Shown here piece by piece: positions 1 to 64,000 of a stretch of DNA of 64,000 nt. Position numbers and translations under genes: made by a program. The notes beneath the pieces were generated by a model. It did not search any database. It saw only the letters and a list, made by a program, of their open reading frames with translations, and had not been told where the DNA came from. This DNA is from Chloroflexus aggregans DSM 9485 (GTDB lineage Bacteria; Chloroflexota; Chloroflexia; Chloroflexales; Chloroflexaceae): assembly GCF_000021945.1 (NCBI RefSeq), contig NC_011831.1:372001-436000 (forward strand), given 5' to 3'. The first letter of the stretch is position 1, and each line of letters opens with the position of its first letter.

Positions 1-354
1 AGCCAGCAGACAGTGCGACACACCCGCTGCCGGTACACCGGTTGCTTCAACGACCACATCAAGACCATCGGCAGCGATAAGCGCCGCTGCGTCATCACCT
101 ACATAGGTTGTACCATGATCACGCGCATCGCTGAGTGAGGCCGCCGCATACTGCGCCTCCGGCCATCCGGCACGGGCCAACGCCATCCGAGCCCGCTCCG
201 GTGACAAATCGGCTACACCCAACACGTGTAACCCGGCCACCCGACGCGCCTGCGCCAAAAACATCGTCCCAAATTTACCGGCGCCGATCAAGCCAACCCG
301 CAACGGGCGGCCCTCGGCAACCCGACGTGCCAACAGCGAGAGGAGATCATTCAT
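1..354 (-). CDS. NAD(P)-dependent oxidoreductase, N-terminal part (cut by window edge)
   Basis: The reading frame starts at an ATG whose complement is at 352-354 and is still open at base 1, giving the first 118 residues. A Rossmann nucleotide-binding segment, LRVGLIGAGKFGTMFL, lies at about residues 18-33 with the glycine pattern GAGKFG. It is followed by GVADLSPERARMAL and DVVVEATGVP, as in the NAD-binding domain of homoserine-dehydrogenase-like and Gfo/Idh/MocA-like enzymes. Such proteins with an additional SAF domain are common in bacteria, but that part would lie outside the window. The substrate cannot be inferred. It is divergent from the Bat-like operon beginning at 431. Confidence 0.7.
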   Translation of the reverse strand, partial: MNDLLSLLARRVAEGRPLRVGLIGAGKFGTMFLAQARRVAGLHVLGVADLSPERARMALARAGWPEAQYAAASLSDARDHGTTYVGDDAAALIAADGLDVVVEATGVPAAGVSHCLLA

Positions 355-430
355 ACATTCCTCACCAACCGAATCTAGAATCAGCTAAGTTTCATTATTG
401 TACCCGATCAGATTGTGGTACACTGCCAGT

Positions 431-1651
431 ATGAAGCAGCAACTTCTCCAACAACTGCGGGTGCTCAGTAATCAACGATGGCGCCAATATGCCATCGAAA
501 CCCTTGTGCGCACAACCGGCGCCGGTTTGATCCTGGTCTGCTTCGGTCTCATCTTACCGGTGGTTGGTCTGCCGACGTTGCCACGTCCGTTCCTCGGCTG
601 GCTCGTCGTTGGCAGTGTACTCTTTGGCTGCGTCCGTGCCCTTACCTTTCGTTTATCGCCTTCCGACGCAGCCCGTCGCCTCGACCGTCGTTTTCGGCTG
701 CACGAAATGCTTAGTACGGCGGTGGAATGGAGCGGTGAACAACAAGGGATCGCGGGTTACTTGCAGAACCACGCCCAAGAGATGGTCACCCGCATTCAAT
801 ATTATGTCAATCGAAAACGTCAACCCCTCTGGCCGGATGCACTGATGCTCGGCGCCTTCTTGCTGATGATCGCCGGTTTGCTGGTCTTAGTACCTTCGCC
901 CATCGCACCGGTTGGCATTGCCGAACCATTGCCCGAACTCAACCGGCCCGATCCGGTGGCGCAACCACCACAGCCCAATCCCTCATCTCCGACGGGAAAT
1001 GATGCTAGCTCGGTGAGCAGCGGCGATCTGCGCGCATTATCGGCACTGGCCGATGCTTTACGCGATCAGAGTATAACCCGCCCGGCAGCAGAGGCGCTGG
1101 ATCGGGGTGATATTGCCGGCGCCGCCGAGGCACTTCGCGAATTAGCCGATCAGGTAGATAATGTATCGTCGGCAGCCCGTGATTCGTTAGGTGAGGCGCT
1201 GCGAGAAGCGGCGCGTGCGGTCGATCAATCGCTCCCCGACCTCGCCGATCAGTTGCGTGCAACGGCCGATGCGCTGCAATTCGGTGATGCGATGGCGGGC
1301 GCCGTCGGCCTTGAGGCTCTCGCCGATGCGCTTGAACAAATGCCCACCCAAACCCAAATGGCCGCCGAAGGTGCGGGTGGCGGCGCAGGGAATAGTCCCG
1401 GTAGTCAGCGTCGTGAACAACCGTTTACGCCACTTGGCCTCGATGGTACGCCGTTAGAGTTGTCAACCAACGGCTCCGGTCAAATCCCGACAACCGGTGA
1501 TACCAACCGTCCACCAACCGGTACGCAGTCGGGTCGGCTACCGATCCGGTCGAGTAGCACCACCGGTGGTGGTATCGTGCAAACTGCCGACGATCCGCTT
1601 CGGATACCTACGGATGTGCGCGATGTGGTTCGCGACTATTTTTCGCCGTAA
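431..1651 (+). CDS. Membrane protein of a Bat-like (DUF58/VWA) operon
   Basis: 406 residues from the ATG at 431; an in-frame TTG at 398 would add 11 residues that look like leader rather than protein. The N-terminus has two hydrophobic stretches (about residues 24-46 and 53-72) and a third near 140-158. A Pro/Ser/Gln-rich linker follows, then an alanine-rich helical region (about 195-300) with repeated ALADAL/AADAL patterns and a Gly/Thr-rich tail. I do not recognise the family. It is the first gene of a set with DUF58 and VWA proteins and overlaps the DUF58 start, so it is probably translationally coupled. An envelope-associated accessory role is inferred from context only. Confidence 0.75.
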   Translation: MKQQLLQQLRVLSNQRWRQYAIETLVRTTGAGLILVCFGLILPVVGLPTLPRPFLGWLVVGSVLFGCVRALTFRLSPSDAARRLDRRFRLHEMLSTAVEWSGEQQGIAGYLQNHAQEMVTRIQYYVNRKRQPLWPDALMLGAFLLMIAGLLVLVPSPIAPVGIAEPLPELNRPDPVAQPPQPNPSSPTGNDASSVSSGDLRALSALADALRDQSITRPAAEALDRGDIAGAAEALRELADQVDNVSSAARDSLGEALREAARAVDQSLPDLADQLRATADALQFGDAMAGAVGLEALADALEQMPTQTQMAAEGAGGGAGNSPGSQRREQPFTPLGLDGTPLELSTNGSGQIPTTGDTNRPPTGTQSGRLPIRSSSTTGGGIVQTADDPLRIPTDVRDVVRDYFSP

Positions 1652-2543
1652 AACAACACCGACCGAGCCGCCGTTATTCGATGAGGCATTTTTGCGCCGG
1701 CTTGAGCGGTTGAGCTTACAAGCGCAACGCACTTTGCGCGGTACGCCAATTGTTGGTCGTCATCCGAGCCGACAGCAGATGCCGGCGACGGTGTTTACCG
1801 ATCACCGCCCGTATGTGGCCGGCGACGATCCACGTTACCTCGATTGGCATGCGTATGCGCGCCAAGAACATTTGTTGGTGCGACTGGGTGAAGTTGAGCA
1901 AGATGTCACCGTCAGCGTGATCGTTGATACGTCGCGTAGCATGGCAACCGGTGATCCGCAACGGTTCCGCCTGGCATTGCAATTGACCGGCGCGATAGGG
2001 TATGTGGCCCTCGCCCACGGCGATCAAGTTTCGGTGTTCGCCGGCGATCAGGAGCATCCGATATTTGGGCCGGTGCGCGGGAAAACGCTGTCGACGGTGA
2101 TGTTTCGTAGCTTACAAGCCCTTTCGCCGGCACCGTCTATCGACGTTGCCCAGATCGCACGACAAACAGCGCGTCGGAATCCGCACGGTGGGTTGGTTCT
2201 CCTGATCTCCGATCTATTGACACCGATGCCGGTTGAGGTCTTAGCTCAGCACTTACCTGCACCGCGCTGGCAGGTACAAATCTTGCATCTGTTGAGTCGG
2301 GCCGAGCTGGACCCCGCTCTCTCCGGGTCGCTCGAACTGGTTGATAGCGAGACCGGAATGCAATTGACCGTTGATCTCGATGATGAGACGTTGGCGGCTT
2401 ACCGAGCGGCTACCAGTGCATGGCGGACGGCGCTGGCCCAACGCTGCGCACGTCGAGGGATCGACTATGCGTCGGTTATGTGCGATTGGCCGCTCGAACG
2501 CCAAATTATTCCGTTTCTCCGTATCCGTCGCTTTTTAGGCTGA
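1623..2543 (+). CDS. DUF58 domain protein (VWA-like)
   Basis: 306 residues from the ATG at 1623, overlapping the previous gene by 29 bases; an ATG at 1614 is an alternative start. The DUF58 signature is clear: RPYVAGDDPRYLDWHAYAR, followed by a VWA-like metal-site motif in VSVIVDTSRSMATGD. DUF58 proteins usually sit between a MoxR AAA ATPase and VWA membrane proteins (Bat operon) and are thought to assist assembly or activation of envelope or metal-dependent complexes. No MoxR gene is visible next to it here. The function is therefore only a family-level assignment. Confidence 0.9.
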   Translation: MWFATIFRRKTTPTEPPLFDEAFLRRLERLSLQAQRTLRGTPIVGRHPSRQQMPATVFTDHRPYVAGDDPRYLDWHAYARQEHLLVRLGEVEQDVTVSVIVDTSRSMATGDPQRFRLALQLTGAIGYVALAHGDQVSVFAGDQEHPIFGPVRGKTLSTVMFRSLQALSPAPSIDVAQIARQTARRNPHGGLVLLISDLLTPMPVEVLAQHLPAPRWQVQILHLLSRAELDPALSGSLELVDSETGMQLTVDLDDETLAAYRAATSAWRTALAQRCARRGIDYASVMCDWPLERQIIPFLRIRRFLG

Positions 2544-2591
2544 CGAACAACACGATGGCTGTTCATATCCGCCCCTAGCTTAGGAGCGAGC

Positions 2592-4436
2592 ATGTCGCTG
2601 CTAGCACCATTCGGATTACTCGCCCTCTTGACCCTCCCGGTGATTGTTGTGCTCCATATGGTGCGCTCACGCCGGCGGCGGGTCGTTGTCCCGTCACTGC
2701 TGTTATGGCAGCAGATCCCGTTACGTCCCTCGACGAGACGTCGGCGACTACGACTAACGCTGCTCTTGCTCCTCCATCTCATTGCCGCCTTGCTGATTGG
2801 GTTGGCGTTGGCCCAGCCGCAAATCGTGTTGCCGTGGTTTGGTCCGCATCGGTCAATTGCGATCATTATCGATACCTCGACCAGCATGGCACTCGCCGAA
2901 GGTGGAACGACGCGGCTAGAACGAGCACGGCAACGCGCAGCAACGGTGATTGAACAGATGGGATGGCAAGATCAGGTAGTCTTGATTAGCGCCGGCCCAA
3001 GTGCTCGCCTCATCGACTATGGGAGGAGCGCCGAGCGGTCGCGTTTACTGGCTGCGCTCGCGGGAGTGGGTGTCGAGGGTGCCGGTAGTGATGTTAGCGG
3101 TGCCCTTACCATTGCCGAGACGTTATTGCTCGATCAGCCCGGTGCGCGGGTGTTGTGGTTGACCGACGGCGCGTTACCACCACCCAACGCGATGGACCTA
3201 CACCTTCCACTCCAGATCGAAGTTCTCGGCACAGCCCAACCTAACCGGGCGGTTGTCGCGTTGGCAGCCCGCCGAGGCTCTAGCGGGGCGGTCTATCTCT
3301 ATGCACGGCTGGCCAATTACGGGACACAATCGTTTCGGGGGCCGGTCCGCCTCCTCGTTGATGGGCAGCTTTCTCAAGCCGAGACGGTAAGTATTCGCCC
3401 CAACGCAGTTGTTGAGCTGACGTGGACCTTACCCGGCTCGATTCAATACATCCAACTCGAGTTCGCCGGCAACGATGGCTTACCGCTTGACGACACTGCT
3501 ACGGTGAATGTGGATGGTCAACGCCCTGCCAGAGTCACACTGGTAGCCCAAGCGGCATCGGCACTAGTACGGGTGTTACAGGCGATGCCGGACGTAACCC
3601 TCACCGTCGTTGAACCGGCGACGTATACCCCTGATCCGACCACCGATGTGACGATATTTGTCAACACTGTGCCGACCGAATGGCCGGACGGCGGCGTACT
3701 CGTGATTAACCCGCCTGACAGCGGCTTACTGCCGAACACAGGAACACGCCTCGCCGAACCGATCGTTACCCTGACCCCTGCCGGTGAGCCGCTGTTGCGT
3801 GATGTTAATCTGAGTGGCATTGCCTGGGGACGAATCGGCATGTTGGAACTGCCGGATTGGCTGACCCCGTTGGCTTTGAGCGGTGATACCCCGTTACTGG
3901 CGCGCGGACGTTTTGAGCGTAGCGAGATTGCGGTCTGGAACTTTGATTTGAATAATAGCCCGCTGGTCGGTCGGTTAGCGTTTCCTCTGCTCGTGGTGCG
4001 GACGGTACGAGATTTGATGCCGCCATCCCTCCCATCATCACTAACCCTCGGCACACCACTGACCTACAAGGCCGATCTACGCGCTACCCATTTGGACGTG
4101 CAAGCCCCAGATGGGAGTTGGCAGACGTATCCGTTGCAACCGGCTCTCCCGATCATTATTGAACCGACGCAAGCCGGTCTTTATCACCTATCCGAATGGG
4201 CCGGCACACAACTGCTCTCCGCGATGACCATTCCGGTCAACGCCGGCGCAATCGGCGAAGCTGATCCGACTCCACGCCTGACCAGTACAACGCTTGGCCC
4301 GGTCGCAACAACACCAACCACGCAGCCGGTAACGGTGCCACAACCGTTGTGGTCGTGGCTGCTTATCGCGACCATTATTGTTCTCGTGGTCGAATGGTTC
4401 TACGTGCAGCGCCGGCCATCGGTGGAGGCAAGATGA
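2592..4436 (+). CDS. BatA-like membrane protein with VWA domain
   Basis: 614 residues. An N-terminal BatA-type segment with two membrane spans (about residues 5-22 and 56-74) precedes a VWA domain whose metal-ion-dependent adhesion site reads DTSTSMA at 94-100. A beta-rich middle region and a C-terminal membrane helix (about 590-606) follow. This gives a protein anchored at both ends with its VWA domain adjacent to the membrane. The gene lies 48 bases after the DUF58 gene, and its stop overlaps the next start (ATGA). Known Bat proteins work with MoxR ATPases; the substrate here is unknown. Confidence 0.88.
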   Translation: MSLLAPFGLLALLTLPVIVVLHMVRSRRRRVVVPSLLLWQQIPLRPSTRRRRLRLTLLLLLHLIAALLIGLALAQPQIVLPWFGPHRSIAIIIDTSTSMALAEGGTTRLERARQRAATVIEQMGWQDQVVLISAGPSARLIDYGRSAERSRLLAALAGVGVEGAGSDVSGALTIAETLLLDQPGARVLWLTDGALPPPNAMDLHLPLQIEVLGTAQPNRAVVALAARRGSSGAVYLYARLANYGTQSFRGPVRLLVDGQLSQAETVSIRPNAVVELTWTLPGSIQYIQLEFAGNDGLPLDDTATVNVDGQRPARVTLVAQAASALVRVLQAMPDVTLTVVEPATYTPDPTTDVTIFVNTVPTEWPDGGVLVINPPDSGLLPNTGTRLAEPIVTLTPAGEPLLRDVNLSGIAWGRIGMLELPDWLTPLALSGDTPLLARGRFERSEIAVWNFDLNNSPLVGRLAFPLLVVRTVRDLMPPSLPSSLTLGTPLTYKADLRATHLDVQAPDGSWQTYPLQPALPIIIEPTQAGLYHLSEWAGTQLLSAMTIPVNAGAIGEADPTPRLTSTTLGPVATTPTTQPVTVPQPLWSWLLIATIIVLVVEWFYVQRRPSVEAR

Positions 4437-6961
4437 TTTGGCAAGCTCCACACATGTTTTGGTTATTACTCGCGTTACCGGCATTGGTGCTCATCTGGCG
4501 CCGTGCCGGACGGCGGCTACCTTGGAAGGTGGTTGTCCTGCGATTAACGATCCTAACCCTGTTGATCGGTGCGCTCGCAAACCCGGTGAGGCAACAGGCT
4601 GATACGCCGGCCACCGGGCCATTGCTGGTGATTTATGATCAATCGGATAGCCTGACCCCTGCCGGTCAAGCAGCGATCCGGGCCGAGGCTGAAGCAATTG
4701 CCGCCGCAGCCGCCCCCCAAACACGTTTGCTCGCATTTGGGGCGAACGTCGTGGCCGGAAATGAGCGACTACCTGACGGCACCGGGAGCGATCTTGCACA
4801 TGCGTTACGGACTGCCCGCCGGTTATTGCCGTCAGGTGGGCGAGTAATCTTGATCGGTGATGGGCACAACACAGGGGGTGACGTGCTGGCTGAAGCGCAA
4901 CGGGCAGCCGCTGCCGGTATCCGTATCGATGTACGGTTTATCGCAGCGCCGCCCACTCCTGAAGTCGCCGTGACGCGCCTCGATGCGCCGGCACTCGTGC
5001 GGAGTGGCGAACCGTTTGACATTACCGTCACCACAACCTATCAACCAACTGACGATCCGACACCAATCGCTGCCGATTTGCGGATATGGATTGACGAACA
5101 ACTGCTCGGCGAGGAATCGGTGGTCATTCCACCCGGTCAGTCTCAATTTACTATCACCTATACCGCAGAGCAGCCGGGGCTACTCAGTCTGCGCACCGAG
5201 ATCATCCCGACCGGTAACGACACCTTCGCCGCGAACAATGTTGCCGCAGCAACAGCCCTCGTGATGCCACCACCCCGCATCTTACTGGTCGAAGGGTTGC
5301 GTGACAACGGCACCATACTCGGTGCAGCGCTTACTCAAGCGGGAATGGAGGTCGAGCGGGTGTCGGTTAGTGCCGTACCGGGAGTGCTCAACCGTCTCGC
5401 CATGTACGACGGGATCGTATTGGTTGATGTATCGGCGAATCAACTCTCATTCGAGCAGATGACGGCATTGCGTGAAGTAGTGCGGAGCGAAGGCAAAGGG
5501 CTGACGGTCATCGGCGGCAATCAATCGTTTACCCTTGGCGGTTATGCCCGCACGCCGTTGGCCGAAGCGTTGCCTCTCCTGATGGAACCTCCACCACGCC
5601 CACAACGGGCACCGATTTCGCTCTTGCTGATTATTGACCGTTCGGCCAGTATGAGTGCCTCGTTCGGAGTGAGTAAGTTTGATTTGGCGAAAGAGGCCGC
5701 CATTCTTGCCCTCACCGCTCTCCAAGCTGGCGACCGCATCGGTGTCCTCGCCTTCGATACCGACACTATCTGGGTGATACCGTTCCAAGCGGTTGGCGAG
5801 GGAGCAGCCGTTGCCGAATTGCAGACTCGGATTGCCACGATGGCAATTGGCGGTGGCACGAACATCGAACGGGCGCTCGCAGTTGGGCTACCGGCCCTGG
5901 CTGCTGAGCCGCACAGTGTACGCCACGCCGTCTTACTAACCGATGGTCGCAGCTATAGCAACAACTACCCACGCTACCAGCAGTTGGTTGAGACGGCCCG
6001 TGCTGCTCAGATTACGCTTTCGACCATTGCCATCGGCACTGACGCCGATACCGATCTCCTCGAGCAATTGGCACGTTGGGGGAATGGACGCTATTACTTT
6101 GTGCCCGACGCCGCCGATTTACCGCGCATCACGTTGCAAGAGAGTGAAATCGCCGGCTCCGAACTGACCGTCGAACAACCTTCCCCCGTGCGTCTCAACC
6201 AGCCGCATCCGCTGGTACGGAACTTCGATCCGAGCACCCTACCGCTCCTCGATGGCTATATCGCGTTACAATCTCGCCCGGAGGCCACCGTAGTCCTGAG
6301 TAGTCCGGCAGACGATCCATTGTTGGCCGTCTGGCAATACGGCTTAGGTCGCAGTGTGGCGTGGACGGCCAGCGCTGCGGCGCCGTGGGCTACACGTTGG
6401 CCGGGTTGGTCGGAGTACGACCGGTTTTGGAACCAGGTGGTACAGTACACTATCCCGACCCCTGACAGTGGGCCGCTCCAAGTTTGGGTCGAACCGCTTT
6501 CGCGTGGGGTTCGACTGATGGTCGACGCCCAGACTATCGGTGGGGCACCGATTGATTTAGCGCAGGTGAATGCGCAGATCACGTTCCCTGACCAAAACAG
6601 CCAGCGCATCAGTTTGTTACAAATTGGGCCGGGGCGCTACAGTCGTGATGTGGCGCTTGGTGAAGTTGGTCCGTACCGGGTTGTGGTAACCTTATTTGCC
6701 GATGGGCAAACACTGCAACGCAGCATTGGCTATGTGCAGGCACCGCCGACCGAATACGCGATTCACGATCCGGCGCAGGGTGCGGAGCGCTTGCGTCAGA
6801 TTGCTGCGATTACCGGTGGGAGCACCGAGGTGGTAGTCGTAGATGAAGCATCGGTAGCGATGCCGGCTTCTCCGCAAGAACTCTGGCCGTGGCTGGCTGC
6901 ACTCGCTCTGGCCTTGTGGGTTGGGGAAATAGCCCTGCGACGTAACCAATTATACGAATGA
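4433..6961 (+). CDS. Large membrane protein with two VWA-type domains and a glutamine-amidotransferase-like region
   Basis: 842 residues from the ATG at 4433, which overlaps the preceding stop codon. Two N-terminal hydrophobic segments and a C-terminal one (LWPWLAALALALWVGEIAL) anchor it. A first VWA-like domain with DQSDS lies near residue 67. A middle section (PRILLVEGL..., about 281-380) resembles the class-I amidotransferase-like fold seen in such proteins. A second, canonical VWA domain has DRSASMSAS near residue 400, GGGTNIERAL near 475 and LLTDGRS near 505. Large VWA proteins of this layout usually close DUF58/VWA operons. The partner and process are unknown. Confidence 0.85.
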   Translation: MIWQAPHMFWLLLALPALVLIWRRAGRRLPWKVVVLRLTILTLLIGALANPVRQQADTPATGPLLVIYDQSDSLTPAGQAAIRAEAEAIAAAAAPQTRLLAFGANVVAGNERLPDGTGSDLAHALRTARRLLPSGGRVILIGDGHNTGGDVLAEAQRAAAAGIRIDVRFIAAPPTPEVAVTRLDAPALVRSGEPFDITVTTTYQPTDDPTPIAADLRIWIDEQLLGEESVVIPPGQSQFTITYTAEQPGLLSLRTEIIPTGNDTFAANNVAAATALVMPPPRILLVEGLRDNGTILGAALTQAGMEVERVSVSAVPGVLNRLAMYDGIVLVDVSANQLSFEQMTALREVVRSEGKGLTVIGGNQSFTLGGYARTPLAEALPLLMEPPPRPQRAPISLLLIIDRSASMSASFGVSKFDLAKEAAILALTALQAGDRIGVLAFDTDTIWVIPFQAVGEGAAVAELQTRIATMAIGGGTNIERALAVGLPALAAEPHSVRHAVLLTDGRSYSNNYPRYQQLVETARAAQITLSTIAIGTDADTDLLEQLARWGNGRYYFVPDAADLPRITLQESEIAGSELTVEQPSPVRLNQPHPLVRNFDPSTLPLLDGYIALQSRPEATVVLSSPADDPLLAVWQYGLGRSVAWTASAAAPWATRWPGWSEYDRFWNQVVQYTIPTPDSGPLQVWVEPLSRGVRLMVDAQTIGGAPIDLAQVNAQITFPDQNSQRISLLQIGPGRYSRDVALGEVGPYRVVVTLFADGQTLQRSIGYVQAPPTEYAIHDPAQGAERLRQIAAITGGSTEVVVVDEASVAMPASPQELWPWLAALALALWVGEIALRRNQLYE

Positions 6962-6968
6962 CAGAACG

Positions 6969-8024
6969 ATGATCCCTGCTATCAATACGCTTATCACGAC
7001 CGCCATCGCCAAACGCATCTTTCCCGGGGCAGTGGTACTGGTCACTCAACGTGGTCGTGTGATCCACGCTGTGGCTTATGGAACGACAATGTACGATGAT
7101 CCCGGCACGCAAACGGTAACGCTCGACACCATCTATGATTTAGCCTCGCTTACCAAAATATTCACTGCGATAGCGGCATTACGTCTGCACGACGCCGGAA
7201 TGTTGCCGCTTGATCTACCGGCTCGCTTCTGGTTACCGGAACTGGCGAATGACGCGATCACCGTGCGCCATCTGCTTAGTCACCGGAGTGGATTAGCCGT
7301 ACAATTAGCGCCACTGGCCCGCGCCGGTGCGCATGCGATCAGACATGCTGTCTATGCAGCGCCCGCAGTACATCAACCTGGCAGTGTCACCGAATATGCC
7401 AATCTCAACACCTTTCTCCTCGGCGAGGTTGTCGCCACGGTCTACGGTGGTCCACTTGAGGCGGCAATTGATGAGCTAGTTTGTGCGCCTCTTGGGATGC
7501 AATACACGCGCTTTTGCCCACCACCCGAATGGCGCGGACGGATTGCGCCGACGGAATGGGATTGGGAATGGCGTGGGGGATTGGTGCATGGAGTCGTACA
7601 CGATGAAAGCGCGTATGCATTGGGAGGAATCGCCGGGCATGCAGGTATGTTTGGCGTTGCTACCGATGTCGTGCGACTGATCGAATTATGGTTATGTGAA
7701 GGTGCGTGGGAGGGGGTGCAGCTCTTACGTACCGAAACGGTGCTCGCTGCTCGTACACCACAATCTCCGATTGACAACCAGAAGGTTAGTGGACTGGGTT
7801 GGATGCTACGACGACCGTACATGGGGCCGGCAGGAGCGATTGCGTTCGGACACAGCGGGTTTACCGGTCCGATAATGATCGGCATTCCTACCGCAGACAT
7901 TGCGGTTGTTGTCCTTTGTAACCGCACGTATCCGCAGCGGACACCGCCACCCCCGCGGCATATTCCGGTGATCGCCGAGGTGGTGCATGCAGTCGTTACG
8001 ACGACCGGCTGCGCGATAGAATGA
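6969..8024 (+). CDS. Serine hydrolase, beta-lactamase class C / penicillin-binding-protein-like family
   Basis: 351 residues. The catalytic SxxK motif is SLTK at 60-63 in YDLASLTKIFTA. A Tyr-Ala-Asn element (EYANLN, near residue 141) fits the YxN motif, and HSGFTG near residue 297 fits the third, KTG-equivalent box. No signal peptide is obvious, so a cytoplasmic or non-classical location is possible. The family includes D-alanyl-D-alanine carboxypeptidases, esterases and peptidases, and the substrate cannot be told from sequence. It starts only 7 bases after the VWA gene, so it probably belongs to the same transcript. Confidence 0.85.
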   Translation: MIPAINTLITTAIAKRIFPGAVVLVTQRGRVIHAVAYGTTMYDDPGTQTVTLDTIYDLASLTKIFTAIAALRLHDAGMLPLDLPARFWLPELANDAITVRHLLSHRSGLAVQLAPLARAGAHAIRHAVYAAPAVHQPGSVTEYANLNTFLLGEVVATVYGGPLEAAIDELVCAPLGMQYTRFCPPPEWRGRIAPTEWDWEWRGGLVHGVVHDESAYALGGIAGHAGMFGVATDVVRLIELWLCEGAWEGVQLLRTETVLAARTPQSPIDNQKVSGLGWMLRRPYMGPAGAIAFGHSGFTGPIMIGIPTADIAVVVLCNRTYPQRTPPPPRHIPVIAEVVHAVVTTTGCAIE

Positions 8025-8103
8025 AACGCAAGTATAATACAACCAGAAGCTAACGAAACCTCATTTGAACGCAATAGGGTAGAGGTAGCAAGAGGTAGCA
8101 AAG

Positions 8104-8205
8104 ATGAGCCGTAAACGTTATCAGCAATGGTTTCGCGTACTGAGTGCAATTATCATCGGTATTCTCGTCTTGGCGCTGGTGGTAACGGCGATAGTGCCGT
8201 ATTAA
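8104..8205 (+). CDS. Small single-span membrane peptide (33 residues)
   Basis: An ATG at 8104 opens a 33-codon frame ending at TAA. Residues 1-11 are basic and aromatic (MSRKRYQQWFR), and residues 12-31 form one hydrophobic helix. A purine-rich stretch with GAGGT and AAAG lies just before the start. A TATAAT at 8033-8038 could be its -10 box. It sits 17 bases before the DCC-family gene. The positive-inside charge pattern and the good start context argue for a real gene; the function is unknown. Confidence 0.6.
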   Translation: MSRKRYQQWFRVLSAIIIGILVLALVVTAIVPY

Positions 8206-8222
8206 TTCGGAAAGAGTGATCT

Positions 8223-8600
8223 ATGCCCTACACGATGCTCTACGACGGCAACTGTCGTCTGTGTCGCAGCCAAGCCTCGCTGGTAGCGGCGTATGATGAG
8301 TACGACCAGATTGAGCTGATCGATGCCAACAGTGCCGAAGCCCGTGCGCGTTTTCCTGAGATTACCCTTGATGAAGCTATGGGGCAACTACACGTCGTTG
8401 GCCCCGACGGGACGATCTACCGGGGTGCCGAAGCAGTACGGGAATTATTGTTGCAATTACCGGCGTTGCGTGGGTTAGGTGAATTATTGCGTCTGCCCGG
8501 CGCACTCACATTGGCGCAGCCCGTCTACGAATTTGTTGCGCGCAACCGCTACCTGTTTGGCGGCAACCCGGCGACTTGTGACGACGGCTCATGCCGATAA
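8223..8600 (+). CDS. DCC-family thiol-disulfide oxidoreductase-like protein (DUF393)
   Basis: 125 residues. The N-terminus MLYDGNCRLCRS carries the family's hallmark YDGxCxxC, with cysteines at 11 and 14. A second cysteine pair occurs at the extreme C-terminus (ATCDDGSC). The family (DUF393, named after its DxxCxxC motif) has a thioredoxin-like fold. Its members are annotated as thiol-disulfide oxidoreductases, but physiological substrates are mostly unknown. The length is normal for the family. It may be co-transcribed with the small membrane peptide upstream. Confidence 0.88.
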   Translation: MPYTMLYDGNCRLCRSQASLVAAYDEYDQIELIDANSAEARARFPEITLDEAMGQLHVVGPDGTIYRGAEAVRELLLQLPALRGLGELLRLPGALTLAQPVYEFVARNRYLFGGNPATCDDGSCR

Positions 8601-8628
8601 GCATCTTTAAACGTGCGTTTGGGCATGC

Positions 8629-8700
8629 CCGGGGGCAGGCCCGGCGGCCGTAGGGGCAGGCCCGGCGGCCGTAGGGGCAGGCACAGGGGCCTGCCCCTAC
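8629..8700. repeat. 21-bp tandem repeat ending in a GTAG...CTAC hairpin
   Basis: Units at 8629-8649 and 8650-8670 are identical over 18 of 21 bases (both contain GGGGCAGGCCCGGCGGCC). A third, truncated unit begins at 8671. That truncated copy is the left arm of a perfect 12-bp inverted repeat (8671-8682 with 8689-8700, loop of 6 bases) that starts with GTAGGGG and ends with CCCCTAC. It lies in the gap between the convergent DCC and flavoenzyme genes. It resembles REP-type extragenic palindromes and could also act as a transcription terminator. Confidence 0.8.
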
Positions 8701-8825
8701 GGATCCGACATGTTGGGTGATGACCATGAATGCGGCCAATTCCGCATTGGGAAACCGTTTCGGTCTGTTTCCCATTTGGCGATTACCGTTCGTTCCGCGT
8801 CATTGAGGTGCATTTCCTCATCATG

Positions 8826-9980
8826 TTATGTCAATACACGTGATGTTCGTAAGTGTCCGAGCCGGAACGGCGTAATATCGTGCTGGGTCGTACCTTGCAC
8901 TGCAAGATCGGCAAGAATCTCACCGATCAACGGCGCAAACGTAAAACCATGACCGGAGCACGGCACCGCCAAGACAATTTGGCTGTACTCAGGATGACGG
9001 TCGATCAGAAAATCACCGGTCGGTGTGTGGGTCATCCGGCAGGTTTCCGCGCGCAACAGACGTGTTGCAAAACCGGGTAACGTAGCTTCAAGTCGCCGAG
9101 CGATCCGTTCACTCTCAACCGGATCGGGCAGTGGCGGCGGCACATACGGATCACGAACAACAACGCCGGTACCAACTAGCTCTGCTTTAACTCCCTCTCC
9201 CATATCGGGGTAACACACCAACAACGGCTCACCGTTGCCATGACCATGATCCCGCACCACAGGTAGATACCCGATCTTGCTCAGCACCCGATGGCGGGGC
9301 AAAAAGAACACCGACTGCTCGCGTGTGATCAACAACGGAAACGATAATCCTAATTGACGCAAAAGAACCGGTGTATACGATCCCGCAGTAATCACGACAC
9401 GCTGTGCGCGGTACGTCGCACCGGCAGCATCAACCCGCACCCCGGAGCCATCTGGTAACAACCGATCAACACGCACACCGGTTGCAACGACGGCACCATA
9501 ACGACGGGCCTGCTCGATCAGCGTCGCGACACAACGTGAAGCCGGCAAGATACCACCATCGGGCTGATACAGCCCAACCGTCTGATCGGTCACTGCGAGT
9601 GCGGGAAAACGGGATCGTAATTCATTCGCAGGTAGTTGTTCGAATGGCACCCCGGCGGCTGTCAACTGAGTCACACACGACCGGATGTAGGAGAGATCGG
9701 TCTGGGCTATGTCAAGCGCGCCGGTGTTGATCAACAAACGCTGACGAGCATCCGCTTCGAGCGTAGCCCAGGCTTGGCGAGCCGCCACCGCCAATTGAGT
9801 ATAGATGGCTTGCGGATAGGCATAACTAAACAGACGTGATAAGCCATGCGAACTACCACGGGCATGCCCAAGAGCAAATTGTTCGAGGAGCAGCACCCGC
9901 CGACCGCGCCGGGCGAGTGCATACGCCGTAGCCGCACCCATCACCCCGCCGCCGACAATCAACACTTCGAGCATACGCAT
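8826..9980 (-). CDS. Monomeric sarcosine oxidase / N-methyl-L-tryptophan oxidase-like flavoenzyme
   Basis: 384 residues, the usual size for monomeric sarcosine oxidase and MTOX (about 370-390). The N-terminus EVLIVGGGVMGAATAYALARRG is a dinucleotide-binding fold for FAD, with GLSRLF further on as in this family. Near residue 312, TCRMTHTPTGDFLID aligns with the family segment holding the cysteine that binds FAD covalently, so covalent flavin is expected. SGHGFTFAPLIGE near the C-terminus is also typical. Enzymes of this group oxidise N-methyl or secondary amino acids with O2, giving H2O2. An ATG two codons in (9974) is an equally possible start. Substrate is not predictable. Confidence 0.85.
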   Translation of the reverse strand: MRMLEVLIVGGGVMGAATAYALARRGRRVLLLEQFALGHARGSSHGLSRLFSYAYPQAIYTQLAVAARQAWATLEADARQRLLINTGALDIAQTDLSYIRSCVTQLTAAGVPFEQLPANELRSRFPALAVTDQTVGLYQPDGGILPASRCVATLIEQARRYGAVVATGVRVDRLLPDGSGVRVDAAGATYRAQRVVITAGSYTPVLLRQLGLSFPLLITREQSVFFLPRHRVLSKIGYLPVVRDHGHGNGEPLLVCYPDMGEGVKAELVGTGVVVRDPYVPPPLPDPVESERIARRLEATLPGFATRLLRAETCRMTHTPTGDFLIDRHPEYSQIVLAVPCSGHGFTFAPLIGEILADLAVQGTTQHDITPFRLGHLRTSRVLT

Positions 9981-10058
9981 ATTGCGCCTCGCTTTGCGGA
10001 GCTGCTGTTTTGTTTATTTGAATCATACCGTGTAACGTTACAGGGCAATCACCAAGTG

Positions 10059-10078
10059 TACCCTGTAGAGCCAGGGTA
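10059..10078. terminator. Short inverted repeat after the Nudix regulator gene
   Basis: TACCCTG (10059-10065) and CAGGGTA (10072-10078) form a 7-bp stem with a 6-base loop. It lies in the 276-base gap between the end of the Nudix regulator gene and the start of the flavoenzyme gene. There is no strong T run, so its terminator role is uncertain. A 10-bp palindrome GTAACGTTAC lies close by at 10032-10041. I see no gene in this gap. Confidence 0.35.
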
Positions 10079-10256
10079 CCTACAGGCTGTCCGGCAACGG
10101 GTGAATGGATTGGTAAGATACATCGTATTCACCCACTCGAACGAGCCGGTGGAGATTGCTCAAGTAAATGACCGAATTGCAGCTATGTCCATCGTCTACC
10201 CAAGCGACAACCGTGCCTGAACCGACAACGAACGCCCACGTCGTATCAAGCACGCT

Positions 10257-10976
10257 TCAATCGCGTCGATCCTCTCGCCAGCGAAAGACAAACTGCTTAT
10301 CGCCGGCACGTTCACGACGGAAGCGCCAAAGACGGGTCGGTCGGCCACGTCCCTCGCGGATGTACGGTGTTTCTTCAAGGATACCGGCTTCTTTGATTTT
10401 GCGGTAGAAGTTCCCTTTATCGAGCTTTTCCCCCAGAATCTGTTCGTAAATATGTTTCAATTCGAGGATCGAAAAGAGTTCGGGCAGGAGTTGAAAGGCC
10501 AGCGTCGTGTATTCAAGCTTCGAGCGCAAACGTGAGAGGGCATAGGCGAGTATCTGATCGTGATCGAAAGCGAGTGGCGTTGGTAGGTTATCAACCGGGA
10601 ACCACCGGACATCACTACTTTCATCGCTGACCCGGATCGTCTGCGCATCGGCGCGAACCAAGGCAATGTAAGCAACACTAATGACGCGATGGCGCGGATC
10701 GCGCTGGACATCGCCGAACGTATACAGTTGTTCGAGGTACACATCGCGCACACCGGTCTCTTCCTCGAGTTCGCGGCGCGCCGCTTCCTCCAACGATTCG
10801 TCGAGCCGAATGAAGCCTCCCGGAATCGCCCATCGTCCCTCGAAAGGCCAACGCTTTCGTTGCACAAGTAACACGTGCAAGGTACGATTGATCAAACTAA
10901 AGATCACTACATCAACCGTTACTGCCGGTAACGGATATTTGCTGATGTCAGAGCGAGTTGGGCGTTCTTCCTGCAT
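10257..10976 (-). CDS. Nudix-domain transcriptional regulator (NrtR/AraR-like: Nudix plus winged helix)
   Basis: 239 residues. Residues about 15-150 are a Nudix domain with an intact Nudix box (GFIRLDESLEEAARRELEEE followed by TGV), so hydrolysis of an ADP-ribose-like nucleotide remains possible. Residues about 155-230 form a winged-helix domain of the NrtR type (FSILELKHIYEQILGEKLDKG, then FYRKIKEAGILEE). Known members repress NAD-biosynthesis or sugar-catabolism genes and respond to ADP-ribose or sugars. Upstream genes on the same strand are glk, rpe and rpiA, which points to sugar metabolism. A perfect inverted repeat overlapping its own -10 box (11002-11024) supports autoregulation. Confidence 0.85.
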   Translation of the reverse strand: MQEERPTRSDISKYPLPAVTVDVVIFSLINRTLHVLLVQRKRWPFEGRWAIPGGFIRLDESLEEAARRELEEETGVRDVYLEQLYTFGDVQRDPRHRVISVAYIALVRADAQTIRVSDESSDVRWFPVDNLPTPLAFDHDQILAYALSRLRSKLEYTTLAFQLLPELFSILELKHIYEQILGEKLDKGNFYRKIKEAGILEETPYIREGRGRPTRLWRFRRERAGDKQFVFRWREDRRD

Positions 10977-11001
10977 GAGCGAGCATTCTCCCTTGCAATG
11001 A

Positions 11002-11040
11002 TTTAGTGTTAGTAATACACTAAAAATAGCAGCTCGTCAA
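11002..11040 (-). promoter_or_regulatory. Promoter with embedded operator of the Nudix regulator gene
   Basis: Read on the minus strand, TTGACG (11035-11040) and TATTAC (11012-11017) are separated by 17 bases, a good sigma-70-type promoter. The -10 lies inside a perfect inverted repeat with 8-bp arms TTTAGTGT (11002-11009) and ACACTAAA (11017-11024) and a 7-base spacer. The -35 overlaps the stop codon of glk. The start codon is 26 bases below the operator. An operator covering the -10 is the expected arrangement for an autorepressor. Confidence 0.7.
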
Positions 11041-12017
11041 GTCATCGCAGCAGCAGCAGCTCCAAACAACCCGGCTTTTGGCTCGAGAATGACATGAATA
11101 GGGACGTTGGTCAGGAGATCACTGAAGCGACCCTTGTCACGGAAGATCTGTAAAAAGCGTTCACGCTTGATCAGCGGCAATACCCGCGGAGGCAGACCAC
11201 CACCGATATACACACCGCCGGTTGCCAACACTTTAAGGGCTAGATTACCGGCTTCAGCAGCCAGAATATCGACAAACAACTCAAGGGTTGTACGGCAAAC
11301 GAGACACATATCTTCGGTTGCCATGCCGGCTTGCACGATAATCGGCGTAGGATCGGTCGCAGCGGCAAGCTGCTCGGCTACAGCCGGCGTTTCACGTTGG
11401 AGTAGACGGTCACGGACGAACGCATACAGATTGGGGATACCGATCCCAGAACAGACACGCTCATAACTCACATGACTAAAGCGTTGATGTAAATAGTCGA
11501 GCAAATCTTTTTCGATTTGATTGCGTGGCGCAAACGTCGTATGTCCGCCCTCGGAAGGATGTGGTCGGTAGCGTGTACCGTCCCACGTCAGAAACGCCTC
11601 ACCGAGACCGGTTCCCGGTGCAATGACGCCAATTGCCCCATCTGCAACCGGTGTGCCGGCAGTGAGGGTTACGAGGTCAGCCGGTTTGAGGATTGGTACC
11701 GATTGCGCAATCGCCTCAAGATCATTCAGGAGGCGCACCGGTACGCCACCCAACACCGCACTCAGCTCAGCGGCATCGATTGTCCAGGCTAAATTGGTGA
11801 TGCTGGCCCGTCCGGCCACGACCGGACCGGCCACTCCGAATGCAGTCGCAGCGATCGGCGTAGGATGGGCAGACAGAAACTCGGCGATGATTGCTGCGAG
11901 GCTCGGATAGCGAGCACTGGGAAATGTCTGAATGTTCAAGGGCGTGTGTGGCCCAGTATTCTGATCGAAGAGGGCAAGAATCGTCTTGGTACCACCGATG
12001 TCGCCGGCGAGATACAT
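11037..12017 (-). CDS. glk: Glucokinase (Glk family)
   Basis: 326 residues, close to the 321 of E. coli Glk. It catalyses ATP-dependent phosphorylation of glucose to glucose 6-phosphate in the cytoplasm. Diagnostic elements are the phosphate-binding DIGGTKTILALFD at 6-18, VRLLNDLEAIA (catalytic Asp in NDLEA), APGTGLGEAFL, and SEGGHTTFAPR with the glucose-contacting Glu-Gly-Gly-His. The C-terminal GGVYIGGGLPPRVLP closes the nucleotide site. This is the Glk branch (PF02685), not the ROK branch, as the ROK zinc-binding cysteine cluster is absent. It is the third gene of the rpiA-rpe-glk series, 61 bases after rpe. Confidence 0.93.
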   Translation of the reverse strand: MYLAGDIGGTKTILALFDQNTGPHTPLNIQTFPSARYPSLAAIIAEFLSAHPTPIAATAFGVAGPVVAGRASITNLAWTIDAAELSAVLGGVPVRLLNDLEAIAQSVPILKPADLVTLTAGTPVADGAIGVIAPGTGLGEAFLTWDGTRYRPHPSEGGHTTFAPRNQIEKDLLDYLHQRFSHVSYERVCSGIGIPNLYAFVRDRLLQRETPAVAEQLAAATDPTPIIVQAGMATEDMCLVCRTTLELFVDILAAEAGNLALKVLATGGVYIGGGLPPRVLPLIKRERFLQIFRDKGRFSDLLTNVPIHVILEPKAGLFGAAAAAMT

Positions 12018-12078
12018 ACTATCACCTATTATTCAACCACTGTGGGCAAACGAATACAAGAGCTGTCGAGATTACTCC

Positions 12079-12750
12079 TCAGCGTGTCTGCACCGAATCG
12101 GCGAGCGCCGTCCGAAGTGCGGCAATCGCCGCCGGGATCGGCTGTTCACCGAAGACAGCCGAACCGACAACCGCTACTGTTGCACCGGACGCAGCGCAAG
12201 CGGCTATCGTCGCCGGATGCACACCGCCGTCAACCATAATCTCCACCGGACGATCACCGAGCATGGTTGCCAACCGCCGTACTTTCGCCAACACCGAAGG
12301 GATCAGCGTTTGCCCACCAAAACCGGGATTAACCGTCATGAGTAGGATCAATTCAACCTGATCAATGACCTCTTCGACCATACTGAGCGGTGTTGCCGGA
12401 TTCAGGGCGACACCGGCCTTTTTGCCTAGATCGTGGATCATCTGGATAGCCCGATGAACGTGCGGGGTGGCTTCGACATGCACGGTTATGAGATCGGCGC
12501 CGGCGGCGGCAAAATCGGCGAGATAACGCTCCGGCTCAACAATCATCAGATGCGCATCGAGGAGTGCGCCGTATCGGTCGGCCAACGGGCGCAACGAGCG
12601 CACCACCGGCGGCCCAAAACTAATATTGGGAACAAATTGGCCGTCCATAACATCGAGGTGAATCCAATCGATTCCCGTCTCGCATGCCGTGGCGACCTGT
12701 TCACCTAGACGAGAGAAATCTGCCGTGAGGATGGAGGGTGCTAAGCGCAT
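12079..12750 (-). CDS. rpe: Ribulose-phosphate 3-epimerase
   Basis: 223 residues when started at the ATG whose complement is 12748-12750, which gives the standard N-terminus MRLAPSILTADFSRLGEQ. A GTG at 12774 would add eight atypical residues. Rpe interconverts ribulose 5-phosphate and xylulose 5-phosphate in the pentose-phosphate and Calvin pathways. Seen here: IDWIHLDVMDGQFVPNISFGP (metal-binding His and Asp), DAHLMIVEPERY, LMTVNPGFGGQ, and VDGGVHPATI with the second catalytic Asp. A GAGAAG ribosome-binding element precedes the ATG. It follows rpiA, with 26 bases between stop and start. Confidence 0.95.
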   Translation of the reverse strand: MRLAPSILTADFSRLGEQVATACETGIDWIHLDVMDGQFVPNISFGPPVVRSLRPLADRYGALLDAHLMIVEPERYLADFAAAGADLITVHVEATPHVHRAIQMIHDLGKKAGVALNPATPLSMVEEVIDQVELILLMTVNPGFGGQTLIPSVLAKVRRLATMLGDRPVEIMVDGGVHPATIAACAASGATVAVVGSAVFGEQPIPAAIAALRTALADSVQTR

Positions 12751-12776
12751 AATCTTCTCTACATGGCATGACACGC

Positions 12777-13493
12777 TTATGGCGCTATTCTACCGCAATC
12801 TGGGCGAACAATATGCCGCACGCCTGTTGCTCCGGCAACGAACAAATCGGTTGCCAGGCCGATAAACAGGCCATGCTCGACGATACCGGCTCGTGCAGCT
12901 AAGCGGTCGGCCAGTACCGTTGGGTCGGCAATCGGGCCACATGCCCAATCGAGGATCAGATGACCTTGATCGGTGCGAAACGGTTGCCCATCAGAGCGAA
13001 GGCGCAAGCGCACGCTCCCACCTTGGGCAGCTAACCAGCGAGCCGTTGCTCGGTAGCCGAAATCAACCACTTCGATCGGCAATGCGAAGCGCGTCCCAAG
13101 GGCCGGTGAGAGCTTACTTTCGTCAACGATAATCGCGACCCGTCGACTGGCTTGAGCAACCATCTTTTCACGGAGCAATGCACCACCACCACCCTTGATC
13201 AGGGCCATATATGGATCGACTTCATCGGCGCCATCAATGGTTATATCAACCCTCTCTACATCATCAAGGGTAGTGAGGGGAATACCCAGCTCGCGGGCCA
13301 GTGCTGCGGTCCCTTCAGCACACGGTACACCGACGATCTCGCGGAGTTCGCCATTTGCCAAGCGTTCACCGATCATCCGCGTTGCATACGCGGCCGTACT
13401 CCCAAACCCCAACCCGATCACCATACCCGGCTGGATCAGTGCTACGGCCGCCGCCGCCGCCATTGCTTTCAGCGTTTCAACAGAACTCATCAC
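12777..13493 (-). CDS. rpiA: Ribose-5-phosphate isomerase A
   Basis: 238 residues, slightly longer than the 219 of E. coli RpiA. It interconverts ribose 5-phosphate and ribulose 5-phosphate. Family motifs: [17 protein letters not shown] (phosphate loop), [20 protein letters not shown] followed by [11 protein letters not shown] with the catalytic Asp, Glu and Lys residues, and [20 protein letters not shown]. The C-terminal [19 protein letters not shown] is typical. It is the promoter-proximal gene of the cluster with rpe, so both isomerases of ribulose 5-phosphate are made together. The start MMSS offers two adjacent ATGs. Confidence 0.95.
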
Positions 13494-13563
13494 ATTACCC
13501 GATTAGCTGCAACTATACCACAACGACACCCACAGTAGGTGGCACACAACGCACGCGCGCACC

Positions 13564-13586
13564 GTAGGGTGTAGAGTCCGCCCTAC
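13564..13586. repeat. Short GTAGGG...CCCTAC palindrome
   Basis: GTAGGG (13564-13569) and CCCTAC (13581-13586) are inverted copies with an 11-base spacer, between the start of rpiA and the end of the M61 peptidase gene. The ends match the GTAG/CTAC borders of the longer palindromes at 8671-8700, 33475-33503 and 48602-48630. A 10-bp palindrome GCAACGTTGC lies just downstream. The stem is short, so this may be a decayed member of the same family. Confidence 0.5.
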
Positions 13587-13602
13587 ATCCACGCAACGTT
13601 GC

Positions 13603-15363
13603 TCACACCATTCGCTCTAGCCATGCTGCCCGCATACGCAGTTGGGCGGCAGTTGGAATAGCCACCGGTACCAGCGATAGCGCATCATACGGCGCAACCG
13701 CCAATGGCACAACGACATCGATCAATGCATCACCACGGAAGAGGGTCAACCGCACCGAATCACCGGGCCGGCGTTCCAGCAGGCGTTGGTTGAGACGTTC
13801 CTCATTCACCCGCCAGCCATCAAGCGCGACCAACTCATCACCGGCATAGACACCCGCTTCGTAAGCAGGACCATCACTGCGCACCGAAGCTACGATAGTT
13901 CGTTCACCCTGTTGACGCCAATTGATCCCCAACCATACCGGTGGCTGCCCATCGGGCCGTGGCCGTCGGTAGTGCCAGCGTGGTTCCAGCCCAACGACGG
14001 CCAAGGCAGCATGATAATCGAGCTCGTCAACTCCTGCTACATACTGTTCGTATAACTCACGAAACTCCTTCTGCGGACCACCAACCGCCTCGATTGCAGC
14101 CAGCACCGCACCCTCTTCGGGAATACCCGGCCCTTCGACCGGATAGCGTTGGTAAAGATAACGCATCACATCATCAAAGCTACGTTCGCCGTCCGTTTGT
14201 GCCCGGATCGCCATATCAAACATCCAGCACACCAACGCGCCTTTGAGATAGTACGAAATACTGGAATTGATGCTATTCTCATCAGGACGGTAGAACTTAA
14301 TCCAGGCGTCGAAGCTGCTCTGTTCGAGACTCTGCAACCGACGACCGGGTTGCTGTTGAAGTTGGACGATCTTATCGGCCAATTTTTGCAAATAGCGCTC
14401 TTCGCTCATCAGACCGGCCCGCACCAACAGTAGCTCATCGTAGTAGCTCGTTGCCCCTTCCATCAACCACAGCAGGCGCGTGTAATTCTCTTGCTGGTAA
14501 TCGAACGGCCCAAGCACTGCAGGGCGCAGCCGTTTCACATTCCAGGCATGAAACAGCTCGTGCGAGGTAAGGCTCAGATAGCGCTCATACTGGTTGGTAA
14601 ACGTCCAGCGATCGACCATATTGGTAGCGCTATTGCGATGTTCAAGGCCCCCACCGCGGCCATCGGTCAGATGCAGAATGAACGTATAGTCGTGGTACGG
14701 CAAGCTACCAAACAGCGCCCGTTGTACTTCAACAATACGTTTGGTGTCGGCCAATAAACGCGCTTCATCTTCATTCCCATGGCCCCAAATGGCAATGCGG
14801 TGCGGTACATCATCGACGGTAAAGGTTAAGAGGCGATGCGTGCCACATTCAACCGGGCAATCGACCAACTCATCGTAATCGGCTGCCTGAAACGATGCCC
14901 GCTGCGGATACGCCGGATCAGGCGGTAACGGAGTGAGACCGGTCGTTACTTGCCAGCCGGGCTGTGGATCGACGTGAAGGATCAACGGCTCGCGCGTATG
15001 GTCGTGAACGTACATAAACACATTCGCGCCGTTGAAATAGCCGTGCGTGCCATCGAGATGACTGGTGCGTACCGTCAAATCAAACGCATAGACTTTATAC
15101 GAAACAATGACGTGGGTTGCTGCCCCGGCCTGCACGATCCAACTATCTTTGCGTACCTTGTGCCACGGCAAACGGACGCCTGCCCCGTCAGTCGCCTGAA
15201 ACTCTTGCACATGGCGGGCAAACTCACGGATCATATACGAACCGGGCGTCCAGGCCGGTAACGACAACTGAACATCACCGGTCTCAGTCCGTTGAATAGT
15301 TATGTGAACATGGAAGAGATGGGAATGAGGCACCGGCATTGCAATGGTATAGGTTATCATCAT
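13603..15363 (-). CDS. M61-family metallopeptidase with PDZ domain
   Basis: 586 residues from the first of two adjacent ATGs (15363 or 15360). The upstream in-frame extension overlaps the next gene and does not look like protein. The N-terminal beta-rich domain (SLPAWTPGSYMIREFARHVQ) is characteristic of M61 glycyl aminopeptidases. The zinc motif HELFHAWNVKRLRP is at about residues 267-280, with a Glu-containing segment (LLWLMEGATSYYDEL) supplying the third ligand. A PDZ domain (WLGINWRQQGERTIVASV to RRPGDSVRLTLFRGD) occupies about 480-565. No signal peptide is visible. Cellular substrate is unknown. Confidence 0.88.
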   Translation of the reverse strand: MMITYTIAMPVPHSHLFHVHITIQRTETGDVQLSLPAWTPGSYMIREFARHVQEFQATDGAGVRLPWHKVRKDSWIVQAGAATHVIVSYKVYAFDLTVRTSHLDGTHGYFNGANVFMYVHDHTREPLILHVDPQPGWQVTTGLTPLPPDPAYPQRASFQAADYDELVDCPVECGTHRLLTFTVDDVPHRIAIWGHGNEDEARLLADTKRIVEVQRALFGSLPYHDYTFILHLTDGRGGGLEHRNSATNMVDRWTFTNQYERYLSLTSHELFHAWNVKRLRPAVLGPFDYQQENYTRLLWLMEGATSYYDELLLVRAGLMSEERYLQKLADKIVQLQQQPGRRLQSLEQSSFDAWIKFYRPDENSINSSISYYLKGALVCWMFDMAIRAQTDGERSFDDVMRYLYQRYPVEGPGIPEEGAVLAAIEAVGGPQKEFRELYEQYVAGVDELDYHAALAVVGLEPRWHYRRPRPDGQPPVWLGINWRQQGERTIVASVRSDGPAYEAGVYAGDELVALDGWRVNEERLNQRLLERRPGDSVRLTLFRGDALIDVVVPLAVAPYDALSLVPVAIPTAAQLRMRAAWLERMV

Positions 15364-15379
15364 CGTCTCCACAAAGTAA

Positions 15380-15403
15380 GAGTGCGCCCAGGTAGGCGCA
15401 CTC
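15380..15403. terminator. Stem-loop between the acidic protein gene and the M61 peptidase gene
   Basis: GAGTGCGCC (15380-15388) pairs with GGCGCACTC (15395-15403) around a 6-base loop. It lies immediately after the stop of the 593-residue gene, read on the minus strand, and just before the peptidase start. Only a weak T-rich stretch follows, so it may be a partial terminator or an mRNA-stabilising hairpin. Confidence 0.5.
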
Positions 15404-15427
15404 TCATCGTAACAAGCGCATTCCACA

Positions 15428-17209
15428 TTACGACGTAAACGATTTAAACAGCATTCGCAGAAGCTGCGGTTGATCGGGATGTTCGTGTTCAACCTTACGT
15501 GTTAGCACCATTAAGCGGGCCGCTTGATCACGCCGTTGCCAGATGGCAAGTGCGAAGCGATCATCTTGGATGATACCGCGTTCGCGGAGGAAGGTGTAAA
15601 AATGCTTGAGTGCGCTACACATCTCGCGCACATGGCGCTCCGACACATCGTAATGATTCGGATAGTAGTAAAACAGAAACTCATCGAGGGTCGCATAGCT
15701 ACCCTCACTGAGCGCTAACCGATAGAACGATGCTAAAAACCACGCATACGGTTGCAAGAGACGAGCCTGCGTCTGGGCAGTTGAGCGCTTTTTTCCACAC
15801 TCTTGTAAATAGTCAACATACTGATTGATGAGACCGGTGCTTTGCAGATGACATGCATCTTCGTCGTCATCATCATCATCCCAATCGAGATCATCGTCAT
15901 CGTACCAATCGTCGTCATCGGTCAAACCGGTAATGTCATCGCTATCGAATGACAAAGTATGAGCTTGAACCTGATCGGTCAGGGTATCGGATGCATACCG
16001 GATCGTCTGCGGATCGAGCACAGGAAAGAGATCAGGTGCCTTGACCAATAACCAATTCAACTGACCGGCGATAATGACCTCGGCTTCTTCTTGAGTAGCG
16101 TGGTTTAATTGCTCTTGCACCTCAGGTGGTAATACTTCTTGCATGCGCAAAAACGCATAGGCCATTTCATCGCTTGTTATGATTGCAAACGGCCCTAGCT
16201 CCTCATTAATGGCTTTCAAGAAAGCTTCATCATCCTCCTCCTCGGACAGATACGACTCGCGGGTCAGACGACCATCCCAAATGCCTGCCTGCCGATCCTG
16301 TTCGCGTGAACGCTGAATTGCTTGCTGTAACGACGCAATTTCATCTAAGAGGGTCGTCTGATCAGAGGAGCGAAGCAGCGACCGGGCCTGAACCTGATCG
16401 AGGATCGCCGGCGAGAAGACCACACTCTCGTCCGTGGGTTGGATCATCATTACTGCATCGGCATCGAACGGATCGGCGACCAACTGGAGATAGAAGTCAT
16501 CGATCAATTGCAGCCGTCTATCGTTCAACACAAGGTACTGCCATGGCCGACCGGGATAGGCAGTCCGCCACGCAGCTCCGGCAAAGATCGGCAACACGAC
16601 CTCATCAACCGCTACCTGCTGATGCCCGACGCGCTTCACCAATTCTGCAATAAGTGCTTGCTCTTGCGCTACAACCTCATCGGCGCGAAACGCGGCTGCC
16701 GGTTCGTAGGTGAGGTACATCTCTGGACGGGACCGGTACCGTACTTCCACCAAGAGACTATCACCGACGGTAAAGTGATGATGGTGAAACCACTCGTGCA
16801 GATCAAGGGCAAGCCATGTTGCACCGGAGGGTGATGACACTTCATGTACCTGCAGTACACCATTCTGTTCATCGTAAATCAGAGGCAACGCGCGCTGGCG
16901 CGCGCCAAAAAATGGATACAGATGCGCAATCGGTAATTGACCATTGGCGATGTCTTGCGGTCGTGGCCAGCAGCGAAATCGGAGACCATCGAGCACCGAA
17001 CGTAACGGCATATACTGCTTACGGTTGAGCTTTACCCAGCCGTGGCGAATACCTTCCCAACGCAACGTATCACGTACCGACGCCTCGGTAAAGGTGACAG
17101 GCCAACGCGCCTTCATAAGGTGGCAAAGTTCACCGACACTGAACGGCTGATCTAGCTCATGAGCGAGCGTTTGTAATAACTCGGCAATGGTGAGCTCTGA
17201 CTTTGCCAT
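15428..17209 (-). CDS. Unrecognised 593-residue acidic protein with an integrase-core-binding-like C-terminal region
   Basis: I do not recognise this protein. Residues 1-80 look like a helix-turn-helix module (LTIAELLQTLAHELDQPFSV, then LCHLMKARWPVTFTEASVRD), similar in feel to HARE-HTH or plasmid wHTH domains. Residues 80-400 are a mixed alpha/beta body with no known motif. About 428-450 is an aspartate-rich linker (runs DDDD, DDDD and DDDDDDED). Residues 455-570 are helical and resemble the SAM-like core-binding domain of tyrosine recombinases (LINQYVDYLQECGKKRSTAQ, then HVREMCSALKHFYTFLRERG), but no catalytic R-HxxR-Y domain follows. DNA binding is a guess from these pieces. Confidence 0.7.
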   Translation of the reverse strand: MAKSELTIAELLQTLAHELDQPFSVGELCHLMKARWPVTFTEASVRDTLRWEGIRHGWVKLNRKQYMPLRSVLDGLRFRCWPRPQDIANGQLPIAHLYPFFGARQRALPLIYDEQNGVLQVHEVSSPSGATWLALDLHEWFHHHHFTVGDSLLVEVRYRSRPEMYLTYEPAAAFRADEVVAQEQALIAELVKRVGHQQVAVDEVVLPIFAGAAWRTAYPGRPWQYLVLNDRRLQLIDDFYLQLVADPFDADAVMMIQPTDESVVFSPAILDQVQARSLLRSSDQTTLLDEIASLQQAIQRSREQDRQAGIWDGRLTRESYLSEEEDDEAFLKAINEELGPFAIITSDEMAYAFLRMQEVLPPEVQEQLNHATQEEAEVIIAGQLNWLLVKAPDLFPVLDPQTIRYASDTLTDQVQAHTLSFDSDDITGLTDDDDWYDDDDLDWDDDDDDEDACHLQSTGLINQYVDYLQECGKKRSTAQTQARLLQPYAWFLASFYRLALSEGSYATLDEFLFYYYPNHYDVSERHVREMCSALKHFYTFLRERGIIQDDRFALAIWQRRDQAARLMVLTRKVEHEHPDQPQLLRMLFKSFTS

Positions 17210-17260
17210 GCACGTGACCTCCCCTAACTACAACCTTGTCTTCTGCCCAACCGTCATCAA

Positions 17261-18181
17261 TTATCGCAGGACGACCGCTGCGTTTGGCAGACTCCATCCG
17301 GCGAATACGTCAGGATGGATGAGCGCAGCCAACAATTCTAAACTATCAACGATCCGTGGACCGGGTCGACTAAAATAGGCGTTGCCATCAACAACAAAGA
17401 CCCTACCATTGCGAACTGCCGGCAGCGCATACCAACCGGTACGTTGCGGTAAGAGAGCTTGCGCCTCAGCCACCGCCCGTTCGAGGGTAAAACCACACGG
17501 CATTACAACGATGACTTCCGGAGCACATACAATCACGTCTGGCCATGCTACGCGCTGTGCTCGTTCGCCGGCCACTCCTAACACCGGATGGCCACCGGCA
17601 ATAGTGACCAGCTCCGGGTTCCAATGCCCCGGCCCAAACACCGGATCAAGCCATTCCAAACAGGCAACCCGTGGACGATGCGATATGCGCGCTGTTTGCG
17701 CACGTACTCGTTCAACCCGCTCGTTCAGCGCCTGAACCAGAGCATCGGCCCGTTCGGGAACGCCCAGCGCCCGTCCAATCGCCTTGATCGAACCGAAAAT
17801 CCCGGCCAAACTGGTCGGTTCAAACGATAAAATGTGCGCCGTACCACCGGCCATCACCGACTCAACCTGCCGAAGAGGCACAGCACACACCTCGCAAAGG
17901 GCCTGGGTCAGGATCACATCGGGCTGGAGCGCATGCAACAACGCCATATCGAGTTGGTAGATCGAGAGGTCATTGCGTGCTCGCTCACGAACTGCTGTAT
18001 CGATTTCGGCGGAAGACACCGTCTCTGGTAGGTCGAGAACGCTCCGCGTTACTACCGGCAAACCGCGCACCGTCGGCGGATAGTCACATTCATGGGTCAC
18101 GCCGACCAGTTGGTCTTCAAGACCCAATGCACAGACGATTTCGGTTGTGCTCGGTAGCAGCGAGACAATCCGCATGGTCAT
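17261..18181 (-). CDS. BtuF-like cobalamin/metallophore-binding protein, apparently without signal peptide
   Basis: 306 residues. The N-terminus MRIVSLLPSTTEIVCALGLEDQLVGVTHECDYP (quoted as separate parts: RIVSLLPSTTEIVCALG; LVGVTHECDYP) is the standard start of the TroA/BtuF fold. QPDVILTQALCEVCAVP and LEWLDPVFGPGHWNPELV continue the cobalamin-binding-protein subgroup. The protein starts directly at the folded domain and lacks a signal peptide or lipobox, as is seen for many homologues annotated 'cobalamin-binding protein' outside ABC operons. No permease or ATPase is adjacent. A link to B12-dependent BchE in the same window is possible but not shown. Confidence 0.8.
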   Translation of the reverse strand: MTMRIVSLLPSTTEIVCALGLEDQLVGVTHECDYPPTVRGLPVVTRSVLDLPETVSSAEIDTAVRERARNDLSIYQLDMALLHALQPDVILTQALCEVCAVPLRQVESVMAGGTAHILSFEPTSLAGIFGSIKAIGRALGVPERADALVQALNERVERVRAQTARISHRPRVACLEWLDPVFGPGHWNPELVTIAGGHPVLGVAGERAQRVAWPDVIVCAPEVIVVMPCGFTLERAVAEAQALLPQRTGWYALPAVRNGRVFVVDGNAYFSRPGPRIVDSLELLAALIHPDVFAGWSLPNAAVVLR

Positions 18182-18244
18182 CCTGCCCGACGTGGTATGC
18201 TATTAGCTACAGCGTAGCATTCACGTGCATTGGTGTCAAGAATA

Positions 18245-19669
18245 TTATTCAATCGTAATGACCTTTAAAAAGTTGGTTGGCCCGTAGCGATACACCGGAT
18301 GCCCGCCACTCAGGACGATCAAATCACCGCGCCGGGCCATCCCCATATTACGCATCATCCGCACGATCTGCTGTTCCAGTTCGTCGAGTCGGTCACGCGC
18401 CTCAATCACAATGGGCGTCACACCCCAGTAGAGACTCGTGCGGCGTGCCGTCTCTTCGGTCGGGCAGAAGGCGAGGATCGGCACTTCAGGCCGGTAGTGG
18501 GAGACGAGCCGAGCACTTGCGCCGCTCTGGGTGAGCACCACGATAAAGCGCACCGGCAAGGTACTCGCAATAGTACACGCCGCAGCAGCAATTGCACGTG
18601 GAGTTGATTGTGAAGACACAACCGACCAGCGCGGTGTTGTGTGTGAATGATTACCGCTCAACGATGACTCGACAGCATCGGCAATCAGCGCCATCATCTG
18701 TACGGCTTCAATCGGGTACGCACCGGCTGCCGTCTCACCGCTGAGCATCACGGCGTCGGTACCGTCGAGAATCGCATTCGCCACATCGCTCGCTTCAGCG
18801 CGAGTTGGTCGTGGGTTGTGAATCATCGACTCGAGCATCTGAGTGGCGGTAATGACGGGCAACATCGCTAGATTAGCCGCAGCGATAATCTGCTTCTGTA
18901 CAATCGGTACCCGTTCGGGTGGCATTTCGACACCAAGATCACCACGGGCCACCATAATCCCGTCAGCTTCGGCTAAGATCTCAGGTAAAACTTCAAGCGC
19001 CTCCGGTCGTTCAATCTTGGCAATGACCGGCGTTTGTTTTCCGGCTCGACGAATGAACTCCTTCACCTCACGCACGTCACTGGCGCGGCGGACAAACGAC
19101 AACGCCACGAAATCCACACCCTGTTCGAGACCAAAGGCGAGATCGGCAAGATCTTTCTCGGTCGCGGCCGGCGCACTGACCCGTACACCCGGCAAATTGA
19201 TGCCCTGATGTTCGCGTAACTTTCCACCATGCACGACCTCGGTCTCAACTTCAGTGTCGGTATGGTTGATGACCACCAGCTCGATTAACCCATCCGACAA
19301 CAAAATCCGGTCTCGTGGCCGCACATCGAGTGGTAAGGCCCGGTAGGTGGTACTGACGCGCTGAGCATCACCGACGATCGGTTCGGTCGTGATTACAAAG
19401 CGCTGACCGGCAACCAGCTCGACCGGCTGACCGTTAATCAGTGGCCCGGTGCGAATCTTCGGTCCTTGTAAATCTTGGAGAATAGCGACATAGCGACCGG
19501 CTTCGGCAGCCGCTCGTCGCACCATCGCAATCCGCGCTGCGTGTTCGGCATGAGTACCATGTGAGAAGTTGAGACGGGCCACGTTCATTCCGGCACGAAT
19601 CAATCCGGCGATCCGTTCGGGGGTACTCGTCGCCGGCCCAAGCGTAGCAACAATTTTTGTCCGACGCAT
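18245..19669 (-). CDS. pyk: Pyruvate kinase
   Basis: 474 residues from the ATG at 19669, giving the classic start MRRTKIVATLGPATSTPERI; the open frame extends 60 codons further upstream but without protein character. Pyruvate kinase converts phosphoenolpyruvate and ADP to pyruvate and ATP. Motifs: LNFSHGTHAEH, LQDLQGPKIRTG, FVALSFVRRASDVREV, the active-site segment PVIAKIERPEALEVLPEI with catalytic Lys, GIMVARGDLGVEMP, and TRAEASDVANAILDGTDAVM. The C-terminal allosteric domain is present (HPVYRYGPTNFLKVITIE end). It is monocistronic by its flanking gaps. Confidence 0.96.
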   Translation of the reverse strand: MRRTKIVATLGPATSTPERIAGLIRAGMNVARLNFSHGTHAEHAARIAMVRRAAAEAGRYVAILQDLQGPKIRTGPLINGQPVELVAGQRFVITTEPIVGDAQRVSTTYRALPLDVRPRDRILLSDGLIELVVINHTDTEVETEVVHGGKLREHQGINLPGVRVSAPAATEKDLADLAFGLEQGVDFVALSFVRRASDVREVKEFIRRAGKQTPVIAKIERPEALEVLPEILAEADGIMVARGDLGVEMPPERVPIVQKQIIAAANLAMLPVITATQMLESMIHNPRPTRAEASDVANAILDGTDAVMLSGETAAGAYPIEAVQMMALIADAVESSLSGNHSHTTPRWSVVSSQSTPRAIAAAACTIASTLPVRFIVVLTQSGASARLVSHYRPEVPILAFCPTEETARRTSLYWGVTPIVIEARDRLDELEQQIVRMMRNMGMARRGDLIVLSGGHPVYRYGPTNFLKVITIE

Positions 19670-19950
19670 AACTCTACTCAATTCTAACTGCGTATGTTGG
19701 TTATCGAAATACGGGTATGCGTATACCTTCTTCAGCGGAGCCGTACCCGTATGACTCCCACATGCTGGTGAACGGTGTTGAAATAGGTACCCGCAGTCGT
19801 GTCTATAAGAACCGACAACTATCACCAGGCTGCGGCACATACCGAGCACACATTACGACACGACAACCGGCACGTCTCCCGCCACGTGTACATCACCGCG
19901 AGTATATGCGAGTCGCTCGATTTGTGCAAGGTTGTCAATGCAATTGTTCC

Positions 19951-20568
19951 CTATGGCCCAATTGTGACAAGCGGTGCAATCTGATTGAATAGCTTTTCAC
20001 CGATCCCACTTACTTCACGCAACTCATCAACACTGCGGTACGGCCCTTGGGTTTCGCGGCGAGCAATAATCCGTTCGGCGAGCGTCTTCCCAACACCCGG
20101 CAACTCCTCTAGATCGGAGGCAGTCGCCCGATTCAGATTAATCAGTTCGTTATCGGGACTGCGATCACTCTCCGCCGGCAGCGCCATCCGTTCCCCAGCG
20201 TATGGCACGCGAATATGCTGGCTATCTTGCACGAGCGCGGCGAGATTAATCCCATCGATGTCGGCCAATTCGGTAAGGCCTCCGGCAGCTTGCAACGCAT
20301 CGATCACACGCGATCCCGGCGGTAAGCGGTACACATCCGGTGCAACGACTGCCCCTGAGACATAAACGACCAGTGGTGAAGAGGTTGGCGTCGGTATCAC
20401 TTCATCCCACAATGGTTCGGGCGTCGTCTGCGCGGCAGTGGTCGTTGCCAACCATGCAGCGCGGGTTTCAGGGCCAAACGCGATTAACAAACCTCCGAGT
20501 AACGCACATGCTACCGCTAAGAGCCGTTGTGATCGCCGATACCACGGCGTCTCGCCATTCGTATTCAT
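19951..20568 (-). CDS. comEA: ComEA-like competence protein (SLBB plus helix-hairpin-helix)
   Basis: 205 residues. One N-terminal membrane span (about 15-33) is followed by a Thr/Pro-rich stalk. An SLBB domain spans about 64-125 (VYVSGAVVAPDVYRLPPGSR to QHIRVP). A C-terminal double helix-hairpin-helix follows (INLNRATASDLEELPGVGKT and REVSGIGEKLFNQI). This is the layout of ComEA, the membrane-anchored DNA receptor of natural transformation. No comEC or other competence gene is next to it, so its role in uptake is inferred from the family. Confidence 0.88.
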   Translation of the reverse strand: MNTNGETPWYRRSQRLLAVACALLGGLLIAFGPETRAAWLATTTAAQTTPEPLWDEVIPTPTSSPLVVYVSGAVVAPDVYRLPPGSRVIDALQAAGGLTELADIDGINLAALVQDSQHIRVPYAGERMALPAESDRSPDNELINLNRATASDLEELPGVGKTLAERIIARRETQGPYRSVDELREVSGIGEKLFNQIAPLVTIGP

Positions 20569-20664
20569 ACGCTACCTCCATCGCTTGTACCGTCTCACAA
20601 AAAACTGTCGTCATAAAGTAAACCGCAATCCATGCGCAAAAGACGCGCACATTTTTTCCAATAG

Positions 20665-20676
20665 AACGTTAACGTT
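20665..20676. promoter_or_regulatory. 12-bp perfect palindrome upstream of clpB
   Basis: AACGTTAACGTT at 20665-20676 is a perfect palindrome in the clpB leader, 68 bases before the start codon. A related AACGTTA occurs again just before the ribosome-binding site. No CIRCE element (TTAGCACTC-N9-GAGTGCTAA) is present, so HrcA control is not indicated. A role as repressor site is a suggestion only. Confidence 0.35.
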
Positions 20677-20743
20677 GTGCTATCGCGTCATAGATATCGA
20701 TTTGCTACAGTAACAGCAGCAGAAACGTTAAGGAGGTGGACGT

Positions 20744-23329
20744 ATGTCCTTCAATACCAATCGGTTTACGGAAAAATCGTATGAAGCGATCGCAGCAGCG
20801 CAGGCAGCGGCGGAACGGCTCGGTAATGCCGAAGTCCAACCCGAACACCTGCTCTATGCACTGCTCGATCAAAGTGACGGCGTTGTGCCAAAGGTGCTGG
20901 CCAAGCTGAACCTGCCGGTCGGTGCGATTAAGCAACAGATTAATAACGAAATTGCACGATTTCCACGCATAACGAGTGGCAGTGTCCAAGTGCAGCTTGG
21001 TTCGCGCTTGCGCACGGTGCTGGTTAAAGCCCACGACGAGCTAGCTCAATTCGGTGACGAATATGTCAGCACCGAACATTTGCTGTTGGCCATTCTCGAC
21101 CATGCCGGTGGTGCGGCTGAGCGTGTCCTCAAGCAGGCCGGTCTCACACGCGATAAGCTGTTGATGGCCCTGCGCGAGGTACGTGGTGCGCAACGGGTAA
21201 CCAGCCCTAATCCAGAAGGGACGTATGCGGCCCTTGAGCAGTACGGACGCGACCTGACCGAGCTGGCGGCACGCAACAAGCTCGATCCGGTGATCGGGCG
21301 TGATGAAGAGATTCGGCGCGTGATCCAGATTTTGTCGCGCCGTACTAAGAACAACCCGGTGCTGATCGGTGAGCCGGGCGTCGGTAAGACAGCAATTGTT
21401 GAGGGACTGGCTCAACGCATTGTGCGCGGTGACGTTCCCGAGTCGCTCAAGAACAAGCGGGTAATCGCGCTTGATCTCGGTGCTTTGATCGCGGGTGCGA
21501 AATATCGCGGCGAGTTTGAAGAGCGATTGAAAGCCGTGCTCAAAGAGATTCAAGAGCGCGACGATGTCATTCTGTTTGTCGATGAGCTACATACCGTCGT
21601 CGGGGCCGGCGCTGCCGAAGGCGCTATGGATGCCGGTAATATGCTCAAACCGATGTTGGCACGCGGTGAGTTGCATATGGTCGGCGCAACCACCCTCGAC
21701 GAGTATCGCAAGCATATCGAGAAGGATGCGGCCCTTGAACGACGGTTCCAGCCGGTGATGGTTGATCCGCCATCGGTCGAAGACACCATCTCGATCCTGC
21801 GCGGTCTCAAGGAGCGTTACGAGACGCACCACGGCGTGCGCATTACTGATGGTGCGATCATTGCCGCAGCGATGCTCTCGGATCGCTACATCTCCGACCG
21901 CTTTTTACCCGACAAGGCAATCGACCTGATCGACGAAGCGGCGGCCCGTCTGCGCATGGAGATTACCTCCGATCCGCAAGAGCTTGACGATCTGAAGCGG
22001 CGGATCATGCAGTTGGAGATCGAGCGGGAAGCGTTGCGCAAAGAGAAGGATCAGGCCAGCAAGGAGCGACTTGAGAAGCTTGAGCAAGAGTTAGCCAATC
22101 TGCGCGAACAGCGGTCGGCGCTGGAAGCTCAGATCCAGCGTGAACGGCAAGAGCTGGAGCGCATCCAGCAATTGAAGGAGAAGATCGAACAGACCCGCGC
22201 CGCTATCGAACAGGCGCAACGCCAGTACGATTACAACAAGGCGGCTGAATTGCAATACGGCACGCTTGTCAGCCTCGAACGTGAGTTACAAGCGGCAGAG
22301 GCTGCGTTAGGCGGACAAAATCGTCTGCTGCGGCAAGAGGTCACCGAGACCGACATCGCCGAAATTATCTCGAAGTGGACCGGTATCCCGGTGACCAAGC
22401 TGCTCGAAGGCGAACTTGAGAAGCTGGTACACATGGAAGAGCGCTTGCACCAGCGCGTTGTCGGCCAAGACGAGGCAGTTACTGCTGTCGCTAATGCGGT
22501 ACGCCGTGCCCGTGCCGGTTTGCAAGACCCGAACCGACCGTTGGGCAGTTTCCTCTTCCTTGGTCCGACCGGTGTCGGTAAGACCGAGCTGGCCCGTGCG
22601 CTGGCCGAGTTCCTCTTTGATGACGAGCAGGCGATGGTGCGGATCGACATGTCGGAGTACATGGAGAAGCACTCGGTCGCCCGCTTGATCGGTGCGCCGC
22701 CCGGCTATGTCGGCTATGATGAGGGTGGTCAGTTGACCGAGGCGGTACGGCGTAAACCGTACAGTGTTGTGCTATTCGATGAGATCGAGAAGGCGCATCC
22801 CGATGTCTTCAATGTCTTGCTGCAAGTGCTTGATGATGGCCGGTTGACCGATGGACAAGGTCGAGTGGTCAATTTTAAGAACACGGTCATCATTATGACA
22901 AGCAATATCGCCAGCGCGACTATTCAAGAGCTGGCACGGGCCGGAGCGCCGCAAGGCGAGATTCGGGCTGCGGTGATGGAAGAGCTGCGCAGTGTATTGC
23001 GGCCTGAGTTCTTAAACCGGATTGATGAAGTCATCGTCTTCTCGCCACTCAGCCGCGAACACATCGATCAGATCGTCGAGATCCAGCTCAACCGGCTACG
23101 CAAGTTGTTGGCCGACCGCAAGCTCAACTTGACGTTGACCGACGCCGCCCGTGCCCAGTTGGCTGCCGAAGGTTACGATCCGGTCTACGGTGCGCGTCCG
23201 CTCAAGCGGGTGATCCAGCAACGCATCCAGAACCCGCTGGCGTTGCAACTGTTGCAAGGCGCGTTCCCGGAAGGCAGCACGATCATCGTCGATGTTGAAA
23301 ACGGCAACTTCGTCTTCCGGCGCGGTTGA
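20744..23329 (+). CDS. clpB: ATP-dependent disaggregase ClpB
   Basis: 861 residues, the usual ClpB length. It is a hexameric AAA+ chaperone that solubilises aggregated proteins together with DnaK. Domains in order: Clp N domain (1-145), first AAA+ module with Walker [10 protein letters not shown] near 208 and [14 protein letters not shown]-type segment [11 protein letters not shown], a long coiled-coil middle domain (about 410-520, rich in Glu/Lys/Gln/Arg), and second AAA+ module with GPTGVGKTE near 611 and [12 protein letters not shown]. The coiled-coil insert separates it from ClpA and ClpC. A strong AAGGAGGTG ribosome-binding site precedes the ATG. Confidence 0.97.
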
Positions 23330-23354
23330 TCGCGGTAGCGTAACAACGATGAGC

Positions 23355-23382
23355 GGGGCGAGGCAGTGCCTCGCCCCTCTTT
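23355..23382 (+). terminator. Intrinsic terminator of clpB
   Basis: GGGGCGAGGCA (23355-23365) and TGCCTCGCCCC (23367-23377) are perfect inverted copies, followed by TCTTT. It lies 26 bases after the clpB stop. The strong GC stem and T-rich tail fit a rho-independent terminator. Confidence 0.8.
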
Positions 23383-23396
23383 GCTCGCCGGTGTGG

Positions 23397-23402
23397 TATC
23401 AT
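23397..23402 (+). promoter_or_regulatory. Candidate -10 box for dnaG
   Basis: TATCAT preceded by TGG makes an extended -10 element between the clpB terminator and dnaG, 78 bases ahead of the dnaG ATG. No good -35 box is visible at 16-18 bases, which is tolerated by extended -10 promoters. Weak evidence. Confidence 0.35.
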
Positions 23403-23479
23403 TCTGAAACACTTAGAGGCATACCATCTACAGACCGGTCGTTTGCTGGTAGAACGCCACCCATCCTGTATGCACCACC

Positions 23480-25447
23480 ATGAGCGTCATCGATGATATT
23501 AAAGCCAATATTGACATCGTTGACCTGATCAACTCAATGGGAGTCGGGTTACGCCGCAGTGGTCGCAGCTTTGTTGGTTTTTGCCCGTTTCACCCCAACA
23601 CACGAACCCCAGCTTTTTACGTCTACCCAGACACCCAAAGTTTCTATTGCTTCGGATGCCACGCCGCCGGTACGGTATTCGACTTCGTAATGCGCAAACA
23701 GGGCATTGATTTCAAAGAGGCGCTGGAGCTATTGGCCGAGCGCGCCGGCATCCGGCTCGAACCCAAAAATGACGCACAACGCCAAGAAGATGCCCGCCGT
23801 GCTCGTCTCCTGGAGATCAACGGGATCGCTGCGCGCTACTTTAATTACGTGTTACTCAACCTCAGCCGCGGAGAGCCCGGCCGCGCCTACGTTGCACGCC
23901 GCGGGATCAATCAGGACGCAATTGATGCGTTTCAGATCGGCTATAGTCTCGATGAATGGGGCCATCTCTTTTCCTACCTCCACGATAAAAAGGGCTACAG
24001 TGTCGAAGACATCATTGCCGCCGGTCTCGCCATTCCCGGCGAGCGCGGACCGTATGACCGGTTTCGCAATCGGATCATCTTCCCGATCCGTAACGTGCGT
24101 GGTGAGGTCATCGGGTTCGGCGGGCGAGCATTAGGAGATGAGCAGCCTAAGTATTTAAATACACCGGAAACACCCCTCTTTAAGAAGAGTGAAGTGCTCT
24201 ACGGTCTCGATCTGGCTCGTGACGCGATCCGGGCTACCAACCGCGCGATTGTGGTGGAAGGGTATGTCGATGTGATTACTGCGCATCAGTACGGCTTTCG
24301 CAATGTAGTAGCGCCGCTGGGCACAGCTCTGAGTAAAGCGCATATTAACCAACTCAAGCGGTTGACCGATAACGTCTATTTAGCGCTTGATGCCGACGCC
24401 GCCGGCCAGAAAGCTACCCTCCGCGGCCTTGAAACGATTCGCACGACCGGTGAGGAAGAAGGTGAGGGGCGGATGGTAACAACCGCGCAGGGGATCGTTC
24501 GACTGGAGAACGATGTCACCATTCGTGTCATCCGATTACCGGCGGGGCGCGATCCCGACGAAGTGATTGCCGCCGATCCCAACCTCTGGCAGCAGTTGGT
24601 TGAACAAGCAGCACCGGTGATGGATTTCTACCTCGAGGCGTACACTGCCGGTCTCGATATGCACGACCCGATCCAGCAGCGACAAGCGATTGAACGGATC
24701 ATACCGCTTTTAAGCGAACTCGATGGTGCAGCGCAGCGGGTGTATGTTGCACGGGTGGAACAGATTACCGGTGTACGGAGCGAACTGATTGTCGATCTGC
24801 TGCGCGCACGAGTACAACCGGCACGTCGCAACGACCGCAGCCGGAACAAGCGTCCACTGTTACGACCGGAGGAACCGCCACTCCCTCCTACTCCCTCTCC
24901 ACCACTCGACGAACGCCGTCGCAAGACGGAGGCCTACCTGCTGGCCCTTGCCTTACGTTATCCGAGCGTCAATATTGCGATTGAGAAGCTCCTTGAGGAG
25001 TACCATGCCCGTTGTCGTGAGGCGGGCGAACTCTTTGGAGCCGGCGTCGAAGATCTGCTGGAAGAACCGCTCCATCAGGCAATTTGGCAGGCATATTTGG
25101 CAACGCCCCTTGACCAGCGTCCGACCGATCAGGAGAGTTTGCAAGCATGGATTGAAACGCTCGGCGAACCCTTGACCGGCGGAGCCAAGCCGTTGCTCGA
25201 GTTACTCGAACGTCGCCCTGATGATGTTCGCTTCCGCCACGAAGCCGAACAGTGTGCGCGGATCTTGCGCAAGGCCCAAGTTATGGAACGCATTCGGCGC
25301 TATAACGAACGGCTGCGCGAACTCGACAACGAAGAAGAGATGGAGCGCATTTTGCACCATCTCCGTGAACTGAGTACCTACGCCGAACAGATCACCCAGC
25401 CACGCCGGTCGAGTACATTTCCCGATTTACGTGATCTGCTAGGATAG
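23480..25447 (+). CDS. dnaG: DNA primase
   Basis: 655 residues. DnaG makes RNA primers at the replication fork. The N-terminal zinc ribbon reads CPFH near residue 36 and CFGC near 57 (CHC2 type). The catalytic core and TOPRIM domain follow: FGGRALGDEQPKYLNTPETP, VVEGYVDVITAHQYG near 260 and ALDADAAGQKATLRGLE near 305 with the acidic metal ligands. A Pro-rich hinge near 455-475 leads to a helical C-terminal domain that would bind DnaB. The rpoD or rpsU neighbours usual in other bacteria are absent. It follows clpB but is separated from it by a terminator. Confidence 0.96.
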   Translation: MSVIDDIKANIDIVDLINSMGVGLRRSGRSFVGFCPFHPNTRTPAFYVYPDTQSFYCFGCHAAGTVFDFVMRKQGIDFKEALELLAERAGIRLEPKNDAQRQEDARRARLLEINGIAARYFNYVLLNLSRGEPGRAYVARRGINQDAIDAFQIGYSLDEWGHLFSYLHDKKGYSVEDIIAAGLAIPGERGPYDRFRNRIIFPIRNVRGEVIGFGGRALGDEQPKYLNTPETPLFKKSEVLYGLDLARDAIRATNRAIVVEGYVDVITAHQYGFRNVVAPLGTALSKAHINQLKRLTDNVYLALDADAAGQKATLRGLETIRTTGEEEGEGRMVTTAQGIVRLENDVTIRVIRLPAGRDPDEVIAADPNLWQQLVEQAAPVMDFYLEAYTAGLDMHDPIQQRQAIERIIPLLSELDGAAQRVYVARVEQITGVRSELIVDLLRARVQPARRNDRSRNKRPLLRPEEPPLPPTPSPPLDERRRKTEAYLLALALRYPSVNIAIEKLLEEYHARCREAGELFGAGVEDLLEEPLHQAIWQAYLATPLDQRPTDQESLQAWIETLGEPLTGGAKPLLELLERRPDDVRFRHEAEQCARILRKAQVMERIRRYNERLRELDNEEEMERILHHLRELSTYAEQITQPRRSSTFPDLRDLLG

Positions 25448-25493
25448 GGGCAATGCAACGTTCCCACCGACGCGTTGTTCGCTCGCCTACCGT

Positions 25494-25532
25494 ATCATCC
25501 TCCTACAGCTTCCATTGCTGTAGGAGGATGAT
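25494..25532. terminator. 16-bp perfect inverted repeat between convergent dnaG and bchE
   Basis: ATCATCCTCCTACAGC (25494-25509) and GCTGTAGGAGGATGAT (25517-25532) are perfect inverted copies around a 7-base loop. It sits midway between two converging genes and would form the same hairpin from either strand. No T run follows on either side, so it may be a bidirectional terminator of the weak type or a 3'-end stabilising element. Confidence 0.65.
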
Positions 25533-25582
25533 CCTGACCACACCGCCAATGTTAACGTTCCGGGATCGTTTCGCTGATATTG

Positions 25583-27286
25583 CTACCCAATTGTTTGATT
25601 GAGGGACACTTCACGTGCGGTACGATCGCCATTGGCGCGGTGATTAGTCACACCGTTCGCGGATTCCATTCCATTCAAAGGCACTTCCAGCGGCAGATTG
25701 AGCGGGTTCTCGGCTTGCAGTTTAACCTCTTCGGGATCAATGCCGGGCGCCGCCCCGCCGAAGGTCGTATCGGCTTGCATCTCTTTGCGCCGCTTCATCT
25801 CGGCGATCTGCTCAGGCGTGAGTACCCGTGACTCATCGAAACCAAGATCGATCTCGAGTTGGGTCCCACGCATATGGACCCGCCCAAGGTCGTAGAAGCG
25901 GCGGGTAATCGTCGTTTGCATGAAGGCTCGGAGACAGCCGAGCATATAGCGCCGCTTGAACGGATCCTTGATGAAGGGGTATTCCAAAAACGCCTTCCGC
26001 ATGTAGAAGCGCGCATAGTTGCGCAACACGCCTTTGAGCACATCCTCGCGATCCATCGCTTCGGGCTTCATAATCGGGGTAACGAAATTGTACTTGGAGT
26101 AGTCACGTATCTCGACTTTATCGCCCAATTCCTCAAACAGCTCGGCAAATGGCCACGGCGTGTACATATTCCAGTTGGCCATATCCGGCTTCCAGTCGAG
26201 CACATAGCGATAGGTCTCTTCGATGGTCTCCGGCGTCTCGTTTTCCATGCCCATAATGAACTGGGCCTCGGCCACCATCCCGTGCTTCTTGATCAGCTCA
26301 ATTGCACGCTTATTCTGCTCAATCGTCGTCTGCTTGCGGAAGCGGTCGAGGTTCATTTGTGCTGCTGCCTCTGTGCCGAGCGAGATGTGAACCAGACCGG
26401 CAGCTCGCCAAAGTGGGAGAAGCGCTTCATCGCGGAGGATGTCGGTCACACGGGTATTGATACCCCAGTAAACAGGCAGTTTACGCCGGACCAACTCTTC
26501 GCACAGCGCTGTAAACTTCTTCCGATTGATCGTCGGCTCTTCATCGGCCAGAATGAAGAAACCAACCTTGTGATCGCGCACCAACGTCTCAATCTCATCA
26601 ACAAACTTTTGTGGGCTGCGCGAGCGATAGCGGCGCCAGAACTTCCACTGCGAGCAGAAGCGGCATGTAAACGGACAGCCACGGGCAAAGTTGGGCACGG
26701 CCACGCGCACGTTCAGGGGGACATAAATGTAGCGCTTCCAGTCGTAGAGGCTCCAATCGGGCGTAAGTTTATCGAGGTCGGCGATCGGGTCACGCGCCGG
26801 TGTTGCAACTACTTTGCCATCTTCGAGGTACGCGATGCCTTTGATCTTTGAACGATCGCGTCGATCGCTACCGGCGGCGATTGCCTGCATTAATTCGACA
26901 ATAATTTCTTCGCCTTCACCGCGCACAATGTAGTCAATCCACGGTGCCTCGGTTAAGACCTGCCCGTACATAAATGTTGGGTGGATCCCCCCCAGGATGA
27001 GGCGCGCATTGGGTAGTTCTTCACGCGCGATCTGGAGCGTCTCTTGCGCCTTGTAGATCATCGGGGTAATGGCCGTTGCCATCACCACATCTGGTCGGTT
27101 GTGGCGCAGAATAAGGCGTAGCTTATCGTTGGGCAAATCCTCTGTCATCGCATCAACGAAACGCAGGTTATCAAATCCCGCAGTCCGCAATGCGCCACCG
27201 ATGTACGCCACCCAACTTGGTGGCCAGAACCCGGCAATCTCAGCTCCACCGGCATGGTAGTTCGGTTGGATCATCATGATCCGCAT
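25583..27286 (-). CDS. bchE: Anaerobic Mg-protoporphyrin IX monomethyl ester cyclase BchE
   Basis: 567 residues from the ATG at 27286. BchE forms the isocyclic ring of bacteriochlorophyll without oxygen, using radical SAM chemistry and cobalamin. The N-terminal B12-binding-type domain begins MIQPNYHAGGAEIAGFWPPS, a BchE hallmark. The radical SAM cluster motif is CPFTCRFC (CxxxCxxC, about 202-209) within NFARGCPFTCRFCSQWKFWR. The C-terminal 60 residues are longer and Pro/Asn-rich compared with the core family. It lies 71 bases after bchJ on the same strand. A BtuF-like gene at 17261 might relate to its cofactor supply. Confidence 0.92.
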   Translation of the reverse strand: MRIMMIQPNYHAGGAEIAGFWPPSWVAYIGGALRTAGFDNLRFVDAMTEDLPNDKLRLILRHNRPDVVMATAITPMIYKAQETLQIAREELPNARLILGGIHPTFMYGQVLTEAPWIDYIVRGEGEEIIVELMQAIAAGSDRRDRSKIKGIAYLEDGKVVATPARDPIADLDKLTPDWSLYDWKRYIYVPLNVRVAVPNFARGCPFTCRFCSQWKFWRRYRSRSPQKFVDEIETLVRDHKVGFFILADEEPTINRKKFTALCEELVRRKLPVYWGINTRVTDILRDEALLPLWRAAGLVHISLGTEAAAQMNLDRFRKQTTIEQNKRAIELIKKHGMVAEAQFIMGMENETPETIEETYRYVLDWKPDMANWNMYTPWPFAELFEELGDKVEIRDYSKYNFVTPIMKPEAMDREDVLKGVLRNYARFYMRKAFLEYPFIKDPFKRRYMLGCLRAFMQTTITRRFYDLGRVHMRGTQLEIDLGFDESRVLTPEQIAEMKRRKEMQADTTFGGAAPGIDPEEVKLQAENPLNLPLEVPLNGMESANGVTNHRANGDRTAREVSLNQTIG

Positions 27287-27357
27287 GCGTAGCCTCTCTT
27301 CCTTACTGACAACCAACTTTGAACTACAAGCAAGAGAAAAACAAAACTCCCTTCTGA

Positions 27358-27969
27358 TCACCGATTGACGGTGATAGAAAACGCACAATGCGGCGCACCC
27401 ATTGCTCGACACGCGACTTCTTGAACGCGGATCCGGTCATTCACAACCAAGCGGAGTAGTCCCTCGAAGGCAGCGCGATAGTAGCTACAGACCGGATGGC
27501 TCGCACGCACCCCACGCGACTCAATGCTATCGGCCAGCGTCAACTGCCACGAAGGCTTGAAGGAATAACCAAACCGCCCACTGCCCGCAAATGTCCAGGC
27601 ATGTTGAGCAATCGCCGGAAGAAAGATGCGCAAGCCAAGACCGATAGGCACATGCGGCAAGATCAGCCGAATCGGTGTCGGTACGCGGTTGGTTGCAACG
27701 TAATGAGCCGTCAGTTCACCCGACCGGTCGAGCACCCGCATTGCTGCCGGCATACCAAGCCATGCGCGGAGATCGTGAATCAGGGCGCCAAACTCACTCT
27801 CAGGAAGCATATGATCGGGCATGCGTTCAAGCAAATCTGCCCGCCCGGTGCGACGGAGCCAGGCCGCTGTCTGCTCGGCTCCGTAGTGCTCCCGCAACGC
27901 AGCGACGGTCTGGATGATCGAGTTTGGTCCGATCTGGGCAATATCAGAAGCGTGCGCTACTTCTTGCAT
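27358..27969 (-). CDS. bchJ: BchJ, V4R-domain bacteriochlorophyll biosynthesis protein
   Basis: 203 residues, matching the size of BchJ. The C-terminal half is a V4R (4-vinyl reductase) domain, with HPVCSYYRAAFEGLLRLVVN and the conserved VQEVACRAMGAPHCAFSI, whose cysteines are typical. BchJ was first described as an 8-vinyl/4-vinyl reductase; later work on other phototrophs suggests it is an accessory or substrate-carrier protein rather than the reductase itself. Placement directly before bchE on the same strand supports a role in the same pathway. The N-terminus (GPNSIIQTVAALREHYG) also fits the family. Confidence 0.88.
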   Translation of the reverse strand: MQEVAHASDIAQIGPNSIIQTVAALREHYGAEQTAAWLRRTGRADLLERMPDHMLPESEFGALIHDLRAWLGMPAAMRVLDRSGELTAHYVATNRVPTPIRLILPHVPIGLGLRIFLPAIAQHAWTFAGSGRFGYSFKPSWQLTLADSIESRGVRASHPVCSYYRAAFEGLLRLVVNDRIRVQEVACRAMGAPHCAFSITVNR

Positions 27970-28107
27970 GGAATGCTCGCCATTGCCTGAGATGTCAACG
28001 TATGCTTTAAATGTAACATTTTTGTACTACACTGCTAGTTATGAGTTCTTCACGCAAAGTAAAAGCTGAGTAAAGAGAGGTGTGCAAATGGTAGACAAGA
28101 CGTGACA
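27970..28107. promoter_or_regulatory. bchJ upstream region with an AT-rich palindrome
   Basis: This gap between the bchJ start and the 152-bp repeats contains AAATGTAACATTT (28009-28021), a perfect 6-bp-arm palindrome with one central base. It is centred about 46 bases upstream of the bchJ ATG, where an operator or promoter would be expected. It does not match the TGT-N12-ACA PpsR/CrtJ consensus. I see no gene here. Confidence 0.4.
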
Positions 28108-28557
28108 CACGCCACCGGGAAGGAGTATCACCGCTATCGAGAAGACGGTTCAGGCGAACACACACGCGCTATCGCCGATTCGTCGGCAAGTGGTGGCCGC
28201 CTGGGATGGAACAACACGAGAAACTCGACGTTCCCGGTCGGACCGGTGATCGGGTAGCCCACGCCACCGGGAAGGATCATCACCCCCATCGAGAGGACGG
28301 TTCAGGCGAACACACACGCGCTATCGCCGATTCGCCGGTAACCGGTGGCCGCTTGGGATGGAACAACACGAGAAACTCGACGTTCCCCGCCGGACCGGTG
28401 ATCGGGCAGCCCACGTCACCGGGAAGGAGCATCACCCCTATCGAGAGGACGGTTCAGGCGAACACACACGCTCTATCGCCGATTCGCCGGTAACCGGTGG
28501 CCGCTTGGGATGGAACAACACGAGAAACTCGACGTTCCCCGCCGGACCGGTGATCGG
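28108..28557. repeat. 152-bp tandem repeat, three copies, derived from the tlyA 3' end
   Basis: Copies begin at 28108, 28260 and 28412, an exact 152-base period. The third copy includes the real 3' end of tlyA (stop at 28438). Read on the minus strand, each copy encodes the tlyA C-terminus ([20 protein letters not shown] and onward) followed by non-coding sequence. The copies nearest the gene are almost identical; the outermost (28108-28259) is the most diverged. Because 152 is not divisible by 3, the extra copies cannot extend the protein. With 27970-28107 this explains the 468 bases without a gene. Confidence 0.9.
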
Positions 28558-29232
28558 TGATCGCGTCAGACCGGCCGGGTTGAGCTGTTGAGTGACGGCA
28601 AACGCGACGACATCGCGGATCACCTGCGCATGCACTGCCGGGTCACGCACAACACCACCCTTACCGACGAGTTGGGGGCCAGCTTCAAACTGCGGCTTTA
28701 TCAGCGCCACAATCCACGCTTCCGGTGTGATCAACCGTTGTACGGCAGGTAAGACGAGGCGGAGAGAGATGAAACTAACATCGATCACGGCACAATCCGC
28801 GCGCATATTGTCGGGTAATGCCGTCAGGTAGCGAATATTGGTGCGTTCAAGGACGATCACCCGCGGATCATTGCGCAAGCGGTGGTCGAGAATACCATAG
28901 CCAACATCAATCGCCACCACCTGAGCAGCTCCACGCCGTAACAAGACATCGGTAAAGCCACCTGTGGATGCACCAACGTCAAGGGCGATCAAACCGGTCG
29001 GGTCAAGCTCGAATTGGTCAAGCGCATGGGCCAACTTGAAACCACCACGACTAACGTAAGGTAGGCCACTGCGCACCTCAATCTGGGCATCGGCGGCAAC
29101 TTGGGTTCCGGCTTTCGTTTGCACCTGCCCGTTTACCAACACCTGACCGGCCATAATCAGCGCCTGTGCTTTAGCGCGCGTCTCGGCCAAGCCACGCTCT
29201 ACCAGCAAGGTATCAAGCCGTTGCCGGGTCAT
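28438..29232 (-). CDS. tlyA: TlyA-family rRNA 2'-O-methyltransferase
   Basis: 264 residues from the ATG at 29232. An S4 RNA-binding domain covers residues 1-60 ([20 protein letters not shown], then [11 protein letters not shown]). An FtsJ-like SAM-dependent methyltransferase domain follows ([20 protein letters not shown], then [17 protein letters not shown]). TlyA enzymes methylate cytidine 2'-O positions in 16S and/or 23S rRNA; older records call them hemolysin A. The natural end [14 protein letters not shown] is followed by about 20 extra residues that arise within the 152-bp tandem repeat. It starts one base after the stop of the 113-residue gene. Confidence 0.93.
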
Positions 29233-29233
29233 G

Positions 29234-29575
29234 CTAGTCTTCCCGATGCAACTCAACTTCGAGGCGTGCAATTTCCTCTTCCAGCTCGGCCACCATCGCG
29301 CGTAGCCAGCCGGGTGGAGGGTTATGCGGATCGTGCAAATGGTTACGCAACATACGTAACTGATTCCGTCGCAACCGCAACTGTTCACGAATCGTCGCTT
29401 GTCGATCAATCGGCGGCGGCGAGGGTGGCAACGGCTGACCGGCCAGATAATCGGCGACTAATTCGGTCATAAGATCGTCAAGCTCTTGTCCACGCTCACG
29501 GAGCAGCCAGTAGAGCTGTTCACGCTGCGCTTCGGTCAGCCTGATCCGAGTTGGTATCGTGTAGTGCCCACTCAT
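29234..29575 (-). CDS. Small coiled-coil protein of unknown function
   Basis: 113 residues. The N-terminal part, [20 protein letters not shown], and following helix look like a short helical module. A Pro-rich break ([10 protein letters not shown]) separates it from a predicted coiled coil ([18 protein letters not shown] ... [15 protein letters not shown]) rich in Leu, Glu and Arg. I do not recognise a family. It is directly upstream of tlyA with a single base between stop and start, so the two are co-transcribed and probably translationally coupled. Confidence 0.7.
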
Positions 29576-29674
29576 GGTTACGCATTATACCGAATAGGTG
29601 AGGAAAGAGCGACGGAACAACCGCTGTACGGCCAACCCGATGGAACCCCCCTGTACGGCCGGATTGATCTGAAA

Positions 29675-30184
29675 TTACATCAGTGGGCGCCATTGGCGCA
29701 ACTGGGTAAAGAAGCGTATCACCATTTCTGTGTGCAGGGGAAACGCCAATTCAACCGGTGAGGTAATGATGACCCGTTCCGCCGCTTCACTATTTGGCAA
29801 AAACGCCGGTAAATCTGTGCTCGACAATTGTGGCCCGATACCAAACACCAACAGATAACCATCGGGGGTACTACGAGCCGCGAAATCACCGATCAGTGCC
29901 GGATCGACCTCCACGCCCGCTTCCTCATACAGTTCGCGAGCTGCGGCCTCTTGCCATCGCTCGCCCATCTCGATAAAACCACCGGGTAATGCCAATTGTC
30001 CACGACGTGGGTAAGCGGCCCGCCGAATCAAGAGTAGACCATCATCAACCGGCTGTAATAACAACACAACCGGTAACGGATTACGGTAGGTTGTACTGCC
30101 GCAATTGGCGCAAATCCGCGGCCACGGCTGGTGCTCGGCGAACGGATGACCGCAAAATGAACAGAACGAGTGTTGACGATACAT
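29675..30184 (-). CDS. Nudix hydrolase with N-terminal zinc ribbon
   Basis: 169 residues. A zinc ribbon (CSFC at 8-11 and CANC near 25-28) precedes a Nudix domain with a complete Nudix box (GFIEMGERWQEAAARELYEE then AGV). This arrangement resembles the second half of NudC NADH pyrophosphatase, and similar stand-alone proteins are usually annotated as ADP-ribose or NADH pyrophosphatases. The substrate remains uncertain because the NudC SQPWPFPxS signature is not seen. It is one of three Nudix proteins in the window. Confidence 0.85.
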   Translation of the reverse strand: MYRQHSFCSFCGHPFAEHQPWPRICANCGSTTYRNPLPVVLLLQPVDDGLLLIRRAAYPRRGQLALPGGFIEMGERWQEAAARELYEEAGVEVDPALIGDFAARSTPDGYLLVFGIGPQLSSTDLPAFLPNSEAAERVIITSPVELAFPLHTEMVIRFFTQLRQWRPLM

Positions 30185-30243
30185 GACTTCCTGTGCAACG
30201 ACCGACGGTTCTCACAAGAGCTTTAGTATAACATAAAACTGCC

Positions 30244-31338
30244 TCAACTCACGATTGATTGATCACCGTCGGCGTTGCTGTTAGCTGACGACACCTGGGG
30301 GCGTTGCCAGGTTTGTTGGAGAGCAACCGACTCGGTCGTTCCTGCTTCGTGCTCGATCAAGCAACGGTCAAATGCCGAACGCAGTGTTGTCTCATCGAGC
30401 TGGCCCGGCAAGCCGATAAAGACCATCTGTGTCTGCGGTGGCTGATTGCCCCATGGCTCACCAACCGTGACCTGCACACGCGATCCGACCAATTGCAATA
30501 CCGCTCGACGCTGCGGTACTTCGGCAAGATAGACTAATCCCTTCGCACGAAAGATCGCCGGCGGTAAGTCAAGAATCACGCGCCGAAACGCATGGAGTGT
30601 AAACGGTTGATCGGCAACATAGCTCCACGTTGCAAATGCAGAGCCGTGGTCGTGGTCGTGGTCGTGATGATCATGGTCGTGATGGTCGGATTCCGCAGCG
30701 ACAACGAGATGCGGGAGTGGCATACGATGTTGCAACCGGCCCACATCTAAGAGCAAACGCAGCGGTACATCGGCATACATCGCCGGCAGAATACGCGCCT
30801 GTGGGACAATCCGCCGCACCCATGCTTCAAGCTCGGTTAACTGATCGGACGGCACGAGATCAATTTTGTTAAGCACGACAATATCAGCAGCGCTGATTTG
30901 TTCGACAATCAACGACTCATACGAGGGTTGCCGGTGTACATACTCGGCATCAATAACCGTGATCACGCTATCGAGGCGGAAATAGGTGCGTAGCTCCGGT
31001 AGCAGGAAGGTATCGGCAATTGCCCACGGATCACTTACGCCACTTGCCTCAATAATCAGATACTCTGGCGGCTGTGGTCTTTCTAACAAGGTAAATGCTG
31101 TCTGGAGTAGATCATCGCGGATCGTACAGCAGACGCACCCGTTTGCCAAGGAGATCGTTTCACTCTCGACATCAATTACGAGCTGCGCGTCGATATTGAT
31201 CGAACCAAAATCGTTGACGAGAACGGCAACCCGCAAGCCATGATCGGCTTTCAAGATGCGATTGAGCAACGTCGTCTTCCCGGCACCGAGAAAGCCGGTC
31301 AGAATAGTTACCGGAATTGGTTGCTGAGGCACTTCCAT
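30244..31338 (-). CDS. CobW/COG0523 GTPase, putative metal chaperone
   Basis: 364 residues from the ATG at 31338, with AGGAATGATGGA just upstream as ribosome-binding region. The G domain shows Walker A GFLGAGKTT at 15-23, the metal-binding CxCC (CVCC, 68-71), EASGVSDP and NKID. A histidine/aspartate-rich loop (about 216-232: HHDHDHHDHDHDHG) is typical of zinc- or cobalt-handling members. The CobW C-terminal domain follows. COG0523 GTPases deliver zinc or other metals to client proteins. It follows fmdB, a zinc-ribbon gene, by 20 bases. A palindrome upstream of fmdB may regulate both. Confidence 0.9.
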   Translation of the reverse strand: MEVPQQPIPVTILTGFLGAGKTTLLNRILKADHGLRVAVLVNDFGSINIDAQLVIDVESETISLANGCVCCTIRDDLLQTAFTLLERPQPPEYLIIEASGVSDPWAIADTFLLPELRTYFRLDSVITVIDAEYVHRQPSYESLIVEQISAADIVVLNKIDLVPSDQLTELEAWVRRIVPQARILPAMYADVPLRLLLDVGRLQHRMPLPHLVVAAESDHHDHDHHDHDHDHGSAFATWSYVADQPFTLHAFRRVILDLPPAIFRAKGLVYLAEVPQRRAVLQLVGSRVQVTVGEPWGNQPPQTQMVFIGLPGQLDETTLRSAFDRCLIEHEAGTTESVALQQTWQRPQVSSANSNADGDQSIVS

Positions 31339-31358
31339 TCCATCATTCCTTTCATGGA

Positions 31359-31595
31359 TTATGAACGCCGACGCGGCCGGCAACACGAACAGTCAAGACC
31401 ATGGACAACCCGCGCGATCTGCGCCGGAGTAGCGTATACCGGCTCTGCTTGGCGGCGTGTGTGAAAGGTGCTGATGACCCGTGTACACCATCCGTGACAA
31501 ATAGGGCATTCAACCGGTATGTCGGCTTGCCATGCAGGACGCAGCTCTTCCAGCTCGATGTCGCATTCGGGGCATTCGTAGACGTAGATTGGCAT
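31359..31595 (-). CDS. FmdB-type zinc-ribbon protein
   Basis: 78 residues. It begins MPIYVYECPECDIELEELRP, with the first Cys pair CPEC, and has the second pair CPIC near residue 30, the FmdB/CxxC-CxxC regulatory-protein ribbon. The C-terminus adds an unusual CSCC cluster just before RPRRRS. Function of FmdB proteins is poorly defined; the name comes from formamidase operons. First gene of a likely two-gene unit with the CobW GTPase. Confidence 0.85.
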   Translation of the reverse strand: MPIYVYECPECDIELEELRPAWQADIPVECPICHGWCTRVISTFHTRRQAEPVYATPAQIARVVHGLDCSCCRPRRRS

Positions 31596-31626
31596 AGGCG
31601 TCTCTATAGTAGGCGACGGATTAATT

Positions 31627-31655
31627 TATTGAGATAATATATCATTTACTCAATA
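31627..31655. promoter_or_regulatory. 29-bp imperfect palindrome upstream of fmdB-cobW
   Basis: TATTGAG (31627-31633) and CTCAATA (31649-31655) flank an AT-rich core that contains GATAATATATC (31633-31643); 10 of 14 base pairs match across the dyad. It lies 32-60 bases before the fmdB ATG, read on the minus strand, where a metal-responsive repressor could block transcription. The AT-rich, Fur/Zur-like look together with a COG0523 gene suggests a Zur-type site. This is inference only. Confidence 0.45.
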
Positions 31656-31710
31656 GTGTCAATCGTTTCTTTCACGCCCACCCTGCGTTCTCCTCAGTAT
31701 TCTCCCTTTC

Positions 31711-33475
31711 CCCCCGCCCCCGTCGGCAATCCGGTGGGTTGGCATGCGCCCCGCCCCCGTCGGCAATCCGGTGGGTTGGCATACGCCCCCGCCCCCGTCG
31801 GCAATCCGGTGGGTTGGCATGCGCCCCCGCCCCCGTCGGCAATCCGGTGGATTGGCATGCGCCCCCGCCCCCGTCGGCAATCCGGTGGGTTGGCATGCGC
31901 CCCCGCCCCCGTCGGCAATCCGGTGGGTTGGCATGCGCCCCCGCCCCCGTCGGCAATCCGGTGGGTTGGCATACGCCCCCGCCCCCGTCGGCAATCCGGT
32001 GGGTTGGCATGCGCCCCCGCCCCCGTCGGCAATCCGGTGGGTTGGCATGCGCCCCCGCCCCCGTCGGCAATCCGGTGGGTTGGCATACGCCCCCGCCCCC
32101 GTCGGCAATCCGGTGGATTGGCATGCGCCCCGCCCCCGTCGGCAATCCGGTGGGTTGGCATGCGCCCCCGCCCCCGTCGGCAATCCGGTGGATTGGCATG
32201 CGCCCCGCCCCCGTCGGCAATCCGGTGGGTTGGCATACGCCCCCGCCCCCGTCGGCAATCCGGTGGGTTGGCATGCGCCCCCGCCCCCGTCGGCAATCCG
32301 GTGGGTTGGCATGCGCCCCCGCCCCCGTCGGCAATCCGGTGGGTTGGCATGCGCCCCCGCCCCCGTCGGCAATCCGGTGGGTTGGCATGCGCCCCCGCCC
32401 CCGTCGGCAATCCGGTGGATTGGCATACACCCCGCCCCCGTCGGCAATCCGGTGGGTTGGCATGCGCCCCGCCCCCGTCGGCAATCCGGTGGGTTGGCAT
32501 GCGCCCCGCCCCCGTCGGCAATCCGGTGGGTTGGCATGCGCCCCGCCCCCGTCGGCAATCCGGTGGGTTGGCATGCGCCCCGCCCCCGTCGGCAATCCGG
32601 TGGGTTGGCATACGCCCCCGCCCCCGTCGGCAATCCGGTGGGTTGGCATGCGCCCCCGCCCCCGTCGGCAATCCGGTGGGTTGGCATGCGCCCCCGCCCC
32701 CGTCGGCAATCCGGTGGGTTGGCATGCGCCCCCGCCCCCCTCGGCAATCCGGTGGGTTGGCATACGCCCCCGCCCCCGTCGGCAATCCGGTGGGTTGGCA
32801 TGCGCCCCCGCCCCCGTCGGCAATCCGGTGGATTGGCATGCGCCCCGCCCCCGTCGGCAATCCGGTGGGTTGGCATACGCCCCCGCCCCCGTCGGCAATC
32901 CGGTGGGTTGGCATGCGCCCCCGCCCCCGTCGGCAATCCGGTGGGTTGGCATGCGCCCCCGCCCCCGTCGGCAATCCGGTGGGTTGGCATGCGCCCCCGC
33001 CCCCGTCGGCAATCCGGTGGGTTGGCATGCGCCCCCGCCCCCGTCGGCAATCCGGTGGATTGGCATACACCCCGCCCCCGTCGGCAATCCGGTGGGTTGG
33101 CATGCGCCCCGCCCCCGTCGGCAATCCGGTGGGTTGGCATGCGCCCCCGCCCCCGTCGGCAATCCGGTGGGTTGGCATGCGCCCCGCCCCCGTCGGCAAT
33201 CCGGTGGGTTGGCATGCGCCCCGCCCCCGTCGGCAATCCGGTGGGTTGGCATACGCCCCCGCCCCCGTCGGCAATCCGGTGGGTTGGCATGCGCCCCGCC
33301 CCCGTCGGCAATCCGGTGGGTTGGCATACGCCCCCGCCCCCGTCGGCAATCCGGTGGGTTGGCATGCGCCCCCGCCCCCGTCGGCAATCCGGTGGGTTGG
33401 CATGCGCCCCCGCCCCCGTCGGCAATCCGGTGGGTTGGCATGCGCCCCCGCCCCCGTCGGCAATCCGGTGGGTTG
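31711..33475. repeat. Minisatellite: 46 tandem 37/38-bp units
   Basis: The unit begins CGGCAATCCGGTGG, continues GTTGGCATGCGCC and ends in CCCGCCCCCGT. From 31724 to 33457 I count 46 full units: 32 of 38 bases (five C's after GCG) and 14 of 37 bases (four C's), totalling 1734 bases. A partial unit lies at each end. Variants are limited to a few positions: GGGTTGG or GGATTGG, CATGCG, CATACG or CATACA, and the C-run length. All frames on both strands are open because the unit lacks stops and is not a multiple of 3; I regard those frames as non-coding. The G-rich minus strand could form G-quadruplexes. With flanks, this fills the gap 31596-33569. Confidence 0.95.
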
Positions 33476-33503
33476 TAGGGGCACAGCGGCGCTGTGCCCC
33501 TAC
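33475..33503. repeat. GTAG...CTAC palindrome abutting the minisatellite
   Basis: A perfect inverted repeat with 13-bp arms GTAGGGGCACAGC (33475-33487) and GCTGTGCCCCTAC (33491-33503) and a 3-base loop. Its first base is the last base of the minisatellite's terminal partial unit. It belongs to the same GTAG-bordered palindrome class as 8671-8700. It may also serve as a boundary or terminator ahead of the peroxidase gene. Confidence 0.8.
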
Positions 33504-33519
33504 ATTGGGGTTTGGGGGA

Positions 33520-33525
33520 TATAAT
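33520..33525 (+). promoter_or_regulatory. Candidate -10 box of the glutathione peroxidase gene
   Basis: A consensus TATAAT lies 45 bases before the peroxidase start, just after the palindrome. No clear -35 box is seen at the right distance, since that position is occupied by the palindrome's right arm and a G-rich run. Confidence 0.45.
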
Positions 33526-33569
33526 AGTAAAATATCGCTATTCACTATCAAAGCTAAAGGAGCAACGTC

Positions 33570-34067
33570 ATGTCGGTTTATCAATTTACCGCCCAACGCA
33601 TTGACGGCACTCTGCAACCGCTCTCCGAATATCGCGGGCAAGTGCTATTGATCGTCAACGTCGCCAGTATGTGTGGACTTAGCCCACAATATGCCGGTTT
33701 AGAACAGCTCTATCGTCGCTACCGCGATCAAGGGTTTGCCGTCCTGGGCTTTCCGAGCAACCAGTTTATGCAAGAACCGGGCAGCAACGAAGCAATTGCC
33801 GAGTTCTGCGAACGAACCTATCAGGTAACGTTCCCGCTTTTCGCAAAAGTTGACGTGAACGGCCCAAATGAGCATCCCTTGTTTGCCTATCTCAAGCGTC
33901 AGCAGCCGGGCTTATTTGGCAGTACGGCAATCAAGTGGAATTTCACCAAGTTTCTCGTTGATCGAAACGGCAAACCATACCGACGCTACGCTCCAACCGA
34001 TTTGCCTTCGGTGATCGAAAACGATATTGTTGCGCTTTTGCGTCAACAACCTGCAACGGTAGGATAA
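33570..34067 (+). CDS. Glutathione-peroxidase-family thiol peroxidase
   Basis: 165 residues. The catalytic elements are NVASMCGLSP with the peroxidatic Cys at 35 (Cys, not selenocysteine), LGFPSNQF with the catalytic Gln, and KWNFTKFLVDRNG with the catalytic Trp and Asn. Non-metazoan Cys-GPx enzymes usually draw electrons from thioredoxin rather than glutathione. The second cysteine near residue 87 (AEFCERTYQVTFPLF) is in the place of the resolving Cys of thioredoxin-dependent members. A cytoplasmic location is likely because no signal peptide is present. A purine-rich AAAGGAGCA ribosome-binding site precedes it. Confidence 0.93.
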   Translation: MSVYQFTAQRIDGTLQPLSEYRGQVLLIVNVASMCGLSPQYAGLEQLYRRYRDQGFAVLGFPSNQFMQEPGSNEAIAEFCERTYQVTFPLFAKVDVNGPNEHPLFAYLKRQQPGLFGSTAIKWNFTKFLVDRNGKPYRRYAPTDLPSVIENDIVALLRQQPATVG

Positions 34068-34542
34068 ACGACGCCCAAAACCCGACGTAACAAGTTTCGA
34101 GTGCGGTGTGGTACGGCGTATTGTAAGCGAGGTGTATTTGCCTCGCACACCACATCCTCATGCCACCTATGTCGTTAACCTCGCCTGACTTCAGCCCACC
34201 GTGGTGTGCGATAGGGTAACTGCGTGCCAGACCTGCGGTGGGTTGAAGCCGTCGCCTGCCCCATGCCAGCCCCCCTGTGGTGTGCGATAGGGTAACTGCG
34301 TGCCAGACCTGCGGTGCGACGTGCGACAGCGGTCTGTCCCGTTCCATCCTTCCCTACGATTTGCGCCTACTTCGAGTAAGAGCAACAGAGCGAACCGGTT
34401 CATCACACCACGGCTTTGAAACGGTGTCTATCTCTAACCAACCTGATCAACTATTAACCATACCTGATAGCGAAACGCGGTATGATACATCAAAACAATC
34501 GCCTGCTATTACCTATCAAATAACCTAACAGGATAGAGGATC
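34068..34542. repeat. 475-base gene-free gap with a 40-bp direct repeat
   Basis: A 40-base sequence beginning GTGGTGTGCGATAGGGTAAC occurs at 34201-34240 and again, without change, at 34277-34316, a 76-base spacing. A hairpin GCGAGG (34127-34132) with CCTCGC (34141-34146) lies after the peroxidase gene and could be its terminator. TATGAT at 34481-34486 may be the -10 box for the Nudix gene. Nothing here looks coding. Confidence 0.75.
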
Positions 34543-34959
34543 ATGCGACCAATTCGGGGTGTAGGCGCCGTCGTATACCGAATAAAACCCGACGGCACCA
34601 TTGAGATACTGCTCATCCGTAAACGGAAAGGGTGGTGGTCATTACCGAAAGGCAAGCTCAAATCGAACGAACCACCACTGACGGCAATTGTGCGCGAAGT
34701 ATGGGAAGAGACCCACGTGAGTGCTGAAGTCATCGATGTGATCGGAAGTGTCGATTATGTAATCAGCGAACCCAAGGGTGAGCAGCGTAAAATTGTTGAT
34801 TACTACTTGCTGCGTGCCTGCAAAGGACGTGCCCGTCCGTGCGGCGGCGACGAGCAGATTGTTGATGTCGAGTGGGTACCGTTAGCCAAAGCCCTTGAAC
34901 GGTTGCACCGACCACGCTTGAAAGCGATCGTCCGGGCGGCTCAGTCACTCTTTAGCTGA
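34543..34959 (+). CDS. Nudix hydrolase
   Basis: 138 residues, a single Nudix domain. The box reads PKGKLKSNEPPLTAIVREVW then EETHV; all acidic metal ligands (REVWEE) are kept, but the glycine normally following is replaced by histidine. The PKGK start is characteristic of diadenosine polyphosphate or diphosphoinositol-type Nudix enzymes and of MutT-like proteins from phototrophic bacteria. The substrate is not determined by sequence. It stands alone between non-coding regions. Confidence 0.85.
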   Translation: MRPIRGVGAVVYRIKPDGTIEILLIRKRKGWWSLPKGKLKSNEPPLTAIVREVWEETHVSAEVIDVIGSVDYVISEPKGEQRKIVDYYLLRACKGRARPCGGDEQIVDVEWVPLAKALERLHRPRLKAIVRAAQSLFS

Positions 34960-35054
34960 GCGGACAATACCGCTCCCTTTCATCAAGTGGTCTGCACGAC
35001 CAATTTCCAAGTGATTCAGCTGTTATGCACAGGCACCATTCCTGACCGGCGTGC

Positions 35055-35060
35055 TATAAT
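35055..35060 (+). promoter_or_regulatory. Extended -10 promoter of the 147-residue protein gene
   Basis: TGCTATAAT gives an extended -10 (TGn-TATAAT) with the hexamer at 35055-35060. The start codon of the downstream gene is at 35189, leaving an untranslated leader of roughly 120 bases that shows no evident riboswitch. No strong -35 is present. Confidence 0.5.
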
Positions 35061-35188
35061 GTGAGCAGATAGCACGTTGTGAAGTCTACTCATCTATCCG
35101 TCATCACTAAACGATTACACTACCATTTACGTCCCCAACAGCGTAACAATATATCAAGCAGGACCTCAGTGGGAAGGAATAATCTACC

Positions 35189-35632
35189 ATGGATGAAGTC
35201 GCTGCAACTCAGCTTGCGCGCCGCGTGGAAGAGCACCGCCAGGTCATTGCCGAACGGGTCGCGACCCGTTTATTACGCGCCTTCCCAGAGCTTACCCATA
35301 CTCTACGTCTCGAAGAGAATTACGGCCCGGTGGAACGAATGGCCGAGGTTGCGGTACGCCCGCTGAGCGACTTGATCCGGGCGATGCTGTTGTTTGACGC
35401 ACTGGAGATTGCCGAAACGGAGTTACGCTGGGCACGAGGGGTCTTGCCGCGTTGGGGGGTATCTTACGAACATACCACTGCAATGATCCGTTGGTATTTT
35501 GAGGAACTGAACCGGCTCCCGCTATCATCCGCCGAACGTACTGTGGCGATAGAGGTCGAACATCACCTCTTACATTTGATGGTACGCCTGTACCGTTCCA
35601 ACGAACCTAACCATCATAACGTACCGGTTTAA
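35189..35632 (+). CDS. All-helical protein of unknown function
   Basis: 147 residues starting at the ATG of ACCATGGATGAAG. The sequence is nearly all helix-forming (ARRVEEHRQVIAERVATRLL; AMLLFDALEIAETELRWARG; HTTAMIRWYFEELNRLPLS). The pattern of a helical bundle with a conserved-looking WARGVLPRWGVSYEH loop reminds me of the N-terminal sensor domain of RsbR-type proteins, but I cannot confirm it. No kinase or phosphatase gene is near. A clear terminator follows. Confidence 0.6.
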   Translation: MDEVAATQLARRVEEHRQVIAERVATRLLRAFPELTHTLRLEENYGPVERMAEVAVRPLSDLIRAMLLFDALEIAETELRWARGVLPRWGVSYEHTTAMIRWYFEELNRLPLSSAERTVAIEVEHHLLHLMVRLYRSNEPNHHNVPV

Positions 35633-35657
35633 GAAAGATCTGCCAGATGATCAATGA

Positions 35658-35683
35658 GGGGGCACGACTAGCGTGCCCCCTTT
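35658..35683. terminator. Bidirectional intrinsic terminator
   Basis: GGGGGCACG (35658-35666) pairs with CGTGCCCCC (35672-35680) around a 5-base loop, followed by TTT on the plus strand. It separates the helical protein gene from the convergent auracyanin-like gene. Confidence 0.8.
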
Positions 35684-35690
35684 GTCATAC

Positions 35691-36185
35691 TTAATTCACA
35701 ACCAGCTTACCCTGCATCAACGGATAGTGGCCGGGTACTGTGCAAATGAAGAGATAGGTACCGGCTGCGGGCGCGGTAAAGGTGACTTCTACCGTCTCAC
35801 CACCGTTAGCCAGTGGCGACTCGGCCAGAATGTTGCTCTTATCCGCCGGCAGATAATTGGCCGCCGGACCGGCACTCAAACCGGCATTTGCAACCGCAGC
35901 CGCCTCGGCATCACCACCCTTGATCAGGACCCAGTTGTGCTGCTGCACCGCCGAGTTATTCTTGAAGCGCAAGGTCACCGTTTGGCCAGCAGCAACCGTT
36001 AGCTCCGTCTTATCGAAAGCTAACTCTTCGCCTTTTGAACCGATCTCGAGCGTTACCGGACCACTGCTGGCGCTACCGCCGGTTGAACCACCACTGCCAC
36101 TGCTACCACCGCCGCCACATGCAGCAAGGGCCATTGTCATTGCTGCCAACACGGCGATAGCCATCACGCGCAACCACATTTTCAT
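35691..36185 (-). CDS. Auracyanin-like blue copper lipoprotein
   Basis: 164 residues. The signal peptide ends in a lipobox MALAAC (lipidated Cys 23), followed by a Gly/Ser linker, so the protein is anchored outside the cytoplasmic membrane. The cupredoxin domain has QQHNWVL with the first His ligand and CTVPGHYPLMQG supplying Cys, His (+5) and Met (+9), the azurin-like spacing. Auracyanins carry electrons between alternative complex III and the reaction centre in Chloroflexus. The lipid anchor resembles auracyanin A. It lies alone after the pseudouridine synthase gene and has a good promoter of its own. Confidence 0.88.
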   Translation of the reverse strand: MKMWLRVMAIAVLAAMTMALAACGGGGSSGSGGSTGGSASSGPVTLEIGSKGEELAFDKTELTVAAGQTVTLRFKNNSAVQQHNWVLIKGGDAEAAAVANAGLSAGPAANYLPADKSNILAESPLANGGETVEVTFTAPAAGTYLFICTVPGHYPLMQGKLVVN

Positions 36186-36233
36186 GAGGTTCCTTCCTTC
36201 CTTGTGCGATCTGTCACAAAACTACGCTCATCT

Positions 36234-36265
36234 TTTATACCACTATCTTGCCGCTTGTCAAGCGG
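36234..36265 (-). promoter_or_regulatory. Promoter of the auracyanin-like gene with palindrome over the -35
   Basis: On the minus strand TTGACA (36256-36261) and TATAAA (36234-36239) are separated by 16 bases, a near-consensus promoter. The -35 lies in an inverted repeat CCGCTT-N3-AAGCGG (36251-36265). The transcript would begin about 42 bases before the ATG, with AAGGAAGGA upstream of the start as ribosome-binding region. Confidence 0.65.
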
Positions 36266-36293
36266 TATTGTACGTGCTAATAATCGATGGACG

Positions 36294-37997
36294 TTATTCT
36301 TGATCTGCATTACTGCGAGTCTTCTGATCTGGATCTGAACGGTGTACACTTGATGGCTTTCGCTCCGATTGATTTGTGCGTCTCACCGACGTTTTCGGAG
36401 TATCACGGTGTGACGTTGGCGAGCGGTGTTCAGAACGTGACTGCGCTGCATTATCCCAATTTCGCGGATTCCGCTCGGTATTGCGCCGTTCGTCTTGCCG
36501 GCCACGCGGTGCCCGACCGGCGCGGGCGTCCGTCTCGTCCCACGCCCCACGCCCCGCCTCGCCGCGGCTGTCTTGCCGGCCACGCGGTGCCCGACCGGCG
36601 CGGGCGTCCGTCTCGCCCCACGCCCCACGCCCCGCCTCACCGCGGCTGTCTTGCCGGCCACGCGGTGCCCGACCGGCGCGGGCGTCCGTCTCGCCCCACG
36701 CCCCACGCCCCGCCTCACCGCGGCTATCTTGCCGGCCACGCGGTGCCCGACCGGCGCGGGCGTCCGTCTCGCCCCACGCCCCACGCCCCGCCTCGCCGCG
36801 GCTGTCTTGCCGGCCACGCGGTGCCCGACCGGCGCGGGCGTCCGTCTCGCCCCACGCCCCACGCCCCGCCTCGCCGCGGCTGTCTTGCCGGCCACGCGGT
36901 GCCCGACCGGCGCGGGCGTCCGTCTCGCCCCACGCCCCACGCCCCGCCTCGCCGCGGCTGTCTTGCCGGCCACGCGGTGCCCGACCGGCGCGGGCGTCCG
37001 TCTCGCCCCACGCCCCACGCCCCGCCTCGCCGCGGCTGTCTTGCCGGCCACGCGGTGCCCGACCGGCGCGGGCGTCCGTCTCGCCCCACGTTGGACCTTC
37101 TGTGACACGTTCGTCACGTTGTTCCCGACGCGAACGGTCACTGCTCCGACGTTCGCTGTGCTCAGATCGCTGCCGCGTTACCGGCGCTGAGTCCCCGGCA
37201 CGGTGAGGTTTTTCATCAAGAGCGCGAGACTTCACTACATCGGTCGATCTGGTTGGCACATCCGCTAACGATCGACGCACCGAAACATGTGCGCGAAGTG
37301 CAGCTACTTCTTCATCGGTCAAATGACGCCACGCACGTGGCGGCAAATCACCGAGCTGTAGCGGACCTTCACGCACCCGAACCAGACGACGCACTTCATA
37401 GCCCAAGAGCTTGGCGACAGCGCGGATTTGGCGTTTGCGCCCTTCTCGCAACACAATCCGCACCCACACACCTTCAGGAGTTGTCTCAAGCAATTCAACC
37501 CATGCCGGTGCGGTCATCTCACCTTCGAGCAGCACACCATTACGCCAACTCCGCAATGCATCGGGCGTTAATGCTCGATCAAGTAATACCCGGTACTCTT
37601 TCTCGACCTCAAAACTCGGATGCGTCAGGGCATAGGCCAACTCGCCATCATCGGTCAGCAAGATCAAACCTTCGCTATCCAGATCAAGCCGTCCTACCGG
37701 AAAAACACGTGCCGGGACATCGACCAAGTCGACAACTGTGGGACGACCATGAGGATCTTCCGCTGTCGAAACCACCCCTGCCGGCTTGTGTAGCATAATA
37801 TAGGTGCGCTTGGCCGGCATCCGCAGCGGTTGCCCATCAACCAACACTTCATCATGCTCAAGGTCGACGCGCGTACCGGGCACAGTCACGACGCGGCCAT
37901 TTACCGTTACTCGCCCAGCAGCAATGAGTTCTTCACAATCGCGCCGCGATGCGATCCCGGCACTCGCCAATACTTTCTGTAAACGTTCAGGGCTCAC
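36294..37997 (-). CDS. RluB/RsuA-family pseudouridine synthase with a long Arg/Gly-rich repeat tail
   Basis: 567 residues, with GTG at 37997 as the likely start because GAAAGG lies 6 bases upstream. Residues 1-60 are an S4 domain (RLQKVLASAGIASRRDCEEL). The catalytic domain follows with GRLDLDSEGL at 102-111 holding the catalytic Asp. This part is complete by about residue 240. Residues about 303-501 are 7.65 copies of a 26-residue unit, WGETDARAGRAPRGRQDSRG plus EAGRGA, followed by a charged tail ending NADQE. Related enzymes modify 23S or 16S rRNA uridines. Tails of this kind are expected to be disordered and RNA-binding. Confidence 0.9.
   Translation of the reverse strand: MSPERLQKVLASAGIASRRDCEELIAAGRVTVNGRVVTVPGTRVDLEHDEVLVDGQPLRMPAKRTYIMLHKPAGVVSTAEDPHGRPTVVDLVDVPARVFPVGRLDLDSEGLILLTDDGELAYALTHPSFEVEKEYRVLLDRALTPDALRSWRNGVLLEGEMTAPAWVELLETTPEGVWVRIVLREGRKRQIRAVAKLLGYEVRRLVRVREGPLQLGDLPPRAWRHLTDEEVAALRAHVSVRRSLADVPTRSTDVVKSRALDEKPHRAGDSAPVTRQRSEHSERRSSDRSRREQRDERVTEGPTWGETDARAGRAPRGRQDSRGEAGRGAWGETDARAGRAPRGRQDSRGEAGRGAWGETDARAGRAPRGRQDSRGEAGRGAWGETDARAGRAPRGRQDSRGEAGRGAWGETDARAGRAPRGRQDSRGEAGRGAWGETDARAGRAPRGRQDSRGEAGRGAWGETDARAGRAPRGRQDSRGEAGRGAWDETDARAGRAPRGRQDERRNTERNPRNWDNAAQSRSEHRSPTSHRDTPKTSVRRTNQSERKPSSVHRSDPDQKTRSNADQE
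36494..37090. repeat. 78-bp in-frame tandem repeat in the pseudouridine synthase gene
   Basis: Units start at 36494, 36572, 36650, 36728, 36806, 36884, 36962 and 37040 with an exact 78-base period; the eighth stops after 51 bases. Copies differ at very few positions (for example the TCGTCCCAC variant in the first, and CTCACC in place of CTCGCC in two copies). The period is a multiple of 3 and keeps the reading frame. Other frames are also open across the array because no stop occurs in the unit; these I consider non-coding. Confidence 0.93.
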
Positions 37998-38085
37998 AGA
38001 CAACCTTTCATGTTGACCAATAGATAAAAAAGAGAGCGAACCGAATATCTGTACGACGCGCACGTGGCGAGGGATAGGCGCAACA

Positions 38086-41000
38086 ATGCGTTTGTCAGTA
38101 TACCACTCTTTTCAAGAGAATCAGAGTACAATAGCAGCCAAGAAAATGATAACCAGCCCCATACCGATGGAACAGCAAGCCTCAAGCCAACTTTTTCGAC
38201 CCTACGTACCTGCCGCTCTCCGTGATGCACTCGGTGCCGGGTTACTCCGGGCCGGTCAAATAGAGACCTATCAAGCGAGTATTCTCTACACCGATCTGAG
38301 CGGTTTTACCCGCTTAACTGCCGCTTTTGCCACCTTACCCGATGGTGCCGAGCGGCTCCATAGCATTCTGCGCGATTATTTCGAAACTATGATTGCGACA
38401 ATCACTGCCCACGGCGGTGATGTGATCCATATTGCCGGTGATGCGCTGAGCGTGTGGTGGCCCGGTATCGTCGATCCGACGCTTGCCATTCATTGTGGTC
38501 ATGCATTGCACAATGCCATTGCTGCGCTCAACCCCATTCCAACTCCATTCGGCCCGTACTCACTCGAACTCCGCGTTGGGGTGAGTGCGGGTCAGGTACA
38601 TCTTCTGCTGGCCGGCATTCCGAACCAAGGCATTCATCCGGTGTTAATAGGTGCGCCAATCTATGCTGCCAGTTTTGCCGAACAACATGCCCAACCGGGG
38701 CAAGTGCAACTGCTGCTGGCGAATCCGGTTTACAAACCGATACCTCCGTATCAATCGCCGCCTGATGCACCGGTGCTCACATGGGAACACTTTTTGCCAC
38801 CGAGCTTTGCCCGTCGTCTACGATTAAGCACGCTCGTAGCCGAATACCGCCGCTGTGTACCGGTATTTGCCGCTTTCGATCTCCCTGCTAACCCGCTAGA
38901 TCTCCAACCGCTCGTGACCCAAGCTCAAGCGATTGCAATGCGATGGGGAGGATGGCTTAACGAAATCGAAATCGGAAACAAGGGCGCGGTACTGGTCTTC
39001 TTATTCGGGGCACCGGTAGCTCACGGCGATGATACCAGCCGGGCTATCGGCTGTGCGCTCGAGCTGCGCGATCGCGGGGTTATTCGGAAGGCCGGCATCT
39101 CGGTCGGCTCACTCTTCGTCGGTGAAGTTGGGAGTCGCTTGCGCCGTGTCTATACCGCCCAAGGTGAAGATATGAATTTAGCGGCGCACCTCATGAAACG
39201 GGCTACCGATGGCGAAATCCTCATCTCAGGCCGTGTACGCCAAGACGTACTTGGACGATACCGTACTAGCGCACCACAACTCATGATGATCAAGGGGTAT
39301 GAGCAGCTCATTCCTGTCGCGAGCGTACTCATCGAACGGACCCATACCGATGATCATGACTCACACGCACTGCGAGCCGCACTACCCGATCACGTGACGT
39401 TGATCGGACGCGAGCAAGAACGCCAACTCATCGATCAACTGATAGAAGATGCCGGACAGCAAGGTAAGCTCCTGTTGATCGAAGGAGAAACGGGGATCGG
39501 CAAATCGAGCTTGCTTCACTACATTGGGATCGAGTGGCTCAAACGCGGCTATATGGGTCTGCGTGGCGAATGTCGGATTGGGACCAGAGAACGAACATTG
39601 TATCCGTGGCGGACAATACTCGGTGAACTGTGCGGGATCGATGATAGTGAGCCGGCGCCAGTACGTCGCTCTCGGTTTCAACAAGCCTTGACCGAACTGC
39701 CACTCGTAGTATCGCATCAGGTAGCAGCACTTGCCCACCTCCTCGACATTGAAGGATTGCTAGCGTCGCATCAACCACTTGATCTGGCACCGCTAGTCAT
39801 CGAACTCCTCTTACAACGACTGAAATGTGAACCGGTTTTGCTCATACTCGAAGATGTACATTGGGCCGATAGGGAAACGTTGCTCCTGCTCCAAGAAGTG
39901 GTCGAAGCCCTCCTCCCGCAACACCCCCTCTTTGTGGTTGTTTCATATCGACCGCTCCCGAACCATCTTGCACCATTGATGCAACAGTTACAGCACTATC
40001 CGTTTAGCATCCATCGTATCCTCGAACGATTGACCAGTGCCGACCGAATCCGGCTCGTCGGTGAGCTGATCGGTGCTACCACCGTGGATGCGCGCTTGTT
40101 GCAGTATCTCGAACGGTATGCCGGCGGACAACCACTCTTCATCAAAGAATACGTTCGTTCGTTATTAGAAAAAAGGTTGATCAGGATTGAAGGTGACACG
40201 GCGCACTTGCTCGGTTCACCCCCACACGTCCAGCTTTCGAGTTCGGCGGTGGGAATCGTGCAGGCGCGGATCGATCAGATGGAAGAGCGGACGAGCTTAA
40301 CCCTCAAAGTTGCAGCAGTGATCGGCCGCAGCTTTCCGTTACGATTACTTCACCACATCCATCCGGCTCATCTGAGTGAAGCAGAATTACGCCAAGACAT
40401 CGATATTTTGCTGAACTACCAATTAATTGAGACGGAAATGACCGATCCAGAGCCGGTCTACCGTTTCACCTTTGGTTTTGCCCACGAAGTGGCATATACC
40501 AGCCTCCTCTTCGGGCAACGCCGTGAACTGCACCAAGCCGTCTATCAGTGGTATCTCACCAACTACCAGACAGAGCTAGAACGGTGGGAAGCGCCACTGG
40601 CGGTCTACGATGTGATCATCACGCATGCGTTGCGCGCCGAACAAAGCTCAATAGCGATGGAATATTGCCGATGTGCAGCCTTGATCGCGACTAGCCAATC
40701 GTTGTTCAGTAGCGCCTTTCATTACGTTGAGCAAGGCCTCAGGCTAACAGGCCACGTTGATCAACGTATCGAATTACTCGTTCTTCGGATCATCCTCAAC
40801 GATCGGATTGGTAACCATCTTCATCAGGCAGAGGATATTGCGCAGATTCAAGACCTCTTCGGCGCGTATCATCAACCAACGTTTCAAGCCATCGTGGCAG
40901 TACTGCAACTTCACCATACCCTAATCGGTGGGCAGTTTGAACTCTTCGACACCCACGCAGCCTTTGCCCAAGCACAGGTTGAACAACTTGGACGGCAATC

Positions 41001-41595
41001 GCCTGTTGTAAGCCGCTTCTTACAAGCGTGTATCGAGTTGATCAAGGCCCAATACCTCACCTTCAACGGACAGCAGCATCAAGCGCTTGCCCATCTTCAC
41101 GGCATCAACCGTCTGTTTACCAACATATTACGTCAAATTACCGCAAACAACGAACTGAACAGACTCCTCTCACCACGTGCGCTACTGGCTCAGAGTTACG
41201 AACTGCAAGGTTGGATCTTGATCGAGCTTGGTGACTTGCGCCAGGCCCAACGTCGCTTGGAGCGAGCCGTTGCGATCGCCCGTATGACCAACGATTGGCT
41301 TACCGAAAACCGAGCCACTATCGGATTATGTCGTATACGCTTCGCCGACAAGCCAAACAGCGAAAGCGAGCATCAACTTCAGCAAGCGCTCCATATTGCG
41401 CGTTCGCTCGGTGATCGATACGGACAAGTGCTGGGCTTGCACACACAAGCGCTGCTATGCCTCCATTGGGGTGATCGGCAGATGGCCCGCCGGCTCCTGT
41501 GGCAAGCGATTGCCATTGCCAACAGTACCCGGATCGGAGTGCTTGAGATGATGTTACTTAACCAACTTGTCGAGCTAGGGGAAGAGACAACCTGA
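38086..41595 (+). CDS. Adenylate/guanylate cyclase-AAA ATPase-TPR signalling protein
   Basis: 1169 residues from 38086; ATGs at 38146 and 38167 are possible starts. Residues about 60-230 are a class III cyclase domain (ILYTDLSGFTRLTAAF, GDVIHIAGDALSVWWPG). A second, more diverged cyclase-like domain lies near 260-440 (VYTAQGEDMNLAAHLMKRA). An AAA/STAND-type ATPase follows (GREQERQL, Walker A GETGIGKSS near 466, Walker B LLILEDVHWAD near 585). The rest is helical TPR-like repeats. Whether both cyclase domains bind metal is uncertain: the first keeps Asp in TDLSG but the second lacks it. The layout suggests a sensor scaffold. It is divergent from the pseudouridine synthase gene. Confidence 0.85.
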   Translation: MRLSVYHSFQENQSTIAAKKMITSPIPMEQQASSQLFRPYVPAALRDALGAGLLRAGQIETYQASILYTDLSGFTRLTAAFATLPDGAERLHSILRDYFETMIATITAHGGDVIHIAGDALSVWWPGIVDPTLAIHCGHALHNAIAALNPIPTPFGPYSLELRVGVSAGQVHLLLAGIPNQGIHPVLIGAPIYAASFAEQHAQPGQVQLLLANPVYKPIPPYQSPPDAPVLTWEHFLPPSFARRLRLSTLVAEYRRCVPVFAAFDLPANPLDLQPLVTQAQAIAMRWGGWLNEIEIGNKGAVLVFLFGAPVAHGDDTSRAIGCALELRDRGVIRKAGISVGSLFVGEVGSRLRRVYTAQGEDMNLAAHLMKRATDGEILISGRVRQDVLGRYRTSAPQLMMIKGYEQLIPVASVLIERTHTDDHDSHALRAALPDHVTLIGREQERQLIDQLIEDAGQQGKLLLIEGETGIGKSSLLHYIGIEWLKRGYMGLRGECRIGTRERTLYPWRTILGELCGIDDSEPAPVRRSRFQQALTELPLVVSHQVAALAHLLDIEGLLASHQPLDLAPLVIELLLQRLKCEPVLLILEDVHWADRETLLLLQEVVEALLPQHPLFVVVSYRPLPNHLAPLMQQLQHYPFSIHRILERLTSADRIRLVGELIGATTVDARLLQYLERYAGGQPLFIKEYVRSLLEKRLIRIEGDTAHLLGSPPHVQLSSSAVGIVQARIDQMEERTSLTLKVAAVIGRSFPLRLLHHIHPAHLSEAELRQDIDILLNYQLIETEMTDPEPVYRFTFGFAHEVAYTSLLFGQRRELHQAVYQWYLTNYQTELERWEAPLAVYDVIITHALRAEQSSIAMEYCRCAALIATSQSLFSSAFHYVEQGLRLTGHVDQRIELLVLRIILNDRIGNHLHQAEDIAQIQDLFGAYHQPTFQAIVAVLQLHHTLIGGQFELFDTHAAFAQAQVEQLGRQSPVVSRFLQACIELIKAQYLTFNGQQHQALAHLHGINRLFTNILRQITANNELNRLLSPRALLAQSYELQGWILIELGDLRQAQRRLERAVAIARMTNDWLTENRATIGLCRIRFADKPNSESEHQLQQALHIARSLGDRYGQVLGLHTQALLCLHWGDRQMARRLLWQAIAIANSTRIGVLEMMLLNQLVELGEETT

Positions 41596-41608
41596 CAACC
41601 ACACCGCA

Positions 41609-42115
41609 TTAAGGAAAAAACGCATACCACCAACGCTGCCAGTTCGGCGGTGGGGTAGGCAACGGCGGAGGCACCGGTGTCGTAGGCGGAGGCTGCGGGA
41701 TGGCCGACGGCACCCGCTCAGGGACAATAACGATATCGCCATCACGAACCAATCCCAAATCGCGCGCCCACGCCTCGGTAGCAGCATCGGAACGCTCATA
41801 CTCAAGGCGAGCTGCTAAAGCTTGTGTTGTCGCCTGCAACGCACTCACTTCGCTGTGAGCTGCGGCCAACTCACGTTCAAGGTGGCGGGCGATGATCAAT
41901 TGGTTGACTAAATTGACCGCAACCCCTCCGGCGAAGAGTATCAGCAGCGCGATCACCGCTAATGAGATCACGGTACGCCCACCACCGGGGAACGTCGCTG
42001 CCAGCCAACGTCGTGATCGGCCACGCAGCATCGCCCAGCTTCGCCGGAGGCGTGTCGTCATATTGGTTGGCAGCGAGGAATGGCGGTGTCGTGGCATAAT
42101 GAAAAGGAATAACAT
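41609..42115 (-). CDS. FtsB/DivIC-like septum formation protein
   Basis: Up to 168 residues; ATGs at 42115, 42097 and 42061 are all possible and none has a clear ribosome-binding site. A basic N-terminus precedes one membrane span (TVISLAVIALLILFAGGVAV) and a coiled coil (LERELAAAHSEVSALQATTQ, then ALAARLEYERSD). WARDLGLVRDGDIVIVPE at the end is the DivIC/FtsB signature. A Pro-rich tail (PQPPPTTPVPPPLPTPPP) ends in WQRWWYAFFP. These proteins link FtsL/FtsQ in the division complex. The gene follows bactofilin by 57 bases. Confidence 0.85.
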   Translation of the reverse strand: MLFLFIMPRHRHSSLPTNMTTRLRRSWAMLRGRSRRWLAATFPGGGRTVISLAVIALLILFAGGVAVNLVNQLIIARHLERELAAAHSEVSALQATTQALAARLEYERSDAATEAWARDLGLVRDGDIVIVPERVPSAIPQPPPTTPVPPPLPTPPPNWQRWWYAFFP

Positions 42116-42172
42116 CCCAGTAGGCAGCGTAACCTACGACACAAGCTAATCGGCGCTCGATCACGAGCCTGC

Positions 42173-42589
42173 TCACGACTCTGATGATGAACGGGGTGCT
42201 TCCAATAGGAGTGGTTCTTCGATATTGGTCGTCATCGAGCTTTGACCACGGAACAGACCACCCGGCTCAATGTGAAGTGCCGCAGTGGTAATATCGCCCC
42301 AAACCTTACCGGTGGGTGAGATTTCCAGTTGTTCAAGCGCGGTAATCTGCCCCTTGACGGCACCCGAAACATGCACATTCCGTGCCTTGATCGTCGCAAT
42401 CACCCGCCCCGTCTCGCCGATGATCAGATTACCGACGACCTCGATATCGCCTTCCACCGCGCCATCGATACGGACGTTCCCTTCGGCATTCAAGGTACCC
42501 ACAAAGCGCGTATTGGCCCCGATCACGGTTTCTGCTCGGCCATTGACCACTGGTTGCGGTTGGGCGGATTTGCGATTAGAACCAAACAT
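42173..42589 (-). CDS. Bactofilin
   Basis: 138 residues from the ATG at 42589, chosen because GAGGAGG lies at the right distance upstream; the ATG at 42610 would overlap that element. The core is the polymer-forming cytoskeletal repeat of the bactofilin family: ETVIGANTRFVGTLNAEGNV, RIDGAVEGDIEVVGNLIIGE, VKGQITALEQLEI. Bactofilins assemble non-polar filaments without nucleotide and scaffold cell-wall or polar proteins. Head and tail extensions are short. Gene order bactofilin-divIC suggests joint expression of shape and division factors. Confidence 0.93.
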   Translation of the reverse strand: MFGSNRKSAQPQPVVNGRAETVIGANTRFVGTLNAEGNVRIDGAVEGDIEVVGNLIIGETGRVIATIKARNVHVSGAVKGQITALEQLEISPTGKVWGDITTAALHIEPGGLFRGQSSMTTNIEEPLLLEAPRSSSES

Positions 42590-42766
42590 GCGTGCGATCC
42601 TCCTCAACATAACCGGCCGCCTTTAGTATCAGAAGAAACACTGAGGGCCGGGAGACTGCCCGATCACGATCGGGTAATCGTTGTCGCCATTATAAACGAT
42701 ACAAACAGGAAGGGCAACGACTCAATTTATGCCAAATTTTGATCAATACGTCTGTCTACGACACGC

Positions 42767-43402
42767 TTAAGGAGCTAGCCGCTCACGCTGCCAACCATCG
42801 GTTGTGCGCGTATAGCGTAATCGGTCGTGGAGGCGAGATGGCCGCCCCTGCCAGAACTCGATCCGATCCGGTACCACTCGGTACCCGCCCCAAAATGGTG
42901 GGCGTGGTGGTGGGTTGTCGGCGAAGCGTTCGGCCATCTCAGCAACGCGCCGTTCGAGTTCGGCCCGGTTCGCAATCGGCTGGCTTTGCGGTGAAGCCCA
43001 CGCTCCAATCCGACTCTCAAGCGGTCGACTCGCGTAATAAGCGTCCGATTCTTCGGCGCTGATCGGCTCGGCGAAGCCTTCGACTCGTACCTGCCGTTCG
43101 AGTTCCGGCCAATAGAAGACCAGAGCAACGACCGGATGCACGGCTAAGGCCTGTCCTTTCCGACTCTGATAATTCGTAAAGAAGACGAACCCACGTTCAT
43201 CAATTCCTTTCAGCAAGACCATCCGCGCCGAGGGCCGACCATCAGGATCAATCGTTGCCAATGTCATCGCATTTGGCTCGATCAAGCCGGCAGCTACCGC
43301 CTCGTCTAACCAGCGTGTGAACTGCACAATCGGATCGAGATCGGCTTCAGATTCGAGTAAACCTCGTTGCGTATACTCCTTACGTAGTTCGGCGAAATTC
43401 AT
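42767..43402 (-). CDS. pdxH: Pyridoxamine 5'-phosphate oxidase
   Basis: 211 residues from the ATG at 43402 ([18 protein letters not shown]), matching typical PdxH length. PdxH is an FMN enzyme that oxidises pyridoxine or pyridoxamine phosphate to pyridoxal phosphate. Motifs: [66 protein letters not shown], and [20 protein letters not shown] followed by RLHDRLRY for the substrate-binding end. It diverges from the gene at 43451 with only 48 bases between them. Confidence 0.96.
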
Positions 43403-43450
43403 CACAAACTCCACTTGCACATAACCAGCGGCTGACATACAATAGCGCCG

Positions 43451-44026
43451 ATGATGAACAACAGCGCCGCCATTTACGTTGCTCATGCGAGCCACCAGAG
43501 CGTAGCAGCGACTCTGCTGGCAATTCTACTTGAGCAGGGCTATACCGTCGTTGATCAACCGCCGCACGCTATCAGCGGCCTGATCATGATACCCGACAAG
43601 CCCTTGCGCCACTTCTTCATTGCGCCACCTGCCCAAGGATGGGTGACGATCTGGGAAGATCCGCGCTACTTCGCCGATCGCACGCTCGCCCGCACCTTGG
43701 CTGCTCTTCTCAACACCCGTAGTATCTGGATCGAAGTTGGCGGTAACGGTGTCAGTTGGGCACGTGGTCTCTATGACGGCTCCACGGTTATTGAAGAGCG
43801 TTTTGAAGCGGTTGAAACGATGTTTTACGGTGAACGTGGCGTGGTTCATCTTACCTTCGATCCCGATCTGTTACCAGAGGATTGGATTACCCGCCTAGGA
43901 TTACCTTACCCTGAATTGCATTATGAAGCGATTCTAGCCGGTGCGCAACTGCCAGGTGAGCCGCCGTTGCACCTCGTTGTGCAACGCAGCACCGACCCCG
44001 CCATCGCTACTGCGGCGCGCGGCTAA
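43451..44026 (+). CDS. Protein of unknown function
   Basis: 191 residues, with adjacent ATGs at 43451 and 43454. I do not recognise the family. Features are an N-terminal hydrophobic stretch without a true signal peptide ([20 protein letters not shown]), a basic [15 protein letters not shown], and [14 protein letters not shown] in the middle; it looks like a globular alpha/beta protein. The next gene starts 13 bases after its stop, so it is probably co-expressed with the glycosyltransferase. The intergenic gap to pdxH is too short for two well-separated promoters. Confidence 0.6.
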
Positions 44027-44039
44027 TGCACGGACTGCT

Positions 44040-45275
44040 ATGCCGTACACCATTTTGATGATTGCCTCGACCAGCTTCTTCTCCGATTACGGTAATCATG
44101 TTCGTATTCTCGAAGAGATTCGCGCATTACAACGGCGTGGTCATCGGATTGTACTGGTCACCTACCACAACGGCGATGATATTCCCGGCATTACTATCTA
44201 TCGCTCGTGGGATGTACCGTGGATCAAACGTGCCGTAGTCGGTTCTTCGCGTCATAAACTGTACCTTGATGTCGGATTAGGCTGGCGTGCCCTCCGTACT
44301 GCCCTTGCACTCCGCCCCGACATTATCCACGCCCATACGCACGAAGCCGCAGCCATCGGGCTGCCGTTACAGAAGCTGCTACGCCGACCGCTTATCCTCG
44401 ATTATCAGGGCAGTATGACGAGCGAAATGCTCGACCACGGCTTTATTCGGCAGACGAACCCGCTCTTTCTGCCACTGACGCGGCTCGAACGAATGCTGAA
44501 TCGTTCTGCCGATGCAGTGATGACTTCTACGCACAACGCTGCGAATCTGTTGCGGCGCGATGGGTCGGTGCCGGAAGACCGCCTTTTTACAATAACCGAT
44601 GGGGTGGATACCGAACGATTCCGGCCCTACGACGGTTCGCCGGCTTGGGCTGCACAGCGCGCTGAATTACGCGCACAACTCGGCATCCCGCCTGACCGGC
44701 GGATCGTTGTCTATATCGGCTTGCTCGCGCCCTATCAGGGTACCAACTTGTTGCTCGAAGTTGCCCGGCATTTGTGTCAAAAATACGATGATCTTCATTT
44801 TCTGATTATGGGCCATCCTGACCCACAAAGCTACCGTAACCTTGCGGCGAGCTTGGGCATTGCCGACCGGGTCACGTTGCCGGGGCGAATCATCTACCGC
44901 GATCTGCATAGTTATTTAGCGTTGGGCGAAGTAGCCGTCGCCCCAAAGATGAGTCTGACTGAAGGGAACGGCAAAATCGGTAACTACATGGCGATGGGGC
45001 TACCGACAGTAGCATTTGACACGCCGGTCAATCGTGAGATTCTAGGGCCGTATGGGTTCTACGCCAAACGCGGCAGTGCCGAAGATTTTGCGGCGCAGTT
45101 GGAGCTGGCCCTTACCAATCGCGAGCTAGCCGCCGAGCGTGCCGCCGGAGCGCGCGCACGAGCGGTGGCTGAACTATCGTGGGAACGGGCAGCGATTGCA
45201 ATTGAGGCAATCTATGCGGCAGCGATTGCTCGCCGCCGCCAAAGTCTGACCGACGAAGAGAACGTAGAGGCTTAA
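44040..45275 (+). CDS. Family 4 glycosyltransferase
   Basis: 411 residues from the ATG at 44040. It is a GT-B glycosyltransferase: N-terminal FFSDYGNHVRILEEIRALQR, DIIHAHTHEA, and a C-terminal nucleotide-sugar domain with ITDGVDTERFRP, VVYIGLLAPYQGTNLLLE, KMSLTEGNGKIGNYMAMGLP and SWERAAIAIE. The Glu in LTEGNGKIGNYMA corresponds to the EX7E region. Donor and acceptor are unknown; polysaccharide or glycolipid synthesis is the usual role. It follows the 191-residue gene in the same direction. Confidence 0.85.
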   Translation: MPYTILMIASTSFFSDYGNHVRILEEIRALQRRGHRIVLVTYHNGDDIPGITIYRSWDVPWIKRAVVGSSRHKLYLDVGLGWRALRTALALRPDIIHAHTHEAAAIGLPLQKLLRRPLILDYQGSMTSEMLDHGFIRQTNPLFLPLTRLERMLNRSADAVMTSTHNAANLLRRDGSVPEDRLFTITDGVDTERFRPYDGSPAWAAQRAELRAQLGIPPDRRIVVYIGLLAPYQGTNLLLEVARHLCQKYDDLHFLIMGHPDPQSYRNLAASLGIADRVTLPGRIIYRDLHSYLALGEVAVAPKMSLTEGNGKIGNYMAMGLPTVAFDTPVNREILGPYGFYAKRGSAEDFAAQLELALTNRELAAERAAGARARAVAELSWERAAIAIEAIYAAAIARRRQSLTDEENVEA

Positions 45276-45288
45276 CGCCACCAAACCT

Positions 45289-46038
45289 TCACAAAATCTG
45301 GCTGAGGAAGAGCTTGGTGCGATCGTTGCGCGGATTCGTAAAGAACTGGTCAGGCGTACCCTCTTCGACGATTTGGCCCTGATCCATGAAGATGATTCGG
45401 TCGGCCACTTCGCGGGCAAACCCCATCTCGTGCGTAACGCAGAGCATCGTCATACCGCTGCGGGCTAACGTTTTCATGACATCAAGCACCTCTTTGACCA
45501 TTTCCGGGTCGAGCGCCGAGGTTGGTTCATCAAACAGCATAATGCGTGGCTCCATCGCTAATGCGCGCGCAATAGCCACCCGCTGCTGCTGACCACCCGA
45601 AAGCTGGCCGGGGTACTTGTGGGCTTGTTCTTTGATCCCCACCCGTTCGAGCAGTTCCAACGCCTTCGCCTCGGCCTCTTTGCGGGTCTTCTTGCGCACC
45701 CAAATCGGGGCGAGGGTAATATTCTGCATCACGGTGAGGTGCGGGAAGAGGTTAAACTGCTGGAAGACCATACCTACTTCCCGACGAATAGCATCGATAT
45801 TGCGAATATCATTAGTCATTTCGATGCCATCAACGATAATCCGACCTTCTTGGTGTTCTTCAAGCCGATTAATGGTACGAATGAAGGTACTCTTACCGCT
45901 ACCTGATGGCCCACAAATTACAACAACTTCACCGCGTTTGACCCGTAAGCTCACATCCTTCAGTGCATGAAAATCGCCGTACCATTTATTTACGTTCTCG
46001 CAGATGATGATATGTTCACTATTCCCGTTACCACTCAT
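45289..46038 (-). CDS. Amino-acid ABC transporter ATP-binding protein
   Basis: 249 residues. It has Walker [12 protein letters not shown] near 42, signature [15 protein letters not shown], Walker [15 protein letters not shown] and the H-loop in CVTHEMGFA. The best family match by eye is the polar amino-acid importer ATPases (GlnQ/AapP/HisP). It is the last gene of the operon whose other members are a binding protein and two permeases. The gap to the upstream permease is 68 bases. Confidence 0.93.
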
Positions 46039-46106
46039 AGGGATATGCCTTTCACACGATCGAATATGTCCGTGACGACCAACCTTACCTGCTCAGTATC
46101 ACGTGC

Positions 46107-47339
46107 TCAATGCCGGCTACGCGCAATCTGGTCTTCGATTCGCTTACTCACCCGTGACATCGTGAAGCTAAAGAGCCAATAGACCGCGGCAATGACGAGA
46201 AACGTCTCACGCCACACACCACCGGGAGTACCAAGCCACTGCGGTTGACCAACGATATTCTGCGCGGCACCGAGCAGGTCAACCAGGCCGATAATAACGA
46301 CCAATGAGGTGTCTTTGAAAAGAGCGATAAACTGTCCAACGAGCACCGGCACCACTGCCCGTAGCGCTTGCGGTAGCGTAATGAGCAAGGTCGTCTGCAC
46401 CACATTCAAACCCAATGCACGGGCAGCTTCGACTTGGCCACGCGGAATAGCTTGGAGACCGCCACGCACATTTTCGGCAAGGTATGCTGCGCTGAACAGG
46501 GTGACGGCCACCGTAGCTCGCACCAGCGCATCGATGCTCTCACCACCGGGGAGAAAGAGTGGCAGCAGCAAAGCGCCCATAAAGAGCACCGTCACTAACG
46601 GCACGCCACGGATCAGTTCGATATAGAGCACGCAGAATGTGCGGATAACCGGTAGTGAGCTGCGCCGACCCAAAGCCAGCAACACACCGAGTGGGAAGGA
46701 GAGGACAATGCCGCTAATTGCCAACAGGAGGGTCAGCATCAGCCCACCCCACAGCTTCGTCTCGACAATTGGTAGACCCAAACCGCCGCGTAAGATGAGA
46801 ATCACCGCCGGATAGGACAAAATCCACGCGATGATCAACGGCCAGCGCAGCGTAGCCCTGATCTGGCGTGCCCCTTGATCGCCGCCAACCAACAGGACCA
46901 CGCAAAGGAACAAGAACAACCAGCCGGGCAACGAGGTCTGGTCGGGTAAATCGGGGAAGGTAAAGGCGGCAATACCGATCACAACACAGACCAGCGCCGC
47001 CCCCATCGCGACCGTCCGTACAATCCCACCCCATACACCCGCACTCAAACCGAACAACAGCAATACCAGCCCCATCGCCGCTTGGGGACGCCAGAGTTGA
47101 TCGACCGGATACGTCCACGTCAGGAGCAGCTTGATATTGGTAAACGCTGCCGGCCAACCGGGCGCAGTGATCATCCACGACACAAAGCTCGTAACGGCTT
47201 GTACGATCACGTACAGCAGTACCAGGGTAATGATCACGTTATACCACGTCGAAAAGAGGTTTTTGCGCAGCCATTCAACCAGACCGATCTGCTGGCGTGG
47301 GGCGCGGCGCGAAGTTGGGCGACTAACATCGGTAGCCAC
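46107..47339 (-). CDS. Amino-acid ABC transporter permease, AapM-type
   Basis: 410 residues, longer than HisM because of extra N-terminal spans, as in AapM/BztC. The permease signature EAARALGLNVVQTTLLITLP and EAARAL-containing EVARALGLN-type loop follow FSAAYLAENVRGGLQAIPRG. At least eight hydrophobic segments are visible. It pairs with the other permease to form the membrane channel. It starts 10 bases after that gene's stop, so translation is likely coupled. Confidence 0.92.
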   Translation of the reverse strand: MATDVSRPTSRRAPRQQIGLVEWLRKNLFSTWYNVIITLVLLYVIVQAVTSFVSWMITAPGWPAAFTNIKLLLTWTYPVDQLWRPQAAMGLVLLLFGLSAGVWGGIVRTVAMGAALVCVVIGIAAFTFPDLPDQTSLPGWLFLFLCVVLLVGGDQGARQIRATLRWPLIIAWILSYPAVILILRGGLGLPIVETKLWGGLMLTLLLAISGIVLSFPLGVLLALGRRSSLPVIRTFCVLYIELIRGVPLVTVLFMGALLLPLFLPGGESIDALVRATVAVTLFSAAYLAENVRGGLQAIPRGQVEAARALGLNVVQTTLLITLPQALRAVVPVLVGQFIALFKDTSLVVIIGLVDLLGAAQNIVGQPQWLGTPGGVWRETFLVIAAVYWLFSFTMSRVSKRIEDQIARSRH

Positions 47340-47349
47340 TGGCGTCTCC

Positions 47350-48552
47350 TTAGCGCTCGACGAGCTGAATACGGCGGTTGTACCAATTCATGAACAGCGA
47401 GGTCAGCAAACTGACCGAGAGATAGCTGACCATCAACATCAGGATGACAGGCACTGCTTGCCCGGTCTGGTTATTGATCGTATTTGCCACGTAGAAGAGA
47501 TCGGGATACGCGACGGCAATCGCCAGACTACTATTCTTGGTCAGGTTCAGGTACTGGCTGGTCAGTGGTGGAATAATCACCCGCAGGGCCTGCGGCAAAA
47601 TCACGAGCCGCATTGTCTGACCGGGTGTAAGACCGAGGGCACGAGCCGCTTCACGCTGCCCCTTACTCACCGCCAGAATACCGCTGCGCACAATTTCACC
47701 GATAAAGACGGCGGTGTAGATGACCAACCCTACCAATAGCGCAGCAAAGCTGTTGGTAACGGTAATTCCACCGACGAAGTTAAATCGTTGCAGCTCAGGG
47801 ATCGAGAGGCTTACCGGCCATGCACCGTACAAGACATACGAGAGCAAAAAGCCGACGAGTGCTATGGCAAACGCGATAAGGATGGCGTAAGGTAACGCAA
47901 CGCCGGGTCGGTCACGACGGGCGAACTGAATACGCCGTACCACATAGAAGATAATCCCGATGACTATCCCACCGTATACCCACCACATCCACTTATCAAA
48001 GTCGTTGGCAGTTTGTGGCCATGCCAAAGTAACCCCACGGTTGTGCAGAAACATGAGACCACCGACCTCGATACTCTCTTGGATGCGGGGAAAGAGACGG
48101 GTAAGCGAAAACCAGAAAATGAGTTGCAAAAGTAACGGAATATTTCGCACAATTTCGACGTACACCAACGCTACGTTTCGTAACAACCAATTATCGGACA
48201 AGCGTGCAATACCGAGTATCAATCCCAGCAAAGTAGCTAGGATAATTCCGATCCCGGCCACTCGAATCGTATTCAGAATACCGACGATAAACGCTTGCCC
48301 ATACGTCTTGGAAGGATCGTATTCGATCACGCTTTCTGAAATCGGAAAACCGGCCGGTACCGACAGGAAGGCAAACGTCGGCAACAGATTCGCCTGCCGC
48401 AATCCATTCATCATATTTGAGTAGAGGTACCACAGCAGAGCAACCACCGCAAGCGCAAACACAACCTGCACAATGATCGCAATAATGCGCGTATCGCGGT
48501 AAAAGGGGATGTTAACTTTACCAGAGGGAAGTGGCGGCGAACCAACGGCCAT
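47350..48552 (-). CDS. Amino-acid ABC transporter permease, AapQ-type
   Basis: 400 residues. The N-terminal FYRDTRIIAIIVQVVFALAV and PAGFPISESVIEYDPSKTYG are characteristic of AapQ/BztB. The coupling loop is GQREAARALGLTPGQTMRLV, preceded by FIGEIVRSGILAVSKG. About eight membrane segments are present. Along with the AapM-type gene, binding protein and ATPase it completes a general L-amino-acid importer (Aap/Bzt class). A long palindrome lies between the binding-protein gene and this one. Confidence 0.93.
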   Translation of the reverse strand: MAVGSPPLPSGKVNIPFYRDTRIIAIIVQVVFALAVVALLWYLYSNMMNGLRQANLLPTFAFLSVPAGFPISESVIEYDPSKTYGQAFIVGILNTIRVAGIGIILATLLGLILGIARLSDNWLLRNVALVYVEIVRNIPLLLQLIFWFSLTRLFPRIQESIEVGGLMFLHNRGVTLAWPQTANDFDKWMWWVYGGIVIGIIFYVVRRIQFARRDRPGVALPYAILIAFAIALVGFLLSYVLYGAWPVSLSIPELQRFNFVGGITVTNSFAALLVGLVIYTAVFIGEIVRSGILAVSKGQREAARALGLTPGQTMRLVILPQALRVIIPPLTSQYLNLTKNSSLAIAVAYPDLFYVANTINNQTGQAVPVILMLMVSYLSVSLLTSLFMNWYNRRIQLVER

Positions 48553-48599
48553 GCGTTACTCCTTATCATCGAATAATGAGCTTACCAACGGCCAATTCG

Positions 48600-48632
48600 T
48601 GGTAGAGACGTTGCCGGGCAACGTCTCTACCA
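48600..48632. repeat. Intra-operon palindrome, GTAG/CTAC type
   Basis: A perfect inverted repeat of 16-bp arms (48600-48615 and 48617-48632) around one base, containing GTAGAGACGTTGCC and its complement. It lies between the binding-protein stop (48647) and the AapQ start (48552), on the transcript of both. The core sits at 48602-48630 with GTAG and CTAC ends. In other bacteria such palindromes between a binding protein and permeases protect the upstream mRNA and lower permease expression. Confidence 0.85.
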
Positions 48633-48646
48633 GACCTGATCAGCGC

Positions 48647-49816
48647 TTAGCGGAAGGGTGGTGAGTAGAGCAGACCACCGTCCGTATACAGCGCATTCAA
48701 ACCACGAGGCAAGTTGAAGGGGGTATCGGGGCCAAGGTTGCGGTTATAAATCTCCGCATAGTTACCGACGTGACGGATGATGCGTACTGCGAAATCATTG
48801 GGCAACCCGATACCGGCCGCCAGATCACCTTCGATGCCGAGGAAGCGGCGGATCTCAGGAACGTCACTGTTCAAGAAATCGTTCACGTTCTGCGACGTAA
48901 TTCCGTACTCTTCGGCTTGGAAGGTAGCGAAGACAATCCAGCGTACTGCATCAAACCATTGCGGATCACCCTGCTTAACTGCCGGCCCAAGTGGCTCTTT
49001 CGACATCGTGACTTCGAGAATCTTGTGGTCGGCCGGGTTGGAGAGCAGGGTTAAGCTCGAGATCAACCCCGATTTGTCGGTGGTGAAGCCATCACACTGA
49101 CCGGCGTCGTAGGCGGCGCGTGTCGAGTCACCGTCGGGGAAGACGACCGGCGTGAAGGTCAGACCACGGGCGCGGAATTGGTCGGCCAGGTTCAACTCGG
49201 TCGTGGTACCGGTCTGCACACAGATGGTTGCGCCGTCCATATCTTCCAGCGTGTTGATTCCGCTGTCCTTGCGTACCATCATGCCTTGGCCGTCGTAGAA
49301 AGTCGTCGGTGCCCAATCGAGACCCAGGTTACCATCGCGGCCCAGCGTCCACGTGCTATTGCGGATCAGCACATCGATTTCACCGGTTTGCAGAGCGGTG
49401 AATCGCTCTTGAGCGCTGAGCGGACGGAAGTCAACTTTCGTGGGGTCATCAAACAGCGCAGCCGCCACTGCCCGACAGAAGTCGATGTCAAAGCCGGAAT
49501 AGACGCCGGACGCATCAACCGAGGCAAAACCGGGTAGCGGGTTGTTGTTGACACCGCAGATCAACCGGCCACGGGCCAAAATCTGCTGGATCAGACCACC
49601 ACTTGCCGGCTGGTTGGTGGTACCACCGGCCGGCGCCGACGTTGCAGCCGGAGCTGCTGTCGGTGCCGGAGCAGCCGGCGCGGTAGTTGGCTGCTCAGGG
49701 GCGGTTGTAGCCGGTTGGGCGGGTGCCGTGGTGGGGGCCTGCTGACCACCACCGCCACACGCGGCTAAGATGAAACTGAGTAACCCTGCGAGCACGAAGA
49801 CGATCTGTTTGCGCAT
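48647..49816 (-). CDS. Amino-acid ABC transporter substrate-binding lipoprotein
   Basis: 389 residues from the ATG at 49816, with GAGGAGA as ribosome-binding site. The signal peptide ends in LSFILAAC, giving a lipidated Cys at 20. A Pro/Ala/Thr-rich linker (about 25-75) precedes a periplasmic-binding-protein type II fold with GFASVDASGVYSGFDIDFCR, RFTALQTGEIDVLIRNSTWT, ICVQTGTTTELNL, GQCDGFTTDKSGL and VRWIVFATFQAEEYGI. These match the AapJ/BztA class, which bind several L-amino acids. It is first in the operon and is probably its most abundant product. Confidence 0.94.
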   Translation of the reverse strand: MRKQIVFVLAGLLSFILAACGGGGQQAPTTAPAQPATTAPEQPTTAPAAPAPTAAPAATSAPAGGTTNQPASGGLIQQILARGRLICGVNNNPLPGFASVDASGVYSGFDIDFCRAVAAALFDDPTKVDFRPLSAQERFTALQTGEIDVLIRNSTWTLGRDGNLGLDWAPTTFYDGQGMMVRKDSGINTLEDMDGATICVQTGTTTELNLADQFRARGLTFTPVVFPDGDSTRAAYDAGQCDGFTTDKSGLISSLTLLSNPADHKILEVTMSKEPLGPAVKQGDPQWFDAVRWIVFATFQAEEYGITSQNVNDFLNSDVPEIRRFLGIEGDLAAGIGLPNDFAVRIIRHVGNYAEIYNRNLGPDTPFNLPRGLNALYTDGGLLYSPPFR

Positions 49817-49997
49817 TTTCTCTCCTCTATCATCTGTTACGGTTACGCAACAACACCAGACCTCCTGGTGCCGCGAACCGTGCGGTCCCACAAGGACACA
49901 GGCGTTTGCGCCCACGCAGCTTCATTGCACGACGCTAATTTCATATTACGCGGATTAGTCGAATGATACCATGATTTGTTACAAGACGCAAATCGGC

Positions 49998-50765
49998 TCA
50001 CGATTGCGATACCAACAGTTCTTGCATATCCATACCTACCTGCACCTCACCGGTGAAGCCGCCTGCCGCGACTTCGACCAGGGCCTGGGCAACCGGCATC
50101 GTCCAGCGCGGGCTGAAGTGGACTAACACCAAACGATGCACACCGGCTGCTGCCGCAACTGCACCGGCCTGTCGCGGTGTCGTATGACCGGCAAAGGGTT
50201 CGGCCACGGTTGCCTCGTGAATCAGCAGGTCGACTCCGGTCGCTAGTTCGGTCACCGCAGGACACGGTTCGGTATCGGATGAATAGCAGACGGGGCTAAC
50301 GTTGGGTGCGCTCAGCCGAACGGCAAGGCATGGCCGGCTATGAGCAGTTCCTGCGGTTGCCAGCACAAGACCCTCGCCAAGGGATACCTGCTCACCGGCA
50401 GTAACCGGTCGCCAGTCGGCCAAGGCGGCCCATTCTTCCAAACCTGCTGCCATCACATATCCTGACGCCAACTCAAGGGTGGAGGTAAGGCCGTAGATCG
50501 GTAGCGGTTCGTTACGCCCGCCGAGTCGCAAGCTGAAAATCAACGCCGATAACCCATTAATATGATCACAGTGGCTGTGGGTCAGAAACACACCACGCAA
50601 CTGTTGTGGATCGATCCCTGCGGCGAGGAGCCGGCGGTAGCTCTCGCCACCGACATCGATGAGCAACGGTCCGCCCGGCCCATCCCACACCAGATGCGTA
50701 TAGGATCGATCTGGATCGGGAAGACCGGTGCCGGTACCGAGCAAGACGATGCGCGCATTCTGCAT
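49998..50765 (-). CDS. Metallo-beta-lactamase-fold hydrolase (RNase Z / arylsulfatase-like)
   Basis: 255 residues from the ATG at 50765; the ORF could begin 6 codons earlier but would overlap the upstream stop. Zinc ligands are seen in VFLTHSHCDHINGL (HxHxDH type) and LATAGTAHSRP, with further His in HEATVAEPFAGHTTPRQAG and LVHFSP. GTGTGLPDPDRSYTHLV at the start is typical of tRNase Z-like and arylsulfatase-like proteins. It lies directly after the response regulator gene and may share its transcript, but a functional link is not evident. Confidence 0.85.
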   Translation of the reverse strand: MQNARIVLLGTGTGLPDPDRSYTHLVWDGPGGPLLIDVGGESYRRLLAAGIDPQQLRGVFLTHSHCDHINGLSALIFSLRLGGRNEPLPIYGLTSTLELASGYVMAAGLEEWAALADWRPVTAGEQVSLGEGLVLATAGTAHSRPCLAVRLSAPNVSPVCYSSDTEPCPAVTELATGVDLLIHEATVAEPFAGHTTPRQAGAVAAAAGVHRLVLVHFSPRWTMPVAQALVEVAAGGFTGEVQVGMDMQELLVSQS

Positions 50766-50769
50766 ACTA

Positions 50770-51423
50770 TCATTCCTCATCAATCGGCACGAGCCGCTTC
50801 CGTAAAGCGTAGATTGCCACTTGTGTGCGATCGGCTAAGTGCAACTTCGAGAGAATATTGCTGATATGGGTCTTTACCGTCTTTTCCGAAACGATCAGGG
50901 TGTCGGCGATTTCTTTATTCGACATACCCTTCGCTACCAGCCGCAGAACATCCATTTCACGCGGAGTGAGTTGCTCGACCGGTGGCTCATTGGGACGAGG
51001 TGTGTTGAACTCTTGCATGAGTTTGGCGGCGACAGCGGGGTGCAACACCGCTTCACCACGACGAGCAGCGCGAATGGCGTGCGCTAACTCTTCGGGTGAG
51101 ATGTCTTTGAGCAAGTATGAGATTGCACCGGCTTTGATCGCCGGAAACACTTTATCGTCGTCGGCAAAGCTGGTGAGCACGATCACTTGTGAGGAAGGAC
51201 TAACTGCCTTGATCCGGCGCGTTGTCTCGACGCCATCGATCCCGGGCATCACGAGATCCATCAAGACGACGTCGGGTAACAATTCACGGGCAAGTTCGAT
51301 CCCTTCTTCTCCACTGGCCGCTTCACCCACAACTTCAATGTCGGATTGCAGTTCGAGGAAGTCGCGCAGGCCTTGCCGTACCACCCGATGATCATCAATG
51401 AGCAGTACCGTAATCTGTTCCAT
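50770..51423 (-). CDS. NarL/LuxR-family response regulator
   Basis: 217 residues. The receiver domain has the acidic pair DD (LLIDDHRVV), the phosphorylatable Asp in VVLMDLVMPG near residue 55 and the switch Lys in SYLLKDISPEE. The C-terminal LuxR helix-turn-helix reads LTPREMDVLRLVAKGMSNKE followed by IADTLIVSEKTVKTHISNIL. It closely resembles LiaR/NarL-type regulators. It follows the sensor kinase by 27 bases, so the two form a cognate pair. Target genes are unknown. Confidence 0.95.
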   Translation of the reverse strand: MEQITVLLIDDHRVVRQGLRDFLELQSDIEVVGEAASGEEGIELARELLPDVVLMDLVMPGIDGVETTRRIKAVSPSSQVIVLTSFADDDKVFPAIKAGAISYLLKDISPEELAHAIRAARRGEAVLHPAVAAKLMQEFNTPRPNEPPVEQLTPREMDVLRLVAKGMSNKEIADTLIVSEKTVKTHISNILSKLHLADRTQVAIYALRKRLVPIDEE

Positions 51424-51450
51424 ACCACCACCTCTTCGTTATGAGCAGCA

Positions 51451-53628
51451 CTACTCGCCCGCAGCATGACGCTCGCGCAAGGGAACGATCACCTCGATCT
51501 CTGTTCCTGAGCCGGGATGCGAACGAACCGTAAACGATCCGCCAAGTTCGGCGGCACGTTCCCGCATGCCGAGTAACCCAAGATGACGACCCTCACCGGA
51601 GGGATAGGCCTTGGGATCGAAGCCTTGCCCATCATCGGCGACGCAGAGACGTGCCTGATCGACGGTGAGTTCGAGCTGGATACGCACATTGCGTGCTGCC
51701 GCATGTTTCACGATATTGTTCAGAGCCTCTTGCACAATACGGAAGAGCGGTTGTTCAATGCCACGGACATGCCGCTCATCGCCGATCACGTTGAGTTCGA
51801 TGCGCAACCCTTCTCGATGCGCAAGATGCTGAGCATGCTGTTGAATTGCGGCCACCAGGCCTTGATCGCGAAGAGCCGGTGGGCGTAATTGAAAGATAAG
51901 CGCCCGCATCTCGGCGAGAGCTGCGGTTGCCGTCTCGTGCAGGCGTTCGAGCAACACAGGAACGCGAGCCGGATTGCGCTCGAATTGGGAACGGGCGGCT
52001 TGGGCAGTGAGGGTCATACTGAAGAGCTGTTGGCTTACGCTATCGTGCAATTCGCGCGCCAGTCGGTTACGCTCCTCGAGGGCCGCTGCCTGCTGCGCCC
52101 GCTGGTAGAGCCGCCCATTCTCGACGGCGCCGGCTAACATATCGGCTACCGTCTCCAACACTGCCGCATCCTCGGCGGTTAGCCCGGCCGGTTGTGGGGA
52201 TTCGATATTTAGTACTCCTAAGGTTTTGCCGTTGGCGATCAGCGGCACACACAGCTCAGAGCGAATATCGAGCCGCTCACGTAGCCCAAGATAATCGGCC
52301 TCGGCGGCAACGTCCTCGGCCCGCACAATCTTACCGCTCCGGGCTGCCCGCCCGACCAGGCCCAGATTGATATGTTGGCGATGACCAACCCGGGCCGGCG
52401 CGTACTGACCGGCGGAAGCAACCAGCACCAATTCGCTGGCGTCTTCATCGAGCAGAAAGAGATCGACTTGTGGGTAGCCAAATCCCTGTTGAATCTGTTG
52501 TGTCGCGAGTGGCAGTGATTCGTGGAGATCGAGCGTTGCAGTGACAATCCGCGCTATCGAATTGAGCACCGCCAATTGATCGGCGCGGCGTTGTACCTGC
52601 CTGGCTAATCGTTGTGACTCGGCGTAGAGTTGGGCGCTTACGATGGGGCCGCTCACTTGCGCAGCAATCGCTTCGAGCAGATCGACATCTTCATCATTAA
52701 ACGCCCCAACGCGACGACTCACCACGCTGAGTAAACCGATGACTCGTCCACCACTGCGCAGCGGTGCGATAACACACGACATCACGTCGGGTGGGAAGAT
52801 GGATTGTGCCCCCTCCGGCGACCGGCAATCTTCGATCACGAACGGGCGACCATTTTGCACAACCCACGCCAACGCTTTATCGGCCAAAGACAAGCGCCGA
52901 CCGATAAGTTCGGTCAAGGGCGATGCTGCGGCGGCAACGAGGAGTTCGCCTTCGTCATCAAGTAAGGCTACCAACCCACTACCGAAAGCCGCGGCCAGGC
53001 GATCCACGGTCTGGCGCAGGATGGTGTCAAGATCAAGGGTTGCTCCAACCGCCCGCCCTAACTCGGCCAGCAACTGCTCCTTCGCCAGCAAACGAGCACT
53101 TCGCTCGGCCAATCGCACATTCTCAACCGCCAAAGCTGCTTGCCGGGCAACCGCTTCAACCATCCGCACCGTTGCCGGATCGGGTGGTACAGGCCATGCG
53201 ATAACGATCACCCCGATCAGACGGTCACCGCGGCCACGCAATGGCGTCAGCAACGCCGCCGACGGGGCAATCGCCGCCGTATCCGGCACCCCGACCGGCA
53301 ATGCCTCGGCAGGCACGAGAAACGAACTACTCTGGCGATACGCATCGCGCAACAACGGTTGGTACACGTCAGGCCCAATCGGTATTGCCCGCAATTGCTC
53401 GACCAACTCCGGTGCAATCCCGGCAAACGCGACCGCGTGCAACAGCTCGCGTTCGGTATCACGCAGGCGGACATAAACACACGGGCTATTGACAATCCGC
53501 CGCAGGGTTTCAACCACTTCACCGAGCAAACTTTCCGGCGTATCGTCGGCCCGCAGCGCATCATCGAAAGCGAGCAGATCGCCGAGTGGCAGCGCACGGT
53601 TTATCTGATCGGACGAAATACCGCTCAT
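51451..53628 (-). CDS. GAF-domain sensor histidine kinase (HisKA_3 type)
   Basis: 725 residues from the ATG at 53628; an ATG at 53709 would add 27 residues with a cysteine cluster. At least three GAF-like domains occupy residues 1-490 (for example LLTPLRGRGDRLIGVIVIAW, VIEDCRSPEGAQSIFPPDVM, VPLIANGKTLGVLNIESPQP). The dimerisation/phosphoacceptor helix ERNRLARELHDSVSQQLFSM has the His of the HisKA_3 family. The ATPase end is ADDGQGFDPKAYPSGEGRHL and GLLGMRERAAELGGSF. No transmembrane segment is visible, so it is cytoplasmic. The response regulator downstream is its likely partner. Confidence 0.93.
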   Translation of the reverse strand: MSGISSDQINRALPLGDLLAFDDALRADDTPESLLGEVVETLRRIVNSPCVYVRLRDTERELLHAVAFAGIAPELVEQLRAIPIGPDVYQPLLRDAYRQSSSFLVPAEALPVGVPDTAAIAPSAALLTPLRGRGDRLIGVIVIAWPVPPDPATVRMVEAVARQAALAVENVRLAERSARLLAKEQLLAELGRAVGATLDLDTILRQTVDRLAAAFGSGLVALLDDEGELLVAAAASPLTELIGRRLSLADKALAWVVQNGRPFVIEDCRSPEGAQSIFPPDVMSCVIAPLRSGGRVIGLLSVVSRRVGAFNDEDVDLLEAIAAQVSGPIVSAQLYAESQRLARQVQRRADQLAVLNSIARIVTATLDLHESLPLATQQIQQGFGYPQVDLFLLDEDASELVLVASAGQYAPARVGHRQHINLGLVGRAARSGKIVRAEDVAAEADYLGLRERLDIRSELCVPLIANGKTLGVLNIESPQPAGLTAEDAAVLETVADMLAGAVENGRLYQRAQQAAALEERNRLARELHDSVSQQLFSMTLTAQAARSQFERNPARVPVLLERLHETATAALAEMRALIFQLRPPALRDQGLVAAIQQHAQHLAHREGLRIELNVIGDERHVRGIEQPLFRIVQEALNNIVKHAAARNVRIQLELTVDQARLCVADDGQGFDPKAYPSGEGRHLGLLGMRERAAELGGSFTVRSHPGSGTEIEVIVPLRERHAAGE

Positions 53629-53692
53629 AACAGTCTCTTCACACAACGAAGCATGCCGGTGTTGCTTGCATTGTCGCACATACTGACACCGA

Positions 53693-54439
53693 TTACAACT
53701 CTCGTTCATCGGCGTCTGTCGTCTCAATCGGTGCGGTGCCACGCCCGACAAGAATGGGGCCAAACAGCGTTGTCTGTTCCACAACAATGACCTGTCGTTT
53801 CAACAACTCAAGCACCGCCCAAAACGACACGATCACCTCTTCGGCGGTTGGTTGGACCGAAAGGAGATCGCTGAAATCAAACCACGTTACCCGTTCGAGG
53901 CGAGAGCGGATACGACCGACTACTTCGGCTACCGTCAAGCGGGGAGTCAGCGCGATCCGTTCTTCCGCTGCGAGCGGCAACTGCAACTGCGCGCGACGGG
54001 CCAGCGCTTGCAACAGATCGGCGACACGGTATGTGGCCGGCGACGGGGCAAGGGGCAACAATGGTGGCGTAACACGAACAAATGTACTGCGTCCGCTCTC
54101 CTGCCATACCCGCAATACCTCGGCTGCTTGTTTGAAGCGACGATACAACTCGAGCTGTGCCGCCAACTGTTCGGCATCTTCATCAACCGGCGCCGTCGGA
54201 GCGACAGGCGAGCGTGGCAAAAGCGCTCGTGACTTAATCAAGACAAGACGTGCCGCTACACTGACAAACTCGGCCAAATCTCCCGGCTCAACCTGCTCAA
54301 GCATGCGCACGTGAGCCAGATACTGATCGGCGACACTGGCGAGAGCAATCGCAGTAATATCAAGCTCGGCACGCTCAATCAGGCGCAGGAGCAGATCAAG
54401 CGGGCCGGTAAAGGCAGGCAACGTTATCTCATACGACAT
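53693..54439 (-). CDS. scpA: Segregation and condensation protein A
   Basis: 248 residues. The start YEITLPAFTGPLDLLLRLIE is the ScpA/kleisin signature (FxGPLDLLLxLI). AEFVSVAARLVLIKSRALLP and the C-terminal winged-helix region (VIVSFWAVLELLKRQVIVVE) follow. ScpA bridges SMC heads in chromosome condensation and normally works with ScpB. No scpB or smc lies adjacent in the window. The gene follows the HD-domain gene by 15 bases and precedes the sensor kinase. Confidence 0.93.
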   Translation of the reverse strand: MSYEITLPAFTGPLDLLLRLIERAELDITAIALASVADQYLAHVRMLEQVEPGDLAEFVSVAARLVLIKSRALLPRSPVAPTAPVDEDAEQLAAQLELYRRFKQAAEVLRVWQESGRSTFVRVTPPLLPLAPSPATYRVADLLQALARRAQLQLPLAAEERIALTPRLTVAEVVGRIRSRLERVTWFDFSDLLSVQPTAEEVIVSFWAVLELLKRQVIVVEQTTLFGPILVGRGTAPIETTDADEREL

Positions 54440-54454
54440 ACTATTCTGTGTGTG

Positions 54455-54943
54455 TCAGTGTTGATTATCGGCCCACTGCAAGCGGGCAGCACGACCGGTT
54501 GGGTGTGGATCGTGATAATGCCGGATCGTCTCGACAATCTCTGGCGGACAACCGGCAACCGCCGCCATCCGCGCACCACGAGCCGCATGTTCAGCATAGA
54601 TAGCAATCGGCGGGGCAAGACGGGCAGCGAACAGGTAAAGAGCCGGCCAACGCTTGAGAATGGTTGCTATCACGTACCATCCCAACGCTAACGGTCGGCC
54701 ATCGTCACTAACCTTCCCACAATCGTGGAACAGCGCAGCCCGCAACAGCAACGGATCTTGTTCGCCGGCAGCTACCAGGGTGTAATAAACATCAAGGCAA
54801 TGCCGTTGATCGTAGAGCGGCATTTGTTGAAACAGGCGATATTCTGCTGGCGGCAAGATGCGTGCTACCATTGCATATTCGGCGGGTGTGACGGCAGCAC
54901 GGATTGCCGCACGAAACTGGCGAATGCGGTATGATACAGACAT
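54455..54943 (-). CDS. HD-domain protein
   Basis: 162 residues from the ATG at 54943; earlier ATGs at 54961 and 55018 give extensions. A metal-binding HD motif is at LFHDCGKV, with preceding H in RHCLDVYYTLV and later HYHDPHP, consistent with an HD phosphohydrolase. No second catalytic domain is attached. Substrates of such small HD proteins are varied, including nucleotides. It is the first gene before scpA, 15 bases apart. Confidence 0.82.
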   Translation of the reverse strand: MSVSYRIRQFRAAIRAAVTPAEYAMVARILPPAEYRLFQQMPLYDQRHCLDVYYTLVAAGEQDPLLLRAALFHDCGKVSDDGRPLALGWYVIATILKRWPALYLFAARLAPPIAIYAEHAARGARMAAVAGCPPEIVETIRHYHDPHPTGRAARLQWADNQH

Positions 54944-55054
54944 AGAAACCTGACAACTCATCACGTCGGTCGTATGATCCGACGAAGCATTATAAAGCTG
55001 CTTATCCAAAAGACGCAACGATGTAGCAAGTATAGTTAGTGGTACAATTGTCCT

Positions 55055-55606
55055 ATGAAACGACTCATTATCTTCCTCAGTCTGACGATACTACTCGCTG
55101 CCTGCACGCAAACATCGCAAACCAACCCACCCCTCGTCGTCGGAGAGACGCCGATTGCAACGGAGAGTACCTTAATCGACCGCAAGCCGGATTGGGCGGC
55201 CATCCCCGGTGAACGTGCGCCGGATTTTAGCTATACCCTACCTGACGGCGTGCATAAGCTGAGCGATCTGCAGGGCAAGCCGGTAATTATCAACTTTTGG
55301 GCAACGTGGTGTTTGCCCTGCGTCGAAGAAATGCCGACGCTCGAGGCGGCACGTCGCGCCAACCCAGATCTGGTCATCTTGGCCGTCAACCGGAGTGAGT
55401 CAACCGAAGCGATCAGCGCTTTCGCTCCCAAAGTAGGCGTCAGCTTCCCGCTCATTACCGATCGCGATGGTGTGATCGGTGAGCGGTACGGTGTCGTCAA
55501 CCTACCGACCACCTTCTTCATCAACCGTGACGGAACGATTGCCGTGCGCCATGTCGGTGCCCTTACGAGCGAACGACTGGCCGAACGACTTGCGGAGGTA
55601 AAATGA
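55055..55606 (+). CDS. TlpA/ResA-like thiol-disulfide oxidoreductase lipoprotein
   Basis: 183 residues. The signal sequence ends in the lipobox LLAAC (lipidated Cys 17). The thioredoxin-like domain has NFWATWCLPCVEEMPTLEAA with the redox pair at Cys 86 and Cys 89, followed by LAVNRSES and the cis-Pro element NLPTTFFINRDGTIAV. Such proteins reduce disulfides outside the membrane, often for cytochrome c or copper-protein maturation. The stop overlaps the start of the DUF2085 gene (ATGA), so the two are translationally coupled. Confidence 0.93.
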   Translation: MKRLIIFLSLTILLAACTQTSQTNPPLVVGETPIATESTLIDRKPDWAAIPGERAPDFSYTLPDGVHKLSDLQGKPVIINFWATWCLPCVEEMPTLEAARRANPDLVILAVNRSESTEAISAFAPKVGVSFPLITDRDGVIGERYGVVNLPTTFFINRDGTIAVRHVGALTSERLAERLAEVK

Positions 55607-56454
55607 GCGAGCAAACGCCAGAAGAGATCGTGCGTATGGCGCAAGAGCGAGTTGCGGCGCGGAAAGCGGTAGCACGACGAGCTATACCGTGGGGGCCAAT
55701 CTTTCTGGGTAGTTTCAGCGCTTTACTCCTGGCCCTGCTCTTCAGCCCTGGTATGCCACTTGAATGGAAGATGTACGCTGTCGTGCATGGGATTTGTGCG
55801 CAACAACACAACATCTTCGTCGGTGGTCTCCAATTCCCGCTCTGTGCCCGGAACAGTGGCATCTACTTGAGTTTCATGCTCACGTTTATCTATCTCTACG
55901 CAATTGGTCGGGGCAGAGCCGGCAAAATCCCGCCGTGGTCTATCTCACTCCTTTTGATAGCGTTCGTAGGTATCATGGCAGTTGACGGCTTCAACTCCCT
56001 ATTGCTCGATCTCGGCCTTCCCAACTGGTACCCGCCAGACAACTTTCTCCGCACGCTCACCGGGATGGGTATGGGCATCACCATCGCAACTGCGCTTCAC
56101 CTTGTCCTCAACAACAGTCTTCGCCAAAATGTCGATCCTCACCAACCGGTGTTTGCCCATTGGGGCGAAATCCTCGGCATTATTGTGATCGACCTCCTGG
56201 CATTGGCTGCCATCTACGGCAATCTCGGCATTACCTTTTGGCCGTTGGCGTTTCTCGCCTTCTTCGGCATTCTCGGCGTCCTGTTTTTAGTTTGTCTGTT
56301 ACTGACCAGCCTCTTGATGGGGTATGAAGGCAAAATTACTAGCCTGCGCCAACTCGCCGGGCCGGCCACCATTGCGCTCATTCCAACCCTGCTGATTGCG
56401 GGGGCAATGTCGTGGTTGCGTTTTTGGATGGAAAGCGTTGGGTTGATACTGTGA
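55603..56454 (+). CDS. DUF2085 membrane protein
   Basis: 283 residues with about six hydrophobic segments. The DUF2085 hallmark is present: HGICAQQHNIFVGGLQFPLC followed by ARNSGIY, with two cysteines and a histidine. An Asp in AVDGFNSLLLDLGLP lies in a membrane-adjacent loop. DUF2085 proteins have no proven function. Coupling to a TlpA-like thiol oxidoreductase makes an extracytoplasmic redox or metal role plausible, but that is inference. Confidence 0.85.
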   Translation: MSEQTPEEIVRMAQERVAARKAVARRAIPWGPIFLGSFSALLLALLFSPGMPLEWKMYAVVHGICAQQHNIFVGGLQFPLCARNSGIYLSFMLTFIYLYAIGRGRAGKIPPWSISLLLIAFVGIMAVDGFNSLLLDLGLPNWYPPDNFLRTLTGMGMGITIATALHLVLNNSLRQNVDPHQPVFAHWGEILGIIVIDLLALAAIYGNLGITFWPLAFLAFFGILGVLFLVCLLLTSLLMGYEGKITSLRQLAGPATIALIPTLLIAGAMSWLRFWMESVGLIL

Positions 56455-56461
56455 CCGACAA

Positions 56462-56905
56462 TCAGATGTAGTACATCACCGCACCATCGCGACTGCGCTT
56501 ACGCTGACAAAGGTCGTCGAGGGTAAGTCCGGCCAGACGCTGTTCGATCAAGGTCCGCAATTCACTCCAGACCTCATCGATCAACGCACGGTCGAGCGGC
56601 TCCGTCGGTTGCAAATCATCGCGGCCACCTTCGGTAGGGAGAATCGGGCCTTCGAGCACCGTCAGCACCTCAAGGAGTGAGATCGTTTCCGGCGAACGGG
56701 CCAACAGATGACCGCCCTGTGGGCCACGCAAACTCTCGACCAGGCCGGCCCGGCGCAGGGTGATCAGTAACTGGTTCAGGTAATTGACCGGAATGCCCTG
56801 CCGGATCGCAATGGACTCACTCTGGATCGGCCCTTCGCCATAGTGCTGCGCCAGGTCAAAAACGGCGCGCAGCCCGTATTCGCCTTTGCTCGAGATGCGC
56901 ATCAT
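56462..56905 (-). CDS. Rrf2-family transcriptional regulator
   Basis: 147 residues, the normal size. The winged helix-turn-helix MRISSKGEYGLRAVFDLAQH and GIPVNYLNQLLITLRRAGLV with SLRGPQGGHLLA is diagnostic of Rrf2 proteins (IscR, NsrR, CymR). The three closely spaced cysteines that bind an Fe-S cluster in IscR and NsrR are absent; the only cysteine is in LDDLCQRKRS. It is therefore more like CymR. Targets are unknown; no cysteine or iron-sulfur gene is adjacent. Confidence 0.92.
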   Translation of the reverse strand: MMRISSKGEYGLRAVFDLAQHYGEGPIQSESIAIRQGIPVNYLNQLLITLRRAGLVESLRGPQGGHLLARSPETISLLEVLTVLEGPILPTEGGRDDLQPTEPLDRALIDEVWSELRTLIEQRLAGLTLDDLCQRKRSRDGAVMYYI

Positions 56906-57131
56906 TCCCTCCGATAGTCGAGTAGATTGATTAACATTGTAGCATAAGCAGAGCCGACGTCAAACTGTATCCCGCTTCGCTTACAAACTGCACGAACTTA
57001 TGGTATGATATTGTCATTCCATGACGCAGTGCGTCTAAGTCTATCGGGCGATGCAGACCGTACCGTAAGCTTGACCAATGCGTCACCGTCCGCAACATTG
57101 TTGTTTGGATCGAATGGTCAAGGAGGACCCA

Positions 57132-59555
57132 ATGACCTATCACATCAAGCGTGTTGGCGTGATCGGCGCCGGAACCATGGGCGCTGCCATCGCCGCACTG
57201 GTCGCCGGAACGGGCATTCCGGTGCTGCTGCTCGACGTTCCACCTCGTTCGCTGACGCCCGACGAAGAGGCCAAGGGACTCACCCTCTCGCATCCGCAGG
57301 TTCGCAACCGCATTGTCCAGCAGGGCTTTGAGCGCATGCGTAAGGCGCGCCCGTCGAATCTGTACACCGAGCGTAGCGCCGAGCTGATCACCCTTGGCAA
57401 CACCGAAGATGACTTTCACCGCTTAGCTGAATGTGACTGGATCGTCGAGGCGATTGTCGAGCAGATCGGCCCCAAGCAGGCATTGATGGCGCGGTTGGAA
57501 GAGGTTCGCAAACCAACGGCGATCATCACCACCAACACATCCGGTATTCCGATCCGTATTATCGCTGAAGGACGCAGTGAAGCGTTCCGCCGCCATTTCT
57601 TCGGCAGTCACTTTTTCAATCCACCCCGCTACCTGCGCTTGCTTGAGATCATCCCCGGCGATGACGCCGACCCGACGGTGGTCGCAGCCTTCCGCCAGTT
57701 TGCCGAAGAGCGCCTGGGCAAGGGAGTTGTCATCTGCAAAGACCGTCCGAATTTTATCGGTAATCGGATCTTTGTGTACGCCGGGCAAGTGCTGCTCAAT
57801 TTTGCCCTCCAGCACGGGTATCAGGTAGAAGAGGTTGATGCCCTGACCGGCCCGCTGATCGGGCGACCGAATACGGCCAGCTTCCGCTTGCTCGATCAGG
57901 TTGGCATTGATGTCATGGCCTACGTTGCCGGTAATTTGTACGACGCTATCCCCGACGATGAGAGCCGTGAAGTCTACCGTCAGAATGATCTCACCCAACG
58001 GATGGTTGCTGCCGGGAAGCTGGGGAAGAAGGTAGGTCAGGGTTTTTACAAGGAGATGAAGCGTGACGGTAAGCGCGAGTTTTGGCCTATCGATCTCCAG
58101 ACGCTCGAGTATATACCGCCACAAGGGACGGCATCGGTTGACGCATTAATTGCGGCGGCACGCAAGATCAAGTCGCTACCGGAACGGTTACGCTTTATCC
58201 TCAGTAAAGCCGAAACCGAGCACGACCGTGGCGCCCAACTGGTAGCGGCGGCGATGTATCCGATGATGGCTTACGCGGCACGACGGTTGCCGGAGATTGC
58301 CGATAGTGTGGCCGATGTTGACAATGCGATGCGCTGGGGCTTCGCTCACGAACAGGGGCCATTCCAACTATGGCAAGCGATGGGTATTGCCGAAACCGCA
58401 GCGCGGATGCGGACATTTGGCGAAACACTGCCGGCATGGGTTGACGAACTTATCAAGGCCGAGGGCCGTTTCTACGGCGAAATTGACGGCCAACCGGCGG
58501 CGTACAATGTGGCAACCGGCAAGCTGGAGCCGATCAGCCGTGACCCGCGCGCAATCGATCTGGCCGCGCTGAAGGCTGCCGGTCGCGAACTGTTCGGCAA
58601 CGACAGCGCCAGTGTGATCGATCTCGGTGATGGAGTCCTCTGCTTTGAATTGCACTCGAAAGCGAATACGATAGGTGGGCCGGTCATTGAGACACTGATC
58701 AAGGCGCTCGATGAGCTTGAGCAAGGGCCGTGGGTGGGAATGGTGATCGGCAACCAAGGCCCCCGCTTCTCGGCCGGCCTTGATCTCAACGACGTAGGCG
58801 CGGCGGTGATGGCCGGTGCATGGGACGACATCGATGAGTATGCCGCTCTGGTCCAACAAACTTTCCGCCGTATGCGCGATAGCGCCAAGCCGGTTGTGAG
58901 TGCGCCGTTTGGGCAGACGCTCGGTGGCGGGGTTGAGTTGTCGATGCACACGGCTGCCTCGGTGGCGGCTGCCGAAACCTACATGGGTTTTGTTGAGTTT
59001 GGCGTCGGTGTCATCCCAGCATGGGGTGGTTGTACCGAGATGAATCGTCGGATTATTGCGACCGCTGCCCGCAACGGCCATGATCCTCTCAAGGCCTTCC
59101 AGCAAGTGTTCGAGACGATAGCACTGGCAAAAGTTGCCACCAGCGCACACGAGGCGAAGGAACTCGGCTTACTACGCCCGACCGACCGGATCGTCTTTAA
59201 CCCGGATTACCTGATTGGTGAAGCGAAGCGTGAAGTCCTGCGGTTGGTCGCCGATGGTTACACACCGACAATCTCGGCTAAACCGTGTTATGCGCTCGGT
59301 CGCGATGGCTTAGCGGCAGCGCGTATCGCGATCTACCAGATGCGCGAAGCCGGTTTTGCCACACCTTATGATGCAGTGTTGGCCGAAAAGCTCGCCTACG
59401 TGCTATGTGGCGGGGAATTGAGCAGCCCCCAATGGGTTGACGATGTGTACATGCATAGCTTGGAGCGGATAACGGTCATTGAACTGCTGAAAGATGAGCG
59501 CACACAGGCGCGGGCGCGTCACATGCTCGAACACGGCAAGCCGTTGCGGAATTAG
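57132..59555 (+). CDS. fadN: 3-hydroxyacyl-CoA dehydrogenase / enoyl-CoA hydratase (FadN-like)
   Basis: 807 residues from the ATG at 57132, preceded by AAGGAGG. The N-terminal NAD domain reads RVGVIGAGTMGAAIAALVAG; HFFGSHFFNPPRYLRLLEII contains the catalytic His. The C-terminal half is a crotonase domain (GNQGPRFSAGLDLNDVG; FGQTLGGGVELSMHTAASVA; EFGVGVIPAWGGCTE). Domain order (dehydrogenase first, hydratase last) matches FadN of Bacillus rather than E. coli FadB. It performs two steps of fatty-acid beta-oxidation and precedes a thiolase gene by 24 bases. Confidence 0.92.
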   Translation: MTYHIKRVGVIGAGTMGAAIAALVAGTGIPVLLLDVPPRSLTPDEEAKGLTLSHPQVRNRIVQQGFERMRKARPSNLYTERSAELITLGNTEDDFHRLAECDWIVEAIVEQIGPKQALMARLEEVRKPTAIITTNTSGIPIRIIAEGRSEAFRRHFFGSHFFNPPRYLRLLEIIPGDDADPTVVAAFRQFAEERLGKGVVICKDRPNFIGNRIFVYAGQVLLNFALQHGYQVEEVDALTGPLIGRPNTASFRLLDQVGIDVMAYVAGNLYDAIPDDESREVYRQNDLTQRMVAAGKLGKKVGQGFYKEMKRDGKREFWPIDLQTLEYIPPQGTASVDALIAAARKIKSLPERLRFILSKAETEHDRGAQLVAAAMYPMMAYAARRLPEIADSVADVDNAMRWGFAHEQGPFQLWQAMGIAETAARMRTFGETLPAWVDELIKAEGRFYGEIDGQPAAYNVATGKLEPISRDPRAIDLAALKAAGRELFGNDSASVIDLGDGVLCFELHSKANTIGGPVIETLIKALDELEQGPWVGMVIGNQGPRFSAGLDLNDVGAAVMAGAWDDIDEYAALVQQTFRRMRDSAKPVVSAPFGQTLGGGVELSMHTAASVAAAETYMGFVEFGVGVIPAWGGCTEMNRRIIATAARNGHDPLKAFQQVFETIALAKVATSAHEAKELGLLRPTDRIVFNPDYLIGEAKREVLRLVADGYTPTISAKPCYALGRDGLAAARIAIYQMREAGFATPYDAVLAEKLAYVLCGGELSSPQWVDDVYMHSLERITVIELLKDERTQARARHMLEHGKPLRN

Positions 59556-59579
59556 CATTCATAGATTAGGAGTATTTCC

Positions 59580-60758
59580 ATGCGTGAAGCAGTGATCGTA
59601 TCAGGAGTGCGCACCGCTGTCGGCAAAGCCGGTCGTGGCGCATTGCGCACGGTGCGGCCCGATGATTTAGCAGCCATTGTGATTAAGGCAGCCATCGAGC
59701 GCGCCGGGATCGAGCCGGCCTTGGTTGAAGATGTGATTATGGGCTGCGCGATGCCGGAAGGTGAGCAGGGATTGAACGTTGCCCGTATTGCAGCCCAGCG
59801 TGCCGGTTTACCCGATAGTGTCTGCGGTGTAACCGTAAACCGGTTCTGTTCGTCAGGTTTGCAGACGATTGCGATGGCGGCGTACCAGATAATGGCCGGC
59901 CAGAACGACATCATCGTCGCCGGTGGTACCGAAAGTATGAGCATGGTACCGATGAGCGGTAACAAGTTCTCTCCCAATCCCTACCTTGCCCAACACGATC
60001 CGGCAGTCTATTTGAGCATGGGGTTGACGGCTGAGCGTGTAGCCCGTCGGTTTGAGATCAGCCGCGCCGATCAAGATGCGTTTGCCTTGCGCTCACACCA
60101 GCGCGCATTAGCGGCCCAAGCAGCCGGTCTGTTCGATAGCAGCATCGTGCCGGTTGAGGTTGAAATGGTCGAACCGGGGCCGGACGGACGACCGCAACGT
60201 CGCGTTCAGATCTTCACCCGTGATGAAGGGCCTCGCGCCGACACCTCGGCAGAGGCGTTGGCAAAACTCAAGCCGGTCTTTGCCGCCGATGGGACGGTTA
60301 CGGCCGGTAATTCGTCACAAACCAGCGACGGTGCGGCAGCGGTGGTTGTGATGAGTGCCGAGCGTGCCGCCGAACTCGGTCTCAAACCACGTGCCCGCTT
60401 TGTGAGTTTTGCGGTGGGCGGGGTCGAACCAGAGGTGATGGGAATCGGGCCGGTTGTGGCAATTCCGAAGGCTTTGAAACTGGCCGGTCTCTCTCTGGCC
60501 GATATTGACCTGATCGAGCTAAACGAAGCCTTTGCGGCACAGGCGCTCGCCGTCATTCGCCGGCTCGACCTCGACGAAGAACGGGTGAATGTCAACGGTG
60601 GCGCAATCGCCCTCGGTCACCCGCTCGGTTGCACCGGAGCCAAACTGACCGTCCAGATCCTCGATGAGCTTGAGCGACGTGGTGGACGGTACGGGATGGT
60701 GACAATGTGCATCGGAGGTGGGATGGGAGCCGCCGGGATTTTTGAGCGGCTGGCATAA
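59580..60758 (+). CDS. fadA: Acetyl-CoA acyltransferase (thiolase)
   Basis: 392 residues. Nucleophilic Cys in [20 protein letters not shown], the [13 protein letters not shown] segment, [31 protein letters not shown] with the catalytic His, and the final [17 protein letters not shown] with the second catalytic Cys are all intact. The enzyme cleaves 3-ketoacyl-CoA to acetyl-CoA and a shortened acyl-CoA. Its position directly after fadN implies a fatty-acid degradation operon. It could also act as an acetoacetyl-CoA thiolase. Confidence 0.95.
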
Positions 60759-60776
60759 CCTCACCGATAAGCGAGA

Positions 60777-60803
60777 GCAGGACACGGCACTGCTGTGTCC
60801 TGC
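60777..60803. terminator. Stem-loop after fadA
   Basis: GCAGGACAC (60777-60785) pairs with GTGTCCTGC (60795-60803) around a 9-base loop, between convergent fadA and the Crp/Fnr gene. No T run follows, so it is a weak terminator or mRNA 3'-end hairpin. Confidence 0.55.
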
Positions 60804-60833
60804 CTCCCGATGATACAGATGAAACCGTTTCGG

Positions 60834-61502
60834 TTACGATGCTAGCCGTCGGAGCCGATCCGGATCGACCAAAATAATTGTCTCATCGTCAATGCGGATC
60901 AGATTTGCCTCACGCATATCGCCAAGCGCCTTCGTCACCGTCTCGCGGTAGGCGCCGATCATCTCGGCCAACTGCTGATGCGTGTAACGCACCAACGTCG
61001 CCGGCGCCGCCTCCTCAACCGAATCGCCGGCCAGATCGAGCAACAGTGCTGCCAAACGCTGCGGCACACTCTTGAACGCAATATCGGCGAGGCGTTGCTC
61101 CATCGTGCGCAGCCGTGATCCCATCAGCTCCATCAAATTAAGAGCTGCTCCCGGATACCGATTCAAAAAGTCGCGAAACGTCTCGCGGTCGATCTGCGCA
61201 ACCACACAATCGGTCATTGCCTCAGCACACGTGTCATACGTGCCGGAACCGACCAGGGTCATCTCGCCAAAGAGACTCGGCGGATTAAGGACGAGGAGGG
61301 TCAACGCGCGCCCTTCTGCCGACAATTTATAGATTCGTACCCGCCCCTGCTGCAACAGAAAGACATGCTGCCCAACCTCATTGGGCAAGTGAAAAATGTG
61401 ACCGGCCGGATAGGTAGCCACCTGCCACAAGGCGGCCAGATCGGCCTGTGCCGCCGGATCGAGATCGGGAAACAACCGCAAAAGATGTTGCCGGTCGGTC
61501 AT
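60834..61502 (-). CDS. Crp/Fnr-family transcriptional regulator
   Basis: 222 residues. The cyclic-nucleotide-binding-type beta barrel spans about 10-115 (FLLQQGRVRIYKLSAEGRAL, NPPSLFGEMTLVG with the FGE phosphate-cassette remnant). A long dimerisation helix follows, then the Crp HTH (YTHQQLAEMIGAYRETVTKA then LGDMREANLIRID). The N-terminus has no Fe-S cysteine cluster, so it is not a classical Fnr. Whether it binds cAMP is unclear. Its start overlaps the argB stop by 4 bases. Confidence 0.93.
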   Translation of the reverse strand: MTDRQHLLRLFPDLDPAAQADLAALWQVATYPAGHIFHLPNEVGQHVFLLQQGRVRIYKLSAEGRALTLLVLNPPSLFGEMTLVGSGTYDTCAEAMTDCVVAQIDRETFRDFLNRYPGAALNLMELMGSRLRTMEQRLADIAFKSVPQRLAALLLDLAGDSVEEAAPATLVRYTHQQLAEMIGAYRETVTKALGDMREANLIRIDDETIILVDPDRLRRLAS

Positions 61503-62263
61503 GATCCTGCTTCCTCGGTGACGAAACGGGTACCACCATCACGTAGCCCGGCCAGATTGACAATCCGAACACTGGTTGCCCCACGACGCAAGGCTGCTAA
61601 GGCCGAACGCACTTTAGGGATCATCCCCCCGCTGATCACGCCCGAAGCAATGTAATCCTCAACGGCAGCAGGCGTCAAGCGCGGCACAACTTGACCATCA
61701 ACCAACACGCCCGGCACGTTACTGACAAATATCAACTCGGTAGTGCCGAGGGTACCGGCAATGGACTCGGCAACCATATCGGCATTCACGTTGTAGCTAA
61801 GACCATCGGCGCTACCTAACGCAACCGGCGCGATCACCGGCAACCAGCCCAACGTCAGCATATGGCGCAGCGCCGCACCGTCAACTTCAGTCACGACCCC
61901 GACCCGACCCAAATCTCGCCCATTTGGCCGGTACGGCTCGCAACGCAATAAGCCGATATCAAGCCCACTGAGACCTAACGCCCGTACTCCGGCATTGACC
62001 AGTGCCGTAACGATCCGTTTATTGATCGAACCGCAGACAACCATCTGCATAATCGCCATCACTTCCGGCGTCGTCACCCGCAAGCCATCGACAAACTCAA
62101 CCGGCAATCCGGCTTGTTCAACGGCAGCGCTGATCTCTTTCCCACCACCATGCACCAGCACCAGCGGTTGGGTCATGGTACGGATGACGCCGGTTAGACC
62201 GGCCAAAAAGTGTGGATCGTCGAGTTCGTGACCACTAACTTTGAGCACGCCAATTGTGTTCAT
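61499..62263 (-). CDS. argB: Acetylglutamate kinase
   Basis: 254 residues from the ATG at 62263. Seen: GVLKVSGHELDD, the Gly-rich LVLVHGGGKEISAAVEQAGL, FVDGLRVTTPEVMAIMQMVV, VNADMVAESIAGTLG and VISGGMIPKVRSALAALRRG. ArgB phosphorylates N-acetylglutamate in arginine synthesis. A lysine-pathway homologue (LysZ) is the alternative, since the two are hard to separate and no arg or lys genes adjoin. The stop codon overlaps the Crp/Fnr start (ATGA), so expression is coupled. Confidence 0.88.
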   Translation of the reverse strand: MNTIGVLKVSGHELDDPHFLAGLTGVIRTMTQPLVLVHGGGKEISAAVEQAGLPVEFVDGLRVTTPEVMAIMQMVVCGSINKRIVTALVNAGVRALGLSGLDIGLLRCEPYRPNGRDLGRVGVVTEVDGAALRHMLTLGWLPVIAPVALGSADGLSYNVNADMVAESIAGTLGTTELIFVSNVPGVLVDGQVVPRLTPAAVEDYIASGVISGGMIPKVRSALAALRRGATSVRIVNLAGLRDGGTRFVTEEAGS

Positions 62264-62297
62264 AGAGATTATCTCACAAGCAAAAATTATGTCAACT

Positions 62298-63227
62298 TCA
62301 CGAAGGAACCGCCTGCCGTAACTGCTGAAGACGCACCGCAAACCGGATACCGGTACGTTCGGCCAGCATCTGCCGGTAGTGCAGCGTGCTCCATATCGGC
62401 AAGAGCGGCAATGCGGTATTCAGCCCGATCACCCACGCAACTGCGCTCAGACCACGGAAGAGCGGATGTTCAACCCCAAGCAGAATCCCAAACGGCGCCG
62501 GTAGCAGCAAACCGATGGCTAAGGTAACAATCGTCGCTACCATCCCGAAGACTGCAGCAGCACAACAAAACACGAGCATATTATAAAAGAATCGGTAAAA
62601 CAGCAGACTCCACGACAACCGGAGCGCTTTGCTCAACGGGATGGTGTCGTCGAGCAGCGGTTGCACACCATACAGCGCAGCCACGATTGCCGTACTATTG
62701 AACACGAGATACACACCGTAGATGACTAACACCAGAACAATGATGATAGGTAAAAAGACCAAGAACGCCTCTGTTATGGTCGAAGAAAGCAAAAATCCTA
62801 CAACGAAGAATCCCCCGATACAAAAGAATAAGGTACCACTTATGGATGATATGACTAATCCCCAAAGGACAGCCAGCACACCGCCGTAGACCAGTGCAAT
62901 CAGCGACCGCCCGATCTTTGGCCACCGCCACACGACGCGACCTACGGTAAACGGCTCGCCGTCGATCACCAAGCGGGTAGCGCGCGTGAGCGGTGGGATG
63001 ATGAAGAGTGACGAAAGGAACAGACCGAATACAATGAGGCTCAGATCGGTGAACGAAGCATCTTCAAAACGTTCGATGCGAAAAATAGCGTTGAACGTCA
63101 CCAACAATGCCGGCAGACTAAACATACCGGCAAGCACGGCAAAGCCACCCACGTAGCGGCGATACAACGACACTCCTTCATCGAGTAAGGCACTTATCTG
63201 CTGCCAACTACTACGAAAACTTCCCAC
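62298..63227 (-). CDS. Multi-span membrane protein of unknown function
   Basis: 309 residues from the GTG at 63227, chosen because GAGGAGG lies just upstream; a longer start at 63272 would overlap the next gene's stop. About six hydrophobic segments are seen (GGFAVLAGMFSLPALLVTFN; LIVFGLFLSSLFIIPPLTRA; LIALVYGGVLAVLWGLVISS). It resembles the membrane domain found in glycerophosphodiester phosphodiesterase-type proteins, but lacks a catalytic domain. It starts 10 bases after the DUF4350-like gene. Confidence 0.65.
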   Translation of the reverse strand: MGSFRSSWQQISALLDEGVSLYRRYVGGFAVLAGMFSLPALLVTFNAIFRIERFEDASFTDLSLIVFGLFLSSLFIIPPLTRATRLVIDGEPFTVGRVVWRWPKIGRSLIALVYGGVLAVLWGLVISSISGTLFFCIGGFFVVGFLLSSTITEAFLVFLPIIIVLVLVIYGVYLVFNSTAIVAALYGVQPLLDDTIPLSKALRLSWSLLFYRFFYNMLVFCCAAAVFGMVATIVTLAIGLLLPAPFGILLGVEHPLFRGLSAVAWVIGLNTALPLLPIWSTLHYRQMLAERTGIRFAVRLQQLRQAVPS

Positions 63228-63237
63228 CGTACCCTCC

Positions 63238-64000
63238 TCATCCCAACCGATCGGCCTCTGCGACCAACGCAAGCAAATCGGTTTCGTTCAAATCGGCACG
63301 GCGCAATGCCGCCAGGATTCGCCGTAGGCCCTCGCGATCGAGGGGACGCGCAGCAGCCAATGCGGCAACGAACTCCTCATCATCAAGGGCCGGTGATAAT
63401 CCGTAAGGACGACCAAGCCGCCGTCGTAACATCTGCCGATAGTGTTCGGCTGCATACGCCACCTGGCCGGCATGCCGCAGCATACCCGCCATACTATCAA
63501 TGTATTCGCCGGTACTACGGCGCGCCACTTCACTACGGAGCGGCAATGGGCGGGCAAACCGACGGCTACCGGCCACAATATAGAGGCCGATCACCGCTAC
63601 ACTGTACCCAATAGCCCACCCAAGCGGATGACTCAGCAGCAGTGTGCGTAAATCGGTAGCCGGACCGAATCCATGGTGAAACTCATCGAACACAATGCGC
63701 TCACCGGACGGCAACCAGCTAACGATATTGAGGACAAGCGCTGCCGCTGCCGGATCACGCAAACCGACGTTGGTAAACGGATAGAGGCTCGACAGCGCGA
63801 TCACATATCCCTGACCATAACGCAACCCGGTCACCACCGGCTTTCCGGCAGCAACTGCCAATGGCGCGAACGTTGGTGGTTGATTCGTCGCAGTTACGGC
63901 AACTTGGGTTTGGATCGGCAGTTCAGCTACTGGCACGATCCCTAGGGCAGGATGGACAACCTCGGCACTACGCACCACTTGCCCAATTCGCTCCAACCGT
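63238..64000 (-). CDS. DUF4350-like membrane protein (C-terminal part, cut by window edge)
   Basis: The frame remains open at the window end; the TTG near 63996 is probably an internal Leu codon. About 254 residues are visible. ALSSLYPFTNVGLRDPAAAA and IVFDEFHHGFGPATDLRTLL match the DUF4350 type (predicted amidotransferase-like fold). A membrane helix (GWAIGYSVAVIGLYIVAGSR) and a helical cytoplasmic tail follow. Such proteins usually accompany MoxR/DUF58 operons, and a homologous set of genes starts at 431 in this window. Confidence 0.75.
   Translation of the reverse strand, partial: RLERIGQVVRSAEVVHPALGIVPVAELPIQTQVAVTATNQPPTFAPLAVAAGKPVVTGLRYGQGYVIALSSLYPFTNVGLRDPAAAALVLNIVSWLPSGERIVFDEFHHGFGPATDLRTLLLSHPLGWAIGYSVAVIGLYIVAGSRRFARPLPLRSEVARRSTGEYIDSMAGMLRHAGQVAYAAEHYRQMLRRRLGRPYGLSPALDDEEFVAALAAARPLDREGLRRILAALRRADLNETDLLALVAEADRLG

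Follow-up and report, generated by a model that had tools for sequence, protein, structure and literature searches.

The MIRU-VNTR minisatellites of Mycobacterium tuberculosis are intergenic, possess units of tens of base pairs, and constitute a dispersed family. Satellites of prokaryotes were described by Subirana and Messeguer (2019, PMC6749651), whose survey of reference genomes lists 76 satellites (14.4/Mb) for Chloroflexus aurantiacus, more than for any other bacterium tabulated there. GTAG-tagged palindromes are also already known, with Chloroflexi among their hosts (PMC3733652).

We analyzed a stretch of 64,000 nucleotides (the window) from Chloroflexus aggregans DSM 9485, whose genome consists of one 4,684,931-bp contig. 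The window contains a 37/38-bp tandem array that we regard, with a probability of roughly 0.83, as a non-coding bacterial minisatellite (satellite/VNTR) that grew by slippage and unequal exchange and probably lacks a dedicated function.

Structure of the array

TRF run on the window placed the array at 31711–33475 (1.77 kb), with a period of 38 and 46.8 copies. Unit boundaries were set by splitting at (G/C)TCGGCAATCC.

31711..33475, no strand: 37/38-bp tandem array, from TRF and unit splitting; 32 units of 38 bp and 14 of 37 bp add up to 46 full units, which are followed by a partial unit of 20 bp

The full units extend from 31722 to 33455 (1734 bp in total), and the partial unit (33456–33475) forms the right end. 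An array of such length is far beyond chance. Its exact copy number derives from one assembly. All differences between the units come down to three G/A positions, the length of a C run (C4 or C5), and a single private G-to-C substitution at 32740. This anatomy bears out the earlier note, which had counted the same 32 and 14 units (over 31724–33457, a range of equal length in a different phase), had confined the variation to three sites and the length of one C run, and had placed a single private G-to-C change near 32740.

Seven types of full units can be distinguished (A 22, B 9, C 8, D 3, E 2, F 1, and G 1), which follow each other in the order BCAFAACAACDADCAAAAEBBBBCAAAGADCAAAAEBABBCBCAAA. 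A run of nine types in this order reappears 17 units farther on and corresponds to an exact repeat of 380 bp.

32128..32507, no strand: internal segmental duplication, first copy (17-unit shift, 640 bp; 380 bp identical)
32768..33147, no strand: internal segmental duplication, second copy (offset 640)

The length of this longest duplicated run of unit types was reached in 0.1% of 5000 shuffles of the unit order (permutation P about 0.001). The recurrence of the run at a shift of 17 units indicates that blocks of many units were duplicated, which points to the outcome that unequal exchange or large slippage would produce. The internal duplication thereby supports the previous suggestion that the homogeneity of the units reflects recent expansion or unequal exchange, and we infer slippage together with unequal exchange as the mechanism behind the array.

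The unit contains no stop in any frame. This had been pointed out before and is true, yet unremarkable, because 79% of its dinucleotide shuffles are likewise stop-free; the open frames within the array follow from this property. No frame runs open across the array and its 150-bp flanks on both sides, and units of 37/38 bp are not a multiple of three; a coding amino acid repeat was therefore rejected, in agreement with the initial view that the array is not coding. CRISPR was also rejected, as had been proposed, since unit splitting yielded directly contiguous units with zero unique spacers. A search of the array against Rfam returned no match at the gathering score; the sole sub-threshold match scored 19.1 bits where 241 were required.

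Genomic context

The array is located between the divergent, predicted promoters of fmdB-cobW and gpx and leaves both in place.

30244..31386, minus strand: CobW family GTPase (PF02492, 5.2e-55; PF07683, 5.6e-20)
31361..31594, minus strand: FmdB-like protein of 78 amino acids, divergent left neighbor (orthologs 74–79% identical in four congeners; no Pfam match)
31634..31662, minus strand: predicted fmdB-cobW promoter, TTGACA-17-TATTAT, 49 bp left of the array (region conserved in four congeners)
33475..33503, no strand: near-perfect 29-bp palindrome GTAGGGGCACAGCGGCGCTGTGCCCCTAC, a GTAG-tagged, REP-like dispersed hairpin adjoining the right end of the array (fold z −6.35)
33570..34067, plus strand: glutathione-peroxidase family gene (gpx), right neighbor (PF00255, 4.4e-39; orthologs in all eight genomes)

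A candidate TATAAT between the array and gpx was found by eye and is not a scan match. Given its site where two promoters meet, the array may have a regulatory side effect. The fmdB-cobW promoter also carries a palindrome, TGA[GT]A[CT]AATATATCA (window 31630–31644), which is conserved in C. aggregans and four congeners. We take this palindrome to resemble a Fur/Zur-type operator, which would suit a cobW gene of the COG0523 type. Just 3′ of the peroxidase gene lies a weak array of 37 bp × 3 (window 34192–34306).

The flanking hairpin corresponds to the description of GTAG REPs, i.e. GTAG-tagged palindromes of 20–40 bp in many copies: GTAGGGGCACAGCGGCGCTGTGCCCCTAC has 29 matches in the C. aggregans genome (both strands counted) and is present, with at most two mismatches, in seven of eight Chloroflexus genomes.

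Distribution of the unit and the orthologous site

A 22-bp core of the unit (at most two mismatches) occurs 47 times in the C. aggregans genome, every time inside the array. The same search in 40 relatives gave two occurrences, each a single copy with two mismatches, one of which (in genome G002) falls within a reading frame of 468 amino acids; none of the 40 relatives contains an array of this unit. An exact copy of the unit was found neither in genome_contigs (about 85,000 genomes) nor in viral_contigs, collections from which records of the own or very near genomes may be missing. The mobile-element origin left open in the earlier note is thus unsupported, because the unit sits at one locus only. 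A transposed satellite family, which would need the unit at several loci, was rejected.

In four syntenic congeners, the spacer between fmdB and gpx measures 293–478 bp and contains no array, and promoter-proximal sequence is recognizable on both sides. The array is therefore lineage-specific. A search for an ancestral seed, in which the unit was aligned to the fmdB-gpx spacers of these four relatives, gave P values of 0.01, 0.06, 0.13, and 0.81 (uncorrected) for the best alignments.

A close fmdB ortholog upstream of gpx was not found in G002, G003, and G004 (loci L042, L044, and L047, respectively), G002 being only 82% complete. The fmdB-cobW pair thus seems to be variably present across the genus. 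G003 (5,258,541 bp), which we take to be C. aurantiacus J-10-fl, possesses an unrelated array of 212 bp × 2.7 upstream of gpx.

Abundance of arrays in Chloroflexus

Arrays were surveyed by TRF on evenly spaced genome tiles, which for C. aggregans covered 780 kb outside the window and locus L078. In these tiles, 31 arrays reach 150 bp or more; 12 arrays reach 500 bp and 6 reach 1 kb. Arrays make up 2.7% of the bases. The unit sequences differ between these arrays, and only 10 of the 31 have a frame that is open through both 150-bp flanks. For the same three length classes, we counted 26, 4, and 2 arrays in C. aurantiacus (G003; 380 kb), 10, 3, and 1 in G006 (380 kb), and 11, 2, and 1 in G030, a member of the same order (220 kb). 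The arrays of G003 and G006 resemble those of C. aggregans in kind. Arrays of at least 500 bp thus amount to about 15 per Mb in the tiles of C. aggregans and about 10 per Mb in those of C. aurantiacus; the Escherichia coli control tiles comprised only 50 kb, too small for a rate. Because the genome is full of such arrays, the array described here is real but mostly ordinary.

Further long homogeneous arrays consist of 21 bp × 66 (L144:13418-14814) and 57 bp × 26 (L086:2737-4212). The window itself contains a tandem array of 152 bp × 3 (28108–28557, 94% matches) and one of 78 bp × 7.7 (36492–37090, 99% matches). The latter is in frame (26 amino acids) and falls within the C-terminal region of a pseudouridine synthase that carries an S4 domain (36294–38063, minus strand).

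Loss of repair was considered as a cause of the array abundance and rejected: MutS1 and SbcD were both found in the C. aggregans genome, so simple loss of these two does not account for it.

Origin of the array and alternative explanations

The array would have arisen de novo in the spacer between the divergent fmdB-cobW and gpx promoters in the C. aggregans lineage. Replication slippage between the GC-rich units may have driven growth to 46 units, and unequal exchange would have duplicated blocks of many units while also keeping the units alike. The array would thus be one among many unrelated arrays in an array-prone genus. It is presumably near-neutral under selection, and any effect on fmdB-cobW or gpx would be incidental, through spacing or DNA structure.

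The position between two divergent promoters would also suit a cis-regulatory or insulating array, in which repeated binding sites, or a G-quadruplex or i-motif on the G-rich minus strand, tune or separate the promoters. Indeed, G5CG5 is found in nearly every unit on that strand, and two-tetrad G-quadruplex motifs occur on both strands, with a local G4Hunter peak of −1.76. However, neither strand of the array contains a canonical G3+ N1-7 motif, since one G5CG5 block cannot supply four G3 runs; the idea of G-quadruplexes raised in the earlier note is thus weak, two-tetrad motifs being the only ones present. Moreover, single-strand folding of the array is not better than that of shuffles, its sequence is not common to the other arrays of the genome, and the congeners keep both genes and their promoter regions without it. 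We consider a regulatory or insulating function improbable. An artefact of assembly, in which the copy number collapsed or became inflated, is highly improbable: a 1.77-kb array exceeds a Sanger read and the copy number comes from one assembly, but the variant units are interspersed in a non-trivial order and comparable arrays exist across genomes of the genus. Even so, the number of units may be inaccurate.

The hairpin that exactly adjoins the right end raises the question whether the array is a by-product of a GTAG-palindrome (REP/RAYT-like) element, with DNA processing at the hairpin seeding the array. GTAGGGGC or GCCCCTAC is found inside or within 60 bp of 7 of the 31 arrays that measure 150 bp or more, compared with 3.4% of random stretches. 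Some of the seven cases share one cluster and are not independent, so the excess amounts to a lead. At 4.392–4.394 Mb (L078:7472-9551), an array of 125-bp units even carries within its unit the GTAG hairpin seen beside the 37/38-bp array. On the other hand, this hairpin is missing from the 37/38-bp unit itself and from the majority of arrays. The Y1 transposase loci of C. aggregans mostly do not have this palindrome nearby; only L186 bears GTAGGGGC palindromes, and their stem sequence is different. Seeding by the hairpin is therefore very unlikely. It is somewhat speculative, and on the whole doubtful, that an active process in Chloroflexus repeatedly makes sequence-unrelated arrays, often beside GTAG palindromes, with this array as a young product that can be traced at a known empty site.

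Comparison with known systems

The array alone matters little. As a minisatellite, it offers a clean case in which the orthologous site of congeners is empty and past block duplication can still be read, and it could serve as a marker for strain typing or for measuring array growth in a bacterium having MutS1 and SbcD. The high satellite load of the genus was noted before; an explanation was not found in the literature searched.

With CRISPR arrays, the locus shares a unit length within the range of CRISPR repeats, but its units are contiguous and without spacers. Like the MIRU-VNTRs of M. tuberculosis, the array is intergenic, has a unit of tens of base pairs, and is expected to vary in copy number (the analysis covered one strain), whereas it occupies a single locus and MIRUs are a dispersed family. 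The adjoining 29-bp hairpin resembles the GTAG REP elements (PMC3733652) in its initial GTAG and in its dispersal across the genus; the array unit shows no such dispersal and is not itself a strong hairpin.

Prokaryotic satellites comprise at least 4 contiguous units of 10–260 nt, at least 60% of them identical in length (PMC6749651); here 46 units are contiguous and 32 of them (70%) measure 38 bp. The array resembles these satellites as a regular tandem array of unique sequence in a genus listed as satellite-rich, although the text of the survey gives C. aurantiacus and not C. aggregans, the host of the 46 units of 37/38 bp described here.
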